This document shows positions 1-64,000 of a stretch of 64,000 nt of DNA, one piece after another. The stretch spans positions 682,001 through 746,000 of the forward strand of contig NZ_CP051774.1 of the NCBI RefSeq assembly GCF_012913485.1, given 5' to 3'. Numbering within the stretch: the first letter of the stretch is position 1; each line of letters begins with the position of its first letter. A program made the translations under genes and the position numbers. The notes under the pieces were generated by a model. That model did no database searches and had not been told where the DNA came from. It saw nothing but the letters and a program-made list of their open reading frames with translations. The DNA comes from Luteolibacter luteus (GTDB lineage: Bacteria; Verrucomicrobiota; Verrucomicrobiia; Verrucomicrobiales; Akkermansiaceae).

Positions 1-1
1 T

Positions 2-847
2 TCGCCCGTCCGCGCACAAGACGCGGCCGCCGCGCCGGAGCTCTTCCAACGCATCACCATCATCGGCGCCAGTGTCTCTGCGGGCTTTTGCACGGATGAA
101 TTCATCGGCGGACCACGCACGCCCGAGTTCCGGCTCGCCAACTTCTTCAACGAGGCGCTCACCTGCGAACACCGACCGGTGGTGAGCCACGCCCGCAAGA
201 CGCTCTTCCTGGGTGCCCGTGATTCCTTGGAAAAGCAGGTGAACGAGGCGCTGAAGGCGAATCCATCCTTGGTAGTCGCGCTCGATTCCTTGTTCTGGTT
301 TTGCTACGGCAGGGATCTCACGCCGCCACAGCGGCTGGAGCTTTTCGAATTCGGCTTGAAGCAGCTCGACCGCATGTCCGCACCGCTCATCGTTGGTGAT
401 TTGCCGGATGCCAGACATGCAGCGGGAGGCATTCTCGGCGTGGACGAGATCCCCCCGGCGGATGTGCTCGCGAAATGCAACGAGCGGCTGAAGGCATGGG
501 CTGCCACCAGGAAGAACGTGAGCCTCTTCCCCTTTGCCGCGATGATGAAGGCCGCGATCACGGGAGAAACCCTCGACCTCGGCGGGCGTGTTTGGGAAAA
601 AGGAACCGCTCGTGCCTTGCTGCAGCGGGACATGCTCCATCCATCCCATCTCGGCTTGGCAGCGGTGACCGTAGCGGCATTGGACTCCGCCGGTGCCTCG
701 GCGAAGCCAGCCATCCCCCGATCGAACTACCGGCGCGATCTGGATTCACTCACGAAAGACGCGGTGGAACTTGGCAAGAAGCAGTCCCGGGAGGCCGCCG
801 AGCGCGCCAGCAACGCATCGAAGCCGGAGGCGGCCCCGGCGCAATAA
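2..847 (+). CDS. SGNH/GDSL-type hydrolase, 5' truncated by window edge
   Basis: The reading frame is open from the left edge, so only the C-terminal 281 residues are visible. Near the visible start is the stretch IIGASVSAGF, which resembles block I of SGNH hydrolases with the nucleophile serine after GA. Near the end, DMLHPSHLGL matches block V, supplying the catalytic Asp and His. A likely signal peptide lies mostly outside the window. The C-terminus is Ala/Glu/Lys-rich and probably disordered. The family includes esterases and lipases; the substrate cannot be read from the sequence. An internal GTG at 179 is the first start-like codon, but block I lies upstream of it, so the true start is off the edge. 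Confidence 0.8.
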   Translation, partial: SPVRAQDAAAAPELFQRITIIGASVSAGFCTDEFIGGPRTPEFRLANFFNEALTCEHRPVVSHARKTLFLGARDSLEKQVNEALKANPSLVVALDSLFWFCYGRDLTPPQRLELFEFGLKQLDRMSAPLIVGDLPDARHAAGGILGVDEIPPADVLAKCNERLKAWAATRKNVSLFPFAAMMKAAITGETLDLGGRVWEKGTARALLQRDMLHPSHLGLAAVTVAALDSAGASAKPAIPRSNYRRDLDSLTKDAVELGKKQSREAAERASNASKPEAAPAQ

Positions 848-981
848 CGGTCCGGATCCCTTCCGCGATCACGTAGCCCGCGACTCATTGACTGTAAGGC
901 TCGATTGAGCTTTAATCCGCAGTGCTGCCTGGAAGTGTCCCCACGCTTCCATCCCCTCACCCCACCCTATCTTTCACCCCC

Positions 982-1677
982 GTGAATCTCTACGCCCTCT
1001 TGGCGTGCGCTATCCTTGCGCTCGTCCTGCCGGGTTTCTCCCAGTCCCTCTCATGGGATACGGACGGAACGCCAGGCACGGAAGCTTTTGGCAATACCCT
1101 CGTGTTTGCCGATGGCGCCCTCGGCATGAGCATCACGTCCTGGGGGCATACCCACGGGAGGAAGAACGATTCCTTCGAATCCGGAAAATCGATCATTTAT
1201 CCCACCGGTGTCGGCGTCACGAATCGCGACGAAGGAATGCGCGTGCCGGAACACCAGATCGACAACGGCCGCGGCAATGATTGGGTCCTCATCGTTTTCG
1301 ATAGCGCCGTGACGGACGTGAAGATCGAGGTCGATCCCTACGGCGTTTGGGATCGCGACGTCACCTACTACACTGCCAATCTGAGTCGCGATGTGGACCT
1401 CTCCGGACTGACCTATTCTGACTTGGCCGATCTCGGCTTCGGTGAACGCACCGATGATCTTGGCACACGTAGCAGCGAAGCACGTGAGATCGAGATCCAA
1501 GGGGCCACGACGAGCTTCAATGCCGTTCTCATCGGCGCCCAGCTCGGAAAGCAGGGCTTCCGCGGGGTAGACCGCTTCAAGATCGACGGTGTCAGTGCCA
1601 CACCTGCCGTGCCGGAGCCTTCGGTTACCTTCCTGGGACTGATCGGGATGATCGGGCTCCTGCGTCGCCGACGCTAG
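982..1677 (+). CDS. PEP-CTERM domain exported protein
   Basis: A 231-residue exported protein of unknown role. It starts with a hydrophobic signal segment (NLYALLACAILALVLPGFSQ) and ends with a PEP-CTERM tail: VPEPS, then a hydrophobic helix (VTFLGLIGMIGLL) and RRRR. In this family the tail is recognised by an exosortase and sorts the protein to the envelope. The central part looks like a beta-rich secreted domain rich in Asp and Gly. I chose GTG at 982 because it places the signal peptide at the N-terminus; a GTG at 922 is also in frame. No ribosome binding site is visible for either. It converges on the GH43 gene. Confidence 0.75.
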   Translation: MNLYALLACAILALVLPGFSQSLSWDTDGTPGTEAFGNTLVFADGALGMSITSWGHTHGRKNDSFESGKSIIYPTGVGVTNRDEGMRVPEHQIDNGRGNDWVLIVFDSAVTDVKIEVDPYGVWDRDVTYYTANLSRDVDLSGLTYSDLADLGFGERTDDLGTRSSEAREIEIQGATTSFNAVLIGAQLGKQGFRGVDRFKIDGVSATPAVPEPSVTFLGLIGMIGLLRRRR

Positions 1678-1725
1678 GAATCTCGGCGCGCGGTCCCGCT
1701 TCATCCATCGTTTGGCCCGCTCCCA

Positions 1726-1759
1726 TAAAAAAGGCCGGACCGTTTTCACGGCCCGGCCT
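1726..1759 (-). terminator. Rho-independent terminator of the GH43 gene
   Basis: On the minus strand a 7-bp stem (AGGCCGG/CCGGCCT) with an inner CCG/CGG pair is followed directly by six T residues. It lies 26 nt past the stop of the GH43 gene. Confidence 0.8.
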
Positions 1760-1784
1760 GAAAGGAAATCCCGTGTGAGCAGGC

Positions 1785-2762
1785 TCACTTCAGCGGGCTC
1801 GCCGACACACCTTCGGTGGTCATCGTCACCGGCTTGATCAGGCCTTTCTCGTCGAACTCCAGCTTCTCGATACAGGTTTCGCGATGGTTGCCATCCGTTT
1901 CAGTCAGCGGGCGGCGGTGGTAAACGATATACCAGCTGTCATCCTTCTTGTTGTGGATCACGGAATGGTGGCCCGCCCCTCGCGCGACCTTATCATCCTG
2001 TTGAAGCACCACGCCGATGCGCTTGTGCGGTCCAAAGAGAGAGTCCGAGATCGCGTAGGCCACGCGGTAATCCGGCCCCGTCCAGCCACCTTCGGACCAC
2101 ATGAAGTAATACTTCCCGTCCTTCTTGAAGACAAACGGTCCCTCGACGTAACCCTCGGGTGTGATCGACTTGAAGATCTCTCCGCCTTCGAAGGGTTCGA
2201 AGCCCTTGAAGTCGTCCTTCAGCTTCGCGATGTTGCAGTGGCGCCAACCGCCGTAAATGAAGTAGTGCGATCCGTCGTCATCGCGGAAAACGAAACCATC
2301 GATCGGCTGCGCGCCGTGATGGAATTTGTCGATCAGCGGCTTGCCGATGAGATCCTTGTAAGGACCGTCAGGCTTGTTGGCCACGGCCACGCCGATGCCA
2401 CCTTCCTGCTCGTTGTTCTGGATATCGTTCGCGCTGAAAAAGAAGTAGTATTTCTTGTCCTTCTCGATGATGGACGGCGCCCACATTGCGCGCTTCGCCC
2501 ACTTGATGTCCTTGGTGTCGATGATCTTCTCGTGCTTCTTCCACTTCACGAGATCGCTTGAGGAGAAGGCATCGAAATGGGTCTGCTCGCCATACGGAGC
2601 CGAGTAGGTTGGGAAGACCCAATACTCGTTTCCGAAAACAATCGCCTCCGGGTCAGCATACCAACCTTCAAAGATCGGATTCCCGGAGGTCTTTTCTTCA
2701 GCGGAAGCCATGGCGGTAAAGGCGCAGGCCAAGGACAGGGCAAGATTTCGGGTCGAGGTCAT
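1785..2762 (-). CDS. Glycoside hydrolase family 43 protein, secreted
   Basis: A secreted five-bladed beta-propeller glycosidase of 325 residues. GH43 enzymes cleave arabinan or xylan side chains (alpha-L-arabinofuranosidase or beta-xylosidase type). The signal peptide is about residues 1-21 (MTSTRNLALSLACAFTAMASA). The expected catalytic set is visible: general base Asp37 in WYADPE, pKa-modulating Asp155 in QPIDGFVF, and general acid Glu207 in YVEGPF. The WAPS motif at 94-97 is also present. The length fits a single-domain GH43 without a carbohydrate-binding module. The gene stands alone with its own terminator. The exact substrate is inference. Confidence 0.93.
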   Translation of the reverse strand: MTSTRNLALSLACAFTAMASAEEKTSGNPIFEGWYADPEAIVFGNEYWVFPTYSAPYGEQTHFDAFSSSDLVKWKKHEKIIDTKDIKWAKRAMWAPSIIEKDKKYYFFFSANDIQNNEQEGGIGVAVANKPDGPYKDLIGKPLIDKFHHGAQPIDGFVFRDDDGSHYFIYGGWRHCNIAKLKDDFKGFEPFEGGEIFKSITPEGYVEGPFVFKKDGKYYFMWSEGGWTGPDYRVAYAISDSLFGPHKRIGVVLQQDDKVARGAGHHSVIHNKKDDSWYIVYHRRPLTETDGNHRETCIEKLEFDEKGLIKPVTMTTEGVSASPLK

Positions 2763-2864
2763 AACAAGGTGCCGTGTCGCCCATCAGGCAAACACGTTTG
2801 AACCCCTACCACCCCCCGCCCGGCCACGACAAGAACTTGGTGCGGTTCTTGGATAGTATCTCCA

Positions 2865-2984
2865 CTACTTGCTCCAGCCCCCTACGACGTAGGAAGGCAA
2901 CGGCTTTCCTTCCAGATAAGACGGTTGGGGCTCGGCGCAGGAAGCCAGCACCACGACAATCGCGGCGATCAGGAAATAATTCAC
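2865..2984 (-). CDS. Small lipoprotein (39 aa)
   Basis: An unrecognised 39-residue lipoprotein. It begins MNYFLIAAIVVVLASCAEP, a short hydrophobic signal followed by a textbook lipobox (L-A-S-C, Cys16). The mature peptide is only about 24 residues, proline-rich, and ends VVGGWSK. The start is GTG at 2984, the only start codon in a sensible place; GAGG sits very close upstream. It lies just after the terminator of the methyltransferase gene, on the same strand, in an otherwise empty 315-nt gap. No family is known to me. Confidence 0.5.
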   Translation of the reverse strand: MNYFLIAAIVVVLASCAEPQPSYLEGKPLPSYVVGGWSK

Positions 2985-3009
2985 ACCTCGACGATACCAC
3001 GCCTGCCAG

Positions 3010-3037
3010 AAAAAGGCGGAGTTTTTTTGGACCGCCT
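3010..3037 (-). terminator. Rho-independent terminator after the methyltransferase gene
   Basis: On the minus strand GGCGG, a 12-nt A-rich loop and CCGCC are followed by TTTTT, 40 nt past the stop of the methyltransferase gene. Confidence 0.7.
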
Positions 3038-3077
3038 CCCCGGCTTTCGCAGCGCACCAGGCCGACGCTTTCTCCAG

Positions 3078-4040
3078 TCAGAGCTTCCGCAGGTAAATGC
3101 TCCCCCCCGCGCTTTTCGCGGCCAAAGGCAGATGCGCCGCTATCGTGTCGCCGAATTCGGAAGCCACGTAGCTGTTGAAGAAATGGACCTCCCAGCTCTC
3201 GTTATGGGCGAGGAAGGCGCGGAGCAGGTAAAGCTCGTTCCAGTTCCGCTCCTGCTGAAGCCACTGCTCCGGATACTCGAAAGGATAGAAGATATCGTGA
3301 AAATGAACCAAGACGCCGGACGGAAGGTGGGGCAGCACATCGAACATCAAGAACTGGAGATCTCCGCCGCACTTGATGACGTGGCTTGAATCGATGAACA
3401 GGAGATCTCCCGCCCCGAGCTTGCCGAACACCTCGACTGGCACCTCCTGAACCTTCTTTTCCAGAATGGTGGCGCGCTTCGCGTCGTTACTTCTCAGGAG
3501 GCTTTTCAGGCGCTGCGGATAGGGCTCGATGAAAGTGAGCTCCGGCAAATCACTGAAGAAGCGGTCGATCGTGTCGAGCATCACCGCCGACGAAAAGCCC
3601 GAGCCCACCTCGATGATCCGTTGCGGACGGTGCTTCCGAAGAATGCAGTGAAGAAAAATCGCATCGGCATAGGCGAACCAATCGTTCCGGAAAAAATAGC
3701 GGAAGCCCCGGGCCTGTTCCTCTGGGAAAGGGATGGAATCGTAGTAGCCGGCAAACTCCCGGAGGAGCGCTTCCTGACCTTCCCGATTCATCTCAATTTC
3801 GGGAACCGAGGGAATCTCCCCACGCTTCACCTCGATCTGGCGCAGCACTTCCTCCTTGTCCGGAATCGGTGAATAATAGTGGCCCGCTGCCCAGCCCCCC
3901 TCTTTTGCGAGCCGGGCGCGGAGGTCCGCCACCTCCGCCTTGAGGTCCTCCCTTTCGCCGCGCAGGGAGGCAAGTTCCGCCATCAAGGCATCCTTGGAGG
4001 ACGCAGGAACATCGTGGGTTAGAGAGGCCTGTTTCGACAT
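3078..4040 (-). CDS. Class I SAM-dependent methyltransferase
   Basis: A 320-residue cytoplasmic protein with no signal peptide. Residues about 20-47 form a short coiled coil (ELASLRGEREDLKAEVADLRARL). The methyltransferase fold follows: motif I IIEVGSGFS at 142-150 binds S-adenosylmethionine, TFIEPY at 169-174 is motif II, and LLFIDSSH plus LVHFHDI mark the later strands. The DSSH and HFHDI motifs recall the TylF/CmcI or Methyltransf_24 group, often found in sugar or natural-product methylation, so the acceptor is unknown. I use the ATG at 4040; a GTG at 4061 adds seven residues with no better signal. Confidence 0.85.
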   Translation of the reverse strand: MSKQASLTHDVPASSKDALMAELASLRGEREDLKAEVADLRARLAKEGGWAAGHYYSPIPDKEEVLRQIEVKRGEIPSVPEIEMNREGQEALLREFAGYYDSIPFPEEQARGFRYFFRNDWFAYADAIFLHCILRKHRPQRIIEVGSGFSSAVMLDTIDRFFSDLPELTFIEPYPQRLKSLLRSNDAKRATILEKKVQEVPVEVFGKLGAGDLLFIDSSHVIKCGGDLQFLMFDVLPHLPSGVLVHFHDIFYPFEYPEQWLQQERNWNELYLLRAFLAHNESWEVHFFNSYVASEFGDTIAAHLPLAAKSAGGSIYLRKL

Positions 4041-4122
4041 GGGAGGGAGGAGGATTACCACTCAGATTAGCAGCCGGAGCGGAAAATCAAAGCCAGATCC
4101 GAGCATCCCTCGCCCTTTGCCT

Positions 4123-5136
4123 CTACTCCATGGTCGCGGTGCTGGCATTCACCTCGATGATGCGGTCGAGATCGAAAGTCACGTGATCGATAATTTCCGG
4201 AGCACCTCCATTAAACGGCGTGATGGTGAGAACCTCGATGGTGTATTCACCATCGTCCGTGACGAGGCTATCCAGGTCGGAGAAGACCAGCGGCACTTGC
4301 TGGGGAACCGCGGCATTGTGAGACACCACCGCATTCGGGAGAGGCGTGCCGATCGTCCCGGTGAGCTGCTTGCCCTTGTAGATCTGGGCGTAGGTGATGC
4401 TCTTCGGGTAGACATCCTTCACGATGATGTTTCCATCCCGCGGAGCTGCATTGTACGTCTTTCCTTCGATGATGTTCTCGATCTTCCCCTCTGCCACCGG
4501 CCAGATCTGGACGGTCGCCTTGGCCAGTTCCGCCTGCGGTGTGCCGGCATCCGGATGCAGGTAGACGGTGAAGGACTCCTCCCCGACCGCCTTGGTCGGC
4601 TTCGTCACCGGCAGACGCTGCAGGATGGCATTGTCCGTGAAGGTGCCGTTCGCACGGAAAAGGAAGGTATCCGCATAGGTCCCGGAACTGCCCGTCGGAG
4701 TGAAGGTCTTGGAATCGTAGAGCTTGTAGCTGCGTCCCACCTGGACCTTCTTCAGCGAATCCGGCACCGTGGTCAGAGCCGACATCCCGGCGATCGTGAT
4801 GCGCATCCCGTAGGGCTTGTCCGCCCTGGTACGGGGCGGATAATACGGGTCTTCCGAGAGGGCCTGCACGGTCACCTGCGGGAGGAAAGTCCCCACCGCC
4901 TTTTCATCCAGCTTCACCAAGGTCGTGGCGTTGTTGGTACCCGTGGTCGTGGCATAGAGCTGGAAGACCGCGGAGTCCGCCGTCAGCGGCTTGGAAGTCA
5001 CCGACCCTTGGTCATTGGCGAGCGCCATGTCGTAGATCACCGACACACCGCTCACCGTCTGGATCTGCCGGATGAAATCGGCAGCGCGGAGTCCTCCCGC
5101 CAAGGAGAGGAACACTAGCAAAGAGCGCACAATCAT
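4123..5136 (-). CDS. Exported protein of unknown function, third gene of a secreted-protein operon
   Basis: A 337-residue protein that I do not recognise. Residues 1-19 (MIVRSLLVFLSLAGGLRAA) form a signal peptide. The rest is rich in Thr, Val and Asp with alternating hydrophobic residues, as in beta-sandwich secreted domains, and lacks Cys and obvious catalytic motifs. It starts 18 nt after the stop of the 180-residue gene upstream, so it belongs to the three-gene operon running from 6435 down to 4123. Its role is probably tied to the two other exported products. Confidence 0.85.
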   Translation of the reverse strand: MIVRSLLVFLSLAGGLRAADFIRQIQTVSGVSVIYDMALANDQGSVTSKPLTADSAVFQLYATTTGTNNATTLVKLDEKAVGTFLPQVTVQALSEDPYYPPRTRADKPYGMRITIAGMSALTTVPDSLKKVQVGRSYKLYDSKTFTPTGSSGTYADTFLFRANGTFTDNAILQRLPVTKPTKAVGEESFTVYLHPDAGTPQAELAKATVQIWPVAEGKIENIIEGKTYNAAPRDGNIIVKDVYPKSITYAQIYKGKQLTGTIGTPLPNAVVSHNAAVPQQVPLVFSDLDSLVTDDGEYTIEVLTITPFNGGAPEIIDHVTFDLDRIIEVNASTATME

Positions 5137-5154
5137 GGTCAGAGCAGGAAGGAG

Positions 5155-5697
5155 TTAGCGGGCGGGAGTTTGGGCCACGGTCGCGGTGCCCTTTGCCACC
5201 GAGATCGGATTGTGGTTTAGCGTCCCAACGACGATCATGCCCGTTTTGCTGGCCGCATCGAGGCGCTCGGGCTTGATCGCGGCCTGTCCGGAAGCCTCTT
5301 CGAGCGAAACCTCGAACGAGGAAACCACGGCCCGGTAGCGCGTGATGAATTCCTGCCAGAGGATGAAATTCCCCTGCGGCTTTGCCACCACCTGCGTCTT
5401 GTAACGCTCCGGCACGTGGAGGATCGCACCCTTCGGCACGATCGTGTAGTTCCCGTCGAATACGAGGAACTCCGAATTTTTCTCCAGATCCCAGCCTTGG
5501 GGACCGCTACCTTCCGGAGCGAAACCGCCAAACTTTTCTCGTTCCTGGCGGGCTTTGAGATCCTTATCGGAAACCGCGCGGCCGATGGGAGCCTTGATGT
5601 CCTTCGGCAGGTGCCCCGCTCCCATTCCAGCCCCTTCGGGAGCCTGACCGGAGGCGAGAGGAACAAGGGCTAACAGGGCAAAGAGAGAGAGCTTCAT
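5155..5697 (-). CDS. Exported protein of unknown function, second gene of the operon
   Basis: A 180-residue protein with a signal peptide (MKLSLFALLALVPLASG). The mature part begins with a Gly/Pro-rich segment, then a charged segment, then a compact domain containing ILHVPERYK and FILWQEFITRYRAVVSSFEVS. It starts 21 nt after the first gene of the operon and ends 18 nt before the third. I do not recognise the family; a small periplasmic or outer-surface domain is likely. Confidence 0.85.
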   Translation of the reverse strand: MKLSLFALLALVPLASGQAPEGAGMGAGHLPKDIKAPIGRAVSDKDLKARQEREKFGGFAPEGSGPQGWDLEKNSEFLVFDGNYTIVPKGAILHVPERYKTQVVAKPQGNFILWQEFITRYRAVVSSFEVSLEEASGQAAIKPERLDAASKTGMIVVGTLNHNPISVAKGTATVAQTPAR

Positions 5698-5718
5698 CCT
5701 CGTGTTGTTCTGTTAGAG

Positions 5719-6435
5719 TTACTGGCCGGCCAGGAAGACCACCTCACCACTCGGATCATAGCCGGTGAAAGGAGGAGTCTGGGTCGTGCCACCCGTGCGG
5801 TTGATCTTGTAGCCCACGGGCGTGACGTTGTTCCGGAGCACGGCCTGATTCGTTACCGTGAGGCTGCCGGTGAGCTGCGGCGCGGTGAGGCTGTATTCCG
5901 CCACCACGTAGAAGAAACCATTCGGATTTCTGTTAGGGATCGCGGAGTCCTGCGAACCGGCCAGATGGAAAACGAGGGTCACTTCAGGATAGCCGAATTT
6001 TTTCGTGCAATCCCAGGTCTCGCCGTAGAGGCGGACGGGACCCGTGGTAGAGCCGGGACGATCACCCGTCACTTCGAGCCGACGTGGATAGAACTGCGCC
6101 CAGTTCACCTGCAGCTTCACGCTGGAGTAAATATTGGTCCGGTCTCCGAGACCGCCGATCCACCAACCCTTGCGAAAACGCTTCAGCGTGTCCGCCGGGT
6201 CAGGAAAGGCACCATCGCATTGATCGCCCAAGGTGAGCGATCCGGCGACGCCGAAGATCTTGTAGCCATAGGGACGACCCGCATAGCTGCCAACGCCCAT
6301 GCCATGGGAATCGAGCAGAATGGGTGACGACAAATGCGGAGCCCAGCAATAGACTTGCGCACCGGTGCCTGCCTTCACGGCAGTAAGGGTCAGGAGCAGT
6401 GCAAGCACTACCCTGAGAAGGGGTGGGATGGACAT
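5719..6435 (-). CDS. Exported protein of unknown function, first gene of the operon
   Basis: A 238-residue protein. The ATG at 6435 gives a clean signal peptide (MSIPPLLRVVLALLLTLTAV); the longer frame upstream would put 35 arginine- and proline-containing residues before it. The mature part has a patterned Gly/Tyr-rich stretch around VYCWAP, GVGSYAGRPYGYKIFG and a beta-strand-rich C-terminus ending VVFLAGQ. No known family is recognised. It heads a tight operon of three secreted proteins (gaps of 21 and 18 nt), which suggests that they act together at the cell surface. Confidence 0.82.
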   Translation of the reverse strand: MSIPPLLRVVLALLLTLTAVKAGTGAQVYCWAPHLSSPILLDSHGMGVGSYAGRPYGYKIFGVAGSLTLGDQCDGAFPDPADTLKRFRKGWWIGGLGDRTNIYSSVKLQVNWAQFYPRRLEVTGDRPGSTTGPVRLYGETWDCTKKFGYPEVTLVFHLAGSQDSAIPNRNPNGFFYVVAEYSLTAPQLTGSLTVTNQAVLRNNVTPVGYKINRTGGTTQTPPFTGYDPSGEVVFLAGQ

Positions 6436-6703
6436 GGGGTGGGGTGGGTGGCCGTTATCCGAAAAACGCTGCCGTGAAATGGGGGTGACCAGCGCTTCCG
6501 GATGAAGGGTGAGTAACTTCAGCCGCCCGCAGAATATCACGCGCCCTTAAGGACTCCATTACGCGAGTGCGTAGGTGCCCTTCAGAAGCCCCTGTTTTTC
6601 AGGCTGATGCAAGCGACACCATCCCTACCCTGCCCGTACCCATGGCATCCCAAAATCGGACATTACACCCTGATTGTTAGGCTTTACCCAATTTCAGAAA
6701 TCC

Positions 6704-6718
6704 AAAACAATTTGTTTT
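6704..6718. promoter_or_regulatory. Short AT-rich inverted repeat upstream of the SUKH gene
   Basis: AAAACA and TGTTTT flank the central ATT in a perfect 6-bp inverted repeat 60 nt before the GTG start of the next gene, in an AT-richer intergenic stretch (6541-6777). It could be an operator. At 6591-6604 a short CCTG/CAGG hairpin is also present. Confidence 0.2.
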
Positions 6719-6777
6719 AATCGGGCTCCGCTACGCCAATCCCTTGCCCGAAAGAAAATCGCGAATTTCACTGCGGC

Positions 6778-7341
6778 GTGTCCGTTTCCGACATCATTCG
6801 CTACGTTGAGACCCACGATCGGGGCCTCTATCGCATCTTCGCCCAACAAGGTTCCGAGCCTTCGCCAGCCGAGATCTCGGCATTCGAAAGCGAGATCGGC
6901 TTTGCCTTGCCGGATGAGTTCCGGGAACTCGCCATTCACCCCTTGGGCGGACTCTACATCTCAGCCTCGGAAGAGGTCTGGCCTGAGCCGGAGCCCTATA
7001 GCGTCGGACCGATGTGGTCCTTCCTCAGGGGCCTGTTAGTTTACAGCCTCTCCTCCGCGGCACCGGATTGGCTGCACATGCGCTCGGCATGGCAAGAGAT
7101 GAAAAACGCAGGTGCTGGCGACCTGGTCCCCTTTCTGAAGATCCTCGGTGATGCCGATCCCTACTGCTTCACGCCTGAAGGGAAGATCGTGATCTGGCGT
7201 CACGAAGATCCGGAGAATCCGGAAGCCGTGGACATGAGCTTCTCCGAAGCCGTCATGCACGAAATCCGCGCGCTTGAAGAACGCACACAGCGGAAGATCC
7301 GCGGCGAGGACCAGCAAGCACCCGAAGGCCTCACCTCCTGA
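6778..7341 (+). CDS. SMI1/KNR4 (SUKH) family protein
   Basis: A 187-residue cytoplasmic protein. The stretch ISAFESEIGFALPDEFRELA at about 32-51 is the typical start of the SMI1/KNR4 (SUKH) fold, followed by GGLY and a later hydrophobic strand. SUKH proteins often act as immunity proteins against contact-dependent toxins, but many are stand-alone with unknown roles. No toxin or polymorphic effector gene is adjacent, so an immunity function is not supported by context. The C-terminus is charged. The start is GTG without a visible ribosome binding site. Confidence 0.75.
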   Translation: MSVSDIIRYVETHDRGLYRIFAQQGSEPSPAEISAFESEIGFALPDEFRELAIHPLGGLYISASEEVWPEPEPYSVGPMWSFLRGLLVYSLSSAAPDWLHMRSAWQEMKNAGAGDLVPFLKILGDADPYCFTPEGKIVIWRHEDPENPEAVDMSFSEAVMHEIRALEERTQRKIRGEDQQAPEGLTS

Positions 7342-7349
7342 ATCCGGCC

Positions 7350-9350
7350 TCAGCCGTTCAGGAAATCCTTCAAGCCGCCGAAGAAGTCCCCCAGCTCTTC
7401 ATCATCCACCTCGGCGCCCATCACGTCGTCGTAGCTGGTATGGATGAGATACTCGTCATCCAGCTCCATCAGGAAGCTGCTGGGCTGGCAGGCATGCTGC
7501 TGGCCCCACTTCATGCGGACCGTGCAGTAGGTCAGCGCCAGCTTCTGCTGCGCGCGGGTAATGCCGACGTAGAGCAGGCGGCGTTCTTCGTCCTTCGTGC
7601 CTTCGGTTACACTGCGCTGGTGCGGTAGCACGCCTTCTTCCAGGCCGACAAGGAACACGATCGGGAACTCCAGCCCCTTCGACGCGTGAAGCGTGATCAG
7701 CGTCGCACCGGATTTTTTCTCAAGGTCATCTTCCTCCCGGTCGGAGGCCAGCGCGCTGTCATCGAGGAATTTCCGCAAGCTCTTGCCACGCTCGTGCGCC
7801 TTGGCCAGCTCCTTCAGCACCTCGCCGAGCCCTTCGTTCCGCTGGGTCTTTTCTTGGTCCGTCTTGCAACCCCGCTCCAGCCACGGGAGATACTCGATCT
7901 CGTCGAGGAACTCCTTCAGGACATGGTTCGGCGGCATGACCTTGGCATCCACCTTCAGCTTCGCGGTGAGGACCTGGGAGGTGAATGTCTCGATTGAATT
8001 TCGGACCTTCGTCGAGAGCTGCGAAAGGAAGTTCTCATCGGTCAAGGCACGCCAGACGCTGGCCCCGATCTCACGGCTGTAATCCGTGGCCAGCATCGCC
8101 GTCGCTTGGCCGATCCCGCGCGGTGGTGAATTCAACACGCGCAGCAGCGGCACATCCGCCTCCGGATCATCGAGCAGAGCGATGTAAGCCAGCGCATCCT
8201 TTACCTCACGGCGATCGTAGAAGCTCTGCGCACCGACCATGCGGTACGGGATCTTCCGCTCGCGCAGTGCCTCCTCCAGCTTGCGGCTCTGCTTGTTGGT
8301 GCGGAAAAGCACCGCGAAATCTTCCCACGGCCGATTGCCGCGCGCCTTGTCCACCAGGATTTCCTCGGTGATGTAGACTGCCTCCTCTTCATCGCCCGGC
8401 ATGCCGACCACCTTTACCGGCTCCCCGCCCATGATGGTCGACTTGAGCGACTTTTCCCGGCGTCCGACGTTCCGGCGGATCAGGCTGTTCGCGGTATGCA
8501 GGATCGCATGGGAAGAACGGTAGTTCTCCTCCAGCAGGATAACCTTTGGATTCGGGAAGAAGCGCTCGAACTCCAGGATGTTCGCACTTTCCGCACCGCG
8601 GAAGCCGTAGATCGATTGGTCGTCATCGCCCACCACGCAGACGTGATACGGCGGCCCTACGAGTTGCTGGAGCAGACGCATCTGCAGGCCGTTGGTGTCC
8701 TGGAACTCATCGACCGTAACCCGCTTGTAAACGCTGCGGAAGTAGTCTCGCACGTCGTGATGCTCGCGCAGCAGCAGCTCGGCGAGCACCAGCAGGTCAT
8801 CGAAGTCCACCGCGTTCTGCGCGCGCAGCTCGTTCTGATACGCCACGGCGAGAGAGGAGAAAAAGTCATCCTCCATGTCCTCCAGCGCGATGCTGCGGTT
8901 CTTTGCCCGCGAGATCTCGGCCAGCACGGCTTCCGCCTTCACCTTTTCATCCGTGCCGCCCATCCGGACGATGAGCTGCTTCATGATGCCCACCTGGTCG
9001 CTCTGCGTGCAGATGGAGAAATTCTTCTTATAGCCCAGCTTGTGGATACCGCCGCGCAGCAAGCGCACGCAGAGCGAGTGGAAGGTGCAGACGGTCATCG
9101 CCTCCGCCTTCTTCTTCGAGACCATGCCGCCGATACGCTCGCGCATTTCGGAGGCGGCCTTGTTGGTGAAGGTCACCGCCAGGATATTCTCGGGCGGGAT
9201 CCCCACCTCCAGCATGTTCGAGATGCGGCAGGTCACCGTGCGCGTTTTCCCGGTTCCTGCCCCGGCCAGAATCAAGACCGGGCCATCCAAGGAGGCCACG
9301 GCATCCCGTTGGGCCTTGTTGAGAGAATCGAAAGAGAAACCACCTGCCAT
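7350..9350 (-). CDS. UvrD/Rep family ATP-dependent DNA helicase
   Basis: A superfamily 1A 3'-5' DNA helicase of 666 residues, acting in repair or replication restart. Motifs appear in order: Q-motif region LNKAQRDAV, Walker A GAGTGKT at about 30-36, Walker B/DExx VDEFQDTN, motif III GDDDQSIYGFRGA, motif IV NYRSS, motif V TLHASKGLEF and motif VI YVGITRA. The length is close to Rep and a little shorter than UvrD or PcrA. I start at the ATG at 9350, because the 51 extra upstream residues are Arg/Gly/Pro-rich and look untranslated. The gene converges on the SUKH gene with an 8-nt gap and is divergent from the GH16 gene. Confidence 0.95.
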   Translation of the reverse strand: MAGGFSFDSLNKAQRDAVASLDGPVLILAGAGTGKTRTVTCRISNMLEVGIPPENILAVTFTNKAASEMRERIGGMVSKKKAEAMTVCTFHSLCVRLLRGGIHKLGYKKNFSICTQSDQVGIMKQLIVRMGGTDEKVKAEAVLAEISRAKNRSIALEDMEDDFFSSLAVAYQNELRAQNAVDFDDLLVLAELLLREHHDVRDYFRSVYKRVTVDEFQDTNGLQMRLLQQLVGPPYHVCVVGDDDQSIYGFRGAESANILEFERFFPNPKVILLEENYRSSHAILHTANSLIRRNVGRREKSLKSTIMGGEPVKVVGMPGDEEEAVYITEEILVDKARGNRPWEDFAVLFRTNKQSRKLEEALRERKIPYRMVGAQSFYDRREVKDALAYIALLDDPEADVPLLRVLNSPPRGIGQATAMLATDYSREIGASVWRALTDENFLSQLSTKVRNSIETFTSQVLTAKLKVDAKVMPPNHVLKEFLDEIEYLPWLERGCKTDQEKTQRNEGLGEVLKELAKAHERGKSLRKFLDDSALASDREEDDLEKKSGATLITLHASKGLEFPIVFLVGLEEGVLPHQRSVTEGTKDEERRLLYVGITRAQQKLALTYCTVRMKWGQQHACQPSSFLMELDDEYLIHTSYDDVMGAEVDDEELGDFFGGLKDFLNG

Positions 9351-9581
9351 CGCGCGGCGCGGATGGAAGCCGGAACCGGGCCGGAAGGCAATCCCGCTCC
9401 ATCCAACAGATGGGAAATCGCGCCCGGCCCTGATTTCACTTGCCTTGGCTCCCCCTCGCGACCGCTCGGGCTGCCGTGGCGCGGGCATCGTTTCCTGCCA
9501 CACAATCCCGGCCCCCTGACACCATTGCGCATTGAAAAGAGAACGATAAACCCGCCTCTCTCGCGACGTTTCCCAGCACCC

Positions 9582-10385
9582 ATGATCCGCGCCTCCCTAC
9601 TCGCCCTCGCCTGTTTCTCCACACTCTCCCCCGCCCAGGAAGCCCCCGCAGGCTGGAAGCTCGTCTGGTCCGACGAGTTTGATGGCAAGGAGATCGATTT
9701 CTCCAAATGGGACGTGGAAGAGAACGGCCACGGTGGCGGCAATGGCGAGATGCAATATTACGCCGACCGCCCGGAAAACATCCGCGTCGAGAACGGCAAG
9801 CTGGTGATCGAGGCAAAGAAGGAGAAGTTCAATTCCGCCGGCGTCGAGAAGGACTACAGCTCCGGCCGCATGCGCACCAAGCGCCGCGCCAGCTGGACCT
9901 ACGGTCGCTTTGAGATCCGGGCCAAGCTCCCGACCGGCCGTGGCATCTGGCCCGCCATCTGGATGCTCCCTGAAAACAGCCCCTACGGCGGGTGGGCAGC
10001 CAGCGGGGAAATCGACATCATGGAGATGGTCGGCCACGAGCCGAACAGGGTCCACGGCACCCTCCATCATGGGGCCAACTGGCCACAGAACGTCCACACC
10101 GGTGCTCCCTACACCTTGGAAAAGGGCAGCTTCGCCGATGACTTTCATGTCTTCGCCATCGAGTGGGAGAAGGGCGAGATCCGCTGGTATGTGGATGGCA
10201 AGCTTTACCAGACCCAGAACAAGTGGAGCAGCACGGGAGGCCCCTTCCCCGCGCCCTTCGACAAGCCCTTCCACATGGTCCTGAATGTCGCGGTCGGCGG
10301 TGGCTGGCCCGGCCCGCCGGATGACAAGACGGTCTTCCCGCAGAAGATGGAAGTGGACTGGGTACGGGTGTATCAGAAGCCCTGA
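9582..10385 (+). CDS. Glycoside hydrolase family 16 beta-glucanase, secreted
   Basis: A 267-residue secreted endo-beta-glucanase (laminarinase-like). The signal peptide covers about residues 1-18 (MIRASLLALACFSTLSPA). The mature part starts WKLVWSDEFDG, a typical GH16 opening. The catalytic signature GEIDIMEMVG gives nucleophile Glu143, Asp145 and acid/base Glu148. Downstream, FHVFAIEWE and WYVDGKLYQT are the usual sandwich strands, and VDWVRVYQ closes the domain. The length fits a single catalytic domain without a binding module. The likely substrate is beta-1,3-glucan or mixed-linkage glucan, by family analogy. Confidence 0.95.
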   Translation: MIRASLLALACFSTLSPAQEAPAGWKLVWSDEFDGKEIDFSKWDVEENGHGGGNGEMQYYADRPENIRVENGKLVIEAKKEKFNSAGVEKDYSSGRMRTKRRASWTYGRFEIRAKLPTGRGIWPAIWMLPENSPYGGWAASGEIDIMEMVGHEPNRVHGTLHHGANWPQNVHTGAPYTLEKGSFADDFHVFAIEWEKGEIRWYVDGKLYQTQNKWSSTGGPFPAPFDKPFHMVLNVAVGGGWPGPPDDKTVFPQKMEVDWVRVYQKP

Positions 10386-10397
10386 GGCTCCCCTCGA

Positions 10398-10793
10398 TCA
10401 TAGCGGAGCGGCTGCCGGCGGCGGGACATAGGCCTCCCGCGCCTTCAGGACCTTCGCGTGGTTCTCGTTCGCCCAGAGCAGCAGCGGCTCGACTCTCTCC
10501 AGCAGTGAAGTCCCCAGTGCGGTTAGCGTGTATTCGACCTTCGGAGGGACGGTGGGATAGGCATGTCGTGAAAGGTAGCCGTCCCTCTCCAGCGAGCGCA
10601 GGGTCTGGGAAAGCATGCGCTGGGAGATATCGCCGATCGCCCGCTTGAGCTCCGTGAAGCGCAAGGTGCCCGCCGAAAGATAGGCAAGCACTAGCAAGCT
10701 CCAGCGGTCACCGATGCAATCGAGCACATCACGCATCGGGCAGTTCTTGTCATAGCCGATGCCCGTCTGGGCGGGCGAAAGGGAAAGCTTCAT
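10398..10793 (-). CDS. HxlR-family transcriptional regulator
   Basis: A 131-residue winged helix-turn-helix regulator. The N-terminal CPMRDVLDCIGDRWSLLVLA is diagnostic of HxlR proteins and holds the conserved Cys that in some members senses quinones or aldehydes. RFTELKRAIGDISQRMLSQT is the recognition helix region. The gene is divergent from a qorB-like gene, the same arrangement as ytfH/ytfG (qorB) in Escherichia coli, so it very likely controls that gene and itself through the palindrome at 10893-10915. The ATG at 10793 matches the usual N-terminus; the longer frame adds 26 atypical residues. Confidence 0.93.
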   Translation of the reverse strand: MKLSLSPAQTGIGYDKNCPMRDVLDCIGDRWSLLVLAYLSAGTLRFTELKRAIGDISQRMLSQTLRSLERDGYLSRHAYPTVPPKVEYTLTALGTSLLERVEPLLLWANENHAKVLKAREAYVPPPAAAPL

Positions 10794-10892
10794 GGCATGC
10801 GGCGGTGCTATGGTTACTCCGGTGTTACCGGGTGAGAAAAAGAACCCCTCTTGCGGGGCGACAAAGCTCACGGTATCGAATCGGAACCAAGA

Positions 10893-10915
10893 ATCAAATC
10901 CATACCGGATTTGAT
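10893..10915. promoter_or_regulatory. Probable HxlR operator (perfect 9-bp inverted repeat)
   Basis: ATCAAATCC and GGATTTGAT flank the 5-nt centre ATACC in the 149-nt gap between the divergent hxlR-type and qorB-type genes, 28 nt before the qorB start. A dimeric HxlR protein fits this symmetry. Confidence 0.65.
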
Positions 10916-10942
10916 CAGGAAACCAACTACCGACACCCTCAA

Positions 10943-11797
10943 ATGATTGCCATCACCGGTGCCACCGGCCAGCTCGGCCGCCTTGTCCTTGCCCAGCTTC
11001 TGAAAACCGTTCCCGCAGACCAATTGGTCGCGGTCGTTCGGGATTCCTCCAAAGCCGCGAATTTCGCGGAACGTGGCGTTTCCGTCCGGGTGGCCGCCTA
11101 TGGAGACCGCGCGGCTCTCGCAAAGGCCTTCGAGGGAGTGGAGCGCGTCTTGCTCATCTCTTCGAACGAACTCGGCCAGCGAGTCGCCCAGCACGTCAGC
11201 GCGATCGAAGCCGCCAAGGACGCAGGCGTGAAGCAGCTCGCCTACACCAGCGTCCTCCGCGCCGATACCTCCACGCTCAGCGTGGCGAAGGAGCACTTGG
11301 AGACCGAGCAGGCGCTCATTGCCTCAGGGCTACCCTACGTCTTGCTCCGGAACGGCTGGTATACCGAGAACTACCTCCGCTCTCTCCCCGGCGTTCTCGC
11401 GAATGGCGCCCTTGTTGGATGCGCAGGCTCGGGACGCATCGCCTCCGCTGCCTGCCAGGACTATGCGGAAGCGGCAGCCGTCGTCCTCACCGCACCACTC
11501 GAATCCGGCCGCATCTACGAGTTGGCCGGAGACGACGCCTTCAGCCTCGCCGATCTCGCCGCCGAGATCTCGCGCCAGACAGGCAAGCAGATCCCCTATC
11601 AGGATCTATCGGAGCCCGCCTATGTCGAATTGCTGCTCAAGGTCGGCATGCCCCAAGTCTATGCCGAGTTGATCGCCGATAGCGACCGCGGAGCCGCCGC
11701 TGGCGATCTCTTCGACGATAGCCGCACGCTTTCCACCCTCATTGACCGTCCGACCACGCCGATTGCGGAGACGATCAAAATGGCCCTCGCAAGGTGA
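10943..11797 (+). CDS. qorB: NAD(P)H:quinone oxidoreductase QorB (NmrA-like SDR)
   Basis: A 284-residue atypical short-chain dehydrogenase. The NADPH-binding motif GATGQLG is at residues 5-11, VAVVRD follows the second strand, and YTSVLRADTS, LLRNGWYTENY and YELAGD match E. coli QorB (YtfG, 286 residues) closely through the whole chain. It reduces quinones with NAD(P)H in the cytoplasm and is thought to protect against reactive quinones. The divergent HxlR gene and the palindrome 28 nt upstream suggest induction by an electrophile. The ATG at 10943 is the only sensible start. Confidence 0.93.
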   Translation: MIAITGATGQLGRLVLAQLLKTVPADQLVAVVRDSSKAANFAERGVSVRVAAYGDRAALAKAFEGVERVLLISSNELGQRVAQHVSAIEAAKDAGVKQLAYTSVLRADTSTLSVAKEHLETEQALIASGLPYVLLRNGWYTENYLRSLPGVLANGALVGCAGSGRIASAACQDYAEAAAVVLTAPLESGRIYELAGDDAFSLADLAAEISRQTGKQIPYQDLSEPAYVELLLKVGMPQVYAELIADSDRGAAAGDLFDDSRTLSTLIDRPTTPIAETIKMALAR

Positions 11798-11894
11798 AGA
11801 GAGCACGGAGCCATTCCCTCTCGTGAAAAGTCCGTGCAGGCGAAAGGCGGTCTGTCGCTACCGAATTTGATCCACTAGACCTTCGCGAAATCAA

Positions 11895-12113
11895 ATGAAG
11901 AGATCTGTGGTCGGCCCTTCTTGCATTGTGGTTGGCACACTGTGTCTCATGGCAGGTCTCGCAACGGCACCGATGTCTTGTTCTGGTCGCATGGCGAACC
12001 TATCCGATTTTTTGATCTAAGTCGGGCCGAACATCCTCACGATGTTCGGCCTCGTCGCCCTTCCATTCGGATTCGTATTCCACTTTTGGCGTGGAGGCAA
12101 AAAGCGCCGCTAG
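11895..12113 (+). other. Tiny membrane-protein locus split by one in-frame stop
   Basis: The first part (11895-12020) encodes 41 residues starting MKRSVVGPSCIVVGTLCLMA, a signal or membrane segment, and ends at TAA. The same frame continues without further stops for 30 residues to TAG at 12113, with a second hydrophobic segment (MFGLVALPFGFVFHFWRG) and the basic tail GKKRR. The ATG of that second segment (12042) lies inside a strong hairpin. Either this is one small two-helix protein broken by a nonsense mutation, or a leader peptide followed by a coupled microprotein. It fills most of the gap between qorB and the cytochrome gene. Coding status is uncertain. Confidence 0.35.
12025..12051. terminator. 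Strong perfect hairpin (11-bp stem)
   Basis: GGCCGAACATC and GATGTTCGGCC flank a CTCAC loop. There is no T tract on either side, so it may be a Rho-assisted terminator or a translation-controlling structure; it covers the start codon of the small segment beginning at 12042. Confidence 0.5.
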
Positions 12114-12120
12114 CTCCCTC

Positions 12121-15100
12121 TCACCACGTCGGCAAGAAGGTCCCTGCAGATGCCTCGAAGCGGAAGTCCTTCCCGCCCGGCTGGATCCTTACGACGATCT
12201 TGTGGATGCCCGCCGAGAGGCTGACCTTCCCCTCCCTCACCGGCTTGCCATCGATCCAGATTCCATCAGGCGCTGTGCCCTGCGGGAAGCTGACTACAAG
12301 CTCTCCCGGCGTGGAAAGCTGGATGCGGGAGGCCGCCAGGAAATCCGAGGAATTCCCGCCGTAGGTCGCCAGATCCGCCGCCAGCAAGCGGCCGTTCACG
12401 GTACCATTCACGACCACCCACGGAAGGCCTGCATCACCCGCAATCGCGGCGGCCGAAGGCTCGCCCTGCAGAGGCATCACGGCCCAAACCCGAGGCGCGC
12501 GGCTCTTCGTCGCATCGAAGTCACCGGGCTTCCCGAGTTGGGAAAGGAACTTGAAGAGGTCAGCCTGTTCCTGCTCTTTCAGGTTCGCGATCAAGCCCGC
12601 AGGCATCAGGCTCCCGGTGTCGGTCTTCTTAAGCACCGCTTCGTCAGGGAGCGTGACCTCCTGGCCGGCAGCATCGGCCAGCACCAGACTGCCTCCGCCG
12701 CTGCGAAGGATTTTGCCGATCAGGGTGCGCCCGTCTTTCGTCTCCACGATCACGGAGTGATAGCCTTCCTTCACCTTGGCACCCGGCAGCAGCACCGATT
12801 CCACAAGGTAATCCATCGGCGCGCTCGCACCGATCGAGGTCATATCAGGTCCGACCTTCCCCCCTGCCCCGCCAATCGCGTGGCAGGACGCACAAGCCAG
12901 CATCGCCTGGCGATAGATGGTTTCGCCACGTACGGCGTTGCCTTGGGCTGCGGCCAGCTCGGCAAGCTTGTGGATGGATTCCGCGGTGGGTCCCGTCATC
13001 GGTGCGACACCTGCCTGCTTTCGCAGCACGGAGAGCAAACCTGCATTCTCATCAATGTCCGGTACCGCCTTCGCCAGCATGCCTGCGACTTCCGGAGCAA
13101 GCGGCTGGGCCTCGAAGGACTTCGTGAGATCTGCACCGAGCCGGCTGATCGGCTGGGTCTTCTGCCAGAGGTCCTTGGCCTCAACCTCATCCTTCATCAC
13201 GGGAAGGATACTGCGGATCGCCGTGATCGACGCTTCACGATGCTGACGTGACAGCGCCACGGCAGCACGCGACCTGAGATCAAAGGGCGCATCACTGGCG
13301 ACCACTCCTTCCAGGGCCTGGCGCACCGAAGGATCCGGGAAATAAGAAAGGCTCTCGATCGCCGCAATGCGGGTTGGAGCGACCACGGCGGTATCCGCTG
13401 CAATCTTCGCAGCCGCCGGGGAAAGCTCCGCAAGCCGGAGTGCTCCCGCCATCCGCAAGGCGGCCGCGGCAAGCGTAGGCTCGGATGATCCAAACAAGCC
13501 CGACAACTTCTCCAAGCTCCCGGCTTTCGCATTCATCTCGAATTTCCGTCCGGAAATCCCCGCTGCAAGCTGGCCGAGGATATTGCCTCCGATCACCGGG
13601 TCGAAGCCCTGATCCAGCACCTGCTGATAGAAGGCCTCGAGGAGCGCGGGGTCACCAGTCTCCATCGCGAGATTGAACCACGGACCCGAGGCATCGCGCG
13701 GCAGCGGCTTCGGCATCAAGCTGGCCAGACCTCCGCTGCCCTTGCCCTTTCCTTGATTCGAAAGCGCAAACTCAAGGGCCGATTCCCGGCCGGAAAGCGG
13801 CAGCTTGCCGGTGACGACACCATCCAGCCACTCCTTGCCATGCTCCCGGAAATTCAGCCACAGCGCATACTGGCTGAAGCGGTCCATCGGTTGCGACAGC
13901 ACGCGGAAGGCGAGATCCATCGGCTCGGCACCAGGCAGCTTCGTGATCACTCGCAACGCCTCGACACGAACGCGCGGGTTCGTGTCCAGCACGGCAGCTT
14001 CGATCAATTTCAGAGCCTTGCCATCATCCAAAAGATCGAGCCAATCGCCTGCCACGCGCACCGCAGCAGCGCGGACCTTGGGATCGCCATCGACGAGCAC
14101 CTTCTCCAACAGGGAAAGATCCGGGCGGTGCAGACCTTGGCTCAACCACAGTGCGGCCAGACGGGTGCGACCATCCTTCGCTGAGGCCTTCCAGCGATTG
14201 ATCGCCTGCTCCAATCCAGGGGTCATCTTCCCGTCCACCAGCAAGGCCATCGCCTGCTCGCGTTCGTGGCGTTGGTCGCTGGTCAGCAAGCCCAACAGCT
14301 CCGTCGGCTCCAAGGCCGCGAGATCGCGTTTCGGCGTCAGTGCAGCGCCCTTGCGCTGAACGCGCCAAATGCGGCCGTGCTCGCGGTCGCGACGCGGATC
14401 ACGGAAATCGACCTCGCCATGGTTGATGATCGGGTTTGACCAGTCCGCGATATACAGCGCGCCGTCGGGCCCGGTCTTCACGTCAATCGGTCGGAAATTC
14501 ACATCCTCAGTGCGCAGCAGGTCCCCTGCTTCCTGGGCGGCAAAGCCCGCGCCATCTTCGGAAATCGTGAAACGCACCACACGATGCGCGCGGAAATCGC
14601 AGGTGATCATGTTCCCCTGCCACTCCGCCGGGAAATTCGAGGAACCGATGATCTCCAGCCCGCAGAACTTCGGATAGGAACCGGGGCTGATGCTACCGAG
14701 CACCTTCTCCGCATTCGCATAGGTGAAATACATCGCACCCGGTAGACCCCAGTTGATCCCGCCGCCGCCCGCGCCATCCGTGACGAAGGACTGGCCGTAG
14801 CTGTCGAACTGATGCCCCCACGGATTGCACCACCCGTAGAAGACCGTCTCGATCTTCTCCTGCCGCGGATCAAAGCGCATGATGCCGCCGCTCTTCAGAC
14901 GCATCAGGCCATTCGGCGTCTCCGTGTCGGTGCGCGTGTAAATGCTCTGGTTCATCCACAGCTTGCCATCCGGACCGCGGCGCAGGGTGTGGAGATTGTG
15001 GTGGGTATCTTCGGTGCCGAAGCCGCTCAGGACGCGGCGCTTCGTGTCCGCCTTGCCGTCGCCATCGGTATCGGTGAAGTGCAGAAGGTCCGTGCTCTGG

Positions 15101-16359
15101 CCGACATAGCAGCCGCCATCGCCCGGCAGCACCGCCGTGGGCATCAGCATGCCTTCGGCAAAAACCGTGGACTTGTCCGCCTTGCCGTCGCCATCGGTGT
15201 CATCCAGCACCAGGATCTTGTCGTCCGCCGTCTGGCCCACTTCCACCTGCGGATAGGTCTCCGAGCTCGCCACCCAGAGGCGGCCCTGCTCATCGAAGTT
15301 CATCTGGGTCGGCTTGTGCAGCAGCGGATTTTCCGCCCATAGCGTCACCTCGTAGCCGTCGGCCACGGTGAAGGAAGGATGCGGCTGCGGGGTGTTCGCT
15401 GCCACCTGTGATTCGGTGCGTGCCGGCGGCTCGGGAACAATCTCGCCCTTGGAAAGATCCCGCATCTTCGCGATCCGCTGCTCTTCCGCTTCCACGAGTT
15501 TGTCGAAGGCCTCGATCTCTCCGGCATTCCTCCCCTGCTCCGCTTTCCGGAAGCCAAAGATGTAAGCCATGTTCGCCGGGCGGGAGCGGTGGAAGAACCA
15601 TTCGTTCTTCTTCAGGATCGCCTTGCGCAGGGCCTCTGCAGGCTTGCCTTCGTTCCACTTGCCGGTGCCCCAGCCGAGCTGGCTTTCGATCTGTCGCGCG
15701 GCGTGGCGGTAGCCCGCACCATTCAGATGGATCCCGTTGTCGGAAAGCCCCGGGGTCTTGGCGAGGGCATCGAGAGACACAAAAGGAAGGCCCCGCTTTT
15801 CGGCGATGTCTTGGAGCACCCGGTTGATCGCGGCGAGAGCTTCACGGTGGTTGCGCACTTCGGGAGAGTCGGCTTTTTCTCCCTCACGCAGGAAACGCGG
15901 CGGCGCCCCGATCACGACGACACGCAGCTTCGGCATGCTCGCTGCATGATCGAGCAGCTTCTCAAAGCTCATTCGGAACTCGTCCGCGGACATCCCGCCG
16001 GGAAGAGACGCCGCCATGCCGTAGCCGGTAAGCAGCACGCTGGGCTTGTAGATCGCGAGTTGCTGCTGCAGTTGCCGCCAGCCCTCTCCTTCCGGCTCGA
16101 GCCCCGCCTGCAGCAGGCTCAATCCGCAGCGGGAATCGCCATTCGGTGTATCCGCACTCCAGCCGAGGTTGCGGAAGCTCACGTTCCGGTCCGCGAAGCG
16201 GGTGGTGGCAGCGAGCTCGATCCATCCTTCATACTGCTCTCGCTCGCTGAAGGCATCCCCCAGAAAAGCCACCCGATCTCCATCCTGGAGTTCGAATTTG
16301 AGCTGGGCATGAAGGGTCGAAATGCAGGGAAGCCAAAGAAGCGGCAGCAGGCGGTGCAT
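12121..16359 (-). CDS. Secreted SGNH / propeller / HEAT / cytochrome c fusion (PVC type)
   Basis: A 1412-residue exported protein typical of Planctomycetota and Verrucomicrobiota. After a signal peptide (about 1-18) comes an SGNH-like domain (about 20-245) whose block I reads FLGDAFSE, with Ala36 where the nucleophile Ser is expected, and a later IHLNGAGY block. Next is a sugar-dehydrogenase-like beta-propeller (about 320-690; LWVASSETYPQ, GDGKADKSTVF). HEAT-like repeats span about 700-1090. A heme c site CASCH is at 1156-1160, with a later Met in GPDMTSIG as probable axial ligand. A beta-rich domain ends the chain. The presumed role is extracellular or periplasmic oxidation of sugars with electron transfer through heme. 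The ATG at 16359 begins the signal peptide. Confidence 0.93.
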   Translation of the reverse strand: MHRLLPLLWLPCISTLHAQLKFELQDGDRVAFLGDAFSEREQYEGWIELAATTRFADRNVSFRNLGWSADTPNGDSRCGLSLLQAGLEPEGEGWRQLQQQLAIYKPSVLLTGYGMAASLPGGMSADEFRMSFEKLLDHAASMPKLRVVVIGAPPRFLREGEKADSPEVRNHREALAAINRVLQDIAEKRGLPFVSLDALAKTPGLSDNGIHLNGAGYRHAARQIESQLGWGTGKWNEGKPAEALRKAILKKNEWFFHRSRPANMAYIFGFRKAEQGRNAGEIEAFDKLVEAEEQRIAKMRDLSKGEIVPEPPARTESQVAANTPQPHPSFTVADGYEVTLWAENPLLHKPTQMNFDEQGRLWVASSETYPQVEVGQTADDKILVLDDTDGDGKADKSTVFAEGMLMPTAVLPGDGGCYVGQSTDLLHFTDTDGDGKADTKRRVLSGFGTEDTHHNLHTLRRGPDGKLWMNQSIYTRTDTETPNGLMRLKSGGIMRFDPRQEKIETVFYGWCNPWGHQFDSYGQSFVTDGAGGGGINWGLPGAMYFTYANAEKVLGSISPGSYPKFCGLEIIGSSNFPAEWQGNMITCDFRAHRVVRFTISEDGAGFAAQEAGDLLRTEDVNFRPIDVKTGPDGALYIADWSNPIINHGEVDFRDPRRDREHGRIWRVQRKGAALTPKRDLAALEPTELLGLLTSDQRHEREQAMALLVDGKMTPGLEQAINRWKASAKDGRTRLAALWLSQGLHRPDLSLLEKVLVDGDPKVRAAAVRVAGDWLDLLDDGKALKLIEAAVLDTNPRVRVEALRVITKLPGAEPMDLAFRVLSQPMDRFSQYALWLNFREHGKEWLDGVVTGKLPLSGRESALEFALSNQGKGKGSGGLASLMPKPLPRDASGPWFNLAMETGDPALLEAFYQQVLDQGFDPVIGGNILGQLAAGISGRKFEMNAKAGSLEKLSGLFGSSEPTLAAAALRMAGALRLAELSPAAAKIAADTAVVAPTRIAAIESLSYFPDPSVRQALEGVVASDAPFDLRSRAAVALSRQHREASITAIRSILPVMKDEVEAKDLWQKTQPISRLGADLTKSFEAQPLAPEVAGMLAKAVPDIDENAGLLSVLRKQAGVAPMTGPTAESIHKLAELAAAQGNAVRGETIYRQAMLACASCHAIGGAGGKVGPDMTSIGASAPMDYLVESVLLPGAKVKEGYHSVIVETKDGRTLIGKILRSGGGSLVLADAAGQEVTLPDEAVLKKTDTGSLMPAGLIANLKEQEQADLFKFLSQLGKPGDFDATKSRAPRVWAVMPLQGEPSAAAIAGDAGLPWVVVNGTVNGRLLAADLATYGGNSSDFLAASRIQLSTPGELVVSFPQGTAPDGIWIDGKPVREGKVSLSAGIHKIVVRIQPGGKDFRFEASAGTFLPTW

Positions 16360-16427
16360 GGTGGATGATGTCGCTAACACGGGCGCCTACCCGGAGAGAA
16401 CTATGATTTATACTAGCCCGCCCTTAC

Positions 16428-16517
16428 TTTGCGCACTGGTGAAAATTTTGCGCAACCATGCAAAAAGCCACAATTCCCGTCGGGAGCCCTCCGTGGACGC
16501 CCCTAACACCTTGCGCA
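16428..16517. promoter_or_regulatory. Three TTGCGCA motifs between divergent genes
   Basis: TTGCGCA occurs at 16429-16435, 16448-16454 (within TTTTGCGCAA, which contains the palindrome TTGCGCAA) and 16511-16517, all in the 211-nt gap between the divergent cytochrome and TPR genes. Repeated sites could bind a shared regulator. Confidence 0.25.
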
Positions 16518-16570
16518 GCCTCGCATTTCCCCTTGCGGCGGCTAGGGCGCTTCCCTAGTTTCCGCGCCCT

Positions 16571-18805
16571 ATGCCTCGGAGCCTCTTCCGTTTGACCGGT
16601 CGTGCCAGCCTGCTTGCGTGCGCTTGCAGCATTGCGCTCTCATCGGTTTCGGCCCCCGGCCAGCAGCGGGAGATCCCCTTGGCCCCGCCGCGGGATGGGA
16701 AAGCGGTTCCGAATTTCGACCCCTCTGACGTCTATTTCGAAGGCTGGCTCCGCTACAAGGATGCCCAAAAGCTGGAGCAAGAGAAAAAGGCGGTCGAAGC
16801 GCTCGAAAAATATACCCAGGCCCAAAAGCTCTTCGACAGCATCGCCACCTATTTCCCCACGTGGAAGCGCGACATGGTTGGCAACCGCCGCGCCATTGTC
16901 ATTGAGGACATCGGTCGTGTCGGTCCGCTGGCCCTGAAGGAGGACGAGAAAAAAGCCCGCGCCGTGGCCGAGCTCGAAGGAGGTGCGAAGGTCGGCGTGG
17001 TGGAGACCACCCAGCCGAAGCCGATCCTGCCCCAGATCCCTGCAGCGCCGATCAAGCCGATGGCGGACGTGGACACCATCGAGTCCCGCCGCATCGCCGA
17101 GCTCGAGGACAAGGTGAAGAATCTGGAATCGGAACTCTCCGCAAAGCCCCCGGCAGAGAACGACGCCCAGCGCGAACGGAGCCGCGCCAACGACATTTCC
17201 CGACAACGCGACATCGCCCGCGCGGAGCTCAAGCAGGCCCATGACGAGTTGGCAAAGCTGCGCGAGAAATTCGCCGCCGCGCCGATGCAGGAAGAGCTGC
17301 AGAAGCTCACCGGACAGATCGAGTCGCTTCAGCGGGACAAGGCAGCCATGGGCCGCGCCCTTGGCGAAAGCCAGAAGGAAACCCGCACCGCCCAAGGACA
17401 GATCGAAGCGCTCCAGACCGAGCGCGCGCGCCTCGCCCAGCAGGCCGCCGATCTGAAGCAAAATCTCGAAATCGAACGCGAAGCCACCGGCAAGGTCATC
17501 GCCGGCCAGCAGAAGCAACTTCAGAAATACCAGGAAGAGCTGCGCGAGGCCGACGCGAAATATGCGATTTCACAGCAACGCATCGCTTCGCTCGAAAATC
17601 AGCTCACCGAGGTCAAGGGGTCCTTCGACGAGTTGCAGCAGCGCTATGACGGGCTGACCCAGGAGCGCAACCAGCTCCGCGAGCTTCTCAAGCTGAACGA
17701 AGGCAGCCAGGTCCAGACCCTGATCGACCAGAACATGGGACTGGCCAAGCAACTGCGTGAGGCCAGCGAAAACGTGGACCGCCTCAACCGCGAGGTAAAC
17801 GCCAATCAGGACGAACTCCTCACCGCCATGCGTGACTTCGCGTTGGCGAAGGCCGCCATTAACGCCTACAAGCACGAGAAGACCGCGCAGGACAAGCGCA
17901 TCGCCGATCTCGAAGCCCGCCTTCAGTCGGAAGACAAGAACCTTGCCGGCGGCAACAGCGGCGCGACCACCGAGGAAACCGAGATGCTCCGCAGCCTCGT
18001 CAAGAAGCAGCTCAGGATTCAGGAGCGCCAGCGTGAGGGCGTGCAGCTCCTCCTCGACGCCGCGGGAGACAACGCGAAGGAAGACGAAAAGTACAAGCAG
18101 GCGCTCAACCTTCTCAACCAAGCGGAGATGCCTCTCAGTGCCGACGAGATGAAGCTGGTCCAAGGCCACCGCGTGGACGACACCTTCATTTCTCCCTCCG
18201 CCAAGACACAGAGCGAAGTCGACGCAAACGTGGCCCGCCTGGAGCAGGAAAACATCCCCTACACCGATGCCGCAAAGCGCGCCTATCTGGCCGATCGCTT
18301 CGATTCCTCGCGCGAGCTTTTCGAGCTCATCCTCGAGCGGAATCCCGGCGACACCGAGACCCGTTGCAAGCTCGGCAACGTCCAGATGCGCCTGAAGGAC
18401 CTGCCCGGTGCCTCGGATACTTTCCGTCGCGCCTCCGAGCTCAGCGTGAACAACCCGTATGCCCATCGCATGCTCGGTTACTCCCTCTTGGAAATGGGTG
18501 AGCCCGGACAAGCCATCGAGCCGCTCAAGAAGAGCATCGAACTCTCGCCCACAAATGCCCTCGGCCACGTGATGCTCGGCCGCGCCTACTTCGAAACCGG
18601 CAACGAAGATCGCGCCGAGGAGGAGCTGAAGTCCGCCATCGAGTTCGACGACACCGCCCACGACGCCTACTACAATCTCGCCTACCTCTACGCAAAGCAG
18701 GGCAAGAAGAAGCTGGGGCTGGAATACTACCAGAATGCGATCCAACGCGGCGCTGACTTCGATATGGAACTGGAGAAGAGCCTCGGCACCTCTTCAGCCC
18801 AGTGA
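16571..18805 (+). CDS. Exported coiled-coil and TPR protein
   Basis: A 744-residue protein with a signal peptide (about 1-31, LLACACSIALSSVSAPGQ). Residues about 170-470 form a long coiled coil (heptads rich in Glu, Gln, Lys and Leu). Residues about 560-735 hold four or more tetratricopeptide repeats, clearest in PYAHRMLGYSLLEMGEPGQA and the following NALGHVMLGRAYFETGNEDR. Such proteins scaffold complexes in the periplasm or at the outer membrane. An N-terminal segment (EGWLRYKDAQKLEQEKKAVE) is also TPR-like. No enzyme motif is seen. It is divergent from the cytochrome gene. Confidence 0.88.
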   Translation: MPRSLFRLTGRASLLACACSIALSSVSAPGQQREIPLAPPRDGKAVPNFDPSDVYFEGWLRYKDAQKLEQEKKAVEALEKYTQAQKLFDSIATYFPTWKRDMVGNRRAIVIEDIGRVGPLALKEDEKKARAVAELEGGAKVGVVETTQPKPILPQIPAAPIKPMADVDTIESRRIAELEDKVKNLESELSAKPPAENDAQRERSRANDISRQRDIARAELKQAHDELAKLREKFAAAPMQEELQKLTGQIESLQRDKAAMGRALGESQKETRTAQGQIEALQTERARLAQQAADLKQNLEIEREATGKVIAGQQKQLQKYQEELREADAKYAISQQRIASLENQLTEVKGSFDELQQRYDGLTQERNQLRELLKLNEGSQVQTLIDQNMGLAKQLREASENVDRLNREVNANQDELLTAMRDFALAKAAINAYKHEKTAQDKRIADLEARLQSEDKNLAGGNSGATTEETEMLRSLVKKQLRIQERQREGVQLLLDAAGDNAKEDEKYKQALNLLNQAEMPLSADEMKLVQGHRVDDTFISPSAKTQSEVDANVARLEQENIPYTDAAKRAYLADRFDSSRELFELILERNPGDTETRCKLGNVQMRLKDLPGASDTFRRASELSVNNPYAHRMLGYSLLEMGEPGQAIEPLKKSIELSPTNALGHVMLGRAYFETGNEDRAEEELKSAIEFDDTAHDAYYNLAYLYAKQGKKKLGLEYYQNAIQRGADFDMELEKSLGTSSAQ

Positions 18806-18891
18806 CAAATTAGTCTTTTTCTTGAGTGTTCCTGCGTTTTTGAGCCTTTTTCGTTTTGACAAAGGGAGCTGCCCTGCGGCACTTCCCCTTC

Positions 18892-19647
18892 ATGACTGAG
18901 TCCATCCCGGTGCGAATTTTCCCGGATCGAACCGAAGCCAGCCGCACGCTGGCTCTGGAACTCGCGGCTCTAATCCGCACCATCAATGAGTCCGGACGCC
19001 CTGCCGTGCTCGGTCTCGCCACCGGTCGCACCCCCCTGCCCTTCTACGGGGAGCTCATCCGCCTGCACCGCGAAGGCCAGCTCAGCTTCGCGAAGGTCAT
19101 CACCTTCAATCTCGACGAGTATCTGGGCCTCCCTGGAAATCATCCGGAGAGCTACCGCGCCTTCATGCGCAGGGAGTTGTTCGATCACGTGGACATCCCC
19201 GCGGAAAACCTGAACATCCCCGATGGAATGGTGCCGCCGGAGGCTCTGGAGGCCCACTGCGCCGCCTATGAGGAATTGATCCGCGCCGCCGGAGGCATCG
19301 ACTTCCAGCTTCTCGGGATCGGCCGCACCGGCCACATCGGCTTCAATGAACCCGGTTCACCGCGGGGCAGCCGCACCCGGAAGGTCGAGCTGGATCCGAT
19401 CACCCGTCAGGACGCCGCCCCTGCCTTTGGCGGGCTGGAGAATGTCCCGGAATACGCGATCTCCATGGGCTGCGGCACCATTCTCGAAGCCCGGCGGATC
19501 GCCCTGCTCGCTTGGGGCGCGGCAAAGGCGGACATCGTAAAGGAGGCCCTCACCGGCCCCGTGACCGACCAAGTCAGCGCATCTTTCCTTCAAGAACATC
19601 AGGACGCCACCTTCTATCTCGACGCCGAAGCCGGCTCGAAGCTCTGA
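18892..19647 (+). CDS. nagB: Glucosamine-6-phosphate deaminase family protein
   Basis: A 251-residue protein of the NagB/6-phosphogluconolactonase fold. NagB converts glucosamine-6-phosphate to fructose-6-phosphate and ammonia in amino-sugar catabolism. Visible motifs are GLATGRTP (phosphate loop, 41-48), FNLDEYLGL with Asp75 as the catalytic base, and GIGRTGHIGFNEPGS with His148 and Glu153. The position of E. coli Asp141 is Thr146 here, and the loop has Arg in place of the common Ser. The same RTGHIGFNEPGS wording is known to me from the Bacteroides-type NagB group. I use ATG at 18892; an upstream TTG-type extension adds 12 unlikely residues. Confidence 0.88.
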   Translation: MTESIPVRIFPDRTEASRTLALELAALIRTINESGRPAVLGLATGRTPLPFYGELIRLHREGQLSFAKVITFNLDEYLGLPGNHPESYRAFMRRELFDHVDIPAENLNIPDGMVPPEALEAHCAAYEELIRAAGGIDFQLLGIGRTGHIGFNEPGSPRGSRTRKVELDPITRQDAAPAFGGLENVPEYAISMGCGTILEARRIALLAWGAAKADIVKEALTGPVTDQVSASFLQEHQDATFYLDAEAGSKL

Positions 19648-19723
19648 ATCCTGCGATTCGATAAATTTCACCGAATTTTCGCATCGCCGGAGCCCCGGGT
19701 AGCGTTATGATCCTAACCGGATC

Positions 19724-21085
19724 ATGCAAACTTCCTCGGAGAAACTCCGCGACGCGTGGACCCGCCACGCGTCCGCCGTGGCGCGCAAGGTAAACCTCGC
19801 TTGGTGGATCGAGACCTTCTCGGTTCCGCTGGTGGTCGTCGGCCTCATCGGCGCCTGCGTCATTCTTCTCGTTCGCCGCGAGGTGCCGGATTCCCAGCCT
19901 TGGGCATTGTGGCTTTCCGCAGGCGGCACCGTGGCCGTTCTCGCAGCGATCACCTGGCTCGTCGCTCGCCGCCGCTTTGAACAACCGGAGCAATCCATGG
20001 TCCGCATCGAAGCATCGATGCGTCTTCGCAACGCCCTTTCCGCCGCTCGCGCCGGGGTGGCTCCATGGCCGGAGCTTCCGCCGCAGGTGGATGCCGGCGT
20101 GGACTGGCATTGGCAGCGCGTCCTCGTGCCGCCGGTCGCCGCACTTTCCTTCCTTCTCGCCGGTCTCCTGATCCCGGTCTCCGCCCGCAATGCCAAGGCG
20201 AATGACGGTTTGGACGAGCCGCTTGCCTGGGAGAATCTCGAAGCGGATCTGGAACGCCTCGATCAGGAAGAGGTCATCGATGAGACCTACATCGAGGAGA
20301 TGAAGAAGAAGGTGGAAGACCTCCGTGCCCAAGAAGAGCAGGAGTGGTTCAGCCATTCCTCGATGGAAGCCACGGACAACCTCAAGAAGGAACACGCCGG
20401 CCAGGTCGAGCGCATGGATCGCGAGCTGACCCGCGCCGAAAAGGCAATCGATAGCCTGCTCAAGAATGCCGGCGGCATGACGCCCGCCGAGAAACAACAG
20501 CTGCTCAATCAATTCGACCAAGCAATGCAGGGTCTCCAGAACGGCGCCCTCAAGCCGAATCCCAAGCTTCTGGAGCAGCTCAAGGGCCTCGACCCAAACA
20601 ACCTCGGTAAGATGAATCCGCAGCAGCTCCAGCAGCTGCGTGATAACATGAAAAAGGCGGGCCAAGCCTGCAAGGACTGCCAAGGCGGCAACTGCGGTGG
20701 CGGCCAAGGCGAAGAATGGCTCGACGAACTCCTCGATGGCCAAGGCAACGGCAACGACGGCCAAGGCCAGCCAAGCGACAAGGATGGCGAAGGCGCTGGC
20801 AAAGGCGACGTGAACCGCGGCCCCGGCCACGCTCCCGGCGTCCTCGGCAAGGAAGGCGACAAGGTCGACATCGGCAAGATGGAAGGCATCGAATCCAAGG
20901 ACCTTTCCCGCTCTCTCCCTGGTGACCTTCTCGAACTCCAGGATGGCGAACACGATGTCGACAAGAGCGCCGTAGGCCCGCGTGCCGGCGGTGCTGCAGG
21001 CTCGACCGGCGCCGGTGGCGACCGTGTCTGGAAAGACTCCCTCGACCCCGCCGAACAAAAGGCCCTGAAGAAGTTCTTCGAGTAA
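19724..21085 (+). CDS. Membrane protein with coiled coil and Gly-rich tail
   Basis: A 453-residue inner-membrane protein. Helices at about 30-50 (VPLVVVGLIGACVILLV), 63-82 (LWLSAGGTVAVLAAITWLVA) and 131-150 (VLVPPVAALSFLLAGLLIPV) are followed by a charged coiled coil (about 165-260) with repeated Glu/Lys heptads. A low-complexity segment rich in Gly, Gln and Asp (about 320-370) comes next, and a conserved-looking end VWKDSLDPAEQKALKKFFE. The layout resembles DUF4175-like proteins encoded with MoxR/BatA aerotolerance genes, but none of those is adjacent. Function unknown. Confidence 0.82.
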   Translation: MQTSSEKLRDAWTRHASAVARKVNLAWWIETFSVPLVVVGLIGACVILLVRREVPDSQPWALWLSAGGTVAVLAAITWLVARRRFEQPEQSMVRIEASMRLRNALSAARAGVAPWPELPPQVDAGVDWHWQRVLVPPVAALSFLLAGLLIPVSARNAKANDGLDEPLAWENLEADLERLDQEEVIDETYIEEMKKKVEDLRAQEEQEWFSHSSMEATDNLKKEHAGQVERMDRELTRAEKAIDSLLKNAGGMTPAEKQQLLNQFDQAMQGLQNGALKPNPKLLEQLKGLDPNNLGKMNPQQLQQLRDNMKKAGQACKDCQGGNCGGGQGEEWLDELLDGQGNGNDGQGQPSDKDGEGAGKGDVNRGPGHAPGVLGKEGDKVDIGKMEGIESKDLSRSLPGDLLELQDGEHDVDKSAVGPRAGGAAGSTGAGGDRVWKDSLDPAEQKALKKFFE

Positions 21086-21401
21086 CTCCTTGCTCCAGTC
21101 TCAGAGTCAGTGCTCCTCCGGCAGCACGCCGCGAGCGAACTTTCCGCACGCAGTTCCGCCTTCAGGCGGCTGCATCGGCCGAAATCGCCGGGCCTTCATC
21201 GCGATCGGCTCGCTCTGACGCTAAAATGCCGATTACCCGGTGCTCTTTTCCCGGGAGCGCGGAGGCTCAGCCCCGCAGAAGCAGCTCTACAAGCCGACAG
21301 TTCGCCGATCCTCACCCGATCATAACGTCGTCATCCATCCCACCACCGATCACACACGGCCCCAAATGACCACCCTGCGGGCTTGAGGCTCCGCTCTCCT
21401 C
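21086..21401. other. 316-nt intergenic gap, no gene seen
   Basis: Convergent intergenic stretch between the membrane protein and the GH75-like gene. I see no tRNA, no credible short ORF and no clear terminator; several GC-rich palindromic words (for example around 21245-21262) could fold. Confidence 0.5.
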
Positions 21402-22985
21402 TCAGTTCCCGCCCCCCGGCACCGCGGGAGCCGGAGTCGGCGCTGGAGCCGCCGCTTCCGAGACCGGAGCCGCCTCACCGGCACCCGCCGCAGGCGTCCC
21501 TGCTGGAACTGCGGGCGCAGGCGCGGGCGGTGCAGGATCCGGCAAAAGATTCTGCCAACGGTGCAGCTCCACGCCTTCACCAAGGCCCCCGCACTCTTTC
21601 AGCAGCTCGTCACACTTGGTACGCCACTTCTCGTAGTCAGGCGGCGTCTTCGTTTCCTCACGGGATCCCGGGAAGACCAGATAGGTCACCACCAGGTCCG
21701 ACTCGGGCCTGCTATACGACGAAGCCCGCGGATTGATCTCCTTCGCCATCCGCAGAGACGCCTCACCTACCTTGAAGGTCGGCCCCCCATCACCCACGAT
21801 CGCCGGATACACCTTCTCCCCGTGTACCACCACCGCATAGTCCCCCACCTTCGGCGCGAAGGGATCGGAAGCGGAAAGCAGGTTCACCGGAATCACGATG
21901 AAGGGATCATAGTCGGCAATCAGGAAACTGCGCCCCTTCATGTCCTCGATCCCCCGCTTGAGATACTTGATGCGATCGCGCAGCCAGGTCTTGCGATCCG
22001 CCGGGGTCTTCGAGTCCGCCAGCTCCTTGTTCGCCCCCACGATCCGCTTTTCCCAACCGGCCACCATCGGATTCGGCGTCGCCGTTTTCTTCGGCCAGCC
22101 ATAGCTGGTGAAAGGCTGGTAGTGCGTCGAGTTCACGATCTCATCCGGCATCGTCGCCAAGCGGTCGCCATCGGAGCCATCCGAAACCACGTCCATCTCC
22201 GCCTGCAGCAGGAAGACCTTCCGGCCGCTCTGCGGATGCTTCAGGTTCAGGATCGTCTCGCAGTCGTAGTAGTTGTGCTTGGTTAGCAGTTCGTTCAGCC
22301 GCGTCGCATCCTTCTTCAGGCGCTCGGTCTTGTTGTCGTAGAGCGCGAAGAACCACCGGGAAACTTCCGGCTTCTCCATCATCGCAGGCAGTCCGGGCAG
22401 CAGCTTCGGGAGCTTCGGGTTCACCGTCTGCAGTTGCTCCATCGTCTTCGATGGCTCGGGCACCCGGATCTTCAGCGTGTATTCCGCAGTGTAGGATTCT
22501 CTATCCTTCCGCTCGCGTGAGGCGATCGTCCCTTTCTCCACCTTCACCTCCGTCTTGAAGGGAATGCCGGAGCGCAGCGTGCTGACATCTCCACCGCTCT
22601 TCGCCGTGTGCTCGGAAAGCGGCGGCTCAGGATCATCCGGAGTTTCGGCAGCTGTCTGGCGCTTCGCCGCTTCTTCCAACTGCTTCTTCAGCGCAGTCCG
22701 CTCACTTTGAAAGGAGTTCTCCAGCTCTTCCAGCTTCTCGCGATGCTGGGCTTCCAACTGGCGCAGCAGGTCGTCGGCCTCGCTATCCTTCTTCACGACC
22801 GGCGGGGGTGTCGGCAGCACCAAGCGCTTCACGCCACGCAGGATCTTTTCGCCCGGCGGCGTGAAAACGAGCACCGCGCCCGCCACCACGACCACGAAGA
22901 CACTCGCCCGCAGCCATGGAAAGCTCGCCTTCCGCGGACTCTTCGCGCGCACTCCCTCGATGTGATTCGGGTCTCCCTGACTCAT
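21402..22985 (-). CDS. Membrane-anchored protein with GH75-like chitosanase domain
   Basis: A 527-residue protein. A single transmembrane helix at about 27-44 ([17 protein letters not shown]) follows a short cytoplasmic N-terminus. Residues about 67-110 are a charged coiled coil. From about 225 to 465 is a domain resembling fungal-type GH75 chitosanases: [18 protein letters not shown] corresponds to the region with the catalytic Asp, [10 protein letters not shown] precedes [15 protein letters not shown] with the acidic residue Glu, and [10 protein letters not shown] is the closing strand. The C-terminus is Ala/Pro-rich, as in cell-wall linkers. The family call rests on motif memory, not alignment. 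If active it would hydrolyse chitosan-like polymers outside the membrane. Confidence 0.6.
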
Positions 22986-23037
22986 GTCTGCTCGACACTA
23001 TCCGCAGCTCCGCCGGGTTTCCAAGTGTCAGAACGTT

Positions 23038-23514
23038 CTATTTCGCTCCCACGGCAAAAGAGGCGAAAACCGCCTCCAATTCCTCGCGATCCACCTCGTC
23101 AAAGGCTGCCAGTTCCGTCGAATCGACATCGAAGACCGCGATCACCGCGCCACGCCCGTCTTTTACCGGCACCACGATCTCGCTCTCCGCACGGCTATCG
23201 CAGGCGATGTGCCCCGGAAATGCGTGCACATCCGGCACCACCTGCGTCTCCCCGCTGGCCCAAGCCGCACCGCAGACACCCTTTCCCCAGCCAATCCGCG
23301 AACACCCCGGCGTCCCCTGATAGGGCCCGATCACCAGTTGTGAACCCAACACTCGATAGAAGCCGGTCCAAAAGGCATGTGGCATCGCCTCATGTAGGAT
23401 GCAGGAGGCTGCCGCCATTCGGGCAATCGCATCCGGCTCACCGGCCCACAAGGCGTGCAGTCTTTCACGGGCAATGGCATAGCGGGAGCGCTTCTCAGCA
23501 GCGTTGGGGATCAT
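23038..23514 (-). CDS. msrC: Free methionine-(R)-sulfoxide reductase (GAF domain)
   Basis: A 158-residue cytoplasmic enzyme that reduces free methionine-R-sulfoxide, using thioredoxin. The whole chain is a GAF domain. The three redox cysteines are at 71, 81 and 105 (GCSRI, GVCGAAW, HIACD), with the same spacing as Cys84, Cys94 and Cys118 of E. coli YebR/fRMsr. AVIAVFDVDSTELAAFDEVD is the characteristic last strand and helix. I use ATG at 23514; GTG at 23523 adds three residues. It is followed on the minus strand by an AT-balanced gap and is not in an obvious operon. Confidence 0.93.
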   Translation of the reverse strand: MIPNAAEKRSRYAIARERLHALWAGEPDAIARMAAASCILHEAMPHAFWTGFYRVLGSQLVIGPYQGTPGCSRIGWGKGVCGAAWASGETQVVPDVHAFPGHIACDSRAESEIVVPVKDGRGAVIAVFDVDSTELAAFDEVDREELEAVFASFAVGAK

Positions 23515-23693
23515 GCGGAACACCTAGAAGGAGAAGGCTTCCCCTGACAATCCCTCGTCCTCACTTGTGCCGATTGAATGCCCTGAGACCAAGGGTCCGC
23601 ATTCATCGAAGTGAAAAAAGGAAAAGCGAAAGGGACTGGAAATCGCCGGCAATTCCGCCCTACGACTTGACCTGTCATTTCCTCAGGCACGCC

Positions 23694-24806
23694 ATGACCT
23701 TGAAGATATTCCGGCACCCGCTTGCTCCCTTCTTTTCCATCCTCCTTTGCATCGGGACATCCCCGGCACAGGAAACGACGAAACAGCAGCCAATTCCTCT
23801 GGCGAAGCTACCGGACCTCAAGCCCCCCGCAGACTCACTGGCACTGCTTGAACAAACGGACAACAATCAAGCGTCCCGACTTTACTTGGCGAATACCACT
23901 TCGAAACAAGTTTCGGGGCCGGTTTACGGGGCTCAACCATTTTTTAAGGAAGCATTTGTCGATGGACGATGGCAGCGCTGCCAGTCATTCGCATCGGACA
24001 TCGTGGTGAAGAAATGGGCGCATGAAATTCTAGAACAGCTTCCTCCCCCGCTCCCGCCCGAACATGCTTGGCTTCTGCAAGTGCATGATCGCTACACCGG
24101 CGATACCGAGGGGGAAATCCGCTTCTGTTTGCCCCTCATCAATGCCGCCACCTTGGTGACAAAGCCTCAAAAGGGGGCCTACAATGAAGCCGAGCTAAAG
24201 ATCGCCTCGGAGGATCTTTGTTCCTACCCGGGTCTCATTGGGGAGCTCCATGAGTTCTTCAAAGGAACCCGCCCCAATGAAAATACCGTTTTCACAAGCG
24301 TGGGAGAACTAGCTGCCACGCTTGAGCTGGAAAGATCCTATGACACATGCGGACTGACCCGAAAGTCCCTTGCCAAATGGCTTGAGGAAAACCCGAAGGG
24401 CTTCTCCACCACGATTCCAGCAGAAATGGATGCCCTGCGCGAGGTTCTCGCAAAGCCTTGGGACAGGATAAGGGATGATCGCAATCGCTTGGAGACCTGT
24501 CTGAACGCCCTCTCCGAAGCTGGCCTGAAAAAGCATGCGGTTGGAACTCCGGCTCGCTACCCGGCCATGGTCTGGCGCTACCTGAACTCCCTTTCGAGCG
24601 CAATGCTCCTTGACGAGTTTTGCATCAATCCCGAGCGATGGGACGCCATCGAAAAACTGAAAGCCTCCGGAAATGTTTGGGGTGCCAGCGCCGAAGAACT
24701 CGCGAAACTCGGTATCCTGGCAGAGAAATCGGTGCGATCCGCCAGCAGCAAGGAGGCGAAAGCCGCACGCCCCTTCTTGCGCTTCAGCATAGCGCACGCG
24801 AATTGA
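23694..24806 (+). CDS. Exported protein of unknown function
   Basis: A 370-residue protein with a signal peptide (about 1-25, HPLAPFFSILLCIGTSPAQE). The mature part is soluble and helix-rich, with scattered Cys (FCLPL, DLCSYPG, DTCGL, FCINPERW) that could form disulphides. No family is recognised. The next gene starts 37 nt after its stop on the same strand, so the two may share a transcript. I chose ATG at 23694 because the longer upstream frame (from about 22608) is antisense to two real genes. Confidence 0.82.
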   Translation: MTLKIFRHPLAPFFSILLCIGTSPAQETTKQQPIPLAKLPDLKPPADSLALLEQTDNNQASRLYLANTTSKQVSGPVYGAQPFFKEAFVDGRWQRCQSFASDIVVKKWAHEILEQLPPPLPPEHAWLLQVHDRYTGDTEGEIRFCLPLINAATLVTKPQKGAYNEAELKIASEDLCSYPGLIGELHEFFKGTRPNENTVFTSVGELAATLELERSYDTCGLTRKSLAKWLEENPKGFSTTIPAEMDALREVLAKPWDRIRDDRNRLETCLNALSEAGLKKHAVGTPARYPAMVWRYLNSLSSAMLLDEFCINPERWDAIEKLKASGNVWGASAEELAKLGILAEKSVRSASSKEAKAARPFLRFSIAHAN

Positions 24807-24843
24807 TATGGCCACGCCTCCCCAAGCATCTCCAAGATAGGCA

Positions 24844-26229
24844 ATGGCTCTCTCCTGGTGGAAACCCTGCGCCGGCATTTCCCTCCTCATCGGAGCCTAC
24901 GTCGCCGGCACCTATCACCCGCGTGCGGATCTCACATCGGCAGCACCCGGCGGAAAGGAATCACCAGCCCGTGAAGCGACCTCCATCCACGGCTCCGAAG
25001 ACCCGGCGGCGAAACTTGATCGCGTCTCACTCCAGAATCTCGGCATGGGCTTCAAGCCCGCCGCGCCCTTCGGCCCCGGCGGTGCGCGGGACTGGTTCAT
25101 CGCCACCACGCGGGTGAATCACGACGACAGCTTCACCGGCTTTCTCCAACTGGTCCAGAATTGCACCACCCTCGACGAACGATCGGCCTTGGAACTCGCC
25201 GAAGAGCTGCGGGACATTCTGAAGCTCTATCAAGACGGCGATCCTACCCTGCGCTCCCTCTTCAAGGGCGATGACATCCAGGAGCGTTCCCTGGCAGCCA
25301 CCATCTTCCGCCTTTCCCAGCTGAATCCGGAAGCCGCCATCCGTTTCATGGATGAAAGCCCGGACCTAAGGCAAAAGGGCGAGATCTACGAAATGATCTT
25401 CGCCAACTACGCGCTCAAGGACCCGGTCAAAGCCGGTGAAGCCCTTCAAAAACTCGATGCAGGCCAGCTCCGCGGATCACTCGAAGGCGCGATGGCGACC
25501 TTGAGCGGCAAGGATCCCGATGCCGCCTATCAGTTGCTCTCCCGCTTCGATGGCGCCGGGCAGGACAACGAGCGCCGCAAACTCGTGGAGAGGGTCGTGA
25601 AGCAGGATCCCGAAAAAGCCGTCGCCTTCGCGGAAGACATGGTGAAGTCCGGCAGAACACCGGAAGTCTTTGCCTCACTCGCCTCCGAATGGCTGAAGAA
25701 GGATGCCGCGGCAGCTTCAGCCTGGGCCGCTAGCTACCACGGCCCCGGTGAAGTCGGCGTGAAGGACGTGCTGATCCGTCACTCCGCTGAGAGCGATCCT
25801 CAAAAAGCGGCCAAGGACTTCTCGGCATTGGGAGCCCAAGCCAGTGACCTCGCCAATACCGCCCACGTCATCGGCAGGAAACTAGCCCAAGCCGACCTGA
25901 CCACCGCGACGGATTGGTTAGCGAGCTTGCCCGAGGGAAAGGGCCGCGCCGCCGCGGAAAGCGAGATCGTCGATGTCTGGCTCGCGAAGGATCCCTTGGA
26001 AGCTGCCGCATGGATCCGTGAAATGCCCGCGGGCGAATCCCGCGATGGCGTCTCGGTCCGGCTCATCCGCAGCATCACCCGGCGGCACCCGCAGGAAGCC
26101 CTCGAATGGGCCGGCTCCCTTCAGGACAGCGCTGCCCGCACCCGCATGCAGCAGGACGTCCTGAAGGATTGGCGTGAACAAGACCCCGAAGCCGCCGGTG
26201 AAGCAGCCAAGAGACTTGGCATCCCATGA
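24844..26229 (+). CDS. Exported alpha-helical repeat protein (about 33-residue repeats)
   Basis: A 461-residue protein with a hydrophobic N-terminal segment (KPCAGISLLIGAYVAGTYHP), either an uncleaved anchor or signal. From about 130 on it is built of helical repeats of about 33 residues, recognisable by W..KDP.AAA.W and DPEKAVAFAEDM units, for example WLKKDAAAASAWAASY and WLAKDPLEAAAWIREMP. These resemble the HEAT-like repeat proteins common in Verrucomicrobiota, whose function is unknown. The start follows a weak purine stretch (GATAGG). It may be cotranscribed with the exported protein upstream. Confidence 0.83.
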   Translation: MALSWWKPCAGISLLIGAYVAGTYHPRADLTSAAPGGKESPAREATSIHGSEDPAAKLDRVSLQNLGMGFKPAAPFGPGGARDWFIATTRVNHDDSFTGFLQLVQNCTTLDERSALELAEELRDILKLYQDGDPTLRSLFKGDDIQERSLAATIFRLSQLNPEAAIRFMDESPDLRQKGEIYEMIFANYALKDPVKAGEALQKLDAGQLRGSLEGAMATLSGKDPDAAYQLLSRFDGAGQDNERRKLVERVVKQDPEKAVAFAEDMVKSGRTPEVFASLASEWLKKDAAAASAWAASYHGPGEVGVKDVLIRHSAESDPQKAAKDFSALGAQASDLANTAHVIGRKLAQADLTTATDWLASLPEGKGRAAAESEIVDVWLAKDPLEAAAWIREMPAGESRDGVSVRLIRSITRRHPQEALEWAGSLQDSAARTRMQQDVLKDWREQDPEAAGEAAKRLGIP

Positions 26230-26277
26230 AAACCCGCGGATGGATGAACTTCATCCCGGTCTCCCCGGCTGTTCAGA

Positions 26278-26311
26278 TTTCGCGCATTTTCGCGTCCTTT
26301 CGCGGTTAAAT
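26278..26311 (+). repeat. Three TTTCGCG heptamers with 10-nt period, ending GCGGTTAAAT
   Basis: TTTCGCG starts at 26278, 26288 and 26298, exactly 10 nt apart, and the last copy runs into GGTTAAAT. It lies in the 135-nt gap after the repeat-protein gene. TTCGCGGTTA recurs at 34376-34385 and a similar period-10 array is at 47491-47520. Confidence 0.55.
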
Positions 26312-26364
26312 TATTCAATCCCGCAGGACCGGAAGCAGCCCTTGATCCTTCACCGGTTGGAACC

Positions 26365-26868
26365 TCAGCCCCCTGCCTCCAGTTGCCCCGCCAGGCGATC
26401 CAGCATGTCCAGCCAGCTCGGATAGGCACCCGTCCGCTTGGCCAATTCTTCCGACACCGTCTGGTGCAGCGTCAGCAGCGTCTTCCCACCGCTTTCCTCT
26501 AGCGTCAGGGTCAGGATCGTCTCATCCGGCCATCCCGGATCATGGCCTGCGGCCGTGGCAGAGATCAGATTGCCCGCGGCATCCGCCATCGAGAGCTTGT
26601 AAACGATTCGCTCCGGCTTGGAGATCTCCAGATACTCGGCCACGCACCAGCATTCGCCGAAGGCGGGATTCCGGATGCAGGAGAGAAATCCCCCGCCCTC
26701 GCGGAAATCGAAGCGCTCGAAGTGGATCTCACAGCCGCGCGGCGCGTGCCACTGCTTGAGATGGTCCAGCTCCGTCCATGCCCTCCACACGAGATCCCGC
26801 GGCACATCGAAGCTGCGGGTGATCAGGACTTCCCTCCCCGCATCGGGTTCAATCAGGTTGCTTTTCAT
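26365..26868 (-). CDS. SRPBCC (AHSA1-like) domain protein
   Basis: A 167-residue single-domain protein. EVLITRSFDVPRDLVWRAWT, LKQWHAPRGCE and a final WLDMLDRLAGQL helix are typical of the activator-of-Hsp90-like START/Bet v1 fold. Such proteins bind hydrophobic ligands; the physiological ligand is usually unknown. The start overlaps the end of the upstream ArsR gene by 20 nt, so the two are translated from one message. The ArsR-SRPBCC pairing is widespread in bacteria. Confidence 0.92.
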   Translation of the reverse strand: MKSNLIEPDAGREVLITRSFDVPRDLVWRAWTELDHLKQWHAPRGCEIHFERFDFREGGGFLSCIRNPAFGECWCVAEYLEISKPERIVYKLSMADAAGNLISATAAGHDPGWPDETILTLTLEESGGKTLLTLHQTVSEELAKRTGAYPSWLDMLDRLAGQLEAGG

Positions 26869-27202
26869 CGTTGTTCTTCAGTTGGTTCAGATAGTCGTCC
26901 AGACGGTCAAAGCTCTCTTCCCAGTGGCGGCGGTAGCTCTCGATCCACGCCTGCGCCTCCTTCATCGGCTCCGCATTCAGCCGCAGCGAGTGGACCCGCC
27001 CGTTCCTTTGCCGGTCGATCAGGCCCGCCTTCTCCAGCACCCCTAGATGCTTGGACACCGCGGGCAGGGACATCTCGTGAGGCTTCGCCAGATCCGTCAC
27101 CCGCAGTTCCCCCCGCGAAAGCTGCTCCAGCATCCGACGCCGCGTCGGATCCGCCAGCGCCGCAAAGGTGCGGTCAAGGTGCTCGGGATTATATTTAACC
27201 AT
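26849..27202 (-). CDS. ArsR-family transcriptional regulator
   Basis: A 117-residue winged helix-turn-helix protein. RTFAALADPTRRRMLEQLS is the diagnostic first helix pair, VTDLAKPHEMSLPAVSKHLG the helix-turn-helix, and HSLRLNAEP the wing. No metal-binding CxC is present, so it belongs to the SdpR-like, non-metal group. It heads a two-gene operon with an SRPBCC protein (20-nt overlap). A perfect palindrome overlaps its own start codon (27193-27212), which suggests strong autorepression. Confidence 0.93.
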   Translation of the reverse strand: MVKYNPEHLDRTFAALADPTRRRMLEQLSRGELRVTDLAKPHEMSLPAVSKHLGVLEKAGLIDRQRNGRVHSLRLNAEPMKEAQAWIESYRRHWEESFDRLDDYLNQLKNNDEKQPD

Positions 27203-27212
27203 TTGGTTAAAT
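27193..27212. promoter_or_regulatory. Probable ArsR autoregulatory operator overlapping the start codon
   Basis: ATTTAACCA and TGGTTAAAT flank a TT centre, a perfect 9-bp inverted repeat. The ATG of the arsR-type gene (27200-27202) lies inside it, so bound repressor would block initiation. Confidence 0.65.
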
Positions 27213-27384
27213 AATCACCGTGAACTCTGGAAAGGCAAGTCGCAAAAAACCGGCAAGCTCCGACCCGCCCGGTTGGTCGGATTGTCTTCCAGCAACGCAG
27301 ATATCAAGCTACCGGATCTTGTCGGCTGGAAACCCGCCAGCAGAGTCGCGCCCGGCCAGAGGGGCTGGACATAAAACCGGAACA

Positions 27385-28155
27385 ATGACGCCTCGCTTCA
27401 CGACTCTTGTTAGGCTTCTTCTTATCCTGGGATTTTGCCACCCCGCAGAGGCCGATGGCGATCGTGAGGCATGGCTTTCCGAGAAGCGGTTGATCATCGA
27501 AAATGTCAGATCGGGAAAAGACGACGAGACTGCGGTGGAAGAACTGGGACGGCTTGTTAGAAGTTTGGGCGGGAAGGAGAAGTCCTTGGGAGACGACGAA
27601 AGGCTACTCTTCCAAGAGGCGGTCGAAACCCTCTCTTCAGATCCCAGCTACGCACAGCATTTCGCTTCCCGAATAGCCAGGATCACCGACGAAGAAATTG
27701 CAAAGACCTGGACTGAACATTCTTCACAGCGGGGGTGGTATTTCCAAACGCTCACGGAACTCCGACGTCCAGAAACCATCAAGATTCTTGGCGAACTCGT
27801 CTTCGACGAACGCGATCCTTGGAAAAGCGAAGACTGGGGCGACGGTGGACGTCCCTACTCCAACTGCTACCATGCTGTTGAGACGCTACATAAGTTAGGA
27901 CTGAGGAATCCTCCGGTAGCTCGCGACTACCCGGATGTCTACGGAGACGTCCGCACCTGGCAGCTCTGGTATGAACAAGTCCGCGCGGGAACTCGCACCT
28001 TCTCCTTCGAGGGTGACGATACCATCTATACCCTCGCTGGTCCCGTGAAGGAATCCCGGGAATCTGGTCCATCACCTGGAAGCAAAGTCGCTCCACCTCC
28101 CGCGGACCCAATGGAGAAATCTTCCGGAGGGAAGCTAGCCTTGGCAGCGATCTGA
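27385..28155 (+). CDS. Exported protein, apparently truncated before its membrane anchor
   Basis: A 256-residue protein of unknown function with a signal peptide (about 1-24, TTLVRLLLILGFCHPAEA). The middle is helical, and the last part is Pro/Ser-rich. The annotated end is TGA at 28153, right after KLALAAI. The same frame continues without a stop for 19 codons to TGA at 28213, encoding AFLTLLALLFTTLRKSRAA, a hydrophobic helix with a basic tail. Without the first stop, LALAAI and AFLTLLALLFTT would join into one membrane helix, so the gene seems to have lost a C-terminal anchor. ATG at 27385 begins the signal peptide. Confidence 0.75.
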   Translation: MTPRFTTLVRLLLILGFCHPAEADGDREAWLSEKRLIIENVRSGKDDETAVEELGRLVRSLGGKEKSLGDDERLLFQEAVETLSSDPSYAQHFASRIARITDEEIAKTWTEHSSQRGWYFQTLTELRRPETIKILGELVFDERDPWKSEDWGDGGRPYSNCYHAVETLHKLGLRNPPVARDYPDVYGDVRTWQLWYEQVRAGTRTFSFEGDDTIYTLAGPVKESRESGPSPGSKVAPPPADPMEKSSGGKLALAAI

Positions 28156-28215
28156 GCTTTTCTCACCCTTCTCGCCCTGCTCTTCACGACCTTGAGGAAA
28201 TCCAGGGCTGCTTGA

Positions 28216-28532
28216 CTGCTCGAAGACCACCCTCGCTGGCAGTAGAACGCGACCTCGGGACCTGCCAGGCTCGGCAAGAACATGCCCCTAACCCGCACCT
28301 CACCCCGACCAAGCAGCCCCCTTTGGCGAAGACCCTGTCAACAGCCAATTCACCGCCATTCCCGGACCGCCTGTTAATTTTCCTGTTTTAACAGGCGAAA
28401 CAGGCCCGAATTACCAGTGGTCCCCGCCCCGCACCCTCCCCGGTCTCGCGTTTGCACCCTCCAGCACAAGCTGCTTGGCAGAAAGCAAAACCCGGTGCTG
28501 ACAAACGCCCCGGACCCCCTACCCTCCCGGGC
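28216..28532. other. Intergenic gap upstream of dnaX
   Basis: 317 nt with no ORF I can support. It holds the 38-nt nested inverted repeat (28368-28405) and the 12-mer CTGGCAGTAGAA at 28236-28247, which recurs at 49091-49102 a similar distance upstream of the second copy. Confidence 0.5.
28368..28405 (+). repeat. Nested inverted-repeat element, copy A (upstream of dnaX)
   Basis: CGCCTGTTAA (28368-28377) and TTAACAGGCG (28388-28397) form a perfect 10-bp inverted repeat. Interleaved with it, CCTGTTT (28382-28388) can pair with AAACAGG (28398-28404). The two stems share bases, so they exclude each other or form a pseudoknot. The 38-nt element matches copy B (49229-49266) at 33 of 38 positions without gaps. 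Confidence 0.7.
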
Positions 28533-30053
28533 GTGAGCTATCAGGTCTTCGCCCGGAAATACCGCCCGAAAACCTTCGACGACGTGCTCGGCCAAGATCA
28601 CGTCGTGCGGACATTGAAGAACGCCATCGCCCAGAAGCGACTGGCGCATGCATACTTGTTCGTCGGTCCGCGCGGCACGGGGAAGACCTCGACCGCGCGC
28701 ATTCTCGCGAAGGCCCTCAATTGCACCGGAGGTCCCAAGGCGGACTTCGACCCGGATGAGGACATCTGCGTGGAGATTGCAGAAGGCCGCTCGCTCGACG
28801 TGCTGGAGATCGACGGTGCCTCGAACAACGGCGTGGAAGAAGTGCGACAGCTGCGTGAGACGGTACGCTTCGCCCCGGCCCGCGGACAGTTCAAGATCTA
28901 CTACATCGACGAGGTCCACATGCTCACCAACCAGGCCTTCAACGCCCTGTTGAAGACCTTGGAAGAGCCGCCGGAACACGTGAAGTTCATCTTCGCCACC
29001 ACCGAGGCGCATAAGATCCTCCCAACCATCCTTTCCCGCTGCCAACGCTTCGACCTCCGTCCGATCCCGGCGGAAACGATCGCACAGCACCTCCTCCACA
29101 TCGCGAAGGAGGAAAGCGTGAACCTTCACGAGTCCGCCGCATGGGCGATCGCGAAGGGCGCGGACGGCGGCATGCGCGATGCCCAATCGATGATGGACCA
29201 GCTCGTCGCCTTCTGCGGTGACACCATCACCGAGGCAAACGTGCTCGATGTCTTCGGCTTCACCTCGCGGGAAACCGTGGCTTCGGTCATCGCCGCGCTG
29301 CTGGCGCGTGATACCCCCACCGCACTCTCGACGGTGCAGCGTGAGGCGGAAGCGGGCCGCGAACTTTCCCAGCTTCTCGGCGAGCTCATCGGCGCATTGC
29401 GTGCGCTGCTGGTCGCCCGTCTCGACTCCGCCACCGGCGGCGAAGGCATCCCGACGGAAACTTGGCAGGCCTTGCTGGCCGCTGCCGAGAACTACCCGGC
29501 GGAGCGTCTGCTCTCGGTGATCGATGTCTTCGCGGAAACCGAGGGCCGCATGAAGTGGGCGTCCAACAAGCGCCTCCACTTGGAAATCGGCCTGATCAAG
29601 GCTGTCCAAACCCTCGGCGAAGTCCGGCTTTCCGATGTGATCAAGGTGCTCGCCGGAGCCAGCGATCAACTGACCTCGCCAGTCACCATCGCCGCCCCTG
29701 CCGCGGTGGTTCCTGCGGCTGCCGCGCCCATCGAGGCTCCCGCACCGCAGCCGGTCGCGGTCAGCGAACCGCTCGTGGTTCAGGAAACCCCCGTGCCCGT
29801 GGCGAAGGCTCCCGAGCCCGCGCCCGCCCCTTCGGAGCCAGGTCCCGTGCTCTCTCTGGATCAGCTCATCGAACTCGCTCCGGAAGGCCCGGCTCCCGAA
29901 CCGGAACCCGTCATTTCCGAAGCCCCGCCTTGGAAGCCGGAGCCGGTCGCAGAAGAACCACCTGCCCCGAAGGTCGATCCGATGGAGGAATTCTATAAGG
30001 ATCCTCTCATCCAATCTGCTTTGGAAATGTTCGCCGCCACCATCAAGAAGTAG
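28533..30053 (+). CDS. dnaX: DNA polymerase III subunit gamma/tau
   Basis: A 506-residue clamp-loader ATPase. It starts at GTG 28533 with SYQVFARKYRPKTFDDVLGQ, the usual N-terminus. Walker A is GPRGTGKTS, the arginine-finger region is FATTEAHKILPTILSRCQRF, and EIDGASNNGVEE plus YYIDEVHML follow in order. The zinc module is degenerate: only two of the four usual cysteines remain (LNC and DIC), with Asp/Glu at the others. The C-terminal about 120 residues are Pro/Ala/Glu-rich and poorly conserved, ending in a short helix. It is the first gene of a dnaX-ybaB operon (45-nt gap). Confidence 0.95.
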   Translation: MSYQVFARKYRPKTFDDVLGQDHVVRTLKNAIAQKRLAHAYLFVGPRGTGKTSTARILAKALNCTGGPKADFDPDEDICVEIAEGRSLDVLEIDGASNNGVEEVRQLRETVRFAPARGQFKIYYIDEVHMLTNQAFNALLKTLEEPPEHVKFIFATTEAHKILPTILSRCQRFDLRPIPAETIAQHLLHIAKEESVNLHESAAWAIAKGADGGMRDAQSMMDQLVAFCGDTITEANVLDVFGFTSRETVASVIAALLARDTPTALSTVQREAEAGRELSQLLGELIGALRALLVARLDSATGGEGIPTETWQALLAAAENYPAERLLSVIDVFAETEGRMKWASNKRLHLEIGLIKAVQTLGEVRLSDVIKVLAGASDQLTSPVTIAAPAAVVPAAAAPIEAPAPQPVAVSEPLVVQETPVPVAKAPEPAPAPSEPGPVLSLDQLIELAPEGPAPEPEPVISEAPPWKPEPVAEEPPAPKVDPMEEFYKDPLIQSALEMFAATIKK

Positions 30054-30098
30054 GCTGCACCTGATTCCCCTCCCATCACTCTCAATCCGCTACCGCCG

Positions 30099-30401
30099 AT
30101 GAATATCCAGAAACTCATGAAGCAAGCGCAGCAAATGCAGGCCGGCATGGCCGCTGCGCAGGAAGAACTCTCCCGCAAGACCGTCGAAGCCACTGTCGGC
30201 GGCGGCAAGGTCACCGTGGTCGCCACCTGTGCCGGTGACGTGCAGTCGATCAAGATCGACAAGTCCGTCGTCGATCCGGAAGACGTGGATTTCCTTCAGG
30301 ATCTCGTGCTGAAAGGCGTCCAGGAAGCCATCAACAAGGGCAAGGAGGTCTCCGCCACGGAGATGAAGAAATTGACCGGCGGCATGGGCTTGCCCTTCTA
30401 A
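30099..30401 (+). CDS. ybaB: YbaB/EbfC family nucleoid-associated protein
   Basis: A 100-residue DNA-binding protein. It begins MNIQKLMKQAQQMQAGMAAA, continues with VEATVGGGKVTVVA and ends EMKKLTGGMGLPF, all hallmarks of the YbaB/EbfC family. The protein binds DNA as a tweezer-like dimer and modulates nucleoid structure. Its position right after dnaX is the widely conserved arrangement; recR, often third, is absent here and an EEP hydrolase gene follows. Confidence 0.97.
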   Translation: MNIQKLMKQAQQMQAGMAAAQEELSRKTVEATVGGGKVTVVATCAGDVQSIKIDKSVVDPEDVDFLQDLVLKGVQEAINKGKEVSATEMKKLTGGMGLPF

Positions 30402-30431
30402 TCCCGGAACCCCTCCGGCACTCACGGCAAG

Positions 30432-31436
30432 ATGAAGTCCTCCCGCTTCCGCCGCCGCGCCGGATGGTCCCTCGTCGGCTTTTCGCTGCTACTGCACCTG
30501 CTGACAGTCTATGCTTATGCGCGCCAGCCCGCCGGGCTGGCGGCTTTTACAGTGATGCCGATCTGGATCTGGGGCGCCGTCGGCCTCCTTTTCTCGATCA
30601 CTGCGTTCTGGTTCCTGCGCGCTTCACTTTCGCTCGTCGTCACCGGCGTCTGGGCCATGACCATCCTGCTTGGCGCGGATGAAGCCCGGGTCATCGCGAA
30701 CCTGAAGAAGAGCCCGCCGGAACCCGGTCAGGCCGGCTCGGTCGATGGCCGCCCGCTGCTGCGGGTGCTGACGCTGAATTGCAATTACTTCAACTACGGC
30801 GGCGGCGATCCCGATATCGACATCCGTGTCTGGGATCCGGACATCGTGCTGCTGCAAGAAGTCCTGCCTCACCAGGTGAAGCGTGTCGCAGACCGGCTCT
30901 ATCAGGGCCGTGGCGATTACCGTTGTCACCAGACGAATGGCATCGTCACCCGCTGGCGGATCGAGCGGGAGGTGCGCTATCCTCATTACCGCGACCAGCA
31001 GGTCACCGTGAAGAAGCCCGATGGCACCATGATCGAGGTCGTGAATCTTCACTTGGAAAGCGCCGCCACCGACCTGCGCCTCTGGCGGGCGGAATGCTGG
31101 AAAAATCACGAGATCAACCGCGCAGAGCGCGAGAAGGAACTCGGCACCGCCCTCTATGTCCTGGCGGATACCGCCGCGGGCCGGCCTTCCATCGTCGGAG
31201 GTGATTTCAACGCTCCCCCCGGAGATCCCATCCAGCGCCTGCTGAAGGGCGGCTTCGAGGACTCCTTTATCGAAGCCGGCACCGGCTGGGGAAATACCTA
31301 TCAACGCCGCATCCCGGCCCACCGGATCGATCAGATCCATGCGACCCGCCACTTCCGCGCGATCCATTGTTCCGCCGTCACCACCCGTCGCAGCGATCAC
31401 CGCATGGTCGTGGCGGATCTATTGCAGCTGCCGTGA
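30432..31436 (+). CDS. Endonuclease/exonuclease/phosphatase family membrane protein
   Basis: A 334-residue protein with two or three N-terminal membrane helices (about 13-30, 38-58 and 62-83), then an EEP domain facing outward. Visible EEP motifs are VLTLNCNYFN (Asn metal ligand), DIVLLQEVLP (catalytic Glu), VVNLHLESA, IVGGDFNAPPGDP (Asp and Asn) and RIDQIHA followed by RRSDHRMVVADL (final Asp and His). The family cleaves phosphodiester or phosphomonoester bonds. The layout resembles YafD-like proteins. It starts 30 nt after ybaB. Confidence 0.9.
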   Translation: MKSSRFRRRAGWSLVGFSLLLHLLTVYAYARQPAGLAAFTVMPIWIWGAVGLLFSITAFWFLRASLSLVVTGVWAMTILLGADEARVIANLKKSPPEPGQAGSVDGRPLLRVLTLNCNYFNYGGGDPDIDIRVWDPDIVLLQEVLPHQVKRVADRLYQGRGDYRCHQTNGIVTRWRIEREVRYPHYRDQQVTVKKPDGTMIEVVNLHLESAATDLRLWRAECWKNHEINRAEREKELGTALYVLADTAAGRPSIVGGDFNAPPGDPIQRLLKGGFEDSFIEAGTGWGNTYQRRIPAHRIDQIHATRHFRAIHCSAVTTRRSDHRMVVADLLQLP

Positions 31437-31524
31437 ACAGGAGCAGGAATCGATCACGTCTCCAACCTTTCGGCCCGACGGTTTTTCGGCTGTCTCCCCT
31501 GAAGCAGAGTCCTAGTCTCCCGCC

Positions 31525-33258
31525 ATGCCTGTGACCCGCGAACAGATGGCCGCCGTGCTTGAGGAGATTGCCTTGCTCCTGGAGATCCAGGGCGAAAATC
31601 CGTTCAAGGTCCGGGCCTATCGCCAGGGAGCTGAAGTCGTGGAGTCCTACGATGGCGACATCGTGGCGCTCGCCGTGGAGAACAAGCTCGATGGAATCAA
31701 AGGTCTCGGCGAAGCGCTGCGCGACAAGCTGCATGAACTGGCCAGCACCGGCGAACTCGGCTTTCACAAGAAGCTTCGGGAAAGCTACCCGGACTCCTTC
31801 TTCACCCTCTTCCAACTCGATGGCCTCGGCCCGAAGAAAATCGCCGCGCTTCACAAGACACTCGGTGTCGATTCCATCCCCTCGCTCAAGGCTGCGTGCG
31901 AAGCAGGCAGCGTGGCAGGCTTGAGCGGCTTCGGTGCGAAAACGCAGACGAAAATTCTCGAAGCCATTGGACGCATCGAACAAGCAGCAACCGCTTTCCG
32001 TCTCGATGTCGCCACCCTTGCCGCCGAGGAAATCCTCGAAGAACTGCGCAAGCATCCCGACGTGCTCCGGGTTTCCTCCGCGGGCTCGCTACGGCGCTCG
32101 AAGGAAGTCGTGGGCGACCTCGATTTCATCGTGGCAACCAACGATCCTGCCGCACTGACCAAGTTCTTCGGCGCCCTGCCGCAGGCGAAGGAGATCATCG
32201 TGCAAGGCGACACCAAGTGCTCGATCCGCCTGGAAGATGGCCTGCAGTGCGATCTTCGGGCGGTGACCAACGCCCAGTTCCCCTTCGCCCTGCAATACTT
32301 CACCGGGAGCAAGGAACACAACGTCGCGATCCGTTCGCGGGCGTTGAAGCATGGCTGGTCGCTGAACGAATACGGCTTCACCGGCAATGACCTGCCAACG
32401 GTCAATGAAGAGGGCGATATCTACAAGGCCCTCGGACTCGACTTCATTCCCCCCGCCCTCCGCGAGAACCGCGGTGAAATCGAGGCCGCGGATGAAGGCA
32501 AGCTGCCCCGCCTGGTGGAATGGGAGAACCTTCGCGGCACCTTCCACTGCCACACCACGGATTCCGATGGGAAGAACACGCTGAATGCCATGGCAGAGGC
32601 AGCCCAAGAACTAGGACTCCAGTACTTGGGCATCTCCGATCACTCGAAATCCTCTCCCCAAGCCAATGGCCTGAACGAGGTGCGCCTTGCCAAGCAGATC
32701 GATGCGGTCGCCGCGTGGAACAAGGAATTCGGCAGCGCCCAGTTCCGCCTCTTCGCCGGCTCGGAGGTCGACATCCTCAAGGATGGCTCCCTTGATTTTT
32801 CAGACGAGATGCTGTCGTCACTCGATTGGGCCGTGGCCTCGGTCCACAACGCGACCTCGCTGGATGAGGACGAGATGACCAAGCGCATCATTCGCGCGAT
32901 GGAGAATCCCTACGTCACCATGCTCGGCCACATGACCGGCCGTCTCCTGCTACGCCGGGACGCCTACCGGGTGAATCACGAAAAACTGATCGATGCCGCC
33001 GCCGAGACCCGCACTGTCATCGAGCTGAACTGCAATCCGAAGCGCTTCGACATGGACTGGCGCTGGTGGCACCGCGCCCGCGACAAGGGCGTGCTCTGCT
33101 CGATCAACCCGGATGCCCACTCGACCGGCCAGCTTCAATACATCCGCTTCGGAGCCGACGTCGCCCGCAAGGGCTGGCTGCGCCGCGAGGATGTCCTGAA
33201 CACCAAGCCGCTCGCCGAAATGGCAGAGTGGCTGAAGCTACCGAAGGCGAAACGCTAG
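31525..33258 (+). CDS. polX: DNA polymerase/3'-5' exonuclease PolX
   Basis: A 577-residue family X repair polymerase fused to a PHP domain. The N-terminal helix-hairpin-helix region (about 20-140) includes KGLGEALRDKL and DGLGPKKIAAL. The nucleotidyltransferase motif is SAGSLRRSKEVVGDLDFIV, with the two metal-binding Asp residues. The C-terminal PHP domain begins GTFHCHTTDSDG and contains ISDHSKSS, GSEVDILKDG and INPDAHSTGQ, all metal ligands of the 3'-5' exonuclease. It acts in base excision repair. The length is standard for bacterial PolX. Confidence 0.96.
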   Translation: MPVTREQMAAVLEEIALLLEIQGENPFKVRAYRQGAEVVESYDGDIVALAVENKLDGIKGLGEALRDKLHELASTGELGFHKKLRESYPDSFFTLFQLDGLGPKKIAALHKTLGVDSIPSLKAACEAGSVAGLSGFGAKTQTKILEAIGRIEQAATAFRLDVATLAAEEILEELRKHPDVLRVSSAGSLRRSKEVVGDLDFIVATNDPAALTKFFGALPQAKEIIVQGDTKCSIRLEDGLQCDLRAVTNAQFPFALQYFTGSKEHNVAIRSRALKHGWSLNEYGFTGNDLPTVNEEGDIYKALGLDFIPPALRENRGEIEAADEGKLPRLVEWENLRGTFHCHTTDSDGKNTLNAMAEAAQELGLQYLGISDHSKSSPQANGLNEVRLAKQIDAVAAWNKEFGSAQFRLFAGSEVDILKDGSLDFSDEMLSSLDWAVASVHNATSLDEDEMTKRIIRAMENPYVTMLGHMTGRLLLRRDAYRVNHEKLIDAAAETRTVIELNCNPKRFDMDWRWWHRARDKGVLCSINPDAHSTGQLQYIRFGADVARKGWLRREDVLNTKPLAEMAEWLKLPKAKR

Positions 33259-33282
33259 AAGCCTGCGGCAAGGAGCCCGATT

Positions 33283-34332
33283 TCAGGCTCGCTTCGCCAC
33301 ATCCTGCAGCAAGCGCAAGCGATCCAACGCACTGCCATCATCGATGAGACGTCGCGAGATCTCGATGCCGTCGCCGATATCATCGGCCAGACCGCAGCAG
33401 GCAATCGCCGCTCCGGCATTGAGCAGGACCATATCCCGCTTTGGACCGGTGTCCTTGCCGGAAAGGATCGCTTCCAGAATCGCAGCGTTCACCTCGGCAT
33501 CGCCGCCTTGGAGTTCCTCCACCTCGGCATGCTTCATGCCGAAGTCACGGGGACGAACCTCCTCGTCTTCCAGATCTTGATAGAGCCCTGCTTTGCAAAT
33601 GCGGGTCGAGCCCATCAGGCTCAGCTCGTCCACCGAGCGGCCATCACCCGTAGTACCGTGCACCGCCCAGGCGCTCTCGCGGCCGAGGCGCTGGAGAATC
33701 TCGGCAAAGGCCGGGCACATCTCGCGGTCGAAGACACCGACCAGTTGGCACTGCGGCTTCGCTGGATTCATCAGCGGCCCGATCTTGTTGAAGATCGTGC
33801 GCACGCCTTTTTCCGCGAGCTGCTTGCGAACTCCAGCCACCGCCTTGAAGGCAGGATGATAGGCCGGAGCAAAAAGGAAACCGACGCCTGCCTTCTCCAG
33901 ACAATCGCGGAAGCCATCGGGTGGAAGGTCGATGCGGATGTTCAGCGCTTCCAGCACATCCGCTCCGCCGCTCTTCGAAGTGATTCCGCGGTTACCATGC
34001 TTCAGCACTACGGCCCCCGTTGCCGCCACCACGAACATGGCGGTGGTGGAGACATTGAACATGTTCAACTTGTCTCCACCGGTCCCGCAAACATCGATGG
34101 TCGGCCCCTCGAGATCGAGAAGGCCGATATGCGGATCGACGGCGTGTTCGAGGAAGGCCTCGATGAAACCCGCGAGTTCCGCGGGCGTTTCACCCTTGTT
34201 TGAGAGATTCTCGAGGATCGCCGCCTTCTTCTCGTCCGGGGCATTCGGGTCCAGCAGGAGCTCCGCAGCCACCGCGATTTCCCGCGGCGAGAGTTCTTCC
34301 TTCCGTTCCAGATGATGTATCAGCGCGTCCAC
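33283..34332 (-). CDS. trpD: Anthranilate phosphoribosyltransferase
   Basis: A 349-residue enzyme of tryptophan synthesis, joining anthranilate to phosphoribosyl pyrophosphate. The diphosphate-binding motif CGTGGDKLNMFNVST and KHGNRGITSKSGGAD are clear, and FLFAPAYHPA and TIFNKIGPLMNP match the anthranilate channel. I start at GTG 34332 (DALIHHLERKEELSPREIAV), which fits the family N-terminus; TTG 34353 and GTG 34350 are in-frame alternatives. No other trp gene is next to it, so the pathway genes are dispersed. It converges on polX with a 24-nt gap. Confidence 0.96.
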   Translation of the reverse strand: MDALIHHLERKEELSPREIAVAAELLLDPNAPDEKKAAILENLSNKGETPAELAGFIEAFLEHAVDPHIGLLDLEGPTIDVCGTGGDKLNMFNVSTTAMFVVAATGAVVLKHGNRGITSKSGGADVLEALNIRIDLPPDGFRDCLEKAGVGFLFAPAYHPAFKAVAGVRKQLAEKGVRTIFNKIGPLMNPAKPQCQLVGVFDREMCPAFAEILQRLGRESAWAVHGTTGDGRSVDELSLMGSTRICKAGLYQDLEDEEVRPRDFGMKHAEVEELQGGDAEVNAAILEAILSGKDTGPKRDMVLLNAGAAIACCGLADDIGDGIEISRRLIDDGSALDRLRLLQDVAKRA

Positions 34333-34375
34333 TTGGCGCCACTGTAGCACCAATCAGGCCCGTTTTGCCAAGTCA

Positions 34376-34385
34376 TTCGCGGTTA
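34376..34385 (+). repeat. TTCGCGGTTA motif, third occurrence
   Basis: The decamer TTCGCGGTTA, also found at the end of the period-10 array at 26278-26311, lies between trpD and the symporter gene. Upstream spacing here is less regular, so it may be a decayed copy. Confidence 0.3.
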
Positions 34386-34398
34386 TTTCGCCAATTCC

Positions 34399-36300
34399 TC
34401 AGGCCCAGAGCTTCTTGATCACCCGCAGCAGCACCAGCCCGCTCACCACGAAAATCGCGGTCAGGATCCAAGCCATGCTGTATTCCCCGTAGAGGAACTT
34501 GCCGATGGCGAAAAGCGAGGACCAGATGACCGCGCAACCGGAGATCCAGCCCATGGTCGCGAGTCCCATGTGATCGCCGGATTCTTTCACGGTGCTTTCC
34601 GGCAAGCCTGCTTCACGGCGCACGGCATCCCAGCCCGGGCCGGCGGGCTGTACTTTCTTGAAGAAAGAAATCAGGGTCTTCCGATCCGTCTGCGGACCAA
34701 AGAAGGCGGTCAACATCCAGCAGATCGTGGTGAAGGCCACGGAAATGATCACCGTCTGCGCGAAGGGCAGACCATGGCCCTGCTTCTTCATGATGAAGAA
34801 GGTGACCGAGACCAAGAAGGAGCTGATCATCGCCACCACTTCGCACCAGGCATTGATGCGCCACCAGAACCAGCGGAGCATGTAGAGCAGCCCCGTGCCC
34901 GCACCGATCGAAATCAGGATTTCGAACGCTTCCTGCGCGGAGGAAAGAATGGTGCTTAGGTAGGCAGCCACCACATAGAGCAGCAGCGTGCAGAAGCGGC
35001 CGGCATTGACGTAGTGCTTCTCGCTCGCCGTTGGATTGATAAAGCGGCGGTAGAAGTCATGAACCAGATAGGAGGCTCCCCAGTTCAAGTGGGTTAGGAT
35101 CGTGGACGAGTTCGCCGCAATCAGGCCACCGACCATGAGCCCCATAAAGCCGACCGGCAGGAACTTCAGCATCGCCGGGAACGCACTGTCATGACCAATC
35201 AGCTTCGGGTCGGCATTCGGGAAGGCCTCCTTGATCGAAGCCAGATCCGGATAAACGATGATCGAGCAGAGCGCCGTGATGATCCATGGCCAAGGACGCA
35301 GCACGTAGTGAGCAACGTTGAAAAAAAGCGTACCCCCAAGCGAATCCTTCTCCGACTTCGAAGCCAGCATGCGCTGGGCAATATAGCTGCCACCACCAGG
35401 CTCAGCACCCGGATACCAGTTTGCCCACCAGCCGATCGCGATCGGCACGATGAAGATCATCAGCGCCAGCTGCCACATGTCGAAGTTCGGCATGATATTC
35501 AGGATCGGTTGGCCGGTCCCGTCGATGGCGCTCATCACCGGCTCATGGCCTTCCACCTTCACCTGCTGGGTGCCTAGCGTTTCCACCAGCTTTTGGAGGC
35601 CCGCGAAGGCGGTCTCACCGACTCCGGTGCGGCGGGCCACTTCCTTCAACGCGAAGTAAGCCGCGGCAAAAACAGCCGTCATCTTGATGAAGAACTGCAC
35701 CATGTCGATGATCAGCACGCCCCAAAGTCCGGAGTGCGCGGCGAAGACCACGTTCAGCACACCGCAGATCACGATAGTCTGCCAGTAGGGCATGCCGAAT
35801 AGGATGTTCGCGATCTTGCAGGCCGCGAGAGTCACCATCCCCATGATGAAGCAGTTGAAGAAGAGACCGAGATACACGGCCCGGAAACCGCGGACCACCG
35901 AGGCTGCCTTGCCGGAATAGCGCAGCTCGTAGAACTCAAGGTCCGTCATGACCCCGGAGCGGCGCCACAGGCGGGCGAAGAAGAACACCGTGGACACCCC
36001 CGTGAGCACGAAAGCCCACCACTGCCAGTTTCCGGCGACCCCGAATTTGCGAACCTGCTCGGTCACCCAGTTCGGCGTGTCCGAAGAGAAGGTCGTCGCC
36101 ACCATCGAGAGACCCGCCAGCCACCACGGCACCGACTGCCCGGAGGCGAAGAACTCCGAAGTGCTCTCGCTCGACTTTTTCCCGTAAAACAAGGCCGGGA
36201 CGAAGCAGATCAGGATCGATCCGATGATGATCGCCCAGTCGATGCCCGTAAGCTTGATCGACGCGAGGAGCGCGGGGTTTAGGACAGCAGAATGCACCAT
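34399..36300 (-). CDS. Sodium:solute symporter family protein
   Basis: A 633-residue inner-membrane transporter of the SSS family with about 14 hydrophobic helices. TGIDWAIIIGSILICFVPAL begins the first helix, EFFASGQSVPWWLAGLSMVA is the family signature after it, and TFSSDTPNWVTE lies in helix 2. Long hydrophilic loops are found at about 235-270. SSS proteins import sugars, amino acids, vitamins or anions with sodium. The length and the Trp-rich motifs suggest a sugar or organic-anion substrate, but no enzyme gene beside it fixes the choice. Confidence 0.92.
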   Translation of the reverse strand: MVHSAVLNPALLASIKLTGIDWAIIIGSILICFVPALFYGKKSSESTSEFFASGQSVPWWLAGLSMVATTFSSDTPNWVTEQVRKFGVAGNWQWWAFVLTGVSTVFFFARLWRRSGVMTDLEFYELRYSGKAASVVRGFRAVYLGLFFNCFIMGMVTLAACKIANILFGMPYWQTIVICGVLNVVFAAHSGLWGVLIIDMVQFFIKMTAVFAAAYFALKEVARRTGVGETAFAGLQKLVETLGTQQVKVEGHEPVMSAIDGTGQPILNIMPNFDMWQLALMIFIVPIAIGWWANWYPGAEPGGGSYIAQRMLASKSEKDSLGGTLFFNVAHYVLRPWPWIITALCSIIVYPDLASIKEAFPNADPKLIGHDSAFPAMLKFLPVGFMGLMVGGLIAANSSTILTHLNWGASYLVHDFYRRFINPTASEKHYVNAGRFCTLLLYVVAAYLSTILSSAQEAFEILISIGAGTGLLYMLRWFWWRINAWCEVVAMISSFLVSVTFFIMKKQGHGLPFAQTVIISVAFTTICWMLTAFFGPQTDRKTLISFFKKVQPAGPGWDAVRREAGLPESTVKESGDHMGLATMGWISGCAVIWSSLFAIGKFLYGEYSMAWILTAIFVVSGLVLLRVIKKLWA

Positions 36301-36358
36301 GACGTAGGGGTGTTAGCCGAAGCGCTCGGGAGGCGGCAATGGCAAAAAGCGAAAGGTT

Positions 36359-36940
36359 TCAGCGGAAATACGGCGGTTCGCTGCCAGCCTTCCACTTGAT
36401 ATTGCACCCGCTGCTGGGGTAAGGCCGGGCCGGGGGCTCCTCCCCGGCGAGCATGGATTTCACCGCCGCGCGCAGGTCGTCGCCGCTTGGTGTCTGGCCG
36501 CTTTTCGGGCGGCTGCTGTCAAATTGGCCCGCGTAGTAAAGCCGCAGTTCGTGGTCAAAGAGGAAGAAATCAGGAGTGCAAGCCGCCCCGTAGGCCTTCG
36601 CCACCTCTTGATTTTCGTCGAAAAGATAGGGGAAATTCCAGCCGTGCTCCGCGGCGAAGGTGGACATGTGCTCCGGCGCGTCGGCCGGATATTTCTCGAT
36701 GTCGTTCGAAGAAATCGCGATCGTCATTACCCCCTCCGACTCGATCTCCGCCGAGAGCGCGCCAAGGGCATCGGCAAGGTGGATCACATAGGGGCAGTGA
36801 TTGCAGGCAAAGACCACCAACAGCCCGCTGATCCCGCGCAGCTCGTGGAGTTCATGAAGCTTCCCGGACGGGTCGGGCAGTTGGAAACCAGGAGCCGCAT
36901 CGCCGCGGCGCAGGGAAAACGTGGATTGGACTTCTGCCAT
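36359..36940 (-). CDS. Thioredoxin-fold (AhpC/TSA-like) redox protein
   Basis: A 193-residue cytoplasmic protein. The thioredoxin fold carries the motif ACNHCPYVIHL at about 43-53, an active-site C-x-x-C (CNHC) set in the usual strand-helix junction, plus the cis-Pro segment ACTPDFFLFD at about 120-129. Proteins of this type are often annotated as thioredoxin family or peroxiredoxin-like, with unknown partners. I start at ATG 36940; an upstream frame adds 12 residues. It stands alone, 58 nt downstream of the symporter start on the same strand. Confidence 0.88.
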   Translation of the reverse strand: MAEVQSTFSLRRGDAAPGFQLPDPSGKLHELHELRGISGLLVVFACNHCPYVIHLADALGALSAEIESEGVMTIAISSNDIEKYPADAPEHMSTFAAEHGWNFPYLFDENQEVAKAYGAACTPDFFLFDHELRLYYAGQFDSSRPKSGQTPSGDDLRAAVKSMLAGEEPPARPYPSSGCNIKWKAGSEPPYFR

Positions 36941-37188
36941 GGGACATTCACTTCCCGGAACGCCTGTGGCGGTCAAGAAGAGAGGGAGAGAGCCTGGAAA
37001 TAAGATCGGCGTAAAGGAGCAGAGATCCCCTTGTTGATGTTACCTCTGGATGATCTCGGCGTCCTTCGCCCCCTTGAAGAACCCGCATCTTCGAGCCTTG
37101 GGCATTTCATAGCCGGGATCCCCGGGCGACACTTTCGTTGGCACTTGCTATCGGTTGCCATCGGCGGATCGCTCGCTACCTTCCGCCC

Positions 37189-38322
37189 GTGCCCGAGCTG
37201 CCGCCGCTCTCTCAAGATGAAATCCGCCGCTACGCCCGCCATCTTTCGGTTCCCGGGGTTGGCGAAGAAGGCCAGCGCAAGCTAAAGGCGTCCTCCGTGC
37301 TGATGATCGGGACCGGCGGACTCGGCTGCCCCGCCGCCCTCTATCTGGCAGCGGCAGGCGTCGGACGCATCGGCCTGATCGATCCCGATAAGGTGGATCG
37401 CTCGAACCTCCAGCGGCAGATCCTCCACGGCGAAAGCTGGGTGGGGAAACCAAAGCTGGAAAGTGCCGCCGCCCGCCTCCGCGAGGTAAACCCGCACGTC
37501 GAGCTCGAACTCCATTCCACCCGCTTCACCCCGGAGAACGCAATGGATCTCGTCTCACGCTACGACATCGTGCTCGATGGCTGCGACAATTTCCCCACGC
37601 GCTTCCTTTCCAACGACGCCTGCTTCTTCCTGAAAAAGCCCTGCGTCTACGGCTCCATCTTCCGCTTCGACGGACAAGTCACCGTCTTCGCCCCGCACCT
37701 CGGCGGTCCGTGCTACCGCTGCATGCTTCCCAGTTTGCCAGCCCCCGGCTCCGCCCCTTCATGCGAAGAAGCCGGCGTCCTCGGCGTGCTGCCCGGAGTG
37801 ATCGGCTCCCTGCAAGCTATGGAAACCATCAAGCTGATGCTCGGCATCGGCGAGCCTCCACTGGGCAAGCTGCTCTGCTACGATGGCCTCCACACCACCT
37901 TCCGCAGCCTGCGCCTGCGCCGAGATCCCGCCTGCCGCCTCTGCGGCGACTCCCCCACCATCCACTCCGTCATGAATTCCGAAACCAACGCTTCCGCCTC
38001 CTGTTCCGTGCCCGGCTCGGACGTGCCCGCCATCTCCGTCGAAGACCTCGCCGCCCGCATCGATGCCGGTGAAGATCTCTACATCCTCGATGTCCGCCAG
38101 CCGGAGGAAGAGGCCGAAGGGATGATCCCCGGCACCGTCCTCATTCCCCTGCCCGAGCTGCCGGAACGAGTCGCGGAAATCCCGGCGGATCGCCAGGTTT
38201 TCGTCCACTGCCGCTCCGGCGGCCGCTCCGCCCGCGCCGTGAAATTCCTTCAGGAAGCTGGCATCCCGAATGCCGTCAACGTCGCCGGTGGCATCAACGC
38301 GTGGAACGCGCTGGAACGTTAA
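37189..38322 (+). CDS. moeB: MoeB/ThiF-family adenylyltransferase fused to rhodanese
   Basis: A 377-residue sulphur-carrier activating enzyme. The E1-like domain has GTGGLGCPAALYLAAAGVG (ATP-binding), DGCDNFPTRFLSND and two CxxC zinc pairs (CYRC and CRLC). The C-terminal rhodanese domain (about 285-375) contains ILDVRQPEE and the persulfide-forming loop VHCRSGGRSAR. Such MoeB/MoeZ fusions adenylate and thiocarboxylate MoaD- or ThiS-like proteins for molybdopterin, thiamine or cysteine synthesis. I start at GTG 37189 (PELPPLSQDEIRRYARHL). The 3' end overlaps the convergent rodA gene by 29 nt. Confidence 0.93.
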   Translation: MPELPPLSQDEIRRYARHLSVPGVGEEGQRKLKASSVLMIGTGGLGCPAALYLAAAGVGRIGLIDPDKVDRSNLQRQILHGESWVGKPKLESAAARLREVNPHVELELHSTRFTPENAMDLVSRYDIVLDGCDNFPTRFLSNDACFFLKKPCVYGSIFRFDGQVTVFAPHLGGPCYRCMLPSLPAPGSAPSCEEAGVLGVLPGVIGSLQAMETIKLMLGIGEPPLGKLLCYDGLHTTFRSLRLRRDPACRLCGDSPTIHSVMNSETNASASCSVPGSDVPAISVEDLAARIDAGEDLYILDVRQPEEEAEGMIPGTVLIPLPELPERVAEIPADRQVFVHCRSGGRSARAVKFLQEAGIPNAVNVAGGINAWNALER

Positions 38323-39538
38323 CCAGCGGCTCCGGCTTCTTCTCCTCCGCCGGAACGTACTGCACGCTCCGGTGGACCCACACGCTCTGCACCAAGCCGA
38401 GCAGGAACATGCACATCACCACGAAGGTGCCGGAGTAGCTGATTAGCGGCAGCGGGATACCCGTAATCGGCATCAGCAGGATGCACATGCCAATGTTCTC
38501 GAAGATGTGCGCGAAAAACAACGCCACCACCCCGCCCACAATCAGCCGACCCATGGGATCCCTCGCGTAGGTGCCGATAAACAAGCACATCACGAGCAGC
38601 AGCGCGAAAGAGGTAAGCAGCAGGATGCTCCCGCGGAAGCCGTGTTCCTCCGCGATCACCGGGAAGATGAAGTCGTTGTGCGCCGTCTTCCACGGGATGA
38701 ACTTCTTGTCGTGCAGGGAACCGCGGTTCTCGCCGGCGTTCCAGCCCACCCCGCCCCAACCGGATTTCCCGATTGCCACGGCGATGTGATGAGGAGCCCA
38801 AGCGTCACCGCTGGTGTCCACCTCTTTGCCTTCGACCATGTCGAAGAAGAGCTCGATACGTCCGGTACCACGCTCGGACACCTGCGGCAGCACCACGAAA
38901 TAGACGATCGGCAGGATCGCCACCCCCAGCAATGCCATGCAGGTCATGTAGCGGAAAGGCACGCCGCTGATCAGCAGGCACACCACCGCCAAGGGTATCC
39001 AGACGAGAGCGGAGCCCATGTCGCCCATCGCCACCACTACAAGGAAAGGAACACCGGTCAGCGCGCCGATGAGCCCGACTTTCACCATCGGTTCATCAAG
39101 GATCCAGCCGACCTTCGGGATCAATCGCCCCAGCCGGGGCAAGTCCTGGAGCAACCAGGCGATCAAGAGCACGCCGGAAGTGATGAGAAGCTGCGCGGGC
39201 TGGAAATTGAGACCGCCGGGCAGCGCAATCTGGTGGACTTCCTTGTCCGATCCCATGATCGAGGCACAAAGCCCGAGCCCCGCTAGATAAAGAGGCACGC
39301 CCAGCCAGCGGAACCACTTGTAATCCACCAGAGCGGTAGCGAAGTAGACCATGGAGCCGATCAGGATCCAGAGCTTCTGCTTCTCCGCATACCACGCGCC
39401 CGCGGTAACTGCCCCCTCCGGCACCGGCAAATGCCGCGCCGCACTCTCAATCGAGAACACGCCGAAGGCCAGCAGCCCGTACATGGTGAGAACCAGCGGC
39501 CAATTCAACCCGAGCAATTTCCGGAACAGCGGCGTCAT
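38294..39538 (-). CDS. rodA: Peptidoglycan glycosyltransferase RodA (SEDS family)
   Basis: A 414-residue SEDS-family membrane protein that polymerises peptidoglycan for cell elongation together with a PBP2. About ten hydrophobic helices are seen. Diagnostic motifs are GGLNFQPAQLL, GDMGSALVWIP (catalytic Asp region), HNDFIFPVIAEEHGF and LPLISYSGTFVV. The ATG at 39538 gives the usual short cytoplasmic N-terminus; the 30 upstream codons overlap the flanking sequence and look untranslated. No mreB, mreC or pbp gene is in the window. Confidence 0.94.
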   Translation of the reverse strand: MTPLFRKLLGLNWPLVLTMYGLLAFGVFSIESAARHLPVPEGAVTAGAWYAEKQKLWILIGSMVYFATALVDYKWFRWLGVPLYLAGLGLCASIMGSDKEVHQIALPGGLNFQPAQLLITSGVLLIAWLLQDLPRLGRLIPKVGWILDEPMVKVGLIGALTGVPFLVVVAMGDMGSALVWIPLAVVCLLISGVPFRYMTCMALLGVAILPIVYFVVLPQVSERGTGRIELFFDMVEGKEVDTSGDAWAPHHIAVAIGKSGWGGVGWNAGENRGSLHDKKFIPWKTAHNDFIFPVIAEEHGFRGSILLLTSFALLLVMCLFIGTYARDPMGRLIVGGVVALFFAHIFENIGMCILLMPITGIPLPLISYSGTFVVMCMFLLGLVQSVWVHRSVQYVPAEEKKPEPLVNVPARSTR

Positions 39539-39633
39539 CGAGGGCAAGCGAGCATAGTCCCCCGGCCCTCCCTGACAAGCGGAGTCGCGCAAGGTCTTGC
39601 GAAACTTCTCCGGCCCTCCAAAACTCAAGCATC

Positions 39634-40134
39634 ATGCGACGCCTGCTTGTGCCCCTTCTCGTCATCCTCACCCTCAGCGGAGTCTTCTTCTGGTGGTGGA
39701 CCCGCCCGGAAAAGGTTGTCGTCCGCCGCACGGCCGCTCTTTTCGAAGCCGCCAATGTCCCCGCGGATTCCGGGGATCTCGCGCGCAGCACCCGCGGCCC
39801 GGCGCTAGAAGGCTTCCTCGCCCCGCAAGTCACCTTCGAAGGCCCGGAAGGCCCCACCGATGAAATCGGCGGCTCCCAATCACGGGACAGCATCGTCGCC
39901 ATGTACAGCGGCCTCGCGAAGTACTGCCGCAGTGCCACGATCCAGGATCTGCAGATCGAATCGGTCACCGTGAGCGGTGATGAAGCACAGGTCATCGCGA
40001 AAGCCGATGCCATTATCGAGCTCCCAAACGACGAACGACCGGTGGATGGAATCCAGAATTTCGACCTGACTTGGAAGAAAATCGACGGCAAGTGGCTGAT
40101 GGAGAAGGCAAAATGGAGCGAATCATCGAGATAA
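39634..40134 (+). CDS. Small exported protein with NTF2-like domain
   Basis: A 166-residue protein. A membrane or signal segment ([19 protein letters not shown]) is followed by a domain resembling the NTF2/SnoaL fold: an N-terminal helix, [20 protein letters not shown] and closing strands [21 protein letters not shown], the latter typical of the family. NTF2-like proteins bind small ligands or form scaffolds; no function can be assigned. It is followed by rpsP on the same strand. Confidence 0.82.
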
Positions 40135-40235
40135 GCACCAATTTCACCGAGATTCTACTTGGCAAGTCCCCCCGCCTCATGCAGTTTCCCCGCCCCCGCC
40201 ACCCTTGGTGGGCTTTTCCGAACGAATTTACGCAC

Positions 40236-40487
40236 ATGGCCGTTGCTCTTCGCCTCAACCGTCAGGGAACCAAGGACCGTCCCTACTATAAGATCGTAGC
40301 CGTCGATAGCCGCAAGCGCCGCGACGGACGCTACATCGAGCAGGTCGGCACCTACGACCCGCTTAAGGAAGGCACGAATTACACCGTCGACCTCGAGAAG
40401 GCCGACAAGTGGATCGGTGTTGGCGCTCAGGTCTCCGAGACCGTGAACAGCATCATCCGCAAGGCGCGCACCGCCGCCAAGGCCTAG
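40236..40487 (+). CDS. rpsP: 30S ribosomal protein S16
   Basis: An 83-residue ribosomal protein. [20 protein letters not shown] and [18 protein letters not shown] are the conserved S16 opening, and the length is standard. The usual neighbours rimM, trmD and rplS are absent; instead prfA follows after a terminator. The start is ATG without a visible Shine-Dalgarno. Confidence 0.98.
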
Positions 40488-40512
40488 CTTTCCGCACTTC
40501 CGGAACTTTCCC

Positions 40513-40541
40513 GGCCGCACCTCTCGCAGGTGCGGCCTTTT
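40513..40541 (+). terminator. Rho-independent terminator after rpsP
   Basis: GGCCGCACCT and AGGTGCGGCC form a perfect 10-bp stem around a CTCGC loop, followed by TTTT. It separates rpsP from prfA. Confidence 0.88.
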
Positions 40542-40575
40542 CGTACTCTGGCCTCCCGCTCCCCTTCCCTGATCC

Positions 40576-41652
40576 ATGGATTACTCCGGACTCATCGCCC
40601 AGCGCCGCCGCCGCATCGGCGAAATCGATGACATGATGGCGGATGCCTCCTTCTTCAATGATCCGAAGAAGGCCGGGGAAATCGTGCGCGAGCACCGCAA
40701 GATCAAGAGCACCTTGGAAATCTGGGATCGTCTGGAATCTGCCAAGCGCCAGCTCGAGGAAAACGAGGAGCTCTCCAAAGGAGAGGATGCCGACCTCGCC
40801 GAGATGGCGAGGGAGGAGATCCCCGGCCTCCAGACCGAGATCGAGCAACTCTCCGAGGATATCCAGTACGCGTTGCTCCCGGCCGATCCGAACGAGGACC
40901 GCGATGCGATCGTGGAAATCCGCGCCGGTGCCGGTGGCGACGAGGCCTCCCTTTTCGCCGGCGAGCTACTGCGCCTCTATCAGCGCTATGCGGAGACCCG
41001 CGGCTGGAAGACCGAGCACCTCTCCAGCAGCCCCTCCGAAGTGGGCGGTTTCAAGGAAGTCTTCCTCCGTGTCACCGGGGATGAGGTCTTCCGGATCCTC
41101 AAGTATGAGTCCGGCGTCCATCGCGTGCAGCGCGTTCCGGCCACCGAGACCCAAGGCCGCATCCACACCTCCACCGTGACTGTCGCTGTCATGCCGGAAG
41201 CGGAGGAAGTCGACGTCGAGCTGAAACCGGACGAACTGCGGATCGAAGTCTGCCGCGCCGGTGGTGCCGGCGGCCAGCACGTGAACCGGACCGAGTCCGC
41301 CGTGCAGGTCTTCCACCTTCCCACCGGCCTCTACGTCCGCTGCGAAGACGGCCGCTCCCAAGGCCAGAACAAGGAACGCGCCCTCCAGATCATGCGCACG
41401 CGCCTCTACGAGATGAAGTTGCGCGAGGAACAGGAGAAGCATAGCGCGCATCGCCGTGCCCAGATCGGCTCTGGAGACCGCTCGGAAAAGATCCGCACCT
41501 ACAATTTCCCTCAGAGCCGCGTGACCGATCACCGCATCAGCCACACCTCGCACAATCTCAACGGCATCATGGCCGGAGATCTCTCCGAATTCACCGCGGA
41601 ACTGCAGAAGGCCGAAATGGCCGAGCGCCTGAGTGAGGCCGGGATCAAGTAA
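40576..41652 (+). CDS. prfA: Peptide chain release factor 1
   Basis: A 358-residue factor that recognises UAA and UAG and releases the peptide. The GGQ motif is in RAGGAGGQHVNRTESAVQ, and RVPATETQGRIHTS contains the PxT-type (PAT) tripeptide of RF1 that reads the stop codon. IRAGAGGDEASLFAGEL is the conserved domain-2 start. The length is standard. The gene follows the rpsP terminator and its start has no clear ribosome binding site. Confidence 0.97.
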   Translation: MDYSGLIAQRRRRIGEIDDMMADASFFNDPKKAGEIVREHRKIKSTLEIWDRLESAKRQLEENEELSKGEDADLAEMAREEIPGLQTEIEQLSEDIQYALLPADPNEDRDAIVEIRAGAGGDEASLFAGELLRLYQRYAETRGWKTEHLSSSPSEVGGFKEVFLRVTGDEVFRILKYESGVHRVQRVPATETQGRIHTSTVTVAVMPEAEEVDVELKPDELRIEVCRAGGAGGQHVNRTESAVQVFHLPTGLYVRCEDGRSQGQNKERALQIMRTRLYEMKLREEQEKHSAHRRAQIGSGDRSEKIRTYNFPQSRVTDHRISHTSHNLNGIMAGDLSEFTAELQKAEMAERLSEAGIK

Positions 41653-41658
41653 GCGGCA

Positions 41659-42342
41659 CTACTTCCCTATCCACCGGAAGACCGGACTGAGATCCTCCAC
41701 CTCGCCATCCAGACGGACGAGCTGGCGGATATAGAGGACGCGCCGCCCTTCAGAGTCCTTCCCGGCAGCGAACTTGAGATTCGCATAATCCGCCTCGCCT
41801 TTCGGATTCGGATCGCCGTCCTCGATCAGCCATTGGATCCCGCTCCACAAGCCCATCGGAGACTTCGGATCCTTCTGGTCGATCTTCACCTGCTTTTTCG
41901 TGGCACCGAACTTGCACATCATCTCTTTCCCATCCGTGGAGAAGGAAAAGACACTGATCGGCAGATTGGCTCCCTTGATTGAAATTCCCACCGCGCCGTC
42001 CGCGGCTTCCTTCACGACCACCATGACTTCCCCGGTCTTCCTCATTTCCATCTTGTCCAGTGAATCGAGGAAGAGCTGATACTCCAGCTTCGTGACGCCC
42101 ATGTTTTCGTGATAAGGAAGGGGCTCCCCGGGCTTGAGGTCCTTGTGCTCCGCCAGGTGCTTCTCGATCCACTCCGGTTGCCGTGCCATCGCGGCCTGCA
42201 CCCGCTGCGCCACCGCTTCAGCTTCGGGCGGCATCCCTATCTCAAGCATCTCCGCACGATACTCTCCGGCAGGAGGAAGAGGCTCGGCCGCGGACAAGGG
42301 CAGCAGAGAAAGGGACAAGAGGGGGACGAAATAACGGAACAT
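41659..42342 (-). CDS. Exported protein with LPYHENMG motif (paralogue 1)
   Basis: A 227-residue exported protein. The signal peptide is about 1-18 (FRYFVPLLSLSLLPLSA). The mature protein carries PLPYHENMGVTKLEYQLFL, and beta-rich segments after it. The neighbouring gene (42415-43101) has the same plan with MLPYHENMGISKKDY, so the two are a tandem paralogous pair on the same strand with a 72-nt gap. I know no name for the family. Its 3' end runs to within 7 nt of the prfA stop. Confidence 0.85.
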   Translation of the reverse strand: MFRYFVPLLSLSLLPLSAAEPLPPAGEYRAEMLEIGMPPEAEAVAQRVQAAMARQPEWIEKHLAEHKDLKPGEPLPYHENMGVTKLEYQLFLDSLDKMEMRKTGEVMVVVKEAADGAVGISIKGANLPISVFSFSTDGKEMMCKFGATKKQVKIDQKDPKSPMGLWSGIQWLIEDGDPNPKGEADYANLKFAAGKDSEGRRVLYIRQLVRLDGEVEDLSPVFRWIGK

Positions 42343-42414
42343 GACCTTGTCGTTCTGGCAGCCAAGTGGATCGGCTCAATTCAAAAGTCCGGATCTACTT
42401 CGCCGGCCAGCGGA

Positions 42415-43101
42415 TTAGATGATTCGCCGCATAGATCTGGCGGTCTTTGCAGAATCCCCGGACATGTAGAGAATGCGATCACCCTCGGCATCAATTCCGA
42501 TCCCTACATCCATCAGTGCCCAATCCTTCTCGCGATCCGTACTTAGCTCTCCCGAGAAGACCTGCCACTGCCGCCCCTTCCACTTTCCGATAATCTTGGA
42601 CGAATGCCTGCCCGCCGACTCGTCATTGTCCACGAACTTGCCAAATTTGCCGCTTAGCTCTCTGCCGTCTGCCGAGAGCATGAGCTCGAACGGCTCCTTC
42701 AATGGAGGCGCATCAAAGGCGATCTTCAACGATCCGCCGGGGCCATTGATCACTTTCACCACCGTCGGGCCGAATTTCTTGAATCTCACCTTCTCCATCT
42801 CGATCACCGCGAGATCGTAGTCCTTTTTGCTGATCCCCATGTTCTCGTGATAGGGCAGCATTTCTCCCAAGCCGACATTGGGGTGCTCCTTTAGGTAACC
42901 GATATACCATTCCGGATCGGAGCGAAGAGCCGTATTGTAGCGCTGCACGAGTCGATTGAGGGCTTCGGATCCGGCGGGGAGATGAACCTCTGCCTGATAT
43001 TCCCCGGGCTTCGGGAAAGGACTCGGAGCCAAGGCGAACTTGGCCGCAAACCCGGCCCCGACGATCACGAGGAATAGGATGAGAAGGCGGTAACGATGCA
43101 C
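42415..43101 (-). CDS. Exported or anchored protein with LPYHENMG motif (paralogue 2)
   Basis: A 228-residue protein. The GTG at 43101 (HRYRLLILFLVIVGAGFAAK) starts at a hydrophobic segment that could be an uncleaved anchor. GEYQAEV, YIGYLKEHPNVGLGEMLPYH and ENMGISKKDYDLAVIEMEK align with the same segments of the upstream-encoded paralogue. The longer frame (to 43254) adds 51 residues that overlap the start of the acyl-ACP synthetase region on the other strand and look non-coding. Function unknown. Confidence 0.8.
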   Translation of the reverse strand: MHRYRLLILFLVIVGAGFAAKFALAPSPFPKPGEYQAEVHLPAGSEALNRLVQRYNTALRSDPEWYIGYLKEHPNVGLGEMLPYHENMGISKKDYDLAVIEMEKVRFKKFGPTVVKVINGPGGSLKIAFDAPPLKEPFELMLSADGRELSGKFGKFVDNDESAGRHSSKIIGKWKGRQWQVFSGELSTDREKDWALMDVGIGIDAEGDRILYMSGDSAKTARSMRRII

Positions 43102-43292
43102 GGGAGGATGGCCGCTTTTGCCAGCGTGGCGGATCCCCCTCAATTCCAAAACCGTGCAAGACGCCCCGGCTCGGGAGATGTCGGTGTCACGAAGCCGCAA
43201 TCCGCTATAAAAAATCCGTGCCTGACCCGGCTGATTCGCTTCAATTGTTCGCAAGCGGAGGCCATCCGTTCACGTCTTTCCTGTGCGTCAAA

Positions 43293-45434
43293 ATGTCTAG
43301 TCCTGTTCAAATTCTCCATGCCGACCGCATTCCTTCCACCGGTTGCATCGTCATCCCGGGCCGTCTGGGCCCTCAGGAACTCACTCACCTTGAAAAACTT
43401 TTCGCAGGCAGGAAGATCAATTGGCTGATCGAGGAGCACTCGAAAATCGATCCCGCGATCATGGCTCACCTGGAGCGATCCGGCTCCGGTGCCGCTTTCT
43501 CGGAGGACGAGCCAAACCCGGCAGCCGCCGGCGAGCACATGAAGCCGGTGCTGGAAAATGGCGGCGTGCTCATTTTCGTCCCTGGTCGTTCCGTGGCCCG
43601 CGCCGCGATCCCCTGCCACATCCCGGGTAAAACCCTGCGGACCCTCTGCTCCTTCGGCCTGCCCGTCCTGCCGATCAATATCGACTACCCGCGCGAAGCC
43701 TGCCTCAGCATCGAGAAGCCGGGCTCCATGCCGCACGCTGTGATCTCCGTGGCGAAGGAAATCCCGGCGAAGGACGCTTGCCCGGCTCTCTATCGCGAGC
43801 GCTTGCAGGAATTGGTGGAGGAATCCTTTTCCCGCCGTCCGCTGCTCAAGACCTCGCTTGGCACCGCCCTCCTCCACGGCCTGAAGAAAAACAGCCGGAA
43901 CAAGCTCCATGACGGCTCGGATGATTCGAGCATCGGCTACGATCGCATCTTGGGTGCCGCACTCGTCTTCTCGAAGTTTATCCGCGAGTCCACCGACAAT
44001 CCGCGCATCGGCATCATCCTACCGCCGGGCAAGGCGGGCCTGATCGCAAACTTCGCCGCCATCTTCGCCGGCAAGACGCCGGTCAATTTCAACTTCACCG
44101 CGGGCCATGAAGCGATCCGCTCCGCGATGCGCCAGTCAGGCGTCGACCGCTACATCACGGCGGATCCCTTTGTCCGGAAGCTGGCTTCCTTCCCGTGGCC
44201 ACCGAACCGCGATCTCATCTTCATCGAGCGCACCCTGCCTTCGCTGAAGAAGAAGATCGTGACCTGGACCATCCTCGGCAAGTTGCTGCCGGCCTCGATG
44301 CTGACCACGATGTTCCGCCTTGGTCAGAAGAAGAACAATGACGAGGCCATCCTGCTCTTCACCTCCGGTTCCTCCGGCGAGCCGAAGGGAGTCCCGCTCA
44401 CCCATCGCAACGTGCTCGGCAATGTCTGCCAGTTCGGCACACGCCTCAATCTTGAGTCCGGTGCCGCCATCCTCGGCTGCCTGCCGCTCTTCCACTCCTT
44501 CGGCTGCACCGTCACGCTCTGGTATCCGATCATCGAGGGCATCGATCTGGTCACCTACCCGAATCCGCTCGAAACGAAACGCCTTGCGGAGCTCATCGCC
44601 CAGCGCGGCGTGAATGTGCTCCTCGCCACGCCGACTTTCCTGCGCGGCTACATGAAGCGTGTCGAGCCGGAGCAGTTGAAGTCTCTGCAACTGGTCGTGA
44701 CCGGAGCGGAAAAACTGCCGGACAATCTCGCGGAGTCTTTCCAAGAGCGCTTCGGCATTCCGCCGCAGGAAGGCTACGGCCTCACGGAAACCTCTCCAGC
44801 CACCAACGTGAACCTGCCCGATCCTGCACCGGTATCGGATGCCGTGGTGATTCCTTCTTCCCGCCGCGGCTCGGTGGGCCAACTGCTTCCGGGCATCGCC
44901 TTCCGCATGACCGATCCAGCGACCGAGAAGCCGATGATCGGCGACAAGCAAGGCGTGATCTGGTTGAAGGGCGCGAACATCTTCCCCGGCTATCTCAACA
45001 ACGCGAAAAAGTCCGCCGAAGTCCTGACCCAGGACGGCTGGTTCCGCACGGGTGATGTCGGCCGCATCGATGACGACGGCTTCCTCTACATCGAAGGCCG
45101 CATCTCGCGCTTCTCGAAGATCGCCGGCGAAATGGTCCCGCACGAAACCGTCGAAGCCGCCGTGAACAAGGCCCTCGGCCTCGACTCCGAAGCGGAGCGC
45201 AAGATCGCCATCGTCGGCATCCCGGACTCCCAGAAGGGCGAGGCCATCATCCTCCTCTCCACCATTGCCGGCCCCGCCTTGGAGCAAGAGTGCATCGACC
45301 TGCGCTACAAGCTCATGGACGCCGGCTTCCCTTCCCTGTGGTGCCCGAAGGCCATCATCCCCGTCCAGGAGATCCCCGTCCTCGCCTCCGGCAAACTCGA
45401 CCTGAAGGGCTGCGAGGAGCTGGCACAAGGGTAA
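43293..45434 (+). CDS. AMP-binding acyl-CoA/acyl-ACP synthetase with decayed acyltransferase domain
   Basis: A 713-residue cytoplasmic or membrane-associated protein. The C-terminal about 510 residues are an adenylate-forming acyl synthetase: LLFTSGSSGEPKGVPLTHRN (P-loop), EGYGLTETSPATN, GWFRTGDVGRIDDDG and a final ASGKLDLKG Lys. The N-terminal about 200 residues look like the PlsC acyltransferase of E. coli Aas, but the catalytic HX4D is absent and the FPEGR motif reads FVPGR. The protein may thus be a synthetase with a scaffold or ligand-binding N-terminus, perhaps for lysophospholipid recycling by analogy with Aas. I use ATG at 43293. Confidence 0.88.
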   Translation: MSSPVQILHADRIPSTGCIVIPGRLGPQELTHLEKLFAGRKINWLIEEHSKIDPAIMAHLERSGSGAAFSEDEPNPAAAGEHMKPVLENGGVLIFVPGRSVARAAIPCHIPGKTLRTLCSFGLPVLPINIDYPREACLSIEKPGSMPHAVISVAKEIPAKDACPALYRERLQELVEESFSRRPLLKTSLGTALLHGLKKNSRNKLHDGSDDSSIGYDRILGAALVFSKFIRESTDNPRIGIILPPGKAGLIANFAAIFAGKTPVNFNFTAGHEAIRSAMRQSGVDRYITADPFVRKLASFPWPPNRDLIFIERTLPSLKKKIVTWTILGKLLPASMLTTMFRLGQKKNNDEAILLFTSGSSGEPKGVPLTHRNVLGNVCQFGTRLNLESGAAILGCLPLFHSFGCTVTLWYPIIEGIDLVTYPNPLETKRLAELIAQRGVNVLLATPTFLRGYMKRVEPEQLKSLQLVVTGAEKLPDNLAESFQERFGIPPQEGYGLTETSPATNVNLPDPAPVSDAVVIPSSRRGSVGQLLPGIAFRMTDPATEKPMIGDKQGVIWLKGANIFPGYLNNAKKSAEVLTQDGWFRTGDVGRIDDDGFLYIEGRISRFSKIAGEMVPHETVEAAVNKALGLDSEAERKIAIVGIPDSQKGEAIILLSTIAGPALEQECIDLRYKLMDAGFPSLWCPKAIIPVQEIPVLASGKLDLKGCEELAQG

Positions 45435-45466
45435 GCATCAAGTAAGCTCCCTCGGCGCAACTTCAT

Positions 45467-45491
45467 CACCCGCCGTTTTCAGCGGCGGGTG
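45467..45491. terminator. Bidirectional hairpin between convergent genes
   Basis: CACCCGCCG and CGGCGGGTG form a perfect 9-bp stem around a T-rich loop. The right arm includes the stop codon and last codons of the minus-strand gene, and the stem lies 32 nt past the stop of the synthetase gene. Confidence 0.6.
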
Positions 45492-45919
45492 AGTTCGCGG
45501 GAAGCAAGCTTGCCGCCCAAGGTCACAACGAACCATTCGGCCGGCTTCTTGCCGAAACTGACGACGTAGAACCACAGGGAGACCTTCTCGCCTAGCCTCT
45601 CTTGCATGTCCTTGGCTTCCGCAGGGTATTGGAGAACCACTTTCAGCTTTGCGGGATCCGAGACATGGACCCCTTGCGCCACTGCCGCTTGCTTGGCGAT
45701 CTCGACCGCTTGATTCCGGGAGAGCGGTGGAGCAACCCCGGCCTCCGGGCTCCAATAAGCCGTTTGGGCTAGTTCCTCCCCTGAAACTTTGAAGTATGCC
45801 CAATCGAAGACCTTTGGATCCTCGATGGAGTTAACCCCGGACGAATAAAGCGTCCAATCTTTCGCCTGCACACCCGGGACAAGAGCCAGCAACAAAACAG
45901 CGATCCGCACGGCTTTCAT
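45479..45919 (-). CDS. Small exported protein of unknown function
   Basis: A 146-residue exported protein. MKAVRIAVLLLALVPGVQA is a signal peptide. The mature part has a helix (RNQAVEIAKQAAVAQGV) and a beta strand pair ending LWFYVVSFGKKPAEWFVVTL, resembling a small periplasmic PepSY-like or cystatin-like fold. The ATG overlaps the stop codon of the gene upstream by one base (TGATG), so translation is coupled to it. No family identified. Confidence 0.83.
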   Translation of the reverse strand: MKAVRIAVLLLALVPGVQAKDWTLYSSGVNSIEDPKVFDWAYFKVSGEELAQTAYWSPEAGVAPPLSRNQAVEIAKQAAVAQGVHVSDPAKLKVVLQYPAEAKDMQERLGEKVSLWFYVVSFGKKPAEWFVVTLGGKLASRELTRR

Positions 45920-46899
45920 CAGTATCCGTCCTCCCTTTCGGCTTTCACCAGCTTCCCGTCCGCCAGCACGTGGAGATAGACCTCCCTGCTGCTTGAGCCG
46001 CCCTTCGGGGACATCGCAGCACCCCATAACTGCTCGGCCTTCCGCACCCCATCGCTTTTGATGTGGAAGACCGCGCGGTAAGCGGTCGGCCTGGGTTCCT
46101 CCGACGGATCCGCTGGGATCGAATGATAAGAACGTGGGCCTGCCACTGGGGCGGGAGCCCTCTCTTCCGTGAAAGAAAGGAGCTTCCACTGTTTTCCATC
46201 CAGCTTTTCCGCGACCTCCCGAACACAGGTGGCCAGCGCTTCTTCAAAATTCCCTTCCGCCGCTGCCGCCGCCACATAGCGCTCACCGGAAACCACCACT
46301 TGATAGGCGTGATTTGTGCCGCCCCATTCCAATCCGTCGATGGTGACGATATCAGGATACATGCGGGCCTTCCCCGTTTTGACACGTTCCAAGTATTCAA
46401 GATCCGCAGCACCGAGTTGCGCGGGCGAAAAGTTTGCCACGGAATTCCCGGCCAGCAGGGAAACCCGGTCATCAGTCAGATTGATAAGCTGTGCTTCTAC
46501 CTTCTTGCCGGGGGCGTGCTGCCACTCACGGGCCTCGCCTAGCCAATATTGCCCGATCTTGCGATCCTCCGCGGAAACCTTCCCGGACGGAAAGTCAGGA
46601 TGCATCCCCAGCCCCGCCGTGGAGACGAGTTGCGAGGCCCCGCTCTTCAAGGCTCGGATCGCGTCTTGTTCTTCCGGCGCGAAGAGACCCGGCTCCATGT
46701 ATCCGGCGGCCCCGATTTTCCCCTGAAACAGGATCCCGCTACCTTCGAACTTCACGAATCGCAGCCGCTGCATGCTTCCGTCCGCCATCTTCCACGGGCG
46801 GCTTCCGGTCGTCAGCAGTACCGGCTTGTTCTCCCCACTCGCCCAAGGGGCTGAGATGAAGCACAAAGCCAACGTAGCGATCCATGCACGAACGTTCAC
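45919..46899 (-). CDS. Exported protein of unknown function, coupled upstream gene
   Basis: A 326-residue exported protein. The signal peptide covers about 1-22 (NVRAWIATLALCFISAPWAS). The N-terminal half has short beta-rich segments (RLRFVKFEGSGILFQGKIGA) and the C-terminal half another beta-rich stretch ending DGKLVKAEREDGY. No known domain is visible. Its stop codon overlaps the start of the next gene, and both products are secreted, so they likely work together. The start codon is GTG at 46899. Confidence 0.83.
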   Translation of the reverse strand: MNVRAWIATLALCFISAPWASGENKPVLLTTGSRPWKMADGSMQRLRFVKFEGSGILFQGKIGAAGYMEPGLFAPEEQDAIRALKSGASQLVSTAGLGMHPDFPSGKVSAEDRKIGQYWLGEAREWQHAPGKKVEAQLINLTDDRVSLLAGNSVANFSPAQLGAADLEYLERVKTGKARMYPDIVTIDGLEWGGTNHAYQVVVSGERYVAAAAAEGNFEEALATCVREVAEKLDGKQWKLLSFTEERAPAPVAGPRSYHSIPADPSEEPRPTAYRAVFHIKSDGVRKAEQLWGAAMSPKGGSSSREVYLHVLADGKLVKAEREDGY

Positions 46900-46951
46900 A
46901 CTATCCAGCTAACGTCCTCACCTCGCGGGGTCAAGAAAGCTGCGGAGAACC

Positions 46952-47332
46952 TCAGCTCACGATAATCGCCCCCTTCAGCTCGCTCCAGATATACACGGCA
47001 TCACCCCCGCGCTCCTCGCGCTTCTCCCAGGTGAACCACCCGTAGGTCTCGTTCCAGTAGAAATCATAGATCCGCATCCGCCGGACGGTCCGTCCGTCTT
47101 CCCACACCGGATGAACCGCCACCACACGGCGGACGTGCGTCGCTTCAAAAGGCCCGGCCTTTCCCGTGCCATCCACGATCAAGGCGATCTCGACCCGCGA
47201 CTGGTGGCCAGCCACCAACAGATCAATCAATTTGACCGCCGCCTGCGGATCCAAGTCGTGGCTCGGTTCAGCGGCGAAACAAGTTCCGGCCGCCAGCACG
47301 GCAGCCCCTAGCAGGGAACGGAGGGAATGCAT
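46952..47332 (-). CDS. Small exported protein of unknown function
   Basis: A 126-residue protein with a clear signal peptide (HSLRSLLGAAVLAAGTCFAA). The mature part is compact and aromatic-rich (MRIYDFYWNETYGWFTWE), probably beta-stranded. I start at ATG 47332; the longer frame (to 47614) would add 94 residues that contain no signal peptide and look non-coding. It lies 52 nt upstream of the two coupled exported genes, possibly in the same transcript. Confidence 0.78.
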   Translation of the reverse strand: MHSLRSLLGAAVLAAGTCFAAEPSHDLDPQAAVKLIDLLVAGHQSRVEIALIVDGTGKAGPFEATHVRRVVAVHPVWEDGRTVRRMRIYDFYWNETYGWFTWEKREERGGDAVYIWSELKGAIIVS

Positions 47333-47483
47333 CGTGCGTGGGACGCACCACCTGCCGCGGCTATTCAGAAATCTTCGGGCCTCCCCACCTTTTTCCTGAA
47401 GAATCTCGACCCCGGCTAGAAAGGTTAACCGGAGAGACACTCTCATCTTCATCGCATTCATCCAATCCATCCCGGCCCCATCT

Positions 47484-47522
47484 TCCTGATCTGCCTCCAT
47501 CCGCTTTCGTCCGCGGTTGAAT
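47484..47522 (+). repeat. Imperfect period-10 array ending GCGGTTGA
   Basis: Three decamers starting at 47491, 47501 and 47511 (CTGCCTCCAT, CCGCTTTCGT, CCGCGGTTGA) resemble the array at 26278-26311: same 10-nt period and a similar end. It lies upstream of the DUF1080 gene. Confidence 0.45.
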
Positions 47523-47636
47523 CCTCCCGGAACCCGAATCTTTCCTACCCGATCCGCCGGTTCTGCCGATCCTCCTTGCCGCCAGCAAAGGCACTGCAAC
47601 AAAGTGACCACCATCCGCGTTACTCACTTACCTATC

Positions 47637-48407
47637 ATGAAACCGATGCTTCGCACCGCCACTCTCGCCGCCCTGCTCATCTCCTGCGCCGCGGGCCAGG
47701 ATGAAAAATGGACCTCCATCTTCAATGGCAAGGACCTCGATGGCTGGACCCCGAAGATCCGCGGCCACGCCCTCGGCGAGGATCCGAACAAGACCTTCGT
47801 CGTGAAGGATGGCGCCATCACGGTGAATTATGAGAAATACGCCGATTGGGGCGATGCCTTCGGCCACCTCTTCTACAAAACGAAGTACTCCAGCTACCGC
47901 ATCCGCCTCGAGTATCGCTTCACCGGCGATCAGGTGAAGGGCGGCCCCGGTTGGGCCACTCAGAACTCCGGGATCATGCTGCACTCCCAGGATCCGAAGA
48001 CCATGGGCCAGGACCAGGATTTCCCCTGTTCGCTAGAGTTCCAACTTCTTGGCAAGGGCAACGGCGTGAAGACCACCGGAAATCTCTGCACCCCGGGCAC
48101 CTACATCACCCTCGATGGCAAGGTGAACAAGACCCACTGCATGAACTCCAAATGCCCCACCCTCCCGCTCGGCGAGTGGGTGAAGGCCGAAGCCGAAGTC
48201 CACGGCGGCAAGCTGGTGAAGCACCTCATCAACGGCCAAGAGGTCATGCAATACAGCGATCTCAAGCTCGATGAAAGCGACAGCAATGCGAAGCCTCTCA
48301 TCGAGATCCAGGGCAATAACAACCTCACCGAAGGCTACATCAGCCTTCAATCGGAGAGCCACCCCGTGGAGTTCAAGAACATCGAGGTGATGGAGTTGAA
48401 GGACTGA
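47637..48407 (+). CDS. DUF1080 (3-keto-disaccharide hydrolase-like) exported protein
   Basis: A 256-residue exported protein. After a signal peptide (about 1-20, LRTATLAALLISCAAGQ) it opens with WTSIFNGKDLDGWTPKIRG, the DUF1080 hallmark. SGIMLHSQDP and CSLEFQLLGKG are in the middle, and GYISLQSESHPVEFKNIEV near the end; these are conserved in the family. DUF1080 proteins have a concanavalin-like fold and some hydrolyse 3-keto-glycosides; they are very abundant in Planctomycetota and Verrucomicrobiota. The likely role here is extracellular glycan processing. A GC-rich hairpin follows the stop. Confidence 0.93.
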   Translation: MKPMLRTATLAALLISCAAGQDEKWTSIFNGKDLDGWTPKIRGHALGEDPNKTFVVKDGAITVNYEKYADWGDAFGHLFYKTKYSSYRIRLEYRFTGDQVKGGPGWATQNSGIMLHSQDPKTMGQDQDFPCSLEFQLLGKGNGVKTTGNLCTPGTYITLDGKVNKTHCMNSKCPTLPLGEWVKAEAEVHGGKLVKHLINGQEVMQYSDLKLDESDSNAKPLIEIQGNNNLTEGYISLQSESHPVEFKNIEVMELKD

Positions 48408-48423
48408 TTTTCCTCTCAAACGT

Positions 48424-48448
48424 CGCGGGCTGGAAGCACCGGCCCGCG
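48424..48448 (+). terminator. GC-rich hairpin after the DUF1080 gene
   Basis: CGCGGGC and GCCCGCG form a 7-bp stem 17 nt after the stop codon. No T tract follows, so it may need Rho. Confidence 0.4.
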
Positions 48449-48465
48449 GTAGATTCCCGCACTGG

Positions 48466-48996
48466 ATGCTTTCGGAAGCGAGAACATGGCAAGCACTCCC
48501 ACTCGCCGCCCTGCAGCCTGAGCTGGGACCCTTTGAAGATTGGGTTCTCTGCGGCGGCCACTCGGTATCCCTGCTCACCGGCCGGGATGAGCGATCACAC
48601 GGCGATACGGATATCGGAGTCCTGAGGTCGCAGCTCTGTGAGTGTCTGAGCGTCTTCCATCCCTCTCGCGTCTTCCTTTGCCTGGATGGCCAGCATCACC
48701 CATGGGACGGCGTCGATGTCCCTGACGAGGTCCACGACATCTGGATCGCCAGCGATGATCTCGAGCACTGGGTGCTACAGATCATGGTCTTCGACGACGA
48801 AGGAGACACCGTGATCTATCGCCGCGACCCGCGGATCCATTGGCCCTTGGAAAACCACTTCACCGTCATCAACGGAGTCAGGGTGCTGAATCCATTGGTC
48901 ACCTTCCTCTTCAAGGCGAATCAAATGAAGCTCGCGGACAAGGACGCGCAGGACCTCAGCGCCATGATCGCTCGTCTCAAGCTTGAATCGGAATAG
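48466..48996 (+). CDS. Nucleotidyltransferase-fold protein (LinB/aminoglycoside-type)
   Basis: A 176-residue cytoplasmic protein. FEDWVLCGGHSVSLLTGRDE followed by RSHGDTDIGVL is a pol-beta-like nucleotidyltransferase signature, with GG...S/GR and the D-x-D (DTDI) metal ligands, similar to LinB-type lincosamide or aminoglycoside nucleotidyltransferases. HDIWIASDD and YRRDPRIHWPLE are further strands. The length suits a minimal single-domain enzyme. Whether it modifies a drug, a tRNA or a protein is unknown. Confidence 0.72.
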   Translation: MLSEARTWQALPLAALQPELGPFEDWVLCGGHSVSLLTGRDERSHGDTDIGVLRSQLCECLSVFHPSRVFLCLDGQHHPWDGVDVPDEVHDIWIASDDLEHWVLQIMVFDDEGDTVIYRRDPRIHWPLENHFTVINGVRVLNPLVTFLFKANQMKLADKDAQDLSAMIARLKLESE

Positions 48997-49376
48997 GATA
49001 CAAATGTTTAGCCCCCTTATCGCATGAAGGCCCACCTAAAGGACGATAGCCCTCCGGAGTCATGCCGCTAAACCTGCGGCGGGCGCTCCACTGGCAGTAG
49101 AAGCCTTTCTTTGCATCTGAGAAATTCCCTCCAAGATGCTTCCTACCCGCTCCTCCTCGACCATAACCGGATTCGCCGTTTCGACATTGAATCCTGGAAG
49201 TTCGATGTCCGGTCTTCTCCTTCCTTCCCGCCTGTTATTTCCCCTGTTTTATCAGGCGGAACAGGCTGCAAATTTCCGGGGTTTCCACGCTCCACTGCGG
49301 CAACAAAAACCGGAATCCGCACTTTACCGCAAATCGCTTGCAAATGCGACCCTCCTGCGCGAAGGATTTCTCGTCG
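48997..49376. other. 380-nt intergenic gap upstream of the metal ABC operon
   Basis: No convincing gene. It contains the 12-mer CTGGCAGTAGAA at 49091-49102 and copy B of the nested inverted repeat at 49229-49266, in the same order and spacing as upstream of dnaX. Confidence 0.5.
49229..49266 (+). repeat. Nested inverted-repeat element, copy B (upstream of metal ABC operon)
   Basis: CGCCTG (49229-49234) pairs with CAGGCG (49253-49258), and CCTGTT (49243-49248) with AACAGG (49260-49265), the same crossed layout as copy A at 28368-28405. It is 33/38 identical to copy A, but the outer stem is shorter because two positions differ. It lies 110 nt before the first gene of the operon. Confidence 0.65.
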
Positions 49377-49808
49377 ATGCGCGGCTCACCTCTGCTCCGA
49401 ACCTTGATCGTCCTTGCCGCGCTGCTGGTTACAGGACTCGCCTTATCGCGTCTGACCATGGCGCGCCCCTCCCCCTCTACCAGCGCGGCCAAGCAGGAAA
49501 CGAAGGCCGCTCCGGAACCGGCCCTCGCCAAGACCACCTTCGAATTGATCCTTTCCGGCACCGCGAAGGAGGTCTCCCTCGATGCCGGTGCGGCCACGGT
49601 GACGAAAACCGACACTGCCGGGCCCATCAGTGGCAGCTTGGAGCTTTCCGGGGAATCACCGGTCGTCTCGCTACGCGTGACTTGGAAAGACGAAGCGCCC
49701 GGCCATCGCTTCGCCATGCTACGCTTGGAAGTCCCGGGCAAGGACACGCTGGAACACGTCTTCACCGCCCCCGGTGAGATCGATGACATTTGGGAACCGC
49801 TGCCATGA
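49377..49808 (+). CDS. Small membrane-anchored protein, first gene of metal ABC operon
   Basis: A 143-residue protein. An N-terminal membrane helix (PLLRTLIVLAALLVTGLALS) is followed by a Ser/Ala/Pro-rich linker and a beta-sandwich-like domain with regular strands (FELILSGTAKEVSLDAGAAT, VVSLRVTWKDEAPG). It is not a ZnuA-type solute-binding protein. The stop overlaps the ABC ATPase start by 4 nt (ATGA), so it is translationally coupled to the transporter and probably acts with it. Function unknown. Confidence 0.8.
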   Translation: MRGSPLLRTLIVLAALLVTGLALSRLTMARPSPSTSAAKQETKAAPEPALAKTTFELILSGTAKEVSLDAGAATVTKTDTAGPISGSLELSGESPVVSLRVTWKDEAPGHRFAMLRLEVPGKDTLEHVFTAPGEIDDIWEPLP

Positions 49809-50602
49809 GCCACGAGCACCACGATTGCTGCGCCCATCATTCCCAGCATCATGAGCTGGTGATCGACTCGCTGCGTGTCCACTACCGGAACACGCTGGCG
49901 CTCGATGACGTCTCCTTCGCGACCTCCTGCGGCAATCGCGTCGCCTTGGTGGGTCCGAACGGTGCAGGCAAGAGCACTCTCCTCAAGGCCATCGCCGGAC
50001 TCGTCCCGCGCAGCGCAGGCAGCATTCGCTGGCGCGGTGCCGCCGTGAAGAAGTGGTCCCGCGAATTCGCCTACCTCCCCCAGCGCGAGGAGGTCGATTG
50101 GTCCTTCCCGATCACTGTGCGGGGTCTGGTCGAAATGGGACGTTATCCCCAAACCGGACTCTTCGGTCGTTTCCGCGCGGAAGATGACGCTGCGGTCGAC
50201 AAGGCCTTGGCTTCGCTTGATCTCGTCGATCTGCAGCATCGCCAGATCCGCGAGCTCTCCGGCGGGCAACAGCAGCGTGCCTTCCTCGCCCGCGCCCTCG
50301 CCCAGGAAGCCCACGTGCTTCTTCTTGATGAGCCCTTCACCGGTCTTGATCGCAATGCCTCGAAGCAACTCGGCGAGTTGCTCGAGCGGCTTTCGCACGA
50401 AGGACGTCTGGTGATTGCTTCACACCACGATCTCAATTCGGCCCCCCGCTTGTTCGATGAAGCCCTGCTGCTGAAGACCCGTCCGATCTCCTTCGGTGCC
50501 GCGTCCGAAGTGCTTTCGCCCAAAAATATCGATCAAGTCTTCGGTCACATCGACGACAGTGAAGAACGCGCCGCGCCGAAGGCCCTGGCGTCCGCCCTCT
50601 GA
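49805..50602 (+). CDS. Metal ABC transporter ATP-binding protein
   Basis: A 265-residue ATPase of the zinc/manganese/iron ABC type. The N-terminus is His/Cys-rich (SHEHHDCCAHHSQHHE), a likely metal-binding tail. Walker A is GPNGAGKST, the signature LSGGQQQR and Walker B VLLLDEPF. FAYLPQREEVDWSFPITV is the Q-loop region typical of ZnuC/MntB-type ATPases. It is coupled to a small membrane protein upstream and followed by the permease. No substrate-binding protein gene is adjacent. Confidence 0.93.
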   Translation: MSHEHHDCCAHHSQHHELVIDSLRVHYRNTLALDDVSFATSCGNRVALVGPNGAGKSTLLKAIAGLVPRSAGSIRWRGAAVKKWSREFAYLPQREEVDWSFPITVRGLVEMGRYPQTGLFGRFRAEDDAAVDKALASLDLVDLQHRQIRELSGGQQQRAFLARALAQEAHVLLLDEPFTGLDRNASKQLGELLERLSHEGRLVIASHHDLNSAPRLFDEALLLKTRPISFGAASEVLSPKNIDQVFGHIDDSEERAAPKALASAL

Positions 50603-50613
50603 CCCTTTCCGCC

Positions 50614-51447
50614 TTGGACCTGCTCTCCAATCCCTTCTACCAGCGCGCCCTCGCCGCAGCCTTGCTGATCGGCTTCGCGAACGGCTTCTTCAGCGGCTTC
50701 GTCGTGCTGCGCCGGAATGCACTTTCGGTCAGCGCGCTCTCGCACACCATGCTGCCCGGGATCACCCTCGGCATCCTGATGACCGGTGCCCTCACCCAGG
50801 TCAGCGGCTTCCTCGGCGCACTCTTCGCCGCGCTGATGGTCGGCTTGGGTTCGGTGGCGATCTCCCGTGGCAACCGAGTCGCCCACGGCACAGCCCTCGC
50901 CGTGATCTACACTTCCGCCTTCGCGGCGGGTGTCGCGATCCTTCCTCTTCTCAACACTCGTCAGGAACTCGAACACTGGCTCTTCGGCGACATCATGGCC
51001 GTGGGCAATGCCGACCTCTGGGTCGCCTTTGGCATCGGTGCGGTCACTCTGGTCATCGCGAACCTGTTGATGCGTCCCCTGCTTCTCACGATGTTCGAGC
51101 CGAACGTCGCCGCCGCCCAAGGCGTGCCCGTAAGAGCAATGCAGTACCTGCTCTTCACGCTGCTGGTCTTGTCTCTCGTCGGCTCCCTTCAAGCGGTGGG
51201 CTGCGTGCTTTCCGTCGGGATGCTCGTCGCACCGGGTGCCACGGTATCACTGCTGACAGATCGAACCTCCGCACTCTTCTGGGGCGGTGGACTCATCGGC
51301 GCCGCGGGTGCCGTGGCAGGTGTCCTCCTTTCTTCTTGGTTCGGCCTTTCGCCGGGACCACTTATCGTAATGCTGCTCGGTGTCCTTTTCCTCGCCGCAT
51401 GGGTCTTCAGCCCTCGCTACGGAGTCATCGCCGCGCGCCGGCGTTAA
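50614..51447 (+). CDS. Metal ABC transporter permease (ZnuB/MntC-like)
   Basis: A 277-residue membrane protein with about eight helices. NGFFSGFVVLRRNALSVSAL, then AHGTALAVIYTSAFAAGV and VGMLVAPGATVSLLT match the ABC-3 family that carries zinc, manganese or iron. It starts with TTG at 50614, 12 nt after the ATPase stop. The C-terminus is a hydrophobic helix and RRR. Together with the ATPase it forms the transporter core; the binding protein must be encoded elsewhere or be replaced by the small protein. Confidence 0.92.
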   Translation: MDLLSNPFYQRALAAALLIGFANGFFSGFVVLRRNALSVSALSHTMLPGITLGILMTGALTQVSGFLGALFAALMVGLGSVAISRGNRVAHGTALAVIYTSAFAAGVAILPLLNTRQELEHWLFGDIMAVGNADLWVAFGIGAVTLVIANLLMRPLLLTMFEPNVAAAQGVPVRAMQYLLFTLLVLSLVGSLQAVGCVLSVGMLVAPGATVSLLTDRTSALFWGGGLIGAAGAVAGVLLSSWFGLSPGPLIVMLLGVLFLAAWVFSPRYGVIAARRR

Positions 51448-51465
51448 GCAGATCGATCTGAAGCA

Positions 51466-51495
51466 CGAAGGGCCGACCTCCCGGTCGCCCCTTCG
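51466..51495. terminator. Bidirectional hairpin between convergent genes
   Basis: CGAAGGG, C, CGACC and the mirror GGTCG, C, CCCTTCG form a 12-bp stem with one mismatch and a TCCC loop, between the permease and the autotransporter-repeat gene. Confidence 0.65.
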
Positions 51496-51524
51496 ATGAC
51501 TCAACGGGTTCTTCCTTCGCTGCC

Positions 51525-54500
51525 TCAGGGCTGGGTCGCCACCAGACGCGCGAAGAGCTTCCCTGAAGCGGCATTCGAAGCCGGGATCGTCACCGTCACC
51601 ACATCCGGATCCTGGGTCGTGTCGATGGTCACCGTCACACCATTTGCATCCGGACCGGCGGAGGCTGCACCGATCACCACGGAGTTTGGCCAGCTTCCCA
51701 AGCTGCTGCCATACTCCACCTTCAAGCCCGCCACCCCGATGCTGTCCTCCTCGCGGCGGAAGCTGAGGGTAATCCCCGAGCCCGCGCTGGCCGTTGCGGT
51801 CGGCTGGATCGAGGCCGAATCATTCAGCGTCGGATCCCCGCCAAGCACCCACTCCAACCCGGTTCCTAGACCATCGCCATCGAAGTCGAATTCGAAGTCC
51901 GTATTGCTCAGCCCCGCAAAGCCCGCCGCCCAGCTTGAATAAGCATTCCCCGCCGACACCGTGAGCACGATATCATTGCCGCTGATCGCAAGCGTGCCAC
52001 TCAAGCCCGGAGCGACCTCCGCCGTGACGTCTGCGGAATCAAGGGTGCCGGTAATGCCGCCGCTGGTGCTAATCAGCGTGTAAGTGCCCAGCTCAAGACC
52101 GTCCGCCCCCGCCAGCGCGAGCTCCGTCAGACCAAAGATCCCCGCGCCCAAGCTCAGCGAGCCACCTACATTGATCCGATCATTCGGACCTGCGAGCGCG
52201 CCGAGTTGCATGAAGATCCGGCCCGCACCAAGACCGGTCTGGCTGGCATCCAAGTTCCCCTGGATCGTCAGCGTCGCCCGCGTGTCGGTATTCACCCCGC
52301 TGGCACTCGTGCCACCTGGAGAAAGCTTGCTCGCCGCATAGAGTTTCACACTGCCAGCAATCACGCCGGAGCCACCAAGCGTTCCGCCTAGGGCGCCCGT
52401 GCCGCCGACACCGAGGGCTTCGCCGAAGTAGATGCTGCCCGGGACCTTGCCATCCACCAACAGGGAACCCCCGTCCACGATGTGAGTCGGGCCAGTGTAG
52501 TCGTTGTTCGGATTCGTGATCACCACCGTGCCCGTCTGCCGCTTGGCGAAGCCCGCGAGGCCATTGCCGGTCATCTTCCCGGAAACCACGATCGTGCCAC
52601 CGATCGGGCTGATGCGGGAAACACCCGCCGCTACTGCTGGATCCGCATCGAAATGAATGGTCCCGGAAAGCGTGGCATCCAGATATCCACTCGCGAGATT
52701 GATGATCTTGTTTCCGGTACCACCGTTCGAGAAGTAGATGTCGTTGTCGATCGTGCCCCCGGTCACGGACAGCGTGTTCACGTTCGCAGTCCCAGGCCCC
52801 ATGACGAGCGGCCCGGAACCGATGTTCACATCGCCCGCGATCAAGGTCCCATTGTAAATGTTCAAGCCACCGCTGAAGGTATTCGCCCCCGTTAAGGTCA
52901 GCACTCCCGTGCCACGCTTCGAAACGATGCCGCTTCCGGAGATGAGCCCTCCGTAGCTCAGATCATTGCTGCGGTTGATATCGAAGCCCGCATTGTTGAG
53001 CACGTCGCCCGCAATCGAACCGGTGGCACCGTTGCCGATCTGCAGGACACCCGCGTTTACGGTGGTGAGGCCGGTGTAGGTATTCTCCGCGGTGAGGATG
53101 GTGAGCCCCGTTCCGGCCTGAGTGAAAGTCCCGCTGCCACTGATCACGCCGCCAAAGGTCACGGTACCGCTGCGATTCGTGATCACGCTCGCGTTGTTGA
53201 TGATTGGTGCCGCCACACTGCCAGTGCTGCCGCCATCGCCGATCTGCAGTGTACCCGAGTTCACGGTGATCGGGCTGGCGCTCGTGCTGGCACCGGTCAG
53301 GAACAGCGTTCCGCTGCCATCCATCGTGATCGGCGTGTTGCCGGTGATCGAGGCCCCCAACGTGACATTCCCGCTGGAAGTGATGGCAATCGACGTCGCA
53401 TCGAGAGTCTCCGTGCTCACAGGCAGGATCGAAACGTCATTGCCCGCGGTGTTCTTGAAGGTGACGTTCCCGACAAGGACATTGCCGGCGAGGGAGATGG
53501 TCCCCGCAGCGGCATCGATGAACTCAATATTGTCGCGATCGTAGAAGTTGTCCGCAACCCCGGACCCCTTGTTGCGGAAGTTCCCGGAACCATCCTCGGT
53601 ACTCCAGTATTCGTTGCCATAGCCACGCCACTCCAGATTCGCGGCTTGGAAATTGTAGAGAAGGTCGGAATTCCCTCCCGCACCACCCAGACTGAGCGAA
53701 GCGCGTCCCGCGTTCAGCAGAATGAAATTGTTGAGATCCAGACCGCCATTCCCGTCGCGAAGAATCACCACCCCGGAGGCAGAAGACGCGGCATTCGCCA
53801 CGACCGCCACGAGGTCGCTGCTTTCGATGCTGACATCGGCTGCACGGAGAAACTGGTTCGCACCCGTGGTCGTGGGATCAAAGCGCAAGGTCGATCCACT
53901 CACGAACTTGAGAGAACCAGTGGTAATGCCCTCGCCGTCGATGGTTCCCGCCGAATTCACCGTGATGTCGCTGGTGAAGGAGCCCGATGCCTGGAGCGTG
54001 CCGCTGCTGACGGTCGTTGCCCCGGTGTAGGTATTCGTCCCGGAAAGCACCACCCGACGGGTCCCGGCAATGTTGAGCGCGGATCCAGCCGTGGACTCTC
54101 CGATGTTTCCACTGAAGCTCAGCTTGTCCGTGGCGTCGCCATTGCTTTCCAGCGTTGCACCACCATCCAGCGTGATCGAGCCGGTGAAGCTGTCGCCTGC
54201 CAGAGTGGAACTGGCCGAATAGATCTTCCCACCGTTGATGGCGAAATCGCGGGGAAAGGGATTGGTGATCTCAAATGCGCGAAACTCCGTCCCCGGCTTC
54301 AGCGTGATCAAGCCGCTGTTGTAGACAGACACTCCTTGCGTCTGAAGCGCTCCTTGCTCCACGACGATATCTCCGATGCTCACATTGCCACGCAGGTCGA
54401 ATTGCCCCGCTCCGACTTTGGTCAGGGTGTAAGGTCCGGTCGTGTTCGAGGTCCCATTGCTGCCAATCCCGTAGCGAGTTCCGGACGCCGCCCCCACGCT

Positions 54501-55304
54501 GGCATTGCCGGTGAGGATCAGATTGTCACCGATCGAGTTCGCGTCACCGGAGTTGCCACTCGTCTGATAGAGCGCGCCAATGCCGCCCTGGCCGACACCA
54601 ATGATTGAGACCGACTCTCCTGCGCCAAGACGCTGGTTGTTGAGATCCAAGGTCCCGCCGTCATTGACGATCGTGTCTCCCGCGACAGTCCCCAGAGCCG
54701 TTGCATTGCCTAGCTGGACAATGCCACCATCGATCGTGACGTTGCCGGTAAAGGTATTCGCGGCGGACAGCAATACGGTGCCACTCCCGGACTTGGCGAT
54801 CGCACGACCGGCGGATGATTCGTTGATCGGCCGGGAGATCGTCAAAAGGCCTGTACCGTTGTGAACGATGGAGAGGTCACTCGCGAGACTCAGCGTGCCG
54901 ACATTGTTCGTACCCGTCCCTTGCCCAATCGCGACGGATTGGTCGACACTCGCATCGACGTTCAGCAAAGCGCTGCCACTGTCGGCGGAGAAAACCAGCA
55001 TGCGCCCGGTCGCATTGTTATGGTTTGTCCGGATCTCAAGCGGACTGGCGAAGGGTCCCTGCAGGGAAAGTGTTCTCAACGTGCGGGGACCATTGCCGAG
55101 GTAGGTGATATAGTTGCTGATCGGTGTCCCGCCGTTGAAAATCACTTCAGTGGTGTTGTCGAAGACAGGGGTGGCACCGTTCCAGTTGCTGGAAACTGCC
55201 GGGTCCCACGCGCCACTGGTGCTGCCGCTCCAAGTGAACGTAGCCGCGGGCACGGCTTGGGTGGCGATCAAGGCGGCGAGAATCGGGTAAGCTTGCTTTT
55301 TCAT
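51525..55304 (-). CDS. Autotransporter-associated beta-strand repeat protein
   Basis: A 1259-residue exported protein. The signal peptide is about 1-20 (KKQAYPILAALIATQAVPA). Most of the chain is made of beta-helix units of the autotransporter-associated type, seen as GTLFLTGASTS, GTGVLTLTGANTFSGG and NTYTGLTTVNAGVLQIGNGA. After about residue 1150, DFDGDGLGTGLEWVLGGDP is a short Ca-binding, dockerin-like stretch that verrucomicrobial proteins often have near their C-terminus. No autotransporter beta-barrel follows. It is likely a long fibrous surface or extracellular protein. The lack of cysteine fits a beta-helix. Confidence 0.93.
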   Translation of the reverse strand: MKKQAYPILAALIATQAVPAATFTWSGSTSGAWDPAVSSNWNGATPVFDNTTEVIFNGGTPISNYITYLGNGPRTLRTLSLQGPFASPLEIRTNHNNATGRMLVFSADSGSALLNVDASVDQSVAIGQGTGTNNVGTLSLASDLSIVHNGTGLLTISRPINESSAGRAIAKSGSGTVLLSAANTFTGNVTIDGGIVQLGNATALGTVAGDTIVNDGGTLDLNNQRLGAGESVSIIGVGQGGIGALYQTSGNSGDANSIGDNLILTGNASVGAASGTRYGIGSNGTSNTTGPYTLTKVGAGQFDLRGNVSIGDIVVEQGALQTQGVSVYNSGLITLKPGTEFRAFEITNPFPRDFAINGGKIYSASSTLAGDSFTGSITLDGGATLESNGDATDKLSFSGNIGESTAGSALNIAGTRRVVLSGTNTYTGATTVSSGTLQASGSFTSDITVNSAGTIDGEGITTGSLKFVSGSTLRFDPTTTGANQFLRAADVSIESSDLVAVVANAASSASGVVILRDGNGGLDLNNFILLNAGRASLSLGGAGGNSDLLYNFQAANLEWRGYGNEYWSTEDGSGNFRNKGSGVADNFYDRDNIEFIDAAAGTISLAGNVLVGNVTFKNTAGNDVSILPVSTETLDATSIAITSSGNVTLGASITGNTPITMDGSGTLFLTGASTSASPITVNSGTLQIGDGGSTGSVAAPIINNASVITNRSGTVTFGGVISGSGTFTQAGTGLTILTAENTYTGLTTVNAGVLQIGNGATGSIAGDVLNNAGFDINRSNDLSYGGLISGSGIVSKRGTGVLTLTGANTFSGGLNIYNGTLIAGDVNIGSGPLVMGPGTANVNTLSVTGGTIDNDIYFSNGGTGNKIINLASGYLDATLSGTIHFDADPAVAAGVSRISPIGGTIVVSGKMTGNGLAGFAKRQTGTVVITNPNNDYTGPTHIVDGGSLLVDGKVPGSIYFGEALGVGGTGALGGTLGGSGVIAGSVKLYAASKLSPGGTSASGVNTDTRATLTIQGNLDASQTGLGAGRIFMQLGALAGPNDRINVGGSLSLGAGIFGLTELALAGADGLELGTYTLISTSGGITGTLDSADVTAEVAPGLSGTLAISGNDIVLTVSAGNAYSSWAAGFAGLSNTDFEFDFDGDGLGTGLEWVLGGDPTLNDSASIQPTATASAGSGITLSFRREEDSIGVAGLKVEYGSSLGSWPNSVVIGAASAGPDANGVTVTIDTTQDPDVVTVTIPASNAASGKLFARLVATQP

Positions 55305-55389
55305 CGGTGAATCAATCGGTGGCGAGCGAGCCGCTCGGCTGGCTCCGGGAGTGGGCTCCCGGTGGCCGCGCCGCGGTGTCAGGCTAAAG

Positions 55390-55416
55390 TGTCCCCAGTG
55401 TCCAGAATGTTCCCCA
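55390..55416. repeat. Three tandem 9-nt iterons
   Basis: TGTCCCCAG, TGTCCAGAA and TGTTCCCCA follow each other without spacer, about 85-110 nt upstream of the autotransporter-repeat gene on the minus strand. They may be binding sites. Confidence 0.35.
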
Positions 55417-55886
55417 ATTTTTCCTACTTTTTTGTCTAAATAACAGAATCCGGCTCAAAGCCTCCATGAAAACAGCCACAATCATCTTATAATCAGCAAA
55501 CAACGACTCACAAACACCCAATCCGCCGAGCTTGAAACACCCCAGTCGAATTCCTACCACAACTTTCAAATTATCGAGAAGAATCACAAATAGAATGGGT
55601 TTCGAATTTCGATCCTCCTTTCAAACGACTCCGATTCCCCGACATCGCTCGCGGGGCAAAAACCCCCAACAGGGAAACGCAAGAAGGTCCCAGCCTCGCA
55701 AAGCCGGCGGACCCGCCCATCCACTTCCACCCGTGTCGAACTGTCCTATGGTCTTCGCCGCCAAAACCACAGAAATGCAGATTCGCAACAACTTCGACAC
55801 AATCTGAAATTCATTCACACATCATAAGTAAATGAAATAATGTTGATTCCAAATGAACATCCAATGATACACCTTATTCGCCGTCA

Positions 55887-55903
55887 TGTGACAGAACATC
55901 ACA
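55887..55903. promoter_or_regulatory. TGTGA/TCACA inverted repeat upstream of the protease-nuclease gene
   Basis: TGTGA and TCACA are separated by CAGAACA, 20 nt before the start codon. The repeat resembles the palindrome at 63109-63128 (GAAC core in both). Spacing differs from the CRP consensus. Confidence 0.35.
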
Positions 55904-55922
55904 CAAACCATCCCTCCCACAT

Positions 55923-58148
55923 ATGGACACATCATCAAAACTGCATTCCACGGCCCGTGAACGCGTCCTTCAGACCAAGGAGCAGCGTGCGCACTCCCTA
56001 AGGGCCATCTCCGAGGGCCGCCCTCTGGACGCGGAACCCGATCAAGACCGCAAATGCCGGCGCCTTCAAACCGTGATGAATCTCCGTCCGGACCAGGCCG
56101 CGGAGATGGCAAGCGTGGCAGCCACCCCCAATCAGGCGGCCACTCATCGTTCCATCCGGGGACGTGAGATCGTCCAAGGCGACACTACCGACTTCTTGGA
56201 TGTCTCGTTCCTCGAAACCGCCACCGCGGTCGCGGGCACCGTCGCACGGGTGGCATTCCATAGCCGGCGTCCCCAAGGATCCGGTTTTATGGTATCCGAG
56301 CGCCTCTTCCTGACCAACAACCACGTCATCGAGACGCCCGACCAAGCAAGGCAATTTGTCCTCGAGTTCGACTATCAACGCGACTATCGCGGACAGCCAC
56401 GCCAAGTCACGCGCTTCGAGTTGGATCCGGATTCATTTTTCCTCACCAGCCAGGTGGACAAACTCGACTACACCTTGATCGCGGTAGGAAAGAGGATTGA
56501 AGGCAAGGGCACCCTCGAAGGCTACGGCTATTGCCCGCTGCTGGCCCGCGAAGACAAACACGTCTTGGGCGAGCTGGTAAACATCATCCAGCACCCCGAT
56601 GGTGATTTCAAGCAAGCCGTGATCCGCGAAAACCAACTCGTCGCGAGACTTCCTTCCGTTTTGCACTACGTGGCCGATACGAATCCCGGCGCTTCGGGTT
56701 CGCTGGTGTGCAATGACCAGTGGCAAGTGATTGCACTTCACCATTGGGGCGCTCCCTTTACCGAAACAACCGGCTTGGACGGGAAACCTGTCCGCTTTGA
56801 CGTGAATGAAGGCATCCGCATCAGCGCCATTCTGCGCGACATGGAGTCGAGATCAAACTCCCTCAGCATCCCCTTCCAACAGCTGTTGAAAAAAGTCGTC
56901 GAGCCAACCGTGGAGTATCCCAGTTCGCTGCTCAGCATCACCGGACGGGTCGAATCGGCTCCGGTGGAAGCGATTCAAAATCATGGAGGGCCGGCCGAGC
57001 TAAGGCCGGACGGAAGCGCGGTATGGAATATTCCGGTTCAGATCGCGGTCAATGTCGGTTCCTCCGCTCCAGCTCAACGGCCTGCGCCCACCAACGGTGC
57101 CCCCGTTCCCCAGACCGCGCCTCCTTCCTCACCACCGCACAATGGATCAAGCTTGGAGGCGATCACCATTGATACGAACTATGGAAATCGGGGCGGCTAC
57201 AATCCCTCTTTCCTTGATGGCTTCACCATTCCCCTTCCCAAGCTTTCCAAGACCCAGAAGGAGCAAGCCGCCAAACTTAAGAAGCCTGATCCCGGAGCTG
57301 ATCCCCACGAGCTCAAGTACACCCATTTCAGCGTGGTTCTCAACGCACGCCGCCGGCTCGCCTTCTTCACGGCCTGCAACATCGATGGGACAAGCTGGAT
57401 CAATATCGATCGCGACAGCGGACTCCCGAAGGAGGCGGCAGAGGCTTCGGAGGTCTGGTATGGAGATCGGCGCGTGGAAGACAACGACCAAAGCGATCAA
57501 TCCCTCTACGACAAGCAACGCCCCAAGCGGCTCTTCGACCGAGGCCACATGGTCCGCCGCCAGGATCCTTCCTGGGGCACCAAAAAGCGCGCGATCCGGG
57601 CGAATGCGGACACCTTCCACTTCGCCAACTGCATGCCCCAGGCTTCAACCTTCAATCAGTCGGCCAAGTTCTGGCAAGGCATCGAACAATATCTGCTCGA
57701 AGACAATACGGTAGCCGACAAGGACCGCATCACCGTCTTTACCGGTCCCGTCTTCGATGACAAGAGGGACAAGACCTACCGCTATGTGAAGGTCCCGCGG
57801 CAATTCTGGAAGATCATCGTCCGCATCCAGGACGGCCAGCCCATGGCGATTGCGCTGCTTGCGGATCAATCTCAATTCCTCAAGAGCATCCCGGAGAGCA
57901 TCAGCGAAGCGACAGGGGAATCGATGGAGGCCTGGGATGACACCACCAAGGTCGATGAATTTCTCTCCTCGGTCGTGGAAATCGAAAAGTTGACCGGTCT
58001 GGATTTCGGGGACCTGCGCGACTACGATTCCGGTACCGGAGCGGAAGGTATCAAGGCCCCGCTTGGTAGCTTCAGCGACATTCCCCTGTCTCCAGCCACC
58101 CTCCGACGGAGCCCGGCACGCCCGCGCACAAGCCGCAGCCGTAGCTGA
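55923..58148 (+). CDS. Trypsin-like protease fused to NUC-family DNA/RNA endonuclease
   Basis: A 741-residue protein with no signal peptide. Residues about 100-300 are a trypsin-like domain with catalytic His134 (LTNNHVI), Asp182 (KLDYTLI) and Ser258 (NPGASGS). A Pro/Ala/Ser linker spans about 380-410. Residues about 465-700 are a NUC domain: FDRGHMVRRQD with catalytic His542, and FANCMPQASTFNQSAKFW with the metal-binding Asn569. The first 80 residues are helical and charged. The linkage suggests a nuclease whose release or activation depends on proteolysis, as in some abortive-infection or toxin effectors, but no partner gene is adjacent. Last residues are Arg/Ser-rich. It sits next to an AT-richer gap, a hint of acquisition. 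Confidence 0.9.
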   Translation: MDTSSKLHSTARERVLQTKEQRAHSLRAISEGRPLDAEPDQDRKCRRLQTVMNLRPDQAAEMASVAATPNQAATHRSIRGREIVQGDTTDFLDVSFLETATAVAGTVARVAFHSRRPQGSGFMVSERLFLTNNHVIETPDQARQFVLEFDYQRDYRGQPRQVTRFELDPDSFFLTSQVDKLDYTLIAVGKRIEGKGTLEGYGYCPLLAREDKHVLGELVNIIQHPDGDFKQAVIRENQLVARLPSVLHYVADTNPGASGSLVCNDQWQVIALHHWGAPFTETTGLDGKPVRFDVNEGIRISAILRDMESRSNSLSIPFQQLLKKVVEPTVEYPSSLLSITGRVESAPVEAIQNHGGPAELRPDGSAVWNIPVQIAVNVGSSAPAQRPAPTNGAPVPQTAPPSSPPHNGSSLEAITIDTNYGNRGGYNPSFLDGFTIPLPKLSKTQKEQAAKLKKPDPGADPHELKYTHFSVVLNARRRLAFFTACNIDGTSWINIDRDSGLPKEAAEASEVWYGDRRVEDNDQSDQSLYDKQRPKRLFDRGHMVRRQDPSWGTKKRAIRANADTFHFANCMPQASTFNQSAKFWQGIEQYLLEDNTVADKDRITVFTGPVFDDKRDKTYRYVKVPRQFWKIIVRIQDGQPMAIALLADQSQFLKSIPESISEATGESMEAWDDTTKVDEFLSSVVEIEKLTGLDFGDLRDYDSGTGAEGIKAPLGSFSDIPLSPATLRRSPARPRTSRSRS

Positions 58149-58160
58149 CCCATTCACCAT

Positions 58161-58189
58161 CCCGGTGTTCTCCCTTGGGGAACACCGGG
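58161..58189. terminator. Bidirectional hairpin between convergent genes
   Basis: CCCGGTGTTC and GAACACCGGG form a perfect 10-bp stem, extended by CCC/GGG inside. It lies between the nuclease fusion and the lamin-tail protein. Confidence 0.65.
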
Positions 58190-58215
58190 ACACTCTCCCA
58201 CCTCCAATTCTTCCT

Positions 58216-61200
58216 TCAAGGAGCTTCGGACGCTTCTAGCCTCAGGAAACCACGGTCGCCTAGCGGAAGCCATGCCCTGCGAGCTTGGGTAGTGGCACCA
58301 TCCTGAATCAACTCGTCGTTCGCCGCGGGTAGCCATGCCTGCAAATCGGACGCCTGATAAGCACCCAGCATGCCGTCGTCGCGATCCTTGCGGACGCTGT
58401 AGTTCAGCACAAAACGCGGATTGCCACCATTCGGATCGATGCTGCTCGCCAAGCTGCTGAAACTCGATGGATCGCTGCCGAGAAGATATTCGACGAAGTT
58501 CGACAAGCCATCGCCATCGGCATCGCCCTCTCTCCCTCCTGCGCCAGCTTCCCCGAAGGCCGCGAGACTCCATGCCGCGTAGCCATTAACTCCAGTGCCG
58601 GGTGAGACAAGCCCTGCCACCCATGCCGACGGATCGCTTCCCTGCTTCCTCACACCGAGACGCCGGATGGAGGAACCGGTGCCGGCAGCTGTCGTCGGCC
58701 AGGGAGCTTGCGCGGAATAGAGCACCTCGTCTTCCACCATGAGTCCGACGAAGTTCGGCTCGTCTGCAGGCGGCGGCACAAGCCTGCGCAGCCTGACCTC
58801 TCCCCCGGCGTCACGGAGGAAATCGCCCGGCGACCAAGGCCCCACCAGACGCACCATAGCCGGGACACTGTATTGGGTGCGAAAGGCGGTGGCTTGCGAG
58901 GGCAGCAGCACGGGATCGAAGGAAACCACCACCACCGCTTCGGCAGGCGCGAGCGTGAAGCCCGCCGGGAAATCGAAATCCACATCGCCGCGCAAGGTCC
59001 ACCCGGCCATCGATTGGCTGGCCGAGCCGGTGTTGGAAATCTCCACAAACTCCGGGGTCGCCGCCGCCGGAAAATAGTGAATCTCACTCACTTGCACCGG
59101 GCCCACCCGCGGCACGGTATTGCTCGCGGCTGGCGTGTAGCTGGACAGCGGGGCCAAACCCGATGCGCCATCCGGATAGCTGCCGTAGGAAACTCCCGGA
59201 AGCACGGGTGTCCATTCCATGGCCTGCTCGAAGTTGTGCAGCTTGCCCGTAGCCGCATCGGCAGAGACCAGCCAGAGCTTACCGCCGCGGCTGCCATCCA
59301 GCGAGAACTCCCCTGCTCCCGGCGTACCCGGAGAGGGATTCCATTCGCCATTCGGATTGAAGTCCTGCTCGCTGAAGACAAGAAACTCGCCTGCCGGAAT
59401 CACCGTGCCATTCGGGATGCGATACATCCTGTAGTCATCGGCTCCGGAGGCCGCGGCCACATTACCCAAATACCAGCCACCAATGTTCACCGGTGAGCCT
59501 CCCGTATTGAAAAGTTCGATCGTATCGAGCTGCGGCGCCACGGTGTTGGAGAGGATCTCATTCACCTTCACCGTAGCCAAGGCAGGCACGGTATCCACTC
59601 CCGGACTACCATGAACGGCATCGCTGGCCTTCCAGTTCAGCGGATTCTCGTAGTCGGCTGTTAGACTACCGCTGCCGGTGTATTCCAGAGCACTGCCATC
59701 GCCATCGGCACGCTCGGGCCAATCGTCCTCATCATCATAGGAGAACTCCGCGATCACACCCGCACCGCGGTCATAGACATGCACGGCCTCCCCCGCATTG
59801 TCCAAACTGCCATCACCCGGCCACTCTGCAATGATCCTCGCGGCAGCAGCGCTGCCATAACGCCTGCCAAAAGCCGCGCGATCCTTCACAATCACCCCGC
59901 GTGCCCCGGGAGCGAGGGTGAAGGCAGGCATCACCACCTTCGCAACGGGTGCTCCCTCGCCTAGTGAAACGCCCTGGAGATTTACCGCTCCGCTGCCGAC
60001 ATTCTTCAACTCGATCCACTCGAAGTCCCCGGCCACCGCCGCAGGCAGCGCGGAGGCCTCATCTGCATCCGGCGCGAGAGGATTGTAGCAGATCGCGCTT
60101 ATTCGCAGGTCACCGGCGGCGGCATAGGTCTCGTTCACCAGATAGAGCGACTCAACCGGCCCACTCCAATTGGTTGCAGGAACGGCGAAGCTGCCCGATT
60201 TCCACGCCCGCGCGATGACCTTCATCGTTGCCGGAAGGGAAACCGGGGTGCCATTGTAAGCAATGGCCGAGGCCGAGGGGCTTCCACCTTCCGCACGGGG
60301 ATCTGTTCCATCGGTAGTATAGTAAACCGTCGTCCCGGAGGGAGCCGTGATCGTGGTGGTATCTCCTGCTGCCACCGGTCCGGAAGCGCGTACAATTGTC
60401 GGAGCGCTTACGAATTGCTGGTCGATCCAGGCGGAGCGGCTGATGAGCCAGTTCTTCAGGATACTACGCTCATTGCTGATGTCGTTCGAAGTCGACGAGC
60501 CATACCAGCGGAGATAGTCGCGCTTTGCCGGGTTGTCGCCATCCGCCGGTTTGAATTCGGCAAGGTAACCATCAAGGATGCTACCGACGTTCGCGTTCGA
60601 AAGCGTGCCGCGTCGCATCGCCTGCCAGCGGTCCACATAAAGTTGGCGGAATTCGACATCCTGGAAAAGCTGCTGCCACCAGGAGAACTGGAAGTAATTC
60701 GTCGCGTCTCCCGTTCCGGTCCAGGTCGTGGGGCTATCGTCTCGGGAATCGGTGGAGTTTCCGGAGCGGTCGAAGTCCCATAACGGCCCCGCAGCCATCG
60801 GTGCGCCACGGTCCTTGTGGAAGTAGGCGCTCAAACGCAGCGCATCCACATTCTTCGCGAGCATGCAGAAGAGGTTGTGATCCGCCCATGCCGCGGAGTC
60901 GATGTAGTTCCGGTAGCTCCGCGTGCTGAAGCTCGACGATGCTTCCGTGAAAAGCTTGTCCTCGAAGTCTTGGAAGTAATTCACCAAATACGAAGACTGC
61001 TGGGTTGGCAGGTCGGCCCTCTTGGGCCGGTGAATCACCAGGCCATCCCCACCGGTCCCCGGAGTAGGCAGGTTCCGGGAGGTACGCCAGATGAACTCAT
61101 CCGACTCGCCCGCATCCACCTTGAAGATATAGCCGCCGCTGACCCGCGGCAGAGTGACATCGGAAGGATCGATGTTCGCGACATCCACACGATCCGGGCT

Positions 61201-63063
61201 GCGGCGGATGTTCTCACAGAGGATGTAGACACCGCGGTAATCGGCACTCGTGTAATTCAGTCCATCGGTGTTCTGGTTGAAAAAGACCTCCACCAGACGG
61301 GTTCGCGGTGCCCAACGTCCCGCCTGTCGGCTCACCTCGTAGATCCAGGCATTCCGCATGAAGGCGCGGTCGAAGTCCCATCCCCCGATCAAGGCCCAGT
61401 CCTCTCCCGCCGGCATGCCGAGCACTTCCACGGACTTGCCCGCATTGCTCTCATCGAGCAACTCGATGCCATAAGACTTCTTCGGAAAGCCGGAAGAACT
61501 CCGGCCGCGCAACTTCACGTTCGCGCTCATCGAGAGCACTGGCACCGCGGACGGAGAAAGGCTGGCGTAGCCGCTCGCATCGCGATCATAGATCTGGATG
61601 CGGGCACTCTGGTCCTCATTGTTATCCGGAACTTCTCCGAGCCCTCGATTGTTCAACACCACGATGGGCAGCGCCGACTTGAAAGGCTGGCCTGCCGAGT
61701 AACTGGCGAGGGACGCCCCGAGCTTTTCATACTGCGCGCCACCTACAAAACCAAGCGCGCCGGTAGCAGGCGCATGGATCCGCGCACGGACGAGGGCGCT
61801 GTTACTGATATTGATCGCACCCGAATAAAGCGTCGAACTCGCGGTAGGCATGCTGCCGTCCAGCGTGTAGCGGATTTCCTGGCCGGAGATCGCACCACTC
61901 AGAGTGAGATTGAAGCTGGTTGAGGAAAAGGTCCCCGAAGTCTTCGAGAAAACGACCTCCTGCGGGATGACCAAGCCGTTGGTCCCGGCGTTCCTCGCGC
62001 CCGGCGTTGGAGTGGCAAAGTAACCGGGAGCGGGAGCAGGCCCCGCGATTGTCGTTTCGGCAATCAACTGCGGGCGGATGAAGAAATCGGTCGTATTCGC
62101 CTGCCGGTTGAAGCCGTGGATCGCCAGGACATTCTGCCCGCTGGTGAGAAGCCCGAGGCTCTCGGTCACATCGAAGTCCTCGAAAACCTCCGCGGAGGAA
62201 TCGACATGGGCCTGGGTCGCAGCACTGTTCCAAGCAAGCGGCGTAAGCGCATTCCTCCGGACCTGGGTACCGCCCGATAGCAGCGGCTGGCCATTGAGCC
62301 AGACCGCGAAGCCATCGTCATACTTCATCTGCAGTTTCAGCGATGTCGTCGTAGTCCCCGAGGGCACGTTGAAGGGCACCCGGATGTAACAGGACGGGTT
62401 GTTCGCCGTCGTCATCGCCGAGTCCGTATCCCCGCCTCCCCCGATCTGGGTAACATAGTTTACGCCGCCGCTGTCCCGGTCGTAACCGATCCCCAGCGTG
62501 GCACTGTTCCAGCCCGCGGGGTTGAAACCCACATTCTTCCAAGTGATCGCCGGATTCGAGGCCGAGGTCGGGACGATCCACTGCGCCGCGGCAGTTTCCG
62601 CGACCAGCACCGTTTCCGAGGTGTTGGATGGAGTGCCGTAGGAGATGTCCGCAAACTGGCCTGGATATTCCGGCGAAAAGTGGGAGGCCACCGTATTGCC
62701 ATTCGGCCGGATCAGCCCCAGATATTCCCCATCCGCGCTCAGCGAAAAACCGGTGTGGAGGGGCTGCCCTGGAACCCGCTTGTTTTTGCCGGAGGCGAAA
62801 ACGACCAAATACCCTCCCGGCGGGATACTCGCAGCGGGAAATCGCCACTTGGTCTTCTCGGCCAAGTTGTCGGTCAAATACCAGTTTGTCAGGTCAGCTG
62901 TGACCGCGTCAGGATTGTAAATTTCGATCCAATCCGGGCGATCCCCGTCCTCGTCCCTAATGCCGTTTTGATTGCTCGCACAGAATTCCGAGATGACAGG
63001 ATCAGCCAGGACCGGCTGGGACAGCGCAGGTACAAGGCACAGAGCGGCGAGGAATGAACGCAT
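58216..63063 (-). CDS. Large exported lamin-tail / CotH-kinase protein
   Basis: A 1615-residue exported protein. The signal peptide is about 1-20 (RSFLAALCLVPALSQPVLA). An N-terminal lamin-tail (LTD) domain begins VISEFCASNQNGIRDEDG. A chitobiase-like domain includes EIRYTLDGSMPTASSTLYSG. A CotH kinase-like domain follows (about 480-900): VKLRGRSSSGFPKKSYGIEL, YRGVYILCENIRRSPDRVD and GGYIFKVD. A second Thr-rich YYTTDGTDPR domain and further LTD domains (for example VKVNEILSNTVAPQLDTIEL) come later. GDADGDGLSNFVEYLLGSDP is the C-terminal Ca-binding-like motif also seen in the autotransporter-repeat protein. I use ATG at 63063; the upstream 21 codons do not add to the signal. The role is likely surface attachment or matrix modification. 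Confidence 0.93.
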   Translation of the reverse strand: MRSFLAALCLVPALSQPVLADPVISEFCASNQNGIRDEDGDRPDWIEIYNPDAVTADLTNWYLTDNLAEKTKWRFPAASIPPGGYLVVFASGKNKRVPGQPLHTGFSLSADGEYLGLIRPNGNTVASHFSPEYPGQFADISYGTPSNTSETVLVAETAAAQWIVPTSASNPAITWKNVGFNPAGWNSATLGIGYDRDSGGVNYVTQIGGGGDTDSAMTTANNPSCYIRVPFNVPSGTTTTSLKLQMKYDDGFAVWLNGQPLLSGGTQVRRNALTPLAWNSAATQAHVDSSAEVFEDFDVTESLGLLTSGQNVLAIHGFNRQANTTDFFIRPQLIAETTIAGPAPAPGYFATPTPGARNAGTNGLVIPQEVVFSKTSGTFSSTSFNLTLSGAISGQEIRYTLDGSMPTASSTLYSGAINISNSALVRARIHAPATGALGFVGGAQYEKLGASLASYSAGQPFKSALPIVVLNNRGLGEVPDNNEDQSARIQIYDRDASGYASLSPSAVPVLSMSANVKLRGRSSSGFPKKSYGIELLDESNAGKSVEVLGMPAGEDWALIGGWDFDRAFMRNAWIYEVSRQAGRWAPRTRLVEVFFNQNTDGLNYTSADYRGVYILCENIRRSPDRVDVANIDPSDVTLPRVSGGYIFKVDAGESDEFIWRTSRNLPTPGTGGDGLVIHRPKRADLPTQQSSYLVNYFQDFEDKLFTEASSSFSTRSYRNYIDSAAWADHNLFCMLAKNVDALRLSAYFHKDRGAPMAAGPLWDFDRSGNSTDSRDDSPTTWTGTGDATNYFQFSWWQQLFQDVEFRQLYVDRWQAMRRGTLSNANVGSILDGYLAEFKPADGDNPAKRDYLRWYGSSTSNDISNERSILKNWLISRSAWIDQQFVSAPTIVRASGPVAAGDTTTITAPSGTTVYYTTDGTDPRAEGGSPSASAIAYNGTPVSLPATMKVIARAWKSGSFAVPATNWSGPVESLYLVNETYAAAGDLRISAICYNPLAPDADEASALPAAVAGDFEWIELKNVGSGAVNLQGVSLGEGAPVAKVVMPAFTLAPGARGVIVKDRAAFGRRYGSAAAARIIAEWPGDGSLDNAGEAVHVYDRGAGVIAEFSYDDEDDWPERADGDGSALEYTGSGSLTADYENPLNWKASDAVHGSPGVDTVPALATVKVNEILSNTVAPQLDTIELFNTGGSPVNIGGWYLGNVAAASGADDYRMYRIPNGTVIPAGEFLVFSEQDFNPNGEWNPSPGTPGAGEFSLDGSRGGKLWLVSADAATGKLHNFEQAMEWTPVLPGVSYGSYPDGASGLAPLSSYTPAASNTVPRVGPVQVSEIHYFPAAATPEFVEISNTGSASQSMAGWTLRGDVDFDFPAGFTLAPAEAVVVVSFDPVLLPSQATAFRTQYSVPAMVRLVGPWSPGDFLRDAGGEVRLRRLVPPPADEPNFVGLMVEDEVLYSAQAPWPTTAAGTGSSIRRLGVRKQGSDPSAWVAGLVSPGTGVNGYAAWSLAAFGEAGAGGREGDADGDGLSNFVEYLLGSDPSSFSSLASSIDPNGGNPRFVLNYSVRKDRDDGMLGAYQASDLQAWLPAANDELIQDGATTQARRAWLPLGDRGFLRLEASEAP

Positions 63064-63108
63064 GGGGTGGGTTTTCCAAGTGAACAGCGGGGGGACGATT
63101 TTACCGGG

Positions 63109-63128
63109 TTGTGACGAGAACGTCACAA
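63109..63128. promoter_or_regulatory. Perfect inverted repeat between the lamin-tail gene and xylA
   Basis: TTGTGACG and CGTCACAA flank an AGAA centre, 46 nt upstream of the lamin-tail gene start and 145 nt upstream of xylA. It could be an operator for either divergent gene. Confidence 0.55.
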
Positions 63129-63272
63129 TGTGACCCTAGGTTTAGTTTACCATGACGGCAAGGAGATCGTCTTGTCCCCGGAAACGGTTTGATCGTGGCG
63201 ACACCAAATGCGGAAACATACACAATTCAGTGTTGGACTCGGGGGGCCCACTCACGTATTGCGGTGCCTTCC

Positions 63273-64000
63273 ATGGCATACTTCCCGGACATTCCCAAGA
63301 TCGTCTACGAGGGTTCGAAATCCAAGAATCCGCTCGCCTTCAAACATTACAATCCCGACGAGGTTATCGAAGGGAAAACCATGCGTGATCACATGCGCTT
63401 CGGCGCCGCCTATTGGCACGTGATGCGCAATAGCTTGTCCGACCCCTTCGGCGGCGGTACCGCGGTGACCCCGTGGGACGACCAGTCCGACTCGGTGGAC
63501 AATGCCAAGAAGCGCGCTGACGTATTCTTCGAGTTCCTCGAGAAGATCGATATCGACTACTACTGCTTCCACGACCGCGACATCGCGCCGGAGCTGAATG
63601 ACTTCACCAAGTCCACGGAGGCACTCAATGCCGTGGTGGATCACCTGGCTGGCCTCCAGAAGTCCACCGGCAAGAAGCTTCTCTGGGGCACCGCTTGCCT
63701 CTTCTCCCACGGCCGCTATTCGCAGGGTGCCGGCACCTCTCCGGATGCCCGCGTCTTCGCCTATGCCGCCGCGCAGGTGAAGGCCGCCATGGACGCCACC
63801 CACAAGCTGGGCGGTGAAGGCTACACCTTCTGGGGTGGCCGCGAAGGCTACGCCACTCTGTTGAATACGGACATGAAGCGCGAGCTGGATCACCTCGCCG
63901 CGCTGCTTCACATGGCCGTGGCCTACGCGAAGAAGATCGGCTACACCGGCCAATTCTACATCGAGCCGAAGCCGCGCGAACCCTCCACGCACCAGTACGA
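63273..64000 (+). CDS. xylA: Xylose isomerase, 3' truncated by window edge
   Basis: The first 242 residues are visible; the frame runs off the right edge. Xylose isomerase converts D-xylose to D-xylulose. [20 protein letters not shown] and [13 protein letters not shown] form the usual N-terminus. CFHDRDI carries the catalytic His100 and Asp103 (His101 and Asp104 in E. coli). [16 protein letters not shown] is the conserved substrate loop, and [13 protein letters not shown] the metal-site Glu segment at the edge. The start is ATG at 63273, without a Shine-Dalgarno. The upstream region holds GAAACGGTTTG (about 63182-63192), which resembles half-sites of LacI-family operators, and the palindrome at 63109-63128. 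Confidence 0.96.

Follow-up and report, generated by a model that had tools for sequence, protein, structure and literature searches.

Why does nearly the same 38-nt repeat stand upstream of both dnaX and a metal ABC transport operon in Luteolibacter luteus? We addressed this question in a window of 64,000 nt (contig NZ_CP051774.1, positions 682,001 to 746,000), which is the whole stretch of DNA analysed and supplies the coordinates below unless a chromosomal position is given. A preliminary description of this DNA had offered two answers: a leader RNA or protein-binding site shared by the two operons, or a small mobile repeat. Our analysis places both repeats in a lineage-specific family of mosaic interspersed elements with at least 143 copies.

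The two repeats in the window

Copies A and B lie on one strand at the sites first described for them and are identical at 33 of 38 positions; shuffled sequences were expected to contain 0.00 such copies, whereas both are present in the window. The end of copy A is 128 nt from the GTG of dnaX at 28533, in agreement with the first account, and the gene carries DnaX domains. The distance of 111 nt given for copy B, measured from its end to the ATG at 49377, was also correct, but the first gene of the supposed metal ABC operon has no Pfam match; genes 2 and 3 encode an ABC ATPase (PF00005) and an ABC-3 metal-transport permease (PF00950), respectively. Each copy had been said to hold two CCTGTT and two AACAGG words. 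Words 1, 3 and 4 proved near-invariant, whereas the second CCTGTT is degenerate and is lost in diverged copies; word 4 is absent from one diverged copy (3568718; read by eye). In the core of copy A, CCTGTTA..(N12)..TAACAGG could pair as a hairpin, after which AACAGG occurs again as a direct repeat. The 51-nt folds of both window copies beat shuffles, with z values of -3.4 and -5.0. The 12-mer CTGGCAGTAGAA, reported upstream of each copy, is indeed present at 28236-28247 and 49091-49102, and the window contains five matches to it at two or fewer mismatches against 2.9 expected, which is not above chance. The features of the two copies are as follows, with offsets given relative to the core.

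28237 to 28247, plus strand: 5' module a of copy A, TGGCAGTAGAA, at -133 from the core; subfamily A1
28337 to 28347, plus strand: module a' of copy A, GTCAACAGCCA, an inverted module a with two mismatches, at -33
28370 to 28404, plus strand: core of copy A; pattern match with zero mismatches, 0 in shuffles; 64.4 bits with the R1 profile
28415 to 28425, plus strand: module b' of copy A, CAGTGGTCCCC, an inverted copy of the GGGGACCACTGG module, at +45
49092 to 49102, plus strand: 5' module a of copy B, TGGCAGTAGAA, at -139 from the core; subfamily A
49200 to 49212, plus strand: body segment of copy B, of the GTTCGATGTTCG type common in subfamily A
49231 to 49265, plus strand: core of copy B; pattern match; 62.6 bits

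A species-restricted family

We searched the genome (6,412,079 bp; 6.41 Mb) with a 35-nt core pattern at three or fewer mismatches and obtained 99 matches, 52 on the forward and 47 on the reverse strand, compared with 0 for the reversed control. A core covariance profile, for which 69 copies were used, was run with a cut-off of E<1e-3; it confirmed all 99 sites and added 44, resulting in at least 143 sites with 150 of 1199 candidates scored. The preliminary description had made its interpretation depend on further copies in the genome, and the 99 pattern copies and at least 143 profile copies supply them. As a check on completeness, we located all exact genomic TGGCAGTAGAAA sites: 35 out of 35 have one of the 143 cores no more than 250 bp away, and 34 out of 35 share its strand. 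We therefore regard the 12-mer as part of the element. The 99 pattern sites were each retrieved with 8 kb of surrounding sequence, and 24 of the 44 further sites were read.

The core was found in none of 37 relatives at three or fewer mismatches and in none of 386 other genomes of the phylum sample at two or fewer mismatches with a relaxed loop. The profile gave no hit at E<1e-3 in nine congeners, the best value being 0.003 in congener G007, and TGGCAGTAGAAA occurred a single time across 15 congeners. Exact patterns produced 0 matches in viral contigs and GTDB contigs, a set from which records near this genome may have been excluded. Among the genomes searched, the family is thus species-restricted.

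Anatomy of the element

The element is an intergenic mosaic of about 125-200 nt, with the core forming its 3' part. A typical element comprises a 5' module (TGGCAGTAGAA, module a, or GGGGACCACTGG, module b), a body that is C-rich and diverged, and a near-invariant 3' core with the consensus CCG CCTGTTA WTTTYC-N-TWTAACAGG CGG AACAGG C. At two or fewer mismatches, module a was present in 28 out of 29 members of subfamily A and 23 out of 24 members of A1. Module b was present in 16 out of 20 members of subfamily B and 10 out of 11 members of subfamily C, in which its offset was -86 to -88 (10 out of 11). For A1, also at two or fewer mismatches, module a' stood at -33/-34 in 11 and module b' at +44 to +46 in 15 of the 24 members. 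Fifteen of the 99 copies were left without a subfamily, several of which have module a when inspected by eye. Within subfamilies, cores are 88-91% identical versus 43-51% for bodies, and core variant and body type showed a loose association only (chi-square P 0.006).

When copies were aligned with one another, 433 alignments at E<1e-12 remained after filtering by position, of which 144 span the core. Three quarters of these 144 have their 3' ends at +34 to +44 (median +37), and their 5' ends scatter from -349 to -21. Weaker conserved letters in subfamilies A and A1 reach about +56, which means that some subfamilies lack a sharp 3' edge. The best pair of copies is 85% identical over 391 nt and, since no pair is closer, we see no recent spread. 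Target-site duplication was not clear in the 77 of 99 elements examined, with the best of 245 tests giving identical 3-mers in 8 out of 77 versus 2.5 expected. Terminal inverted repeats were absent as well, a/a' and b/b' being internal or one-sided inverted pairs.

Covariation did not clearly exceed that of shuffles, which reached the measures for stem 1-3 in 16-166 out of 500 cases and for stem 1-4 in 50 out of 500; each of the alternative stems (word 1 with word 3, word 1 with word 4) has one compensated copy. For this reason we regard the core hairpin as no more than plausible. A coding role was rejected: most of the variation among core codons falls on positions one and two, and a 1-nt insertion is present in diverged copies (by eye). 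At one locus (L064), we also noticed apparent tandem units of about 60 bp from -354 to about -750 from the core, with alignments to locus L034 shifting by about 60.

The dnaX upstream region and gene context

Between copy A and dnaX we located the following feature.

28499 to 28525, plus strand: probable dnaX promoter, TGACAA..N15..TACCCT, directly before the GTG, downstream of copy A and outside the element

We take TGACAA and TACCCT to be the -35 and -10 elements of this promoter. Copy A lies about 95 nt upstream of the TGACAAA box, which occurs at about equal distance from GTGAGCTA in 9 out of 15 congeners and is absent there in 6 out of 15. Conservation upstream of orthologues, to which the preliminary description had also looked, was not seen for dnaX, as 0 out of 15 congeners have the core. 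With a probable promoter between copy A and dnaX, copy A is unlikely to be a dnaX leader. The promoter-like box (28499-28535) seems to abut the GTG start, and this arrangement suggests that the dnaX mRNA may be leaderless or have almost no leader. At gathering thresholds, Rfam gave 0 matches in the window.

None of the 99 cores lies inside a gene predicted by our own gene caller. At the 96 sites with both neighbours, the strands of the neighbouring genes in core orientation were ++ in 51, +- in 20, -+ in 15 and -- in 10 cases (++ versus --, 51 versus 10, P 1e-7), and the gene behind the core was codirectional in 71 out of 96. Convergent and divergent gaps numbered 20 and 15 at cores versus 11 and 44 in the background, for which gaps of 150 nt or more were counted (P 5e-4). 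The gene ahead opposes 30 of the 99 cores and is codirectional with 69, starting 100-150 nt from the core in 38 out of 69. Of the proteins encoded by these 69 genes, 61 were scanned and match 129 Pfam families, the commonest shown in three members. The downstream genes are unrelated in function, and the 61 scanned proteins lacked the functional coherence of a regulon of one transcription factor. We rejected a riboswitch or leader RNA because of the lack of an Rfam match, the probable promoter downstream of the core and the unrelated downstream genes. A leader RNA common to the two operons, the first of the earlier proposals, likewise disagrees with the TGACAAA box in 9 out of 15 congeners and with the opposing next gene at 30 out of 99 cores.

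From about -100 to +250, C is abundant and G scarce on the core strand, the skew just upstream being 0.23 versus 0.05 in other codirectional intergenic DNA. No T-run follows the stem. The excess of C over G on the core strand was seen to enter the next gene, reaching 0.20 in the first 50 nt of site genes versus 0.07.

Spacing and orientation along the chromosome

The 143 sites are spaced more evenly than random ones, with a coefficient of variation of the gaps of 0.79 versus 0.99 +- 0.08 (P 0.001). Only one gap is shorter than 5 kb, compared with 14.9 expected, and 0 out of 5000 simulations gave as low a number. Each eighth of the chromosome holds 14-22 sites. When the profile was run over 787 kb around 98 sites, the only second copy was one 115-bp tandem, compared with about 17 predicted by mean density. 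Beyond this tandem, the nearest neighbour among the 143 sites is at least 5.9 kb away, and paired, clustered or alternating arrangements are absent from the 143 except for the same tandem. A fixed exclusion zone with otherwise random placement, which we tried and rejected, fitted best at 9 kb (KS P 0.08).

We then merged the tandem, leaving 142 sites, and compared distances by relative direction. The mean distance to the next copy was 24.1 kb for facing (n=38), 43.6 kb for same-direction (n=66) and 68.9 kb for back-to-back (n=38) sites. Facing and back-to-back distances differed in a Mann-Whitney test (P 7e-8) and under strand permutation (0 out of 10,000). With the ten weak sites dropped (132 best left), the direction effect had a P value of 1.8e-6. 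Consecutive sites less than 20 kb apart comprised 19 facing, 8 same-way and 2 back-to-back cases. These direction tests are exploratory, having been devised after inspection of the positions, and concern a single genome. For the 98 pattern sites alone, the means were 49.6, 60.2 and 94.2 kb (facing, same direction and back-to-back, respectively), with a Mann-Whitney P of 0.05 and a permutation P of 0.007. Counting pairs 1-20 kb apart among 99 sites gave 4 on the same and 5 on opposite strands, with about 14 expected of each and no strand effect (permutation 0.5); among 143 sites, it gave 8 and 21, with about 30 expected of each (permutation 0.01). Thus, near neighbours are scarce in both site sets, and the direction effect owes much to the 44 diverged copies.

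Two other repeats served as controls. The CGTC-type repeat of G007 (82 copies, 64 gaps) had a coefficient of variation of 1.13 and 8 gaps below 5 kb versus 5.6 expected, and the REP that belongs to the transposase gene at 6331330 is clustered rather than even, with 37 out of 43 copies in 60 kb. Several further explanations were tried and rejected. Gene-strand context, as a cause of the direction effect, gave facing distances of 42.9 kb versus 39.9 kb back-to-back in a 400-kb simulation. Composite islands between facing pairs were not seen, since 18 intervals hold ordinary, unrelated genes; in the intervals whose proteins were inspected, these include, as judged by eye, recA, pyrG, clpC and mcsB. 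Recent local duplication was rejected because 12 facing pattern-site pairs less than 31 kb apart were no more alike than random pairs (P 0.78); one pair of facing neighbours, L115/L116, does exceed random-pair similarity. Replichore bias was weak (60 out of 99, P 0.044, with the origin assumed at position 0; a split by GC skew was also tried). A partial literature search found no bacterial repeat with such spacing.

Relation to REPs and Y1 transposases

The genome contains five Y1_Tnp (PF01797) genes. Within about 4 kb of these five, the best match to the core has 14-16 mismatches, and modules a and b gave scattered matches at one or two mismatches only. Three Y1_Tnp genes were examined for repeats, and each is flanked by its own inverted repeats. 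For the transposase gene at 4814344, the REP is a 28-nt pattern found 16 times in the genome, with four copies at its own locus and 12 elsewhere. In ten of these 12 outside places, a core follows on the same strand, 209-256 nt downstream of the REP (for example, C1:476168 and 5166368), which suggests joint movement or insertion beside the element. Because 10 out of 12 REPs adjoin cores, the element appears to be sometimes joined to a RAYT REP in BIME fashion, yet it is not that REP. No conserved GTAG or CGTC tag was seen by eye beside the palindrome in the aligned core and flanks; GTAG was found inside module a, about 100 nt or more upstream of the core. The family resembles known REPs in preferring unidirectional and convergent gaps: REPs in general are reported to sit downstream of coding regions, in intervals whose flanking genes are unidirectional or convergent (PMC3733652).

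The control repeats showed features of their own. The 37 copies of the 6331330 REP occupy a single block, C1:6313727-6373750, and this REP occurs mostly as inverted pairs about 210 bp apart that recur every few kb. In G007 (contigs C1-C20), the CGTC-type hairpin repeat CGTCGACGNNACGTCGACACCCCTTA has 82 copies with a strong strand bias by contig (C1, 12 out of 12 minus; C5, 17 out of 18 plus), as if oriented by replication.

Explanations for the family

The reading we prefer, to which we give a probability of about 0.6, is a mosaic family with mobile-like spread, a polar core recognised by a protein and exclusion of near copies. Of the earlier proposals, the small mobile repeat fits best with the 143 copies, the subfamilies and the copy alignments, most of which end within 10 nt of the 3' end of the core; a protein-binding site may also apply, in a wider, chromosome-wide sense. 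The family probably spread as a non-autonomous mobile element resembling a BIME or MITE, and we would hold this more firmly if weak similarity past the core in A and A1 did not blur the 3' edge. The core would still be recognised by a protein as a polar site, as the core and end modules resist divergence and the body does not. A copy near another, above all in the same direction or back-to-back, would then either not be inserted or not be kept. In the former case, insertion immunity would act mainly behind the core; in the latter, for which we see a real but smaller chance, a standing chromosomal function would select the spacing. The preferred reading has to accommodate a core found near none of the five Y1 transposases (PF01797), the sole enzyme type sought, together with the lack of a clear target-site duplication, a most similar pair of only 85% identity and covariation not clearly above shuffles.

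The strongest competitor, although we consider it rather unlikely, is that a resident RAYT (Y1 tyrosine transposase) moves an ordinary REP/BIME family that is functionless in itself. It would account for a family that is intergenic, palindromic, species-restricted and mosaic, for the 4814344 REP 209-256 nt upstream of a core at 10 of its 12 outside places, and for the gene context that REPs in general are reported to prefer (PMC3733652). However, around the five Y1_Tnp genes the core is at best 14-16 mismatches away and the modules have only scattered matches, and both REP-type controls behave otherwise, one being packed into 60 kb (37 out of 43) and the other having a gap variation of 1.13. 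Less likely again is a polar chromosome-organising site, at which a core-bound protein would act from one side by blocking or loading a translocating machine; facing pairs would then close short segments and back-to-back cores bound long ones. Orientation-dependent spacing, the depletion of near neighbours, a near-invariant core beside a strongly diverged body and a uniform chromosomal density (14-22 per eighth) all agree with such a site, but the pattern was seen in one species, with exploratory statistics from one genome, and the partial literature search found no such oriented bacterial system. On its furthest extension, which we put forward as slightly more doubtful still, a mosaic repeat would have given one lineage about 143 directional marks, and these would partition the chromosome as a bacterial counterpart of oriented insulators.

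We give a low likelihood to the view that the core serves the gene behind it as a transcription terminator or 3' UTR element, whether Rho-dependent or mRNA-stabilising. The codirectional gene behind (71 out of 96), the over-representation of convergent gaps (P 5e-4) and the C-rich, G-poor core strand just upstream (0.23 versus 0.05) point towards it, whereas the stem has no T-run after it, the C-richness continues past the core into the next gene, and neither mutual exclusion over 5-20 kb nor a dependence on the direction of a far neighbour would be expected of terminators. The leader RNA or operator common to dnaX and the metal ABC operon, as first proposed, is very improbable as an account of the family, and copies A and B are probably not leader RNAs of either. 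Their positions 128 and 111 nt before start codons, and the 38 of 69 codirectional genes that start at 100-150 nt, would fit this proposal; the 129 Pfam families over 61 downstream proteins, the missing Rfam match, the probable dnaX promoter downstream of the core, the absence of the core from 15 congeners and the opposing gene ahead of 30 out of 99 cores do not.

Interspersed palindromic repeats are usually viewed as by-products of transposases and are often clustered. Here, we describe a single-species family whose copies are distributed in such a way that they avoid one another and the distance between neighbours follows their relative direction. In the tests made, neither random placement nor local gene context produced this positional rule. 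Either insertion immunity would act directionally over about 20 kb, or the copies would serve a polar function on the scale of the chromosome.

Comparison with known systems

Like BIMEs and REPs, the family is species-restricted, has more than 100 intergenic palindromic copies built from a few short modules, and prefers unidirectional and convergent gaps; with 99 and 143 copies, it shows the REP trait of high-copy intergenic palindromes of 20-40 nt. Unlike them, it has no GTAG or CGTC tag beside the palindrome, is absent from the five Y1 transposase genes, and occurs as single copies, without clusters or alternating arrays, whose spacing is over-even and orientation-dependent. With REPINs and MITEs, it shares a short repeated unit, conserved end modules, no sign of coding and a similarity that mostly stops near the 3' edge of the core, whereas its ends are not mutual inverted repeats, it has no clear target-site duplication, and its bodies are strongly diverged beside a near-invariant core.

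DNA uptake sequences (USS/DUS) are likewise short sequences found genome-wide; they have thousands of copies, and USS are evenly spaced. The present family differs from them in having 143 copies, a 35-nt core with modules and a spacing that depends on direction. In pattern only, it is also analogous to oriented chromatin boundaries of the CTCF type, in that both are polar non-coding sites among which facing pairs stand out. By contrast with those boundaries, the family is bacterial and known from its positional order alone, and here the facing pairs are the close ones.
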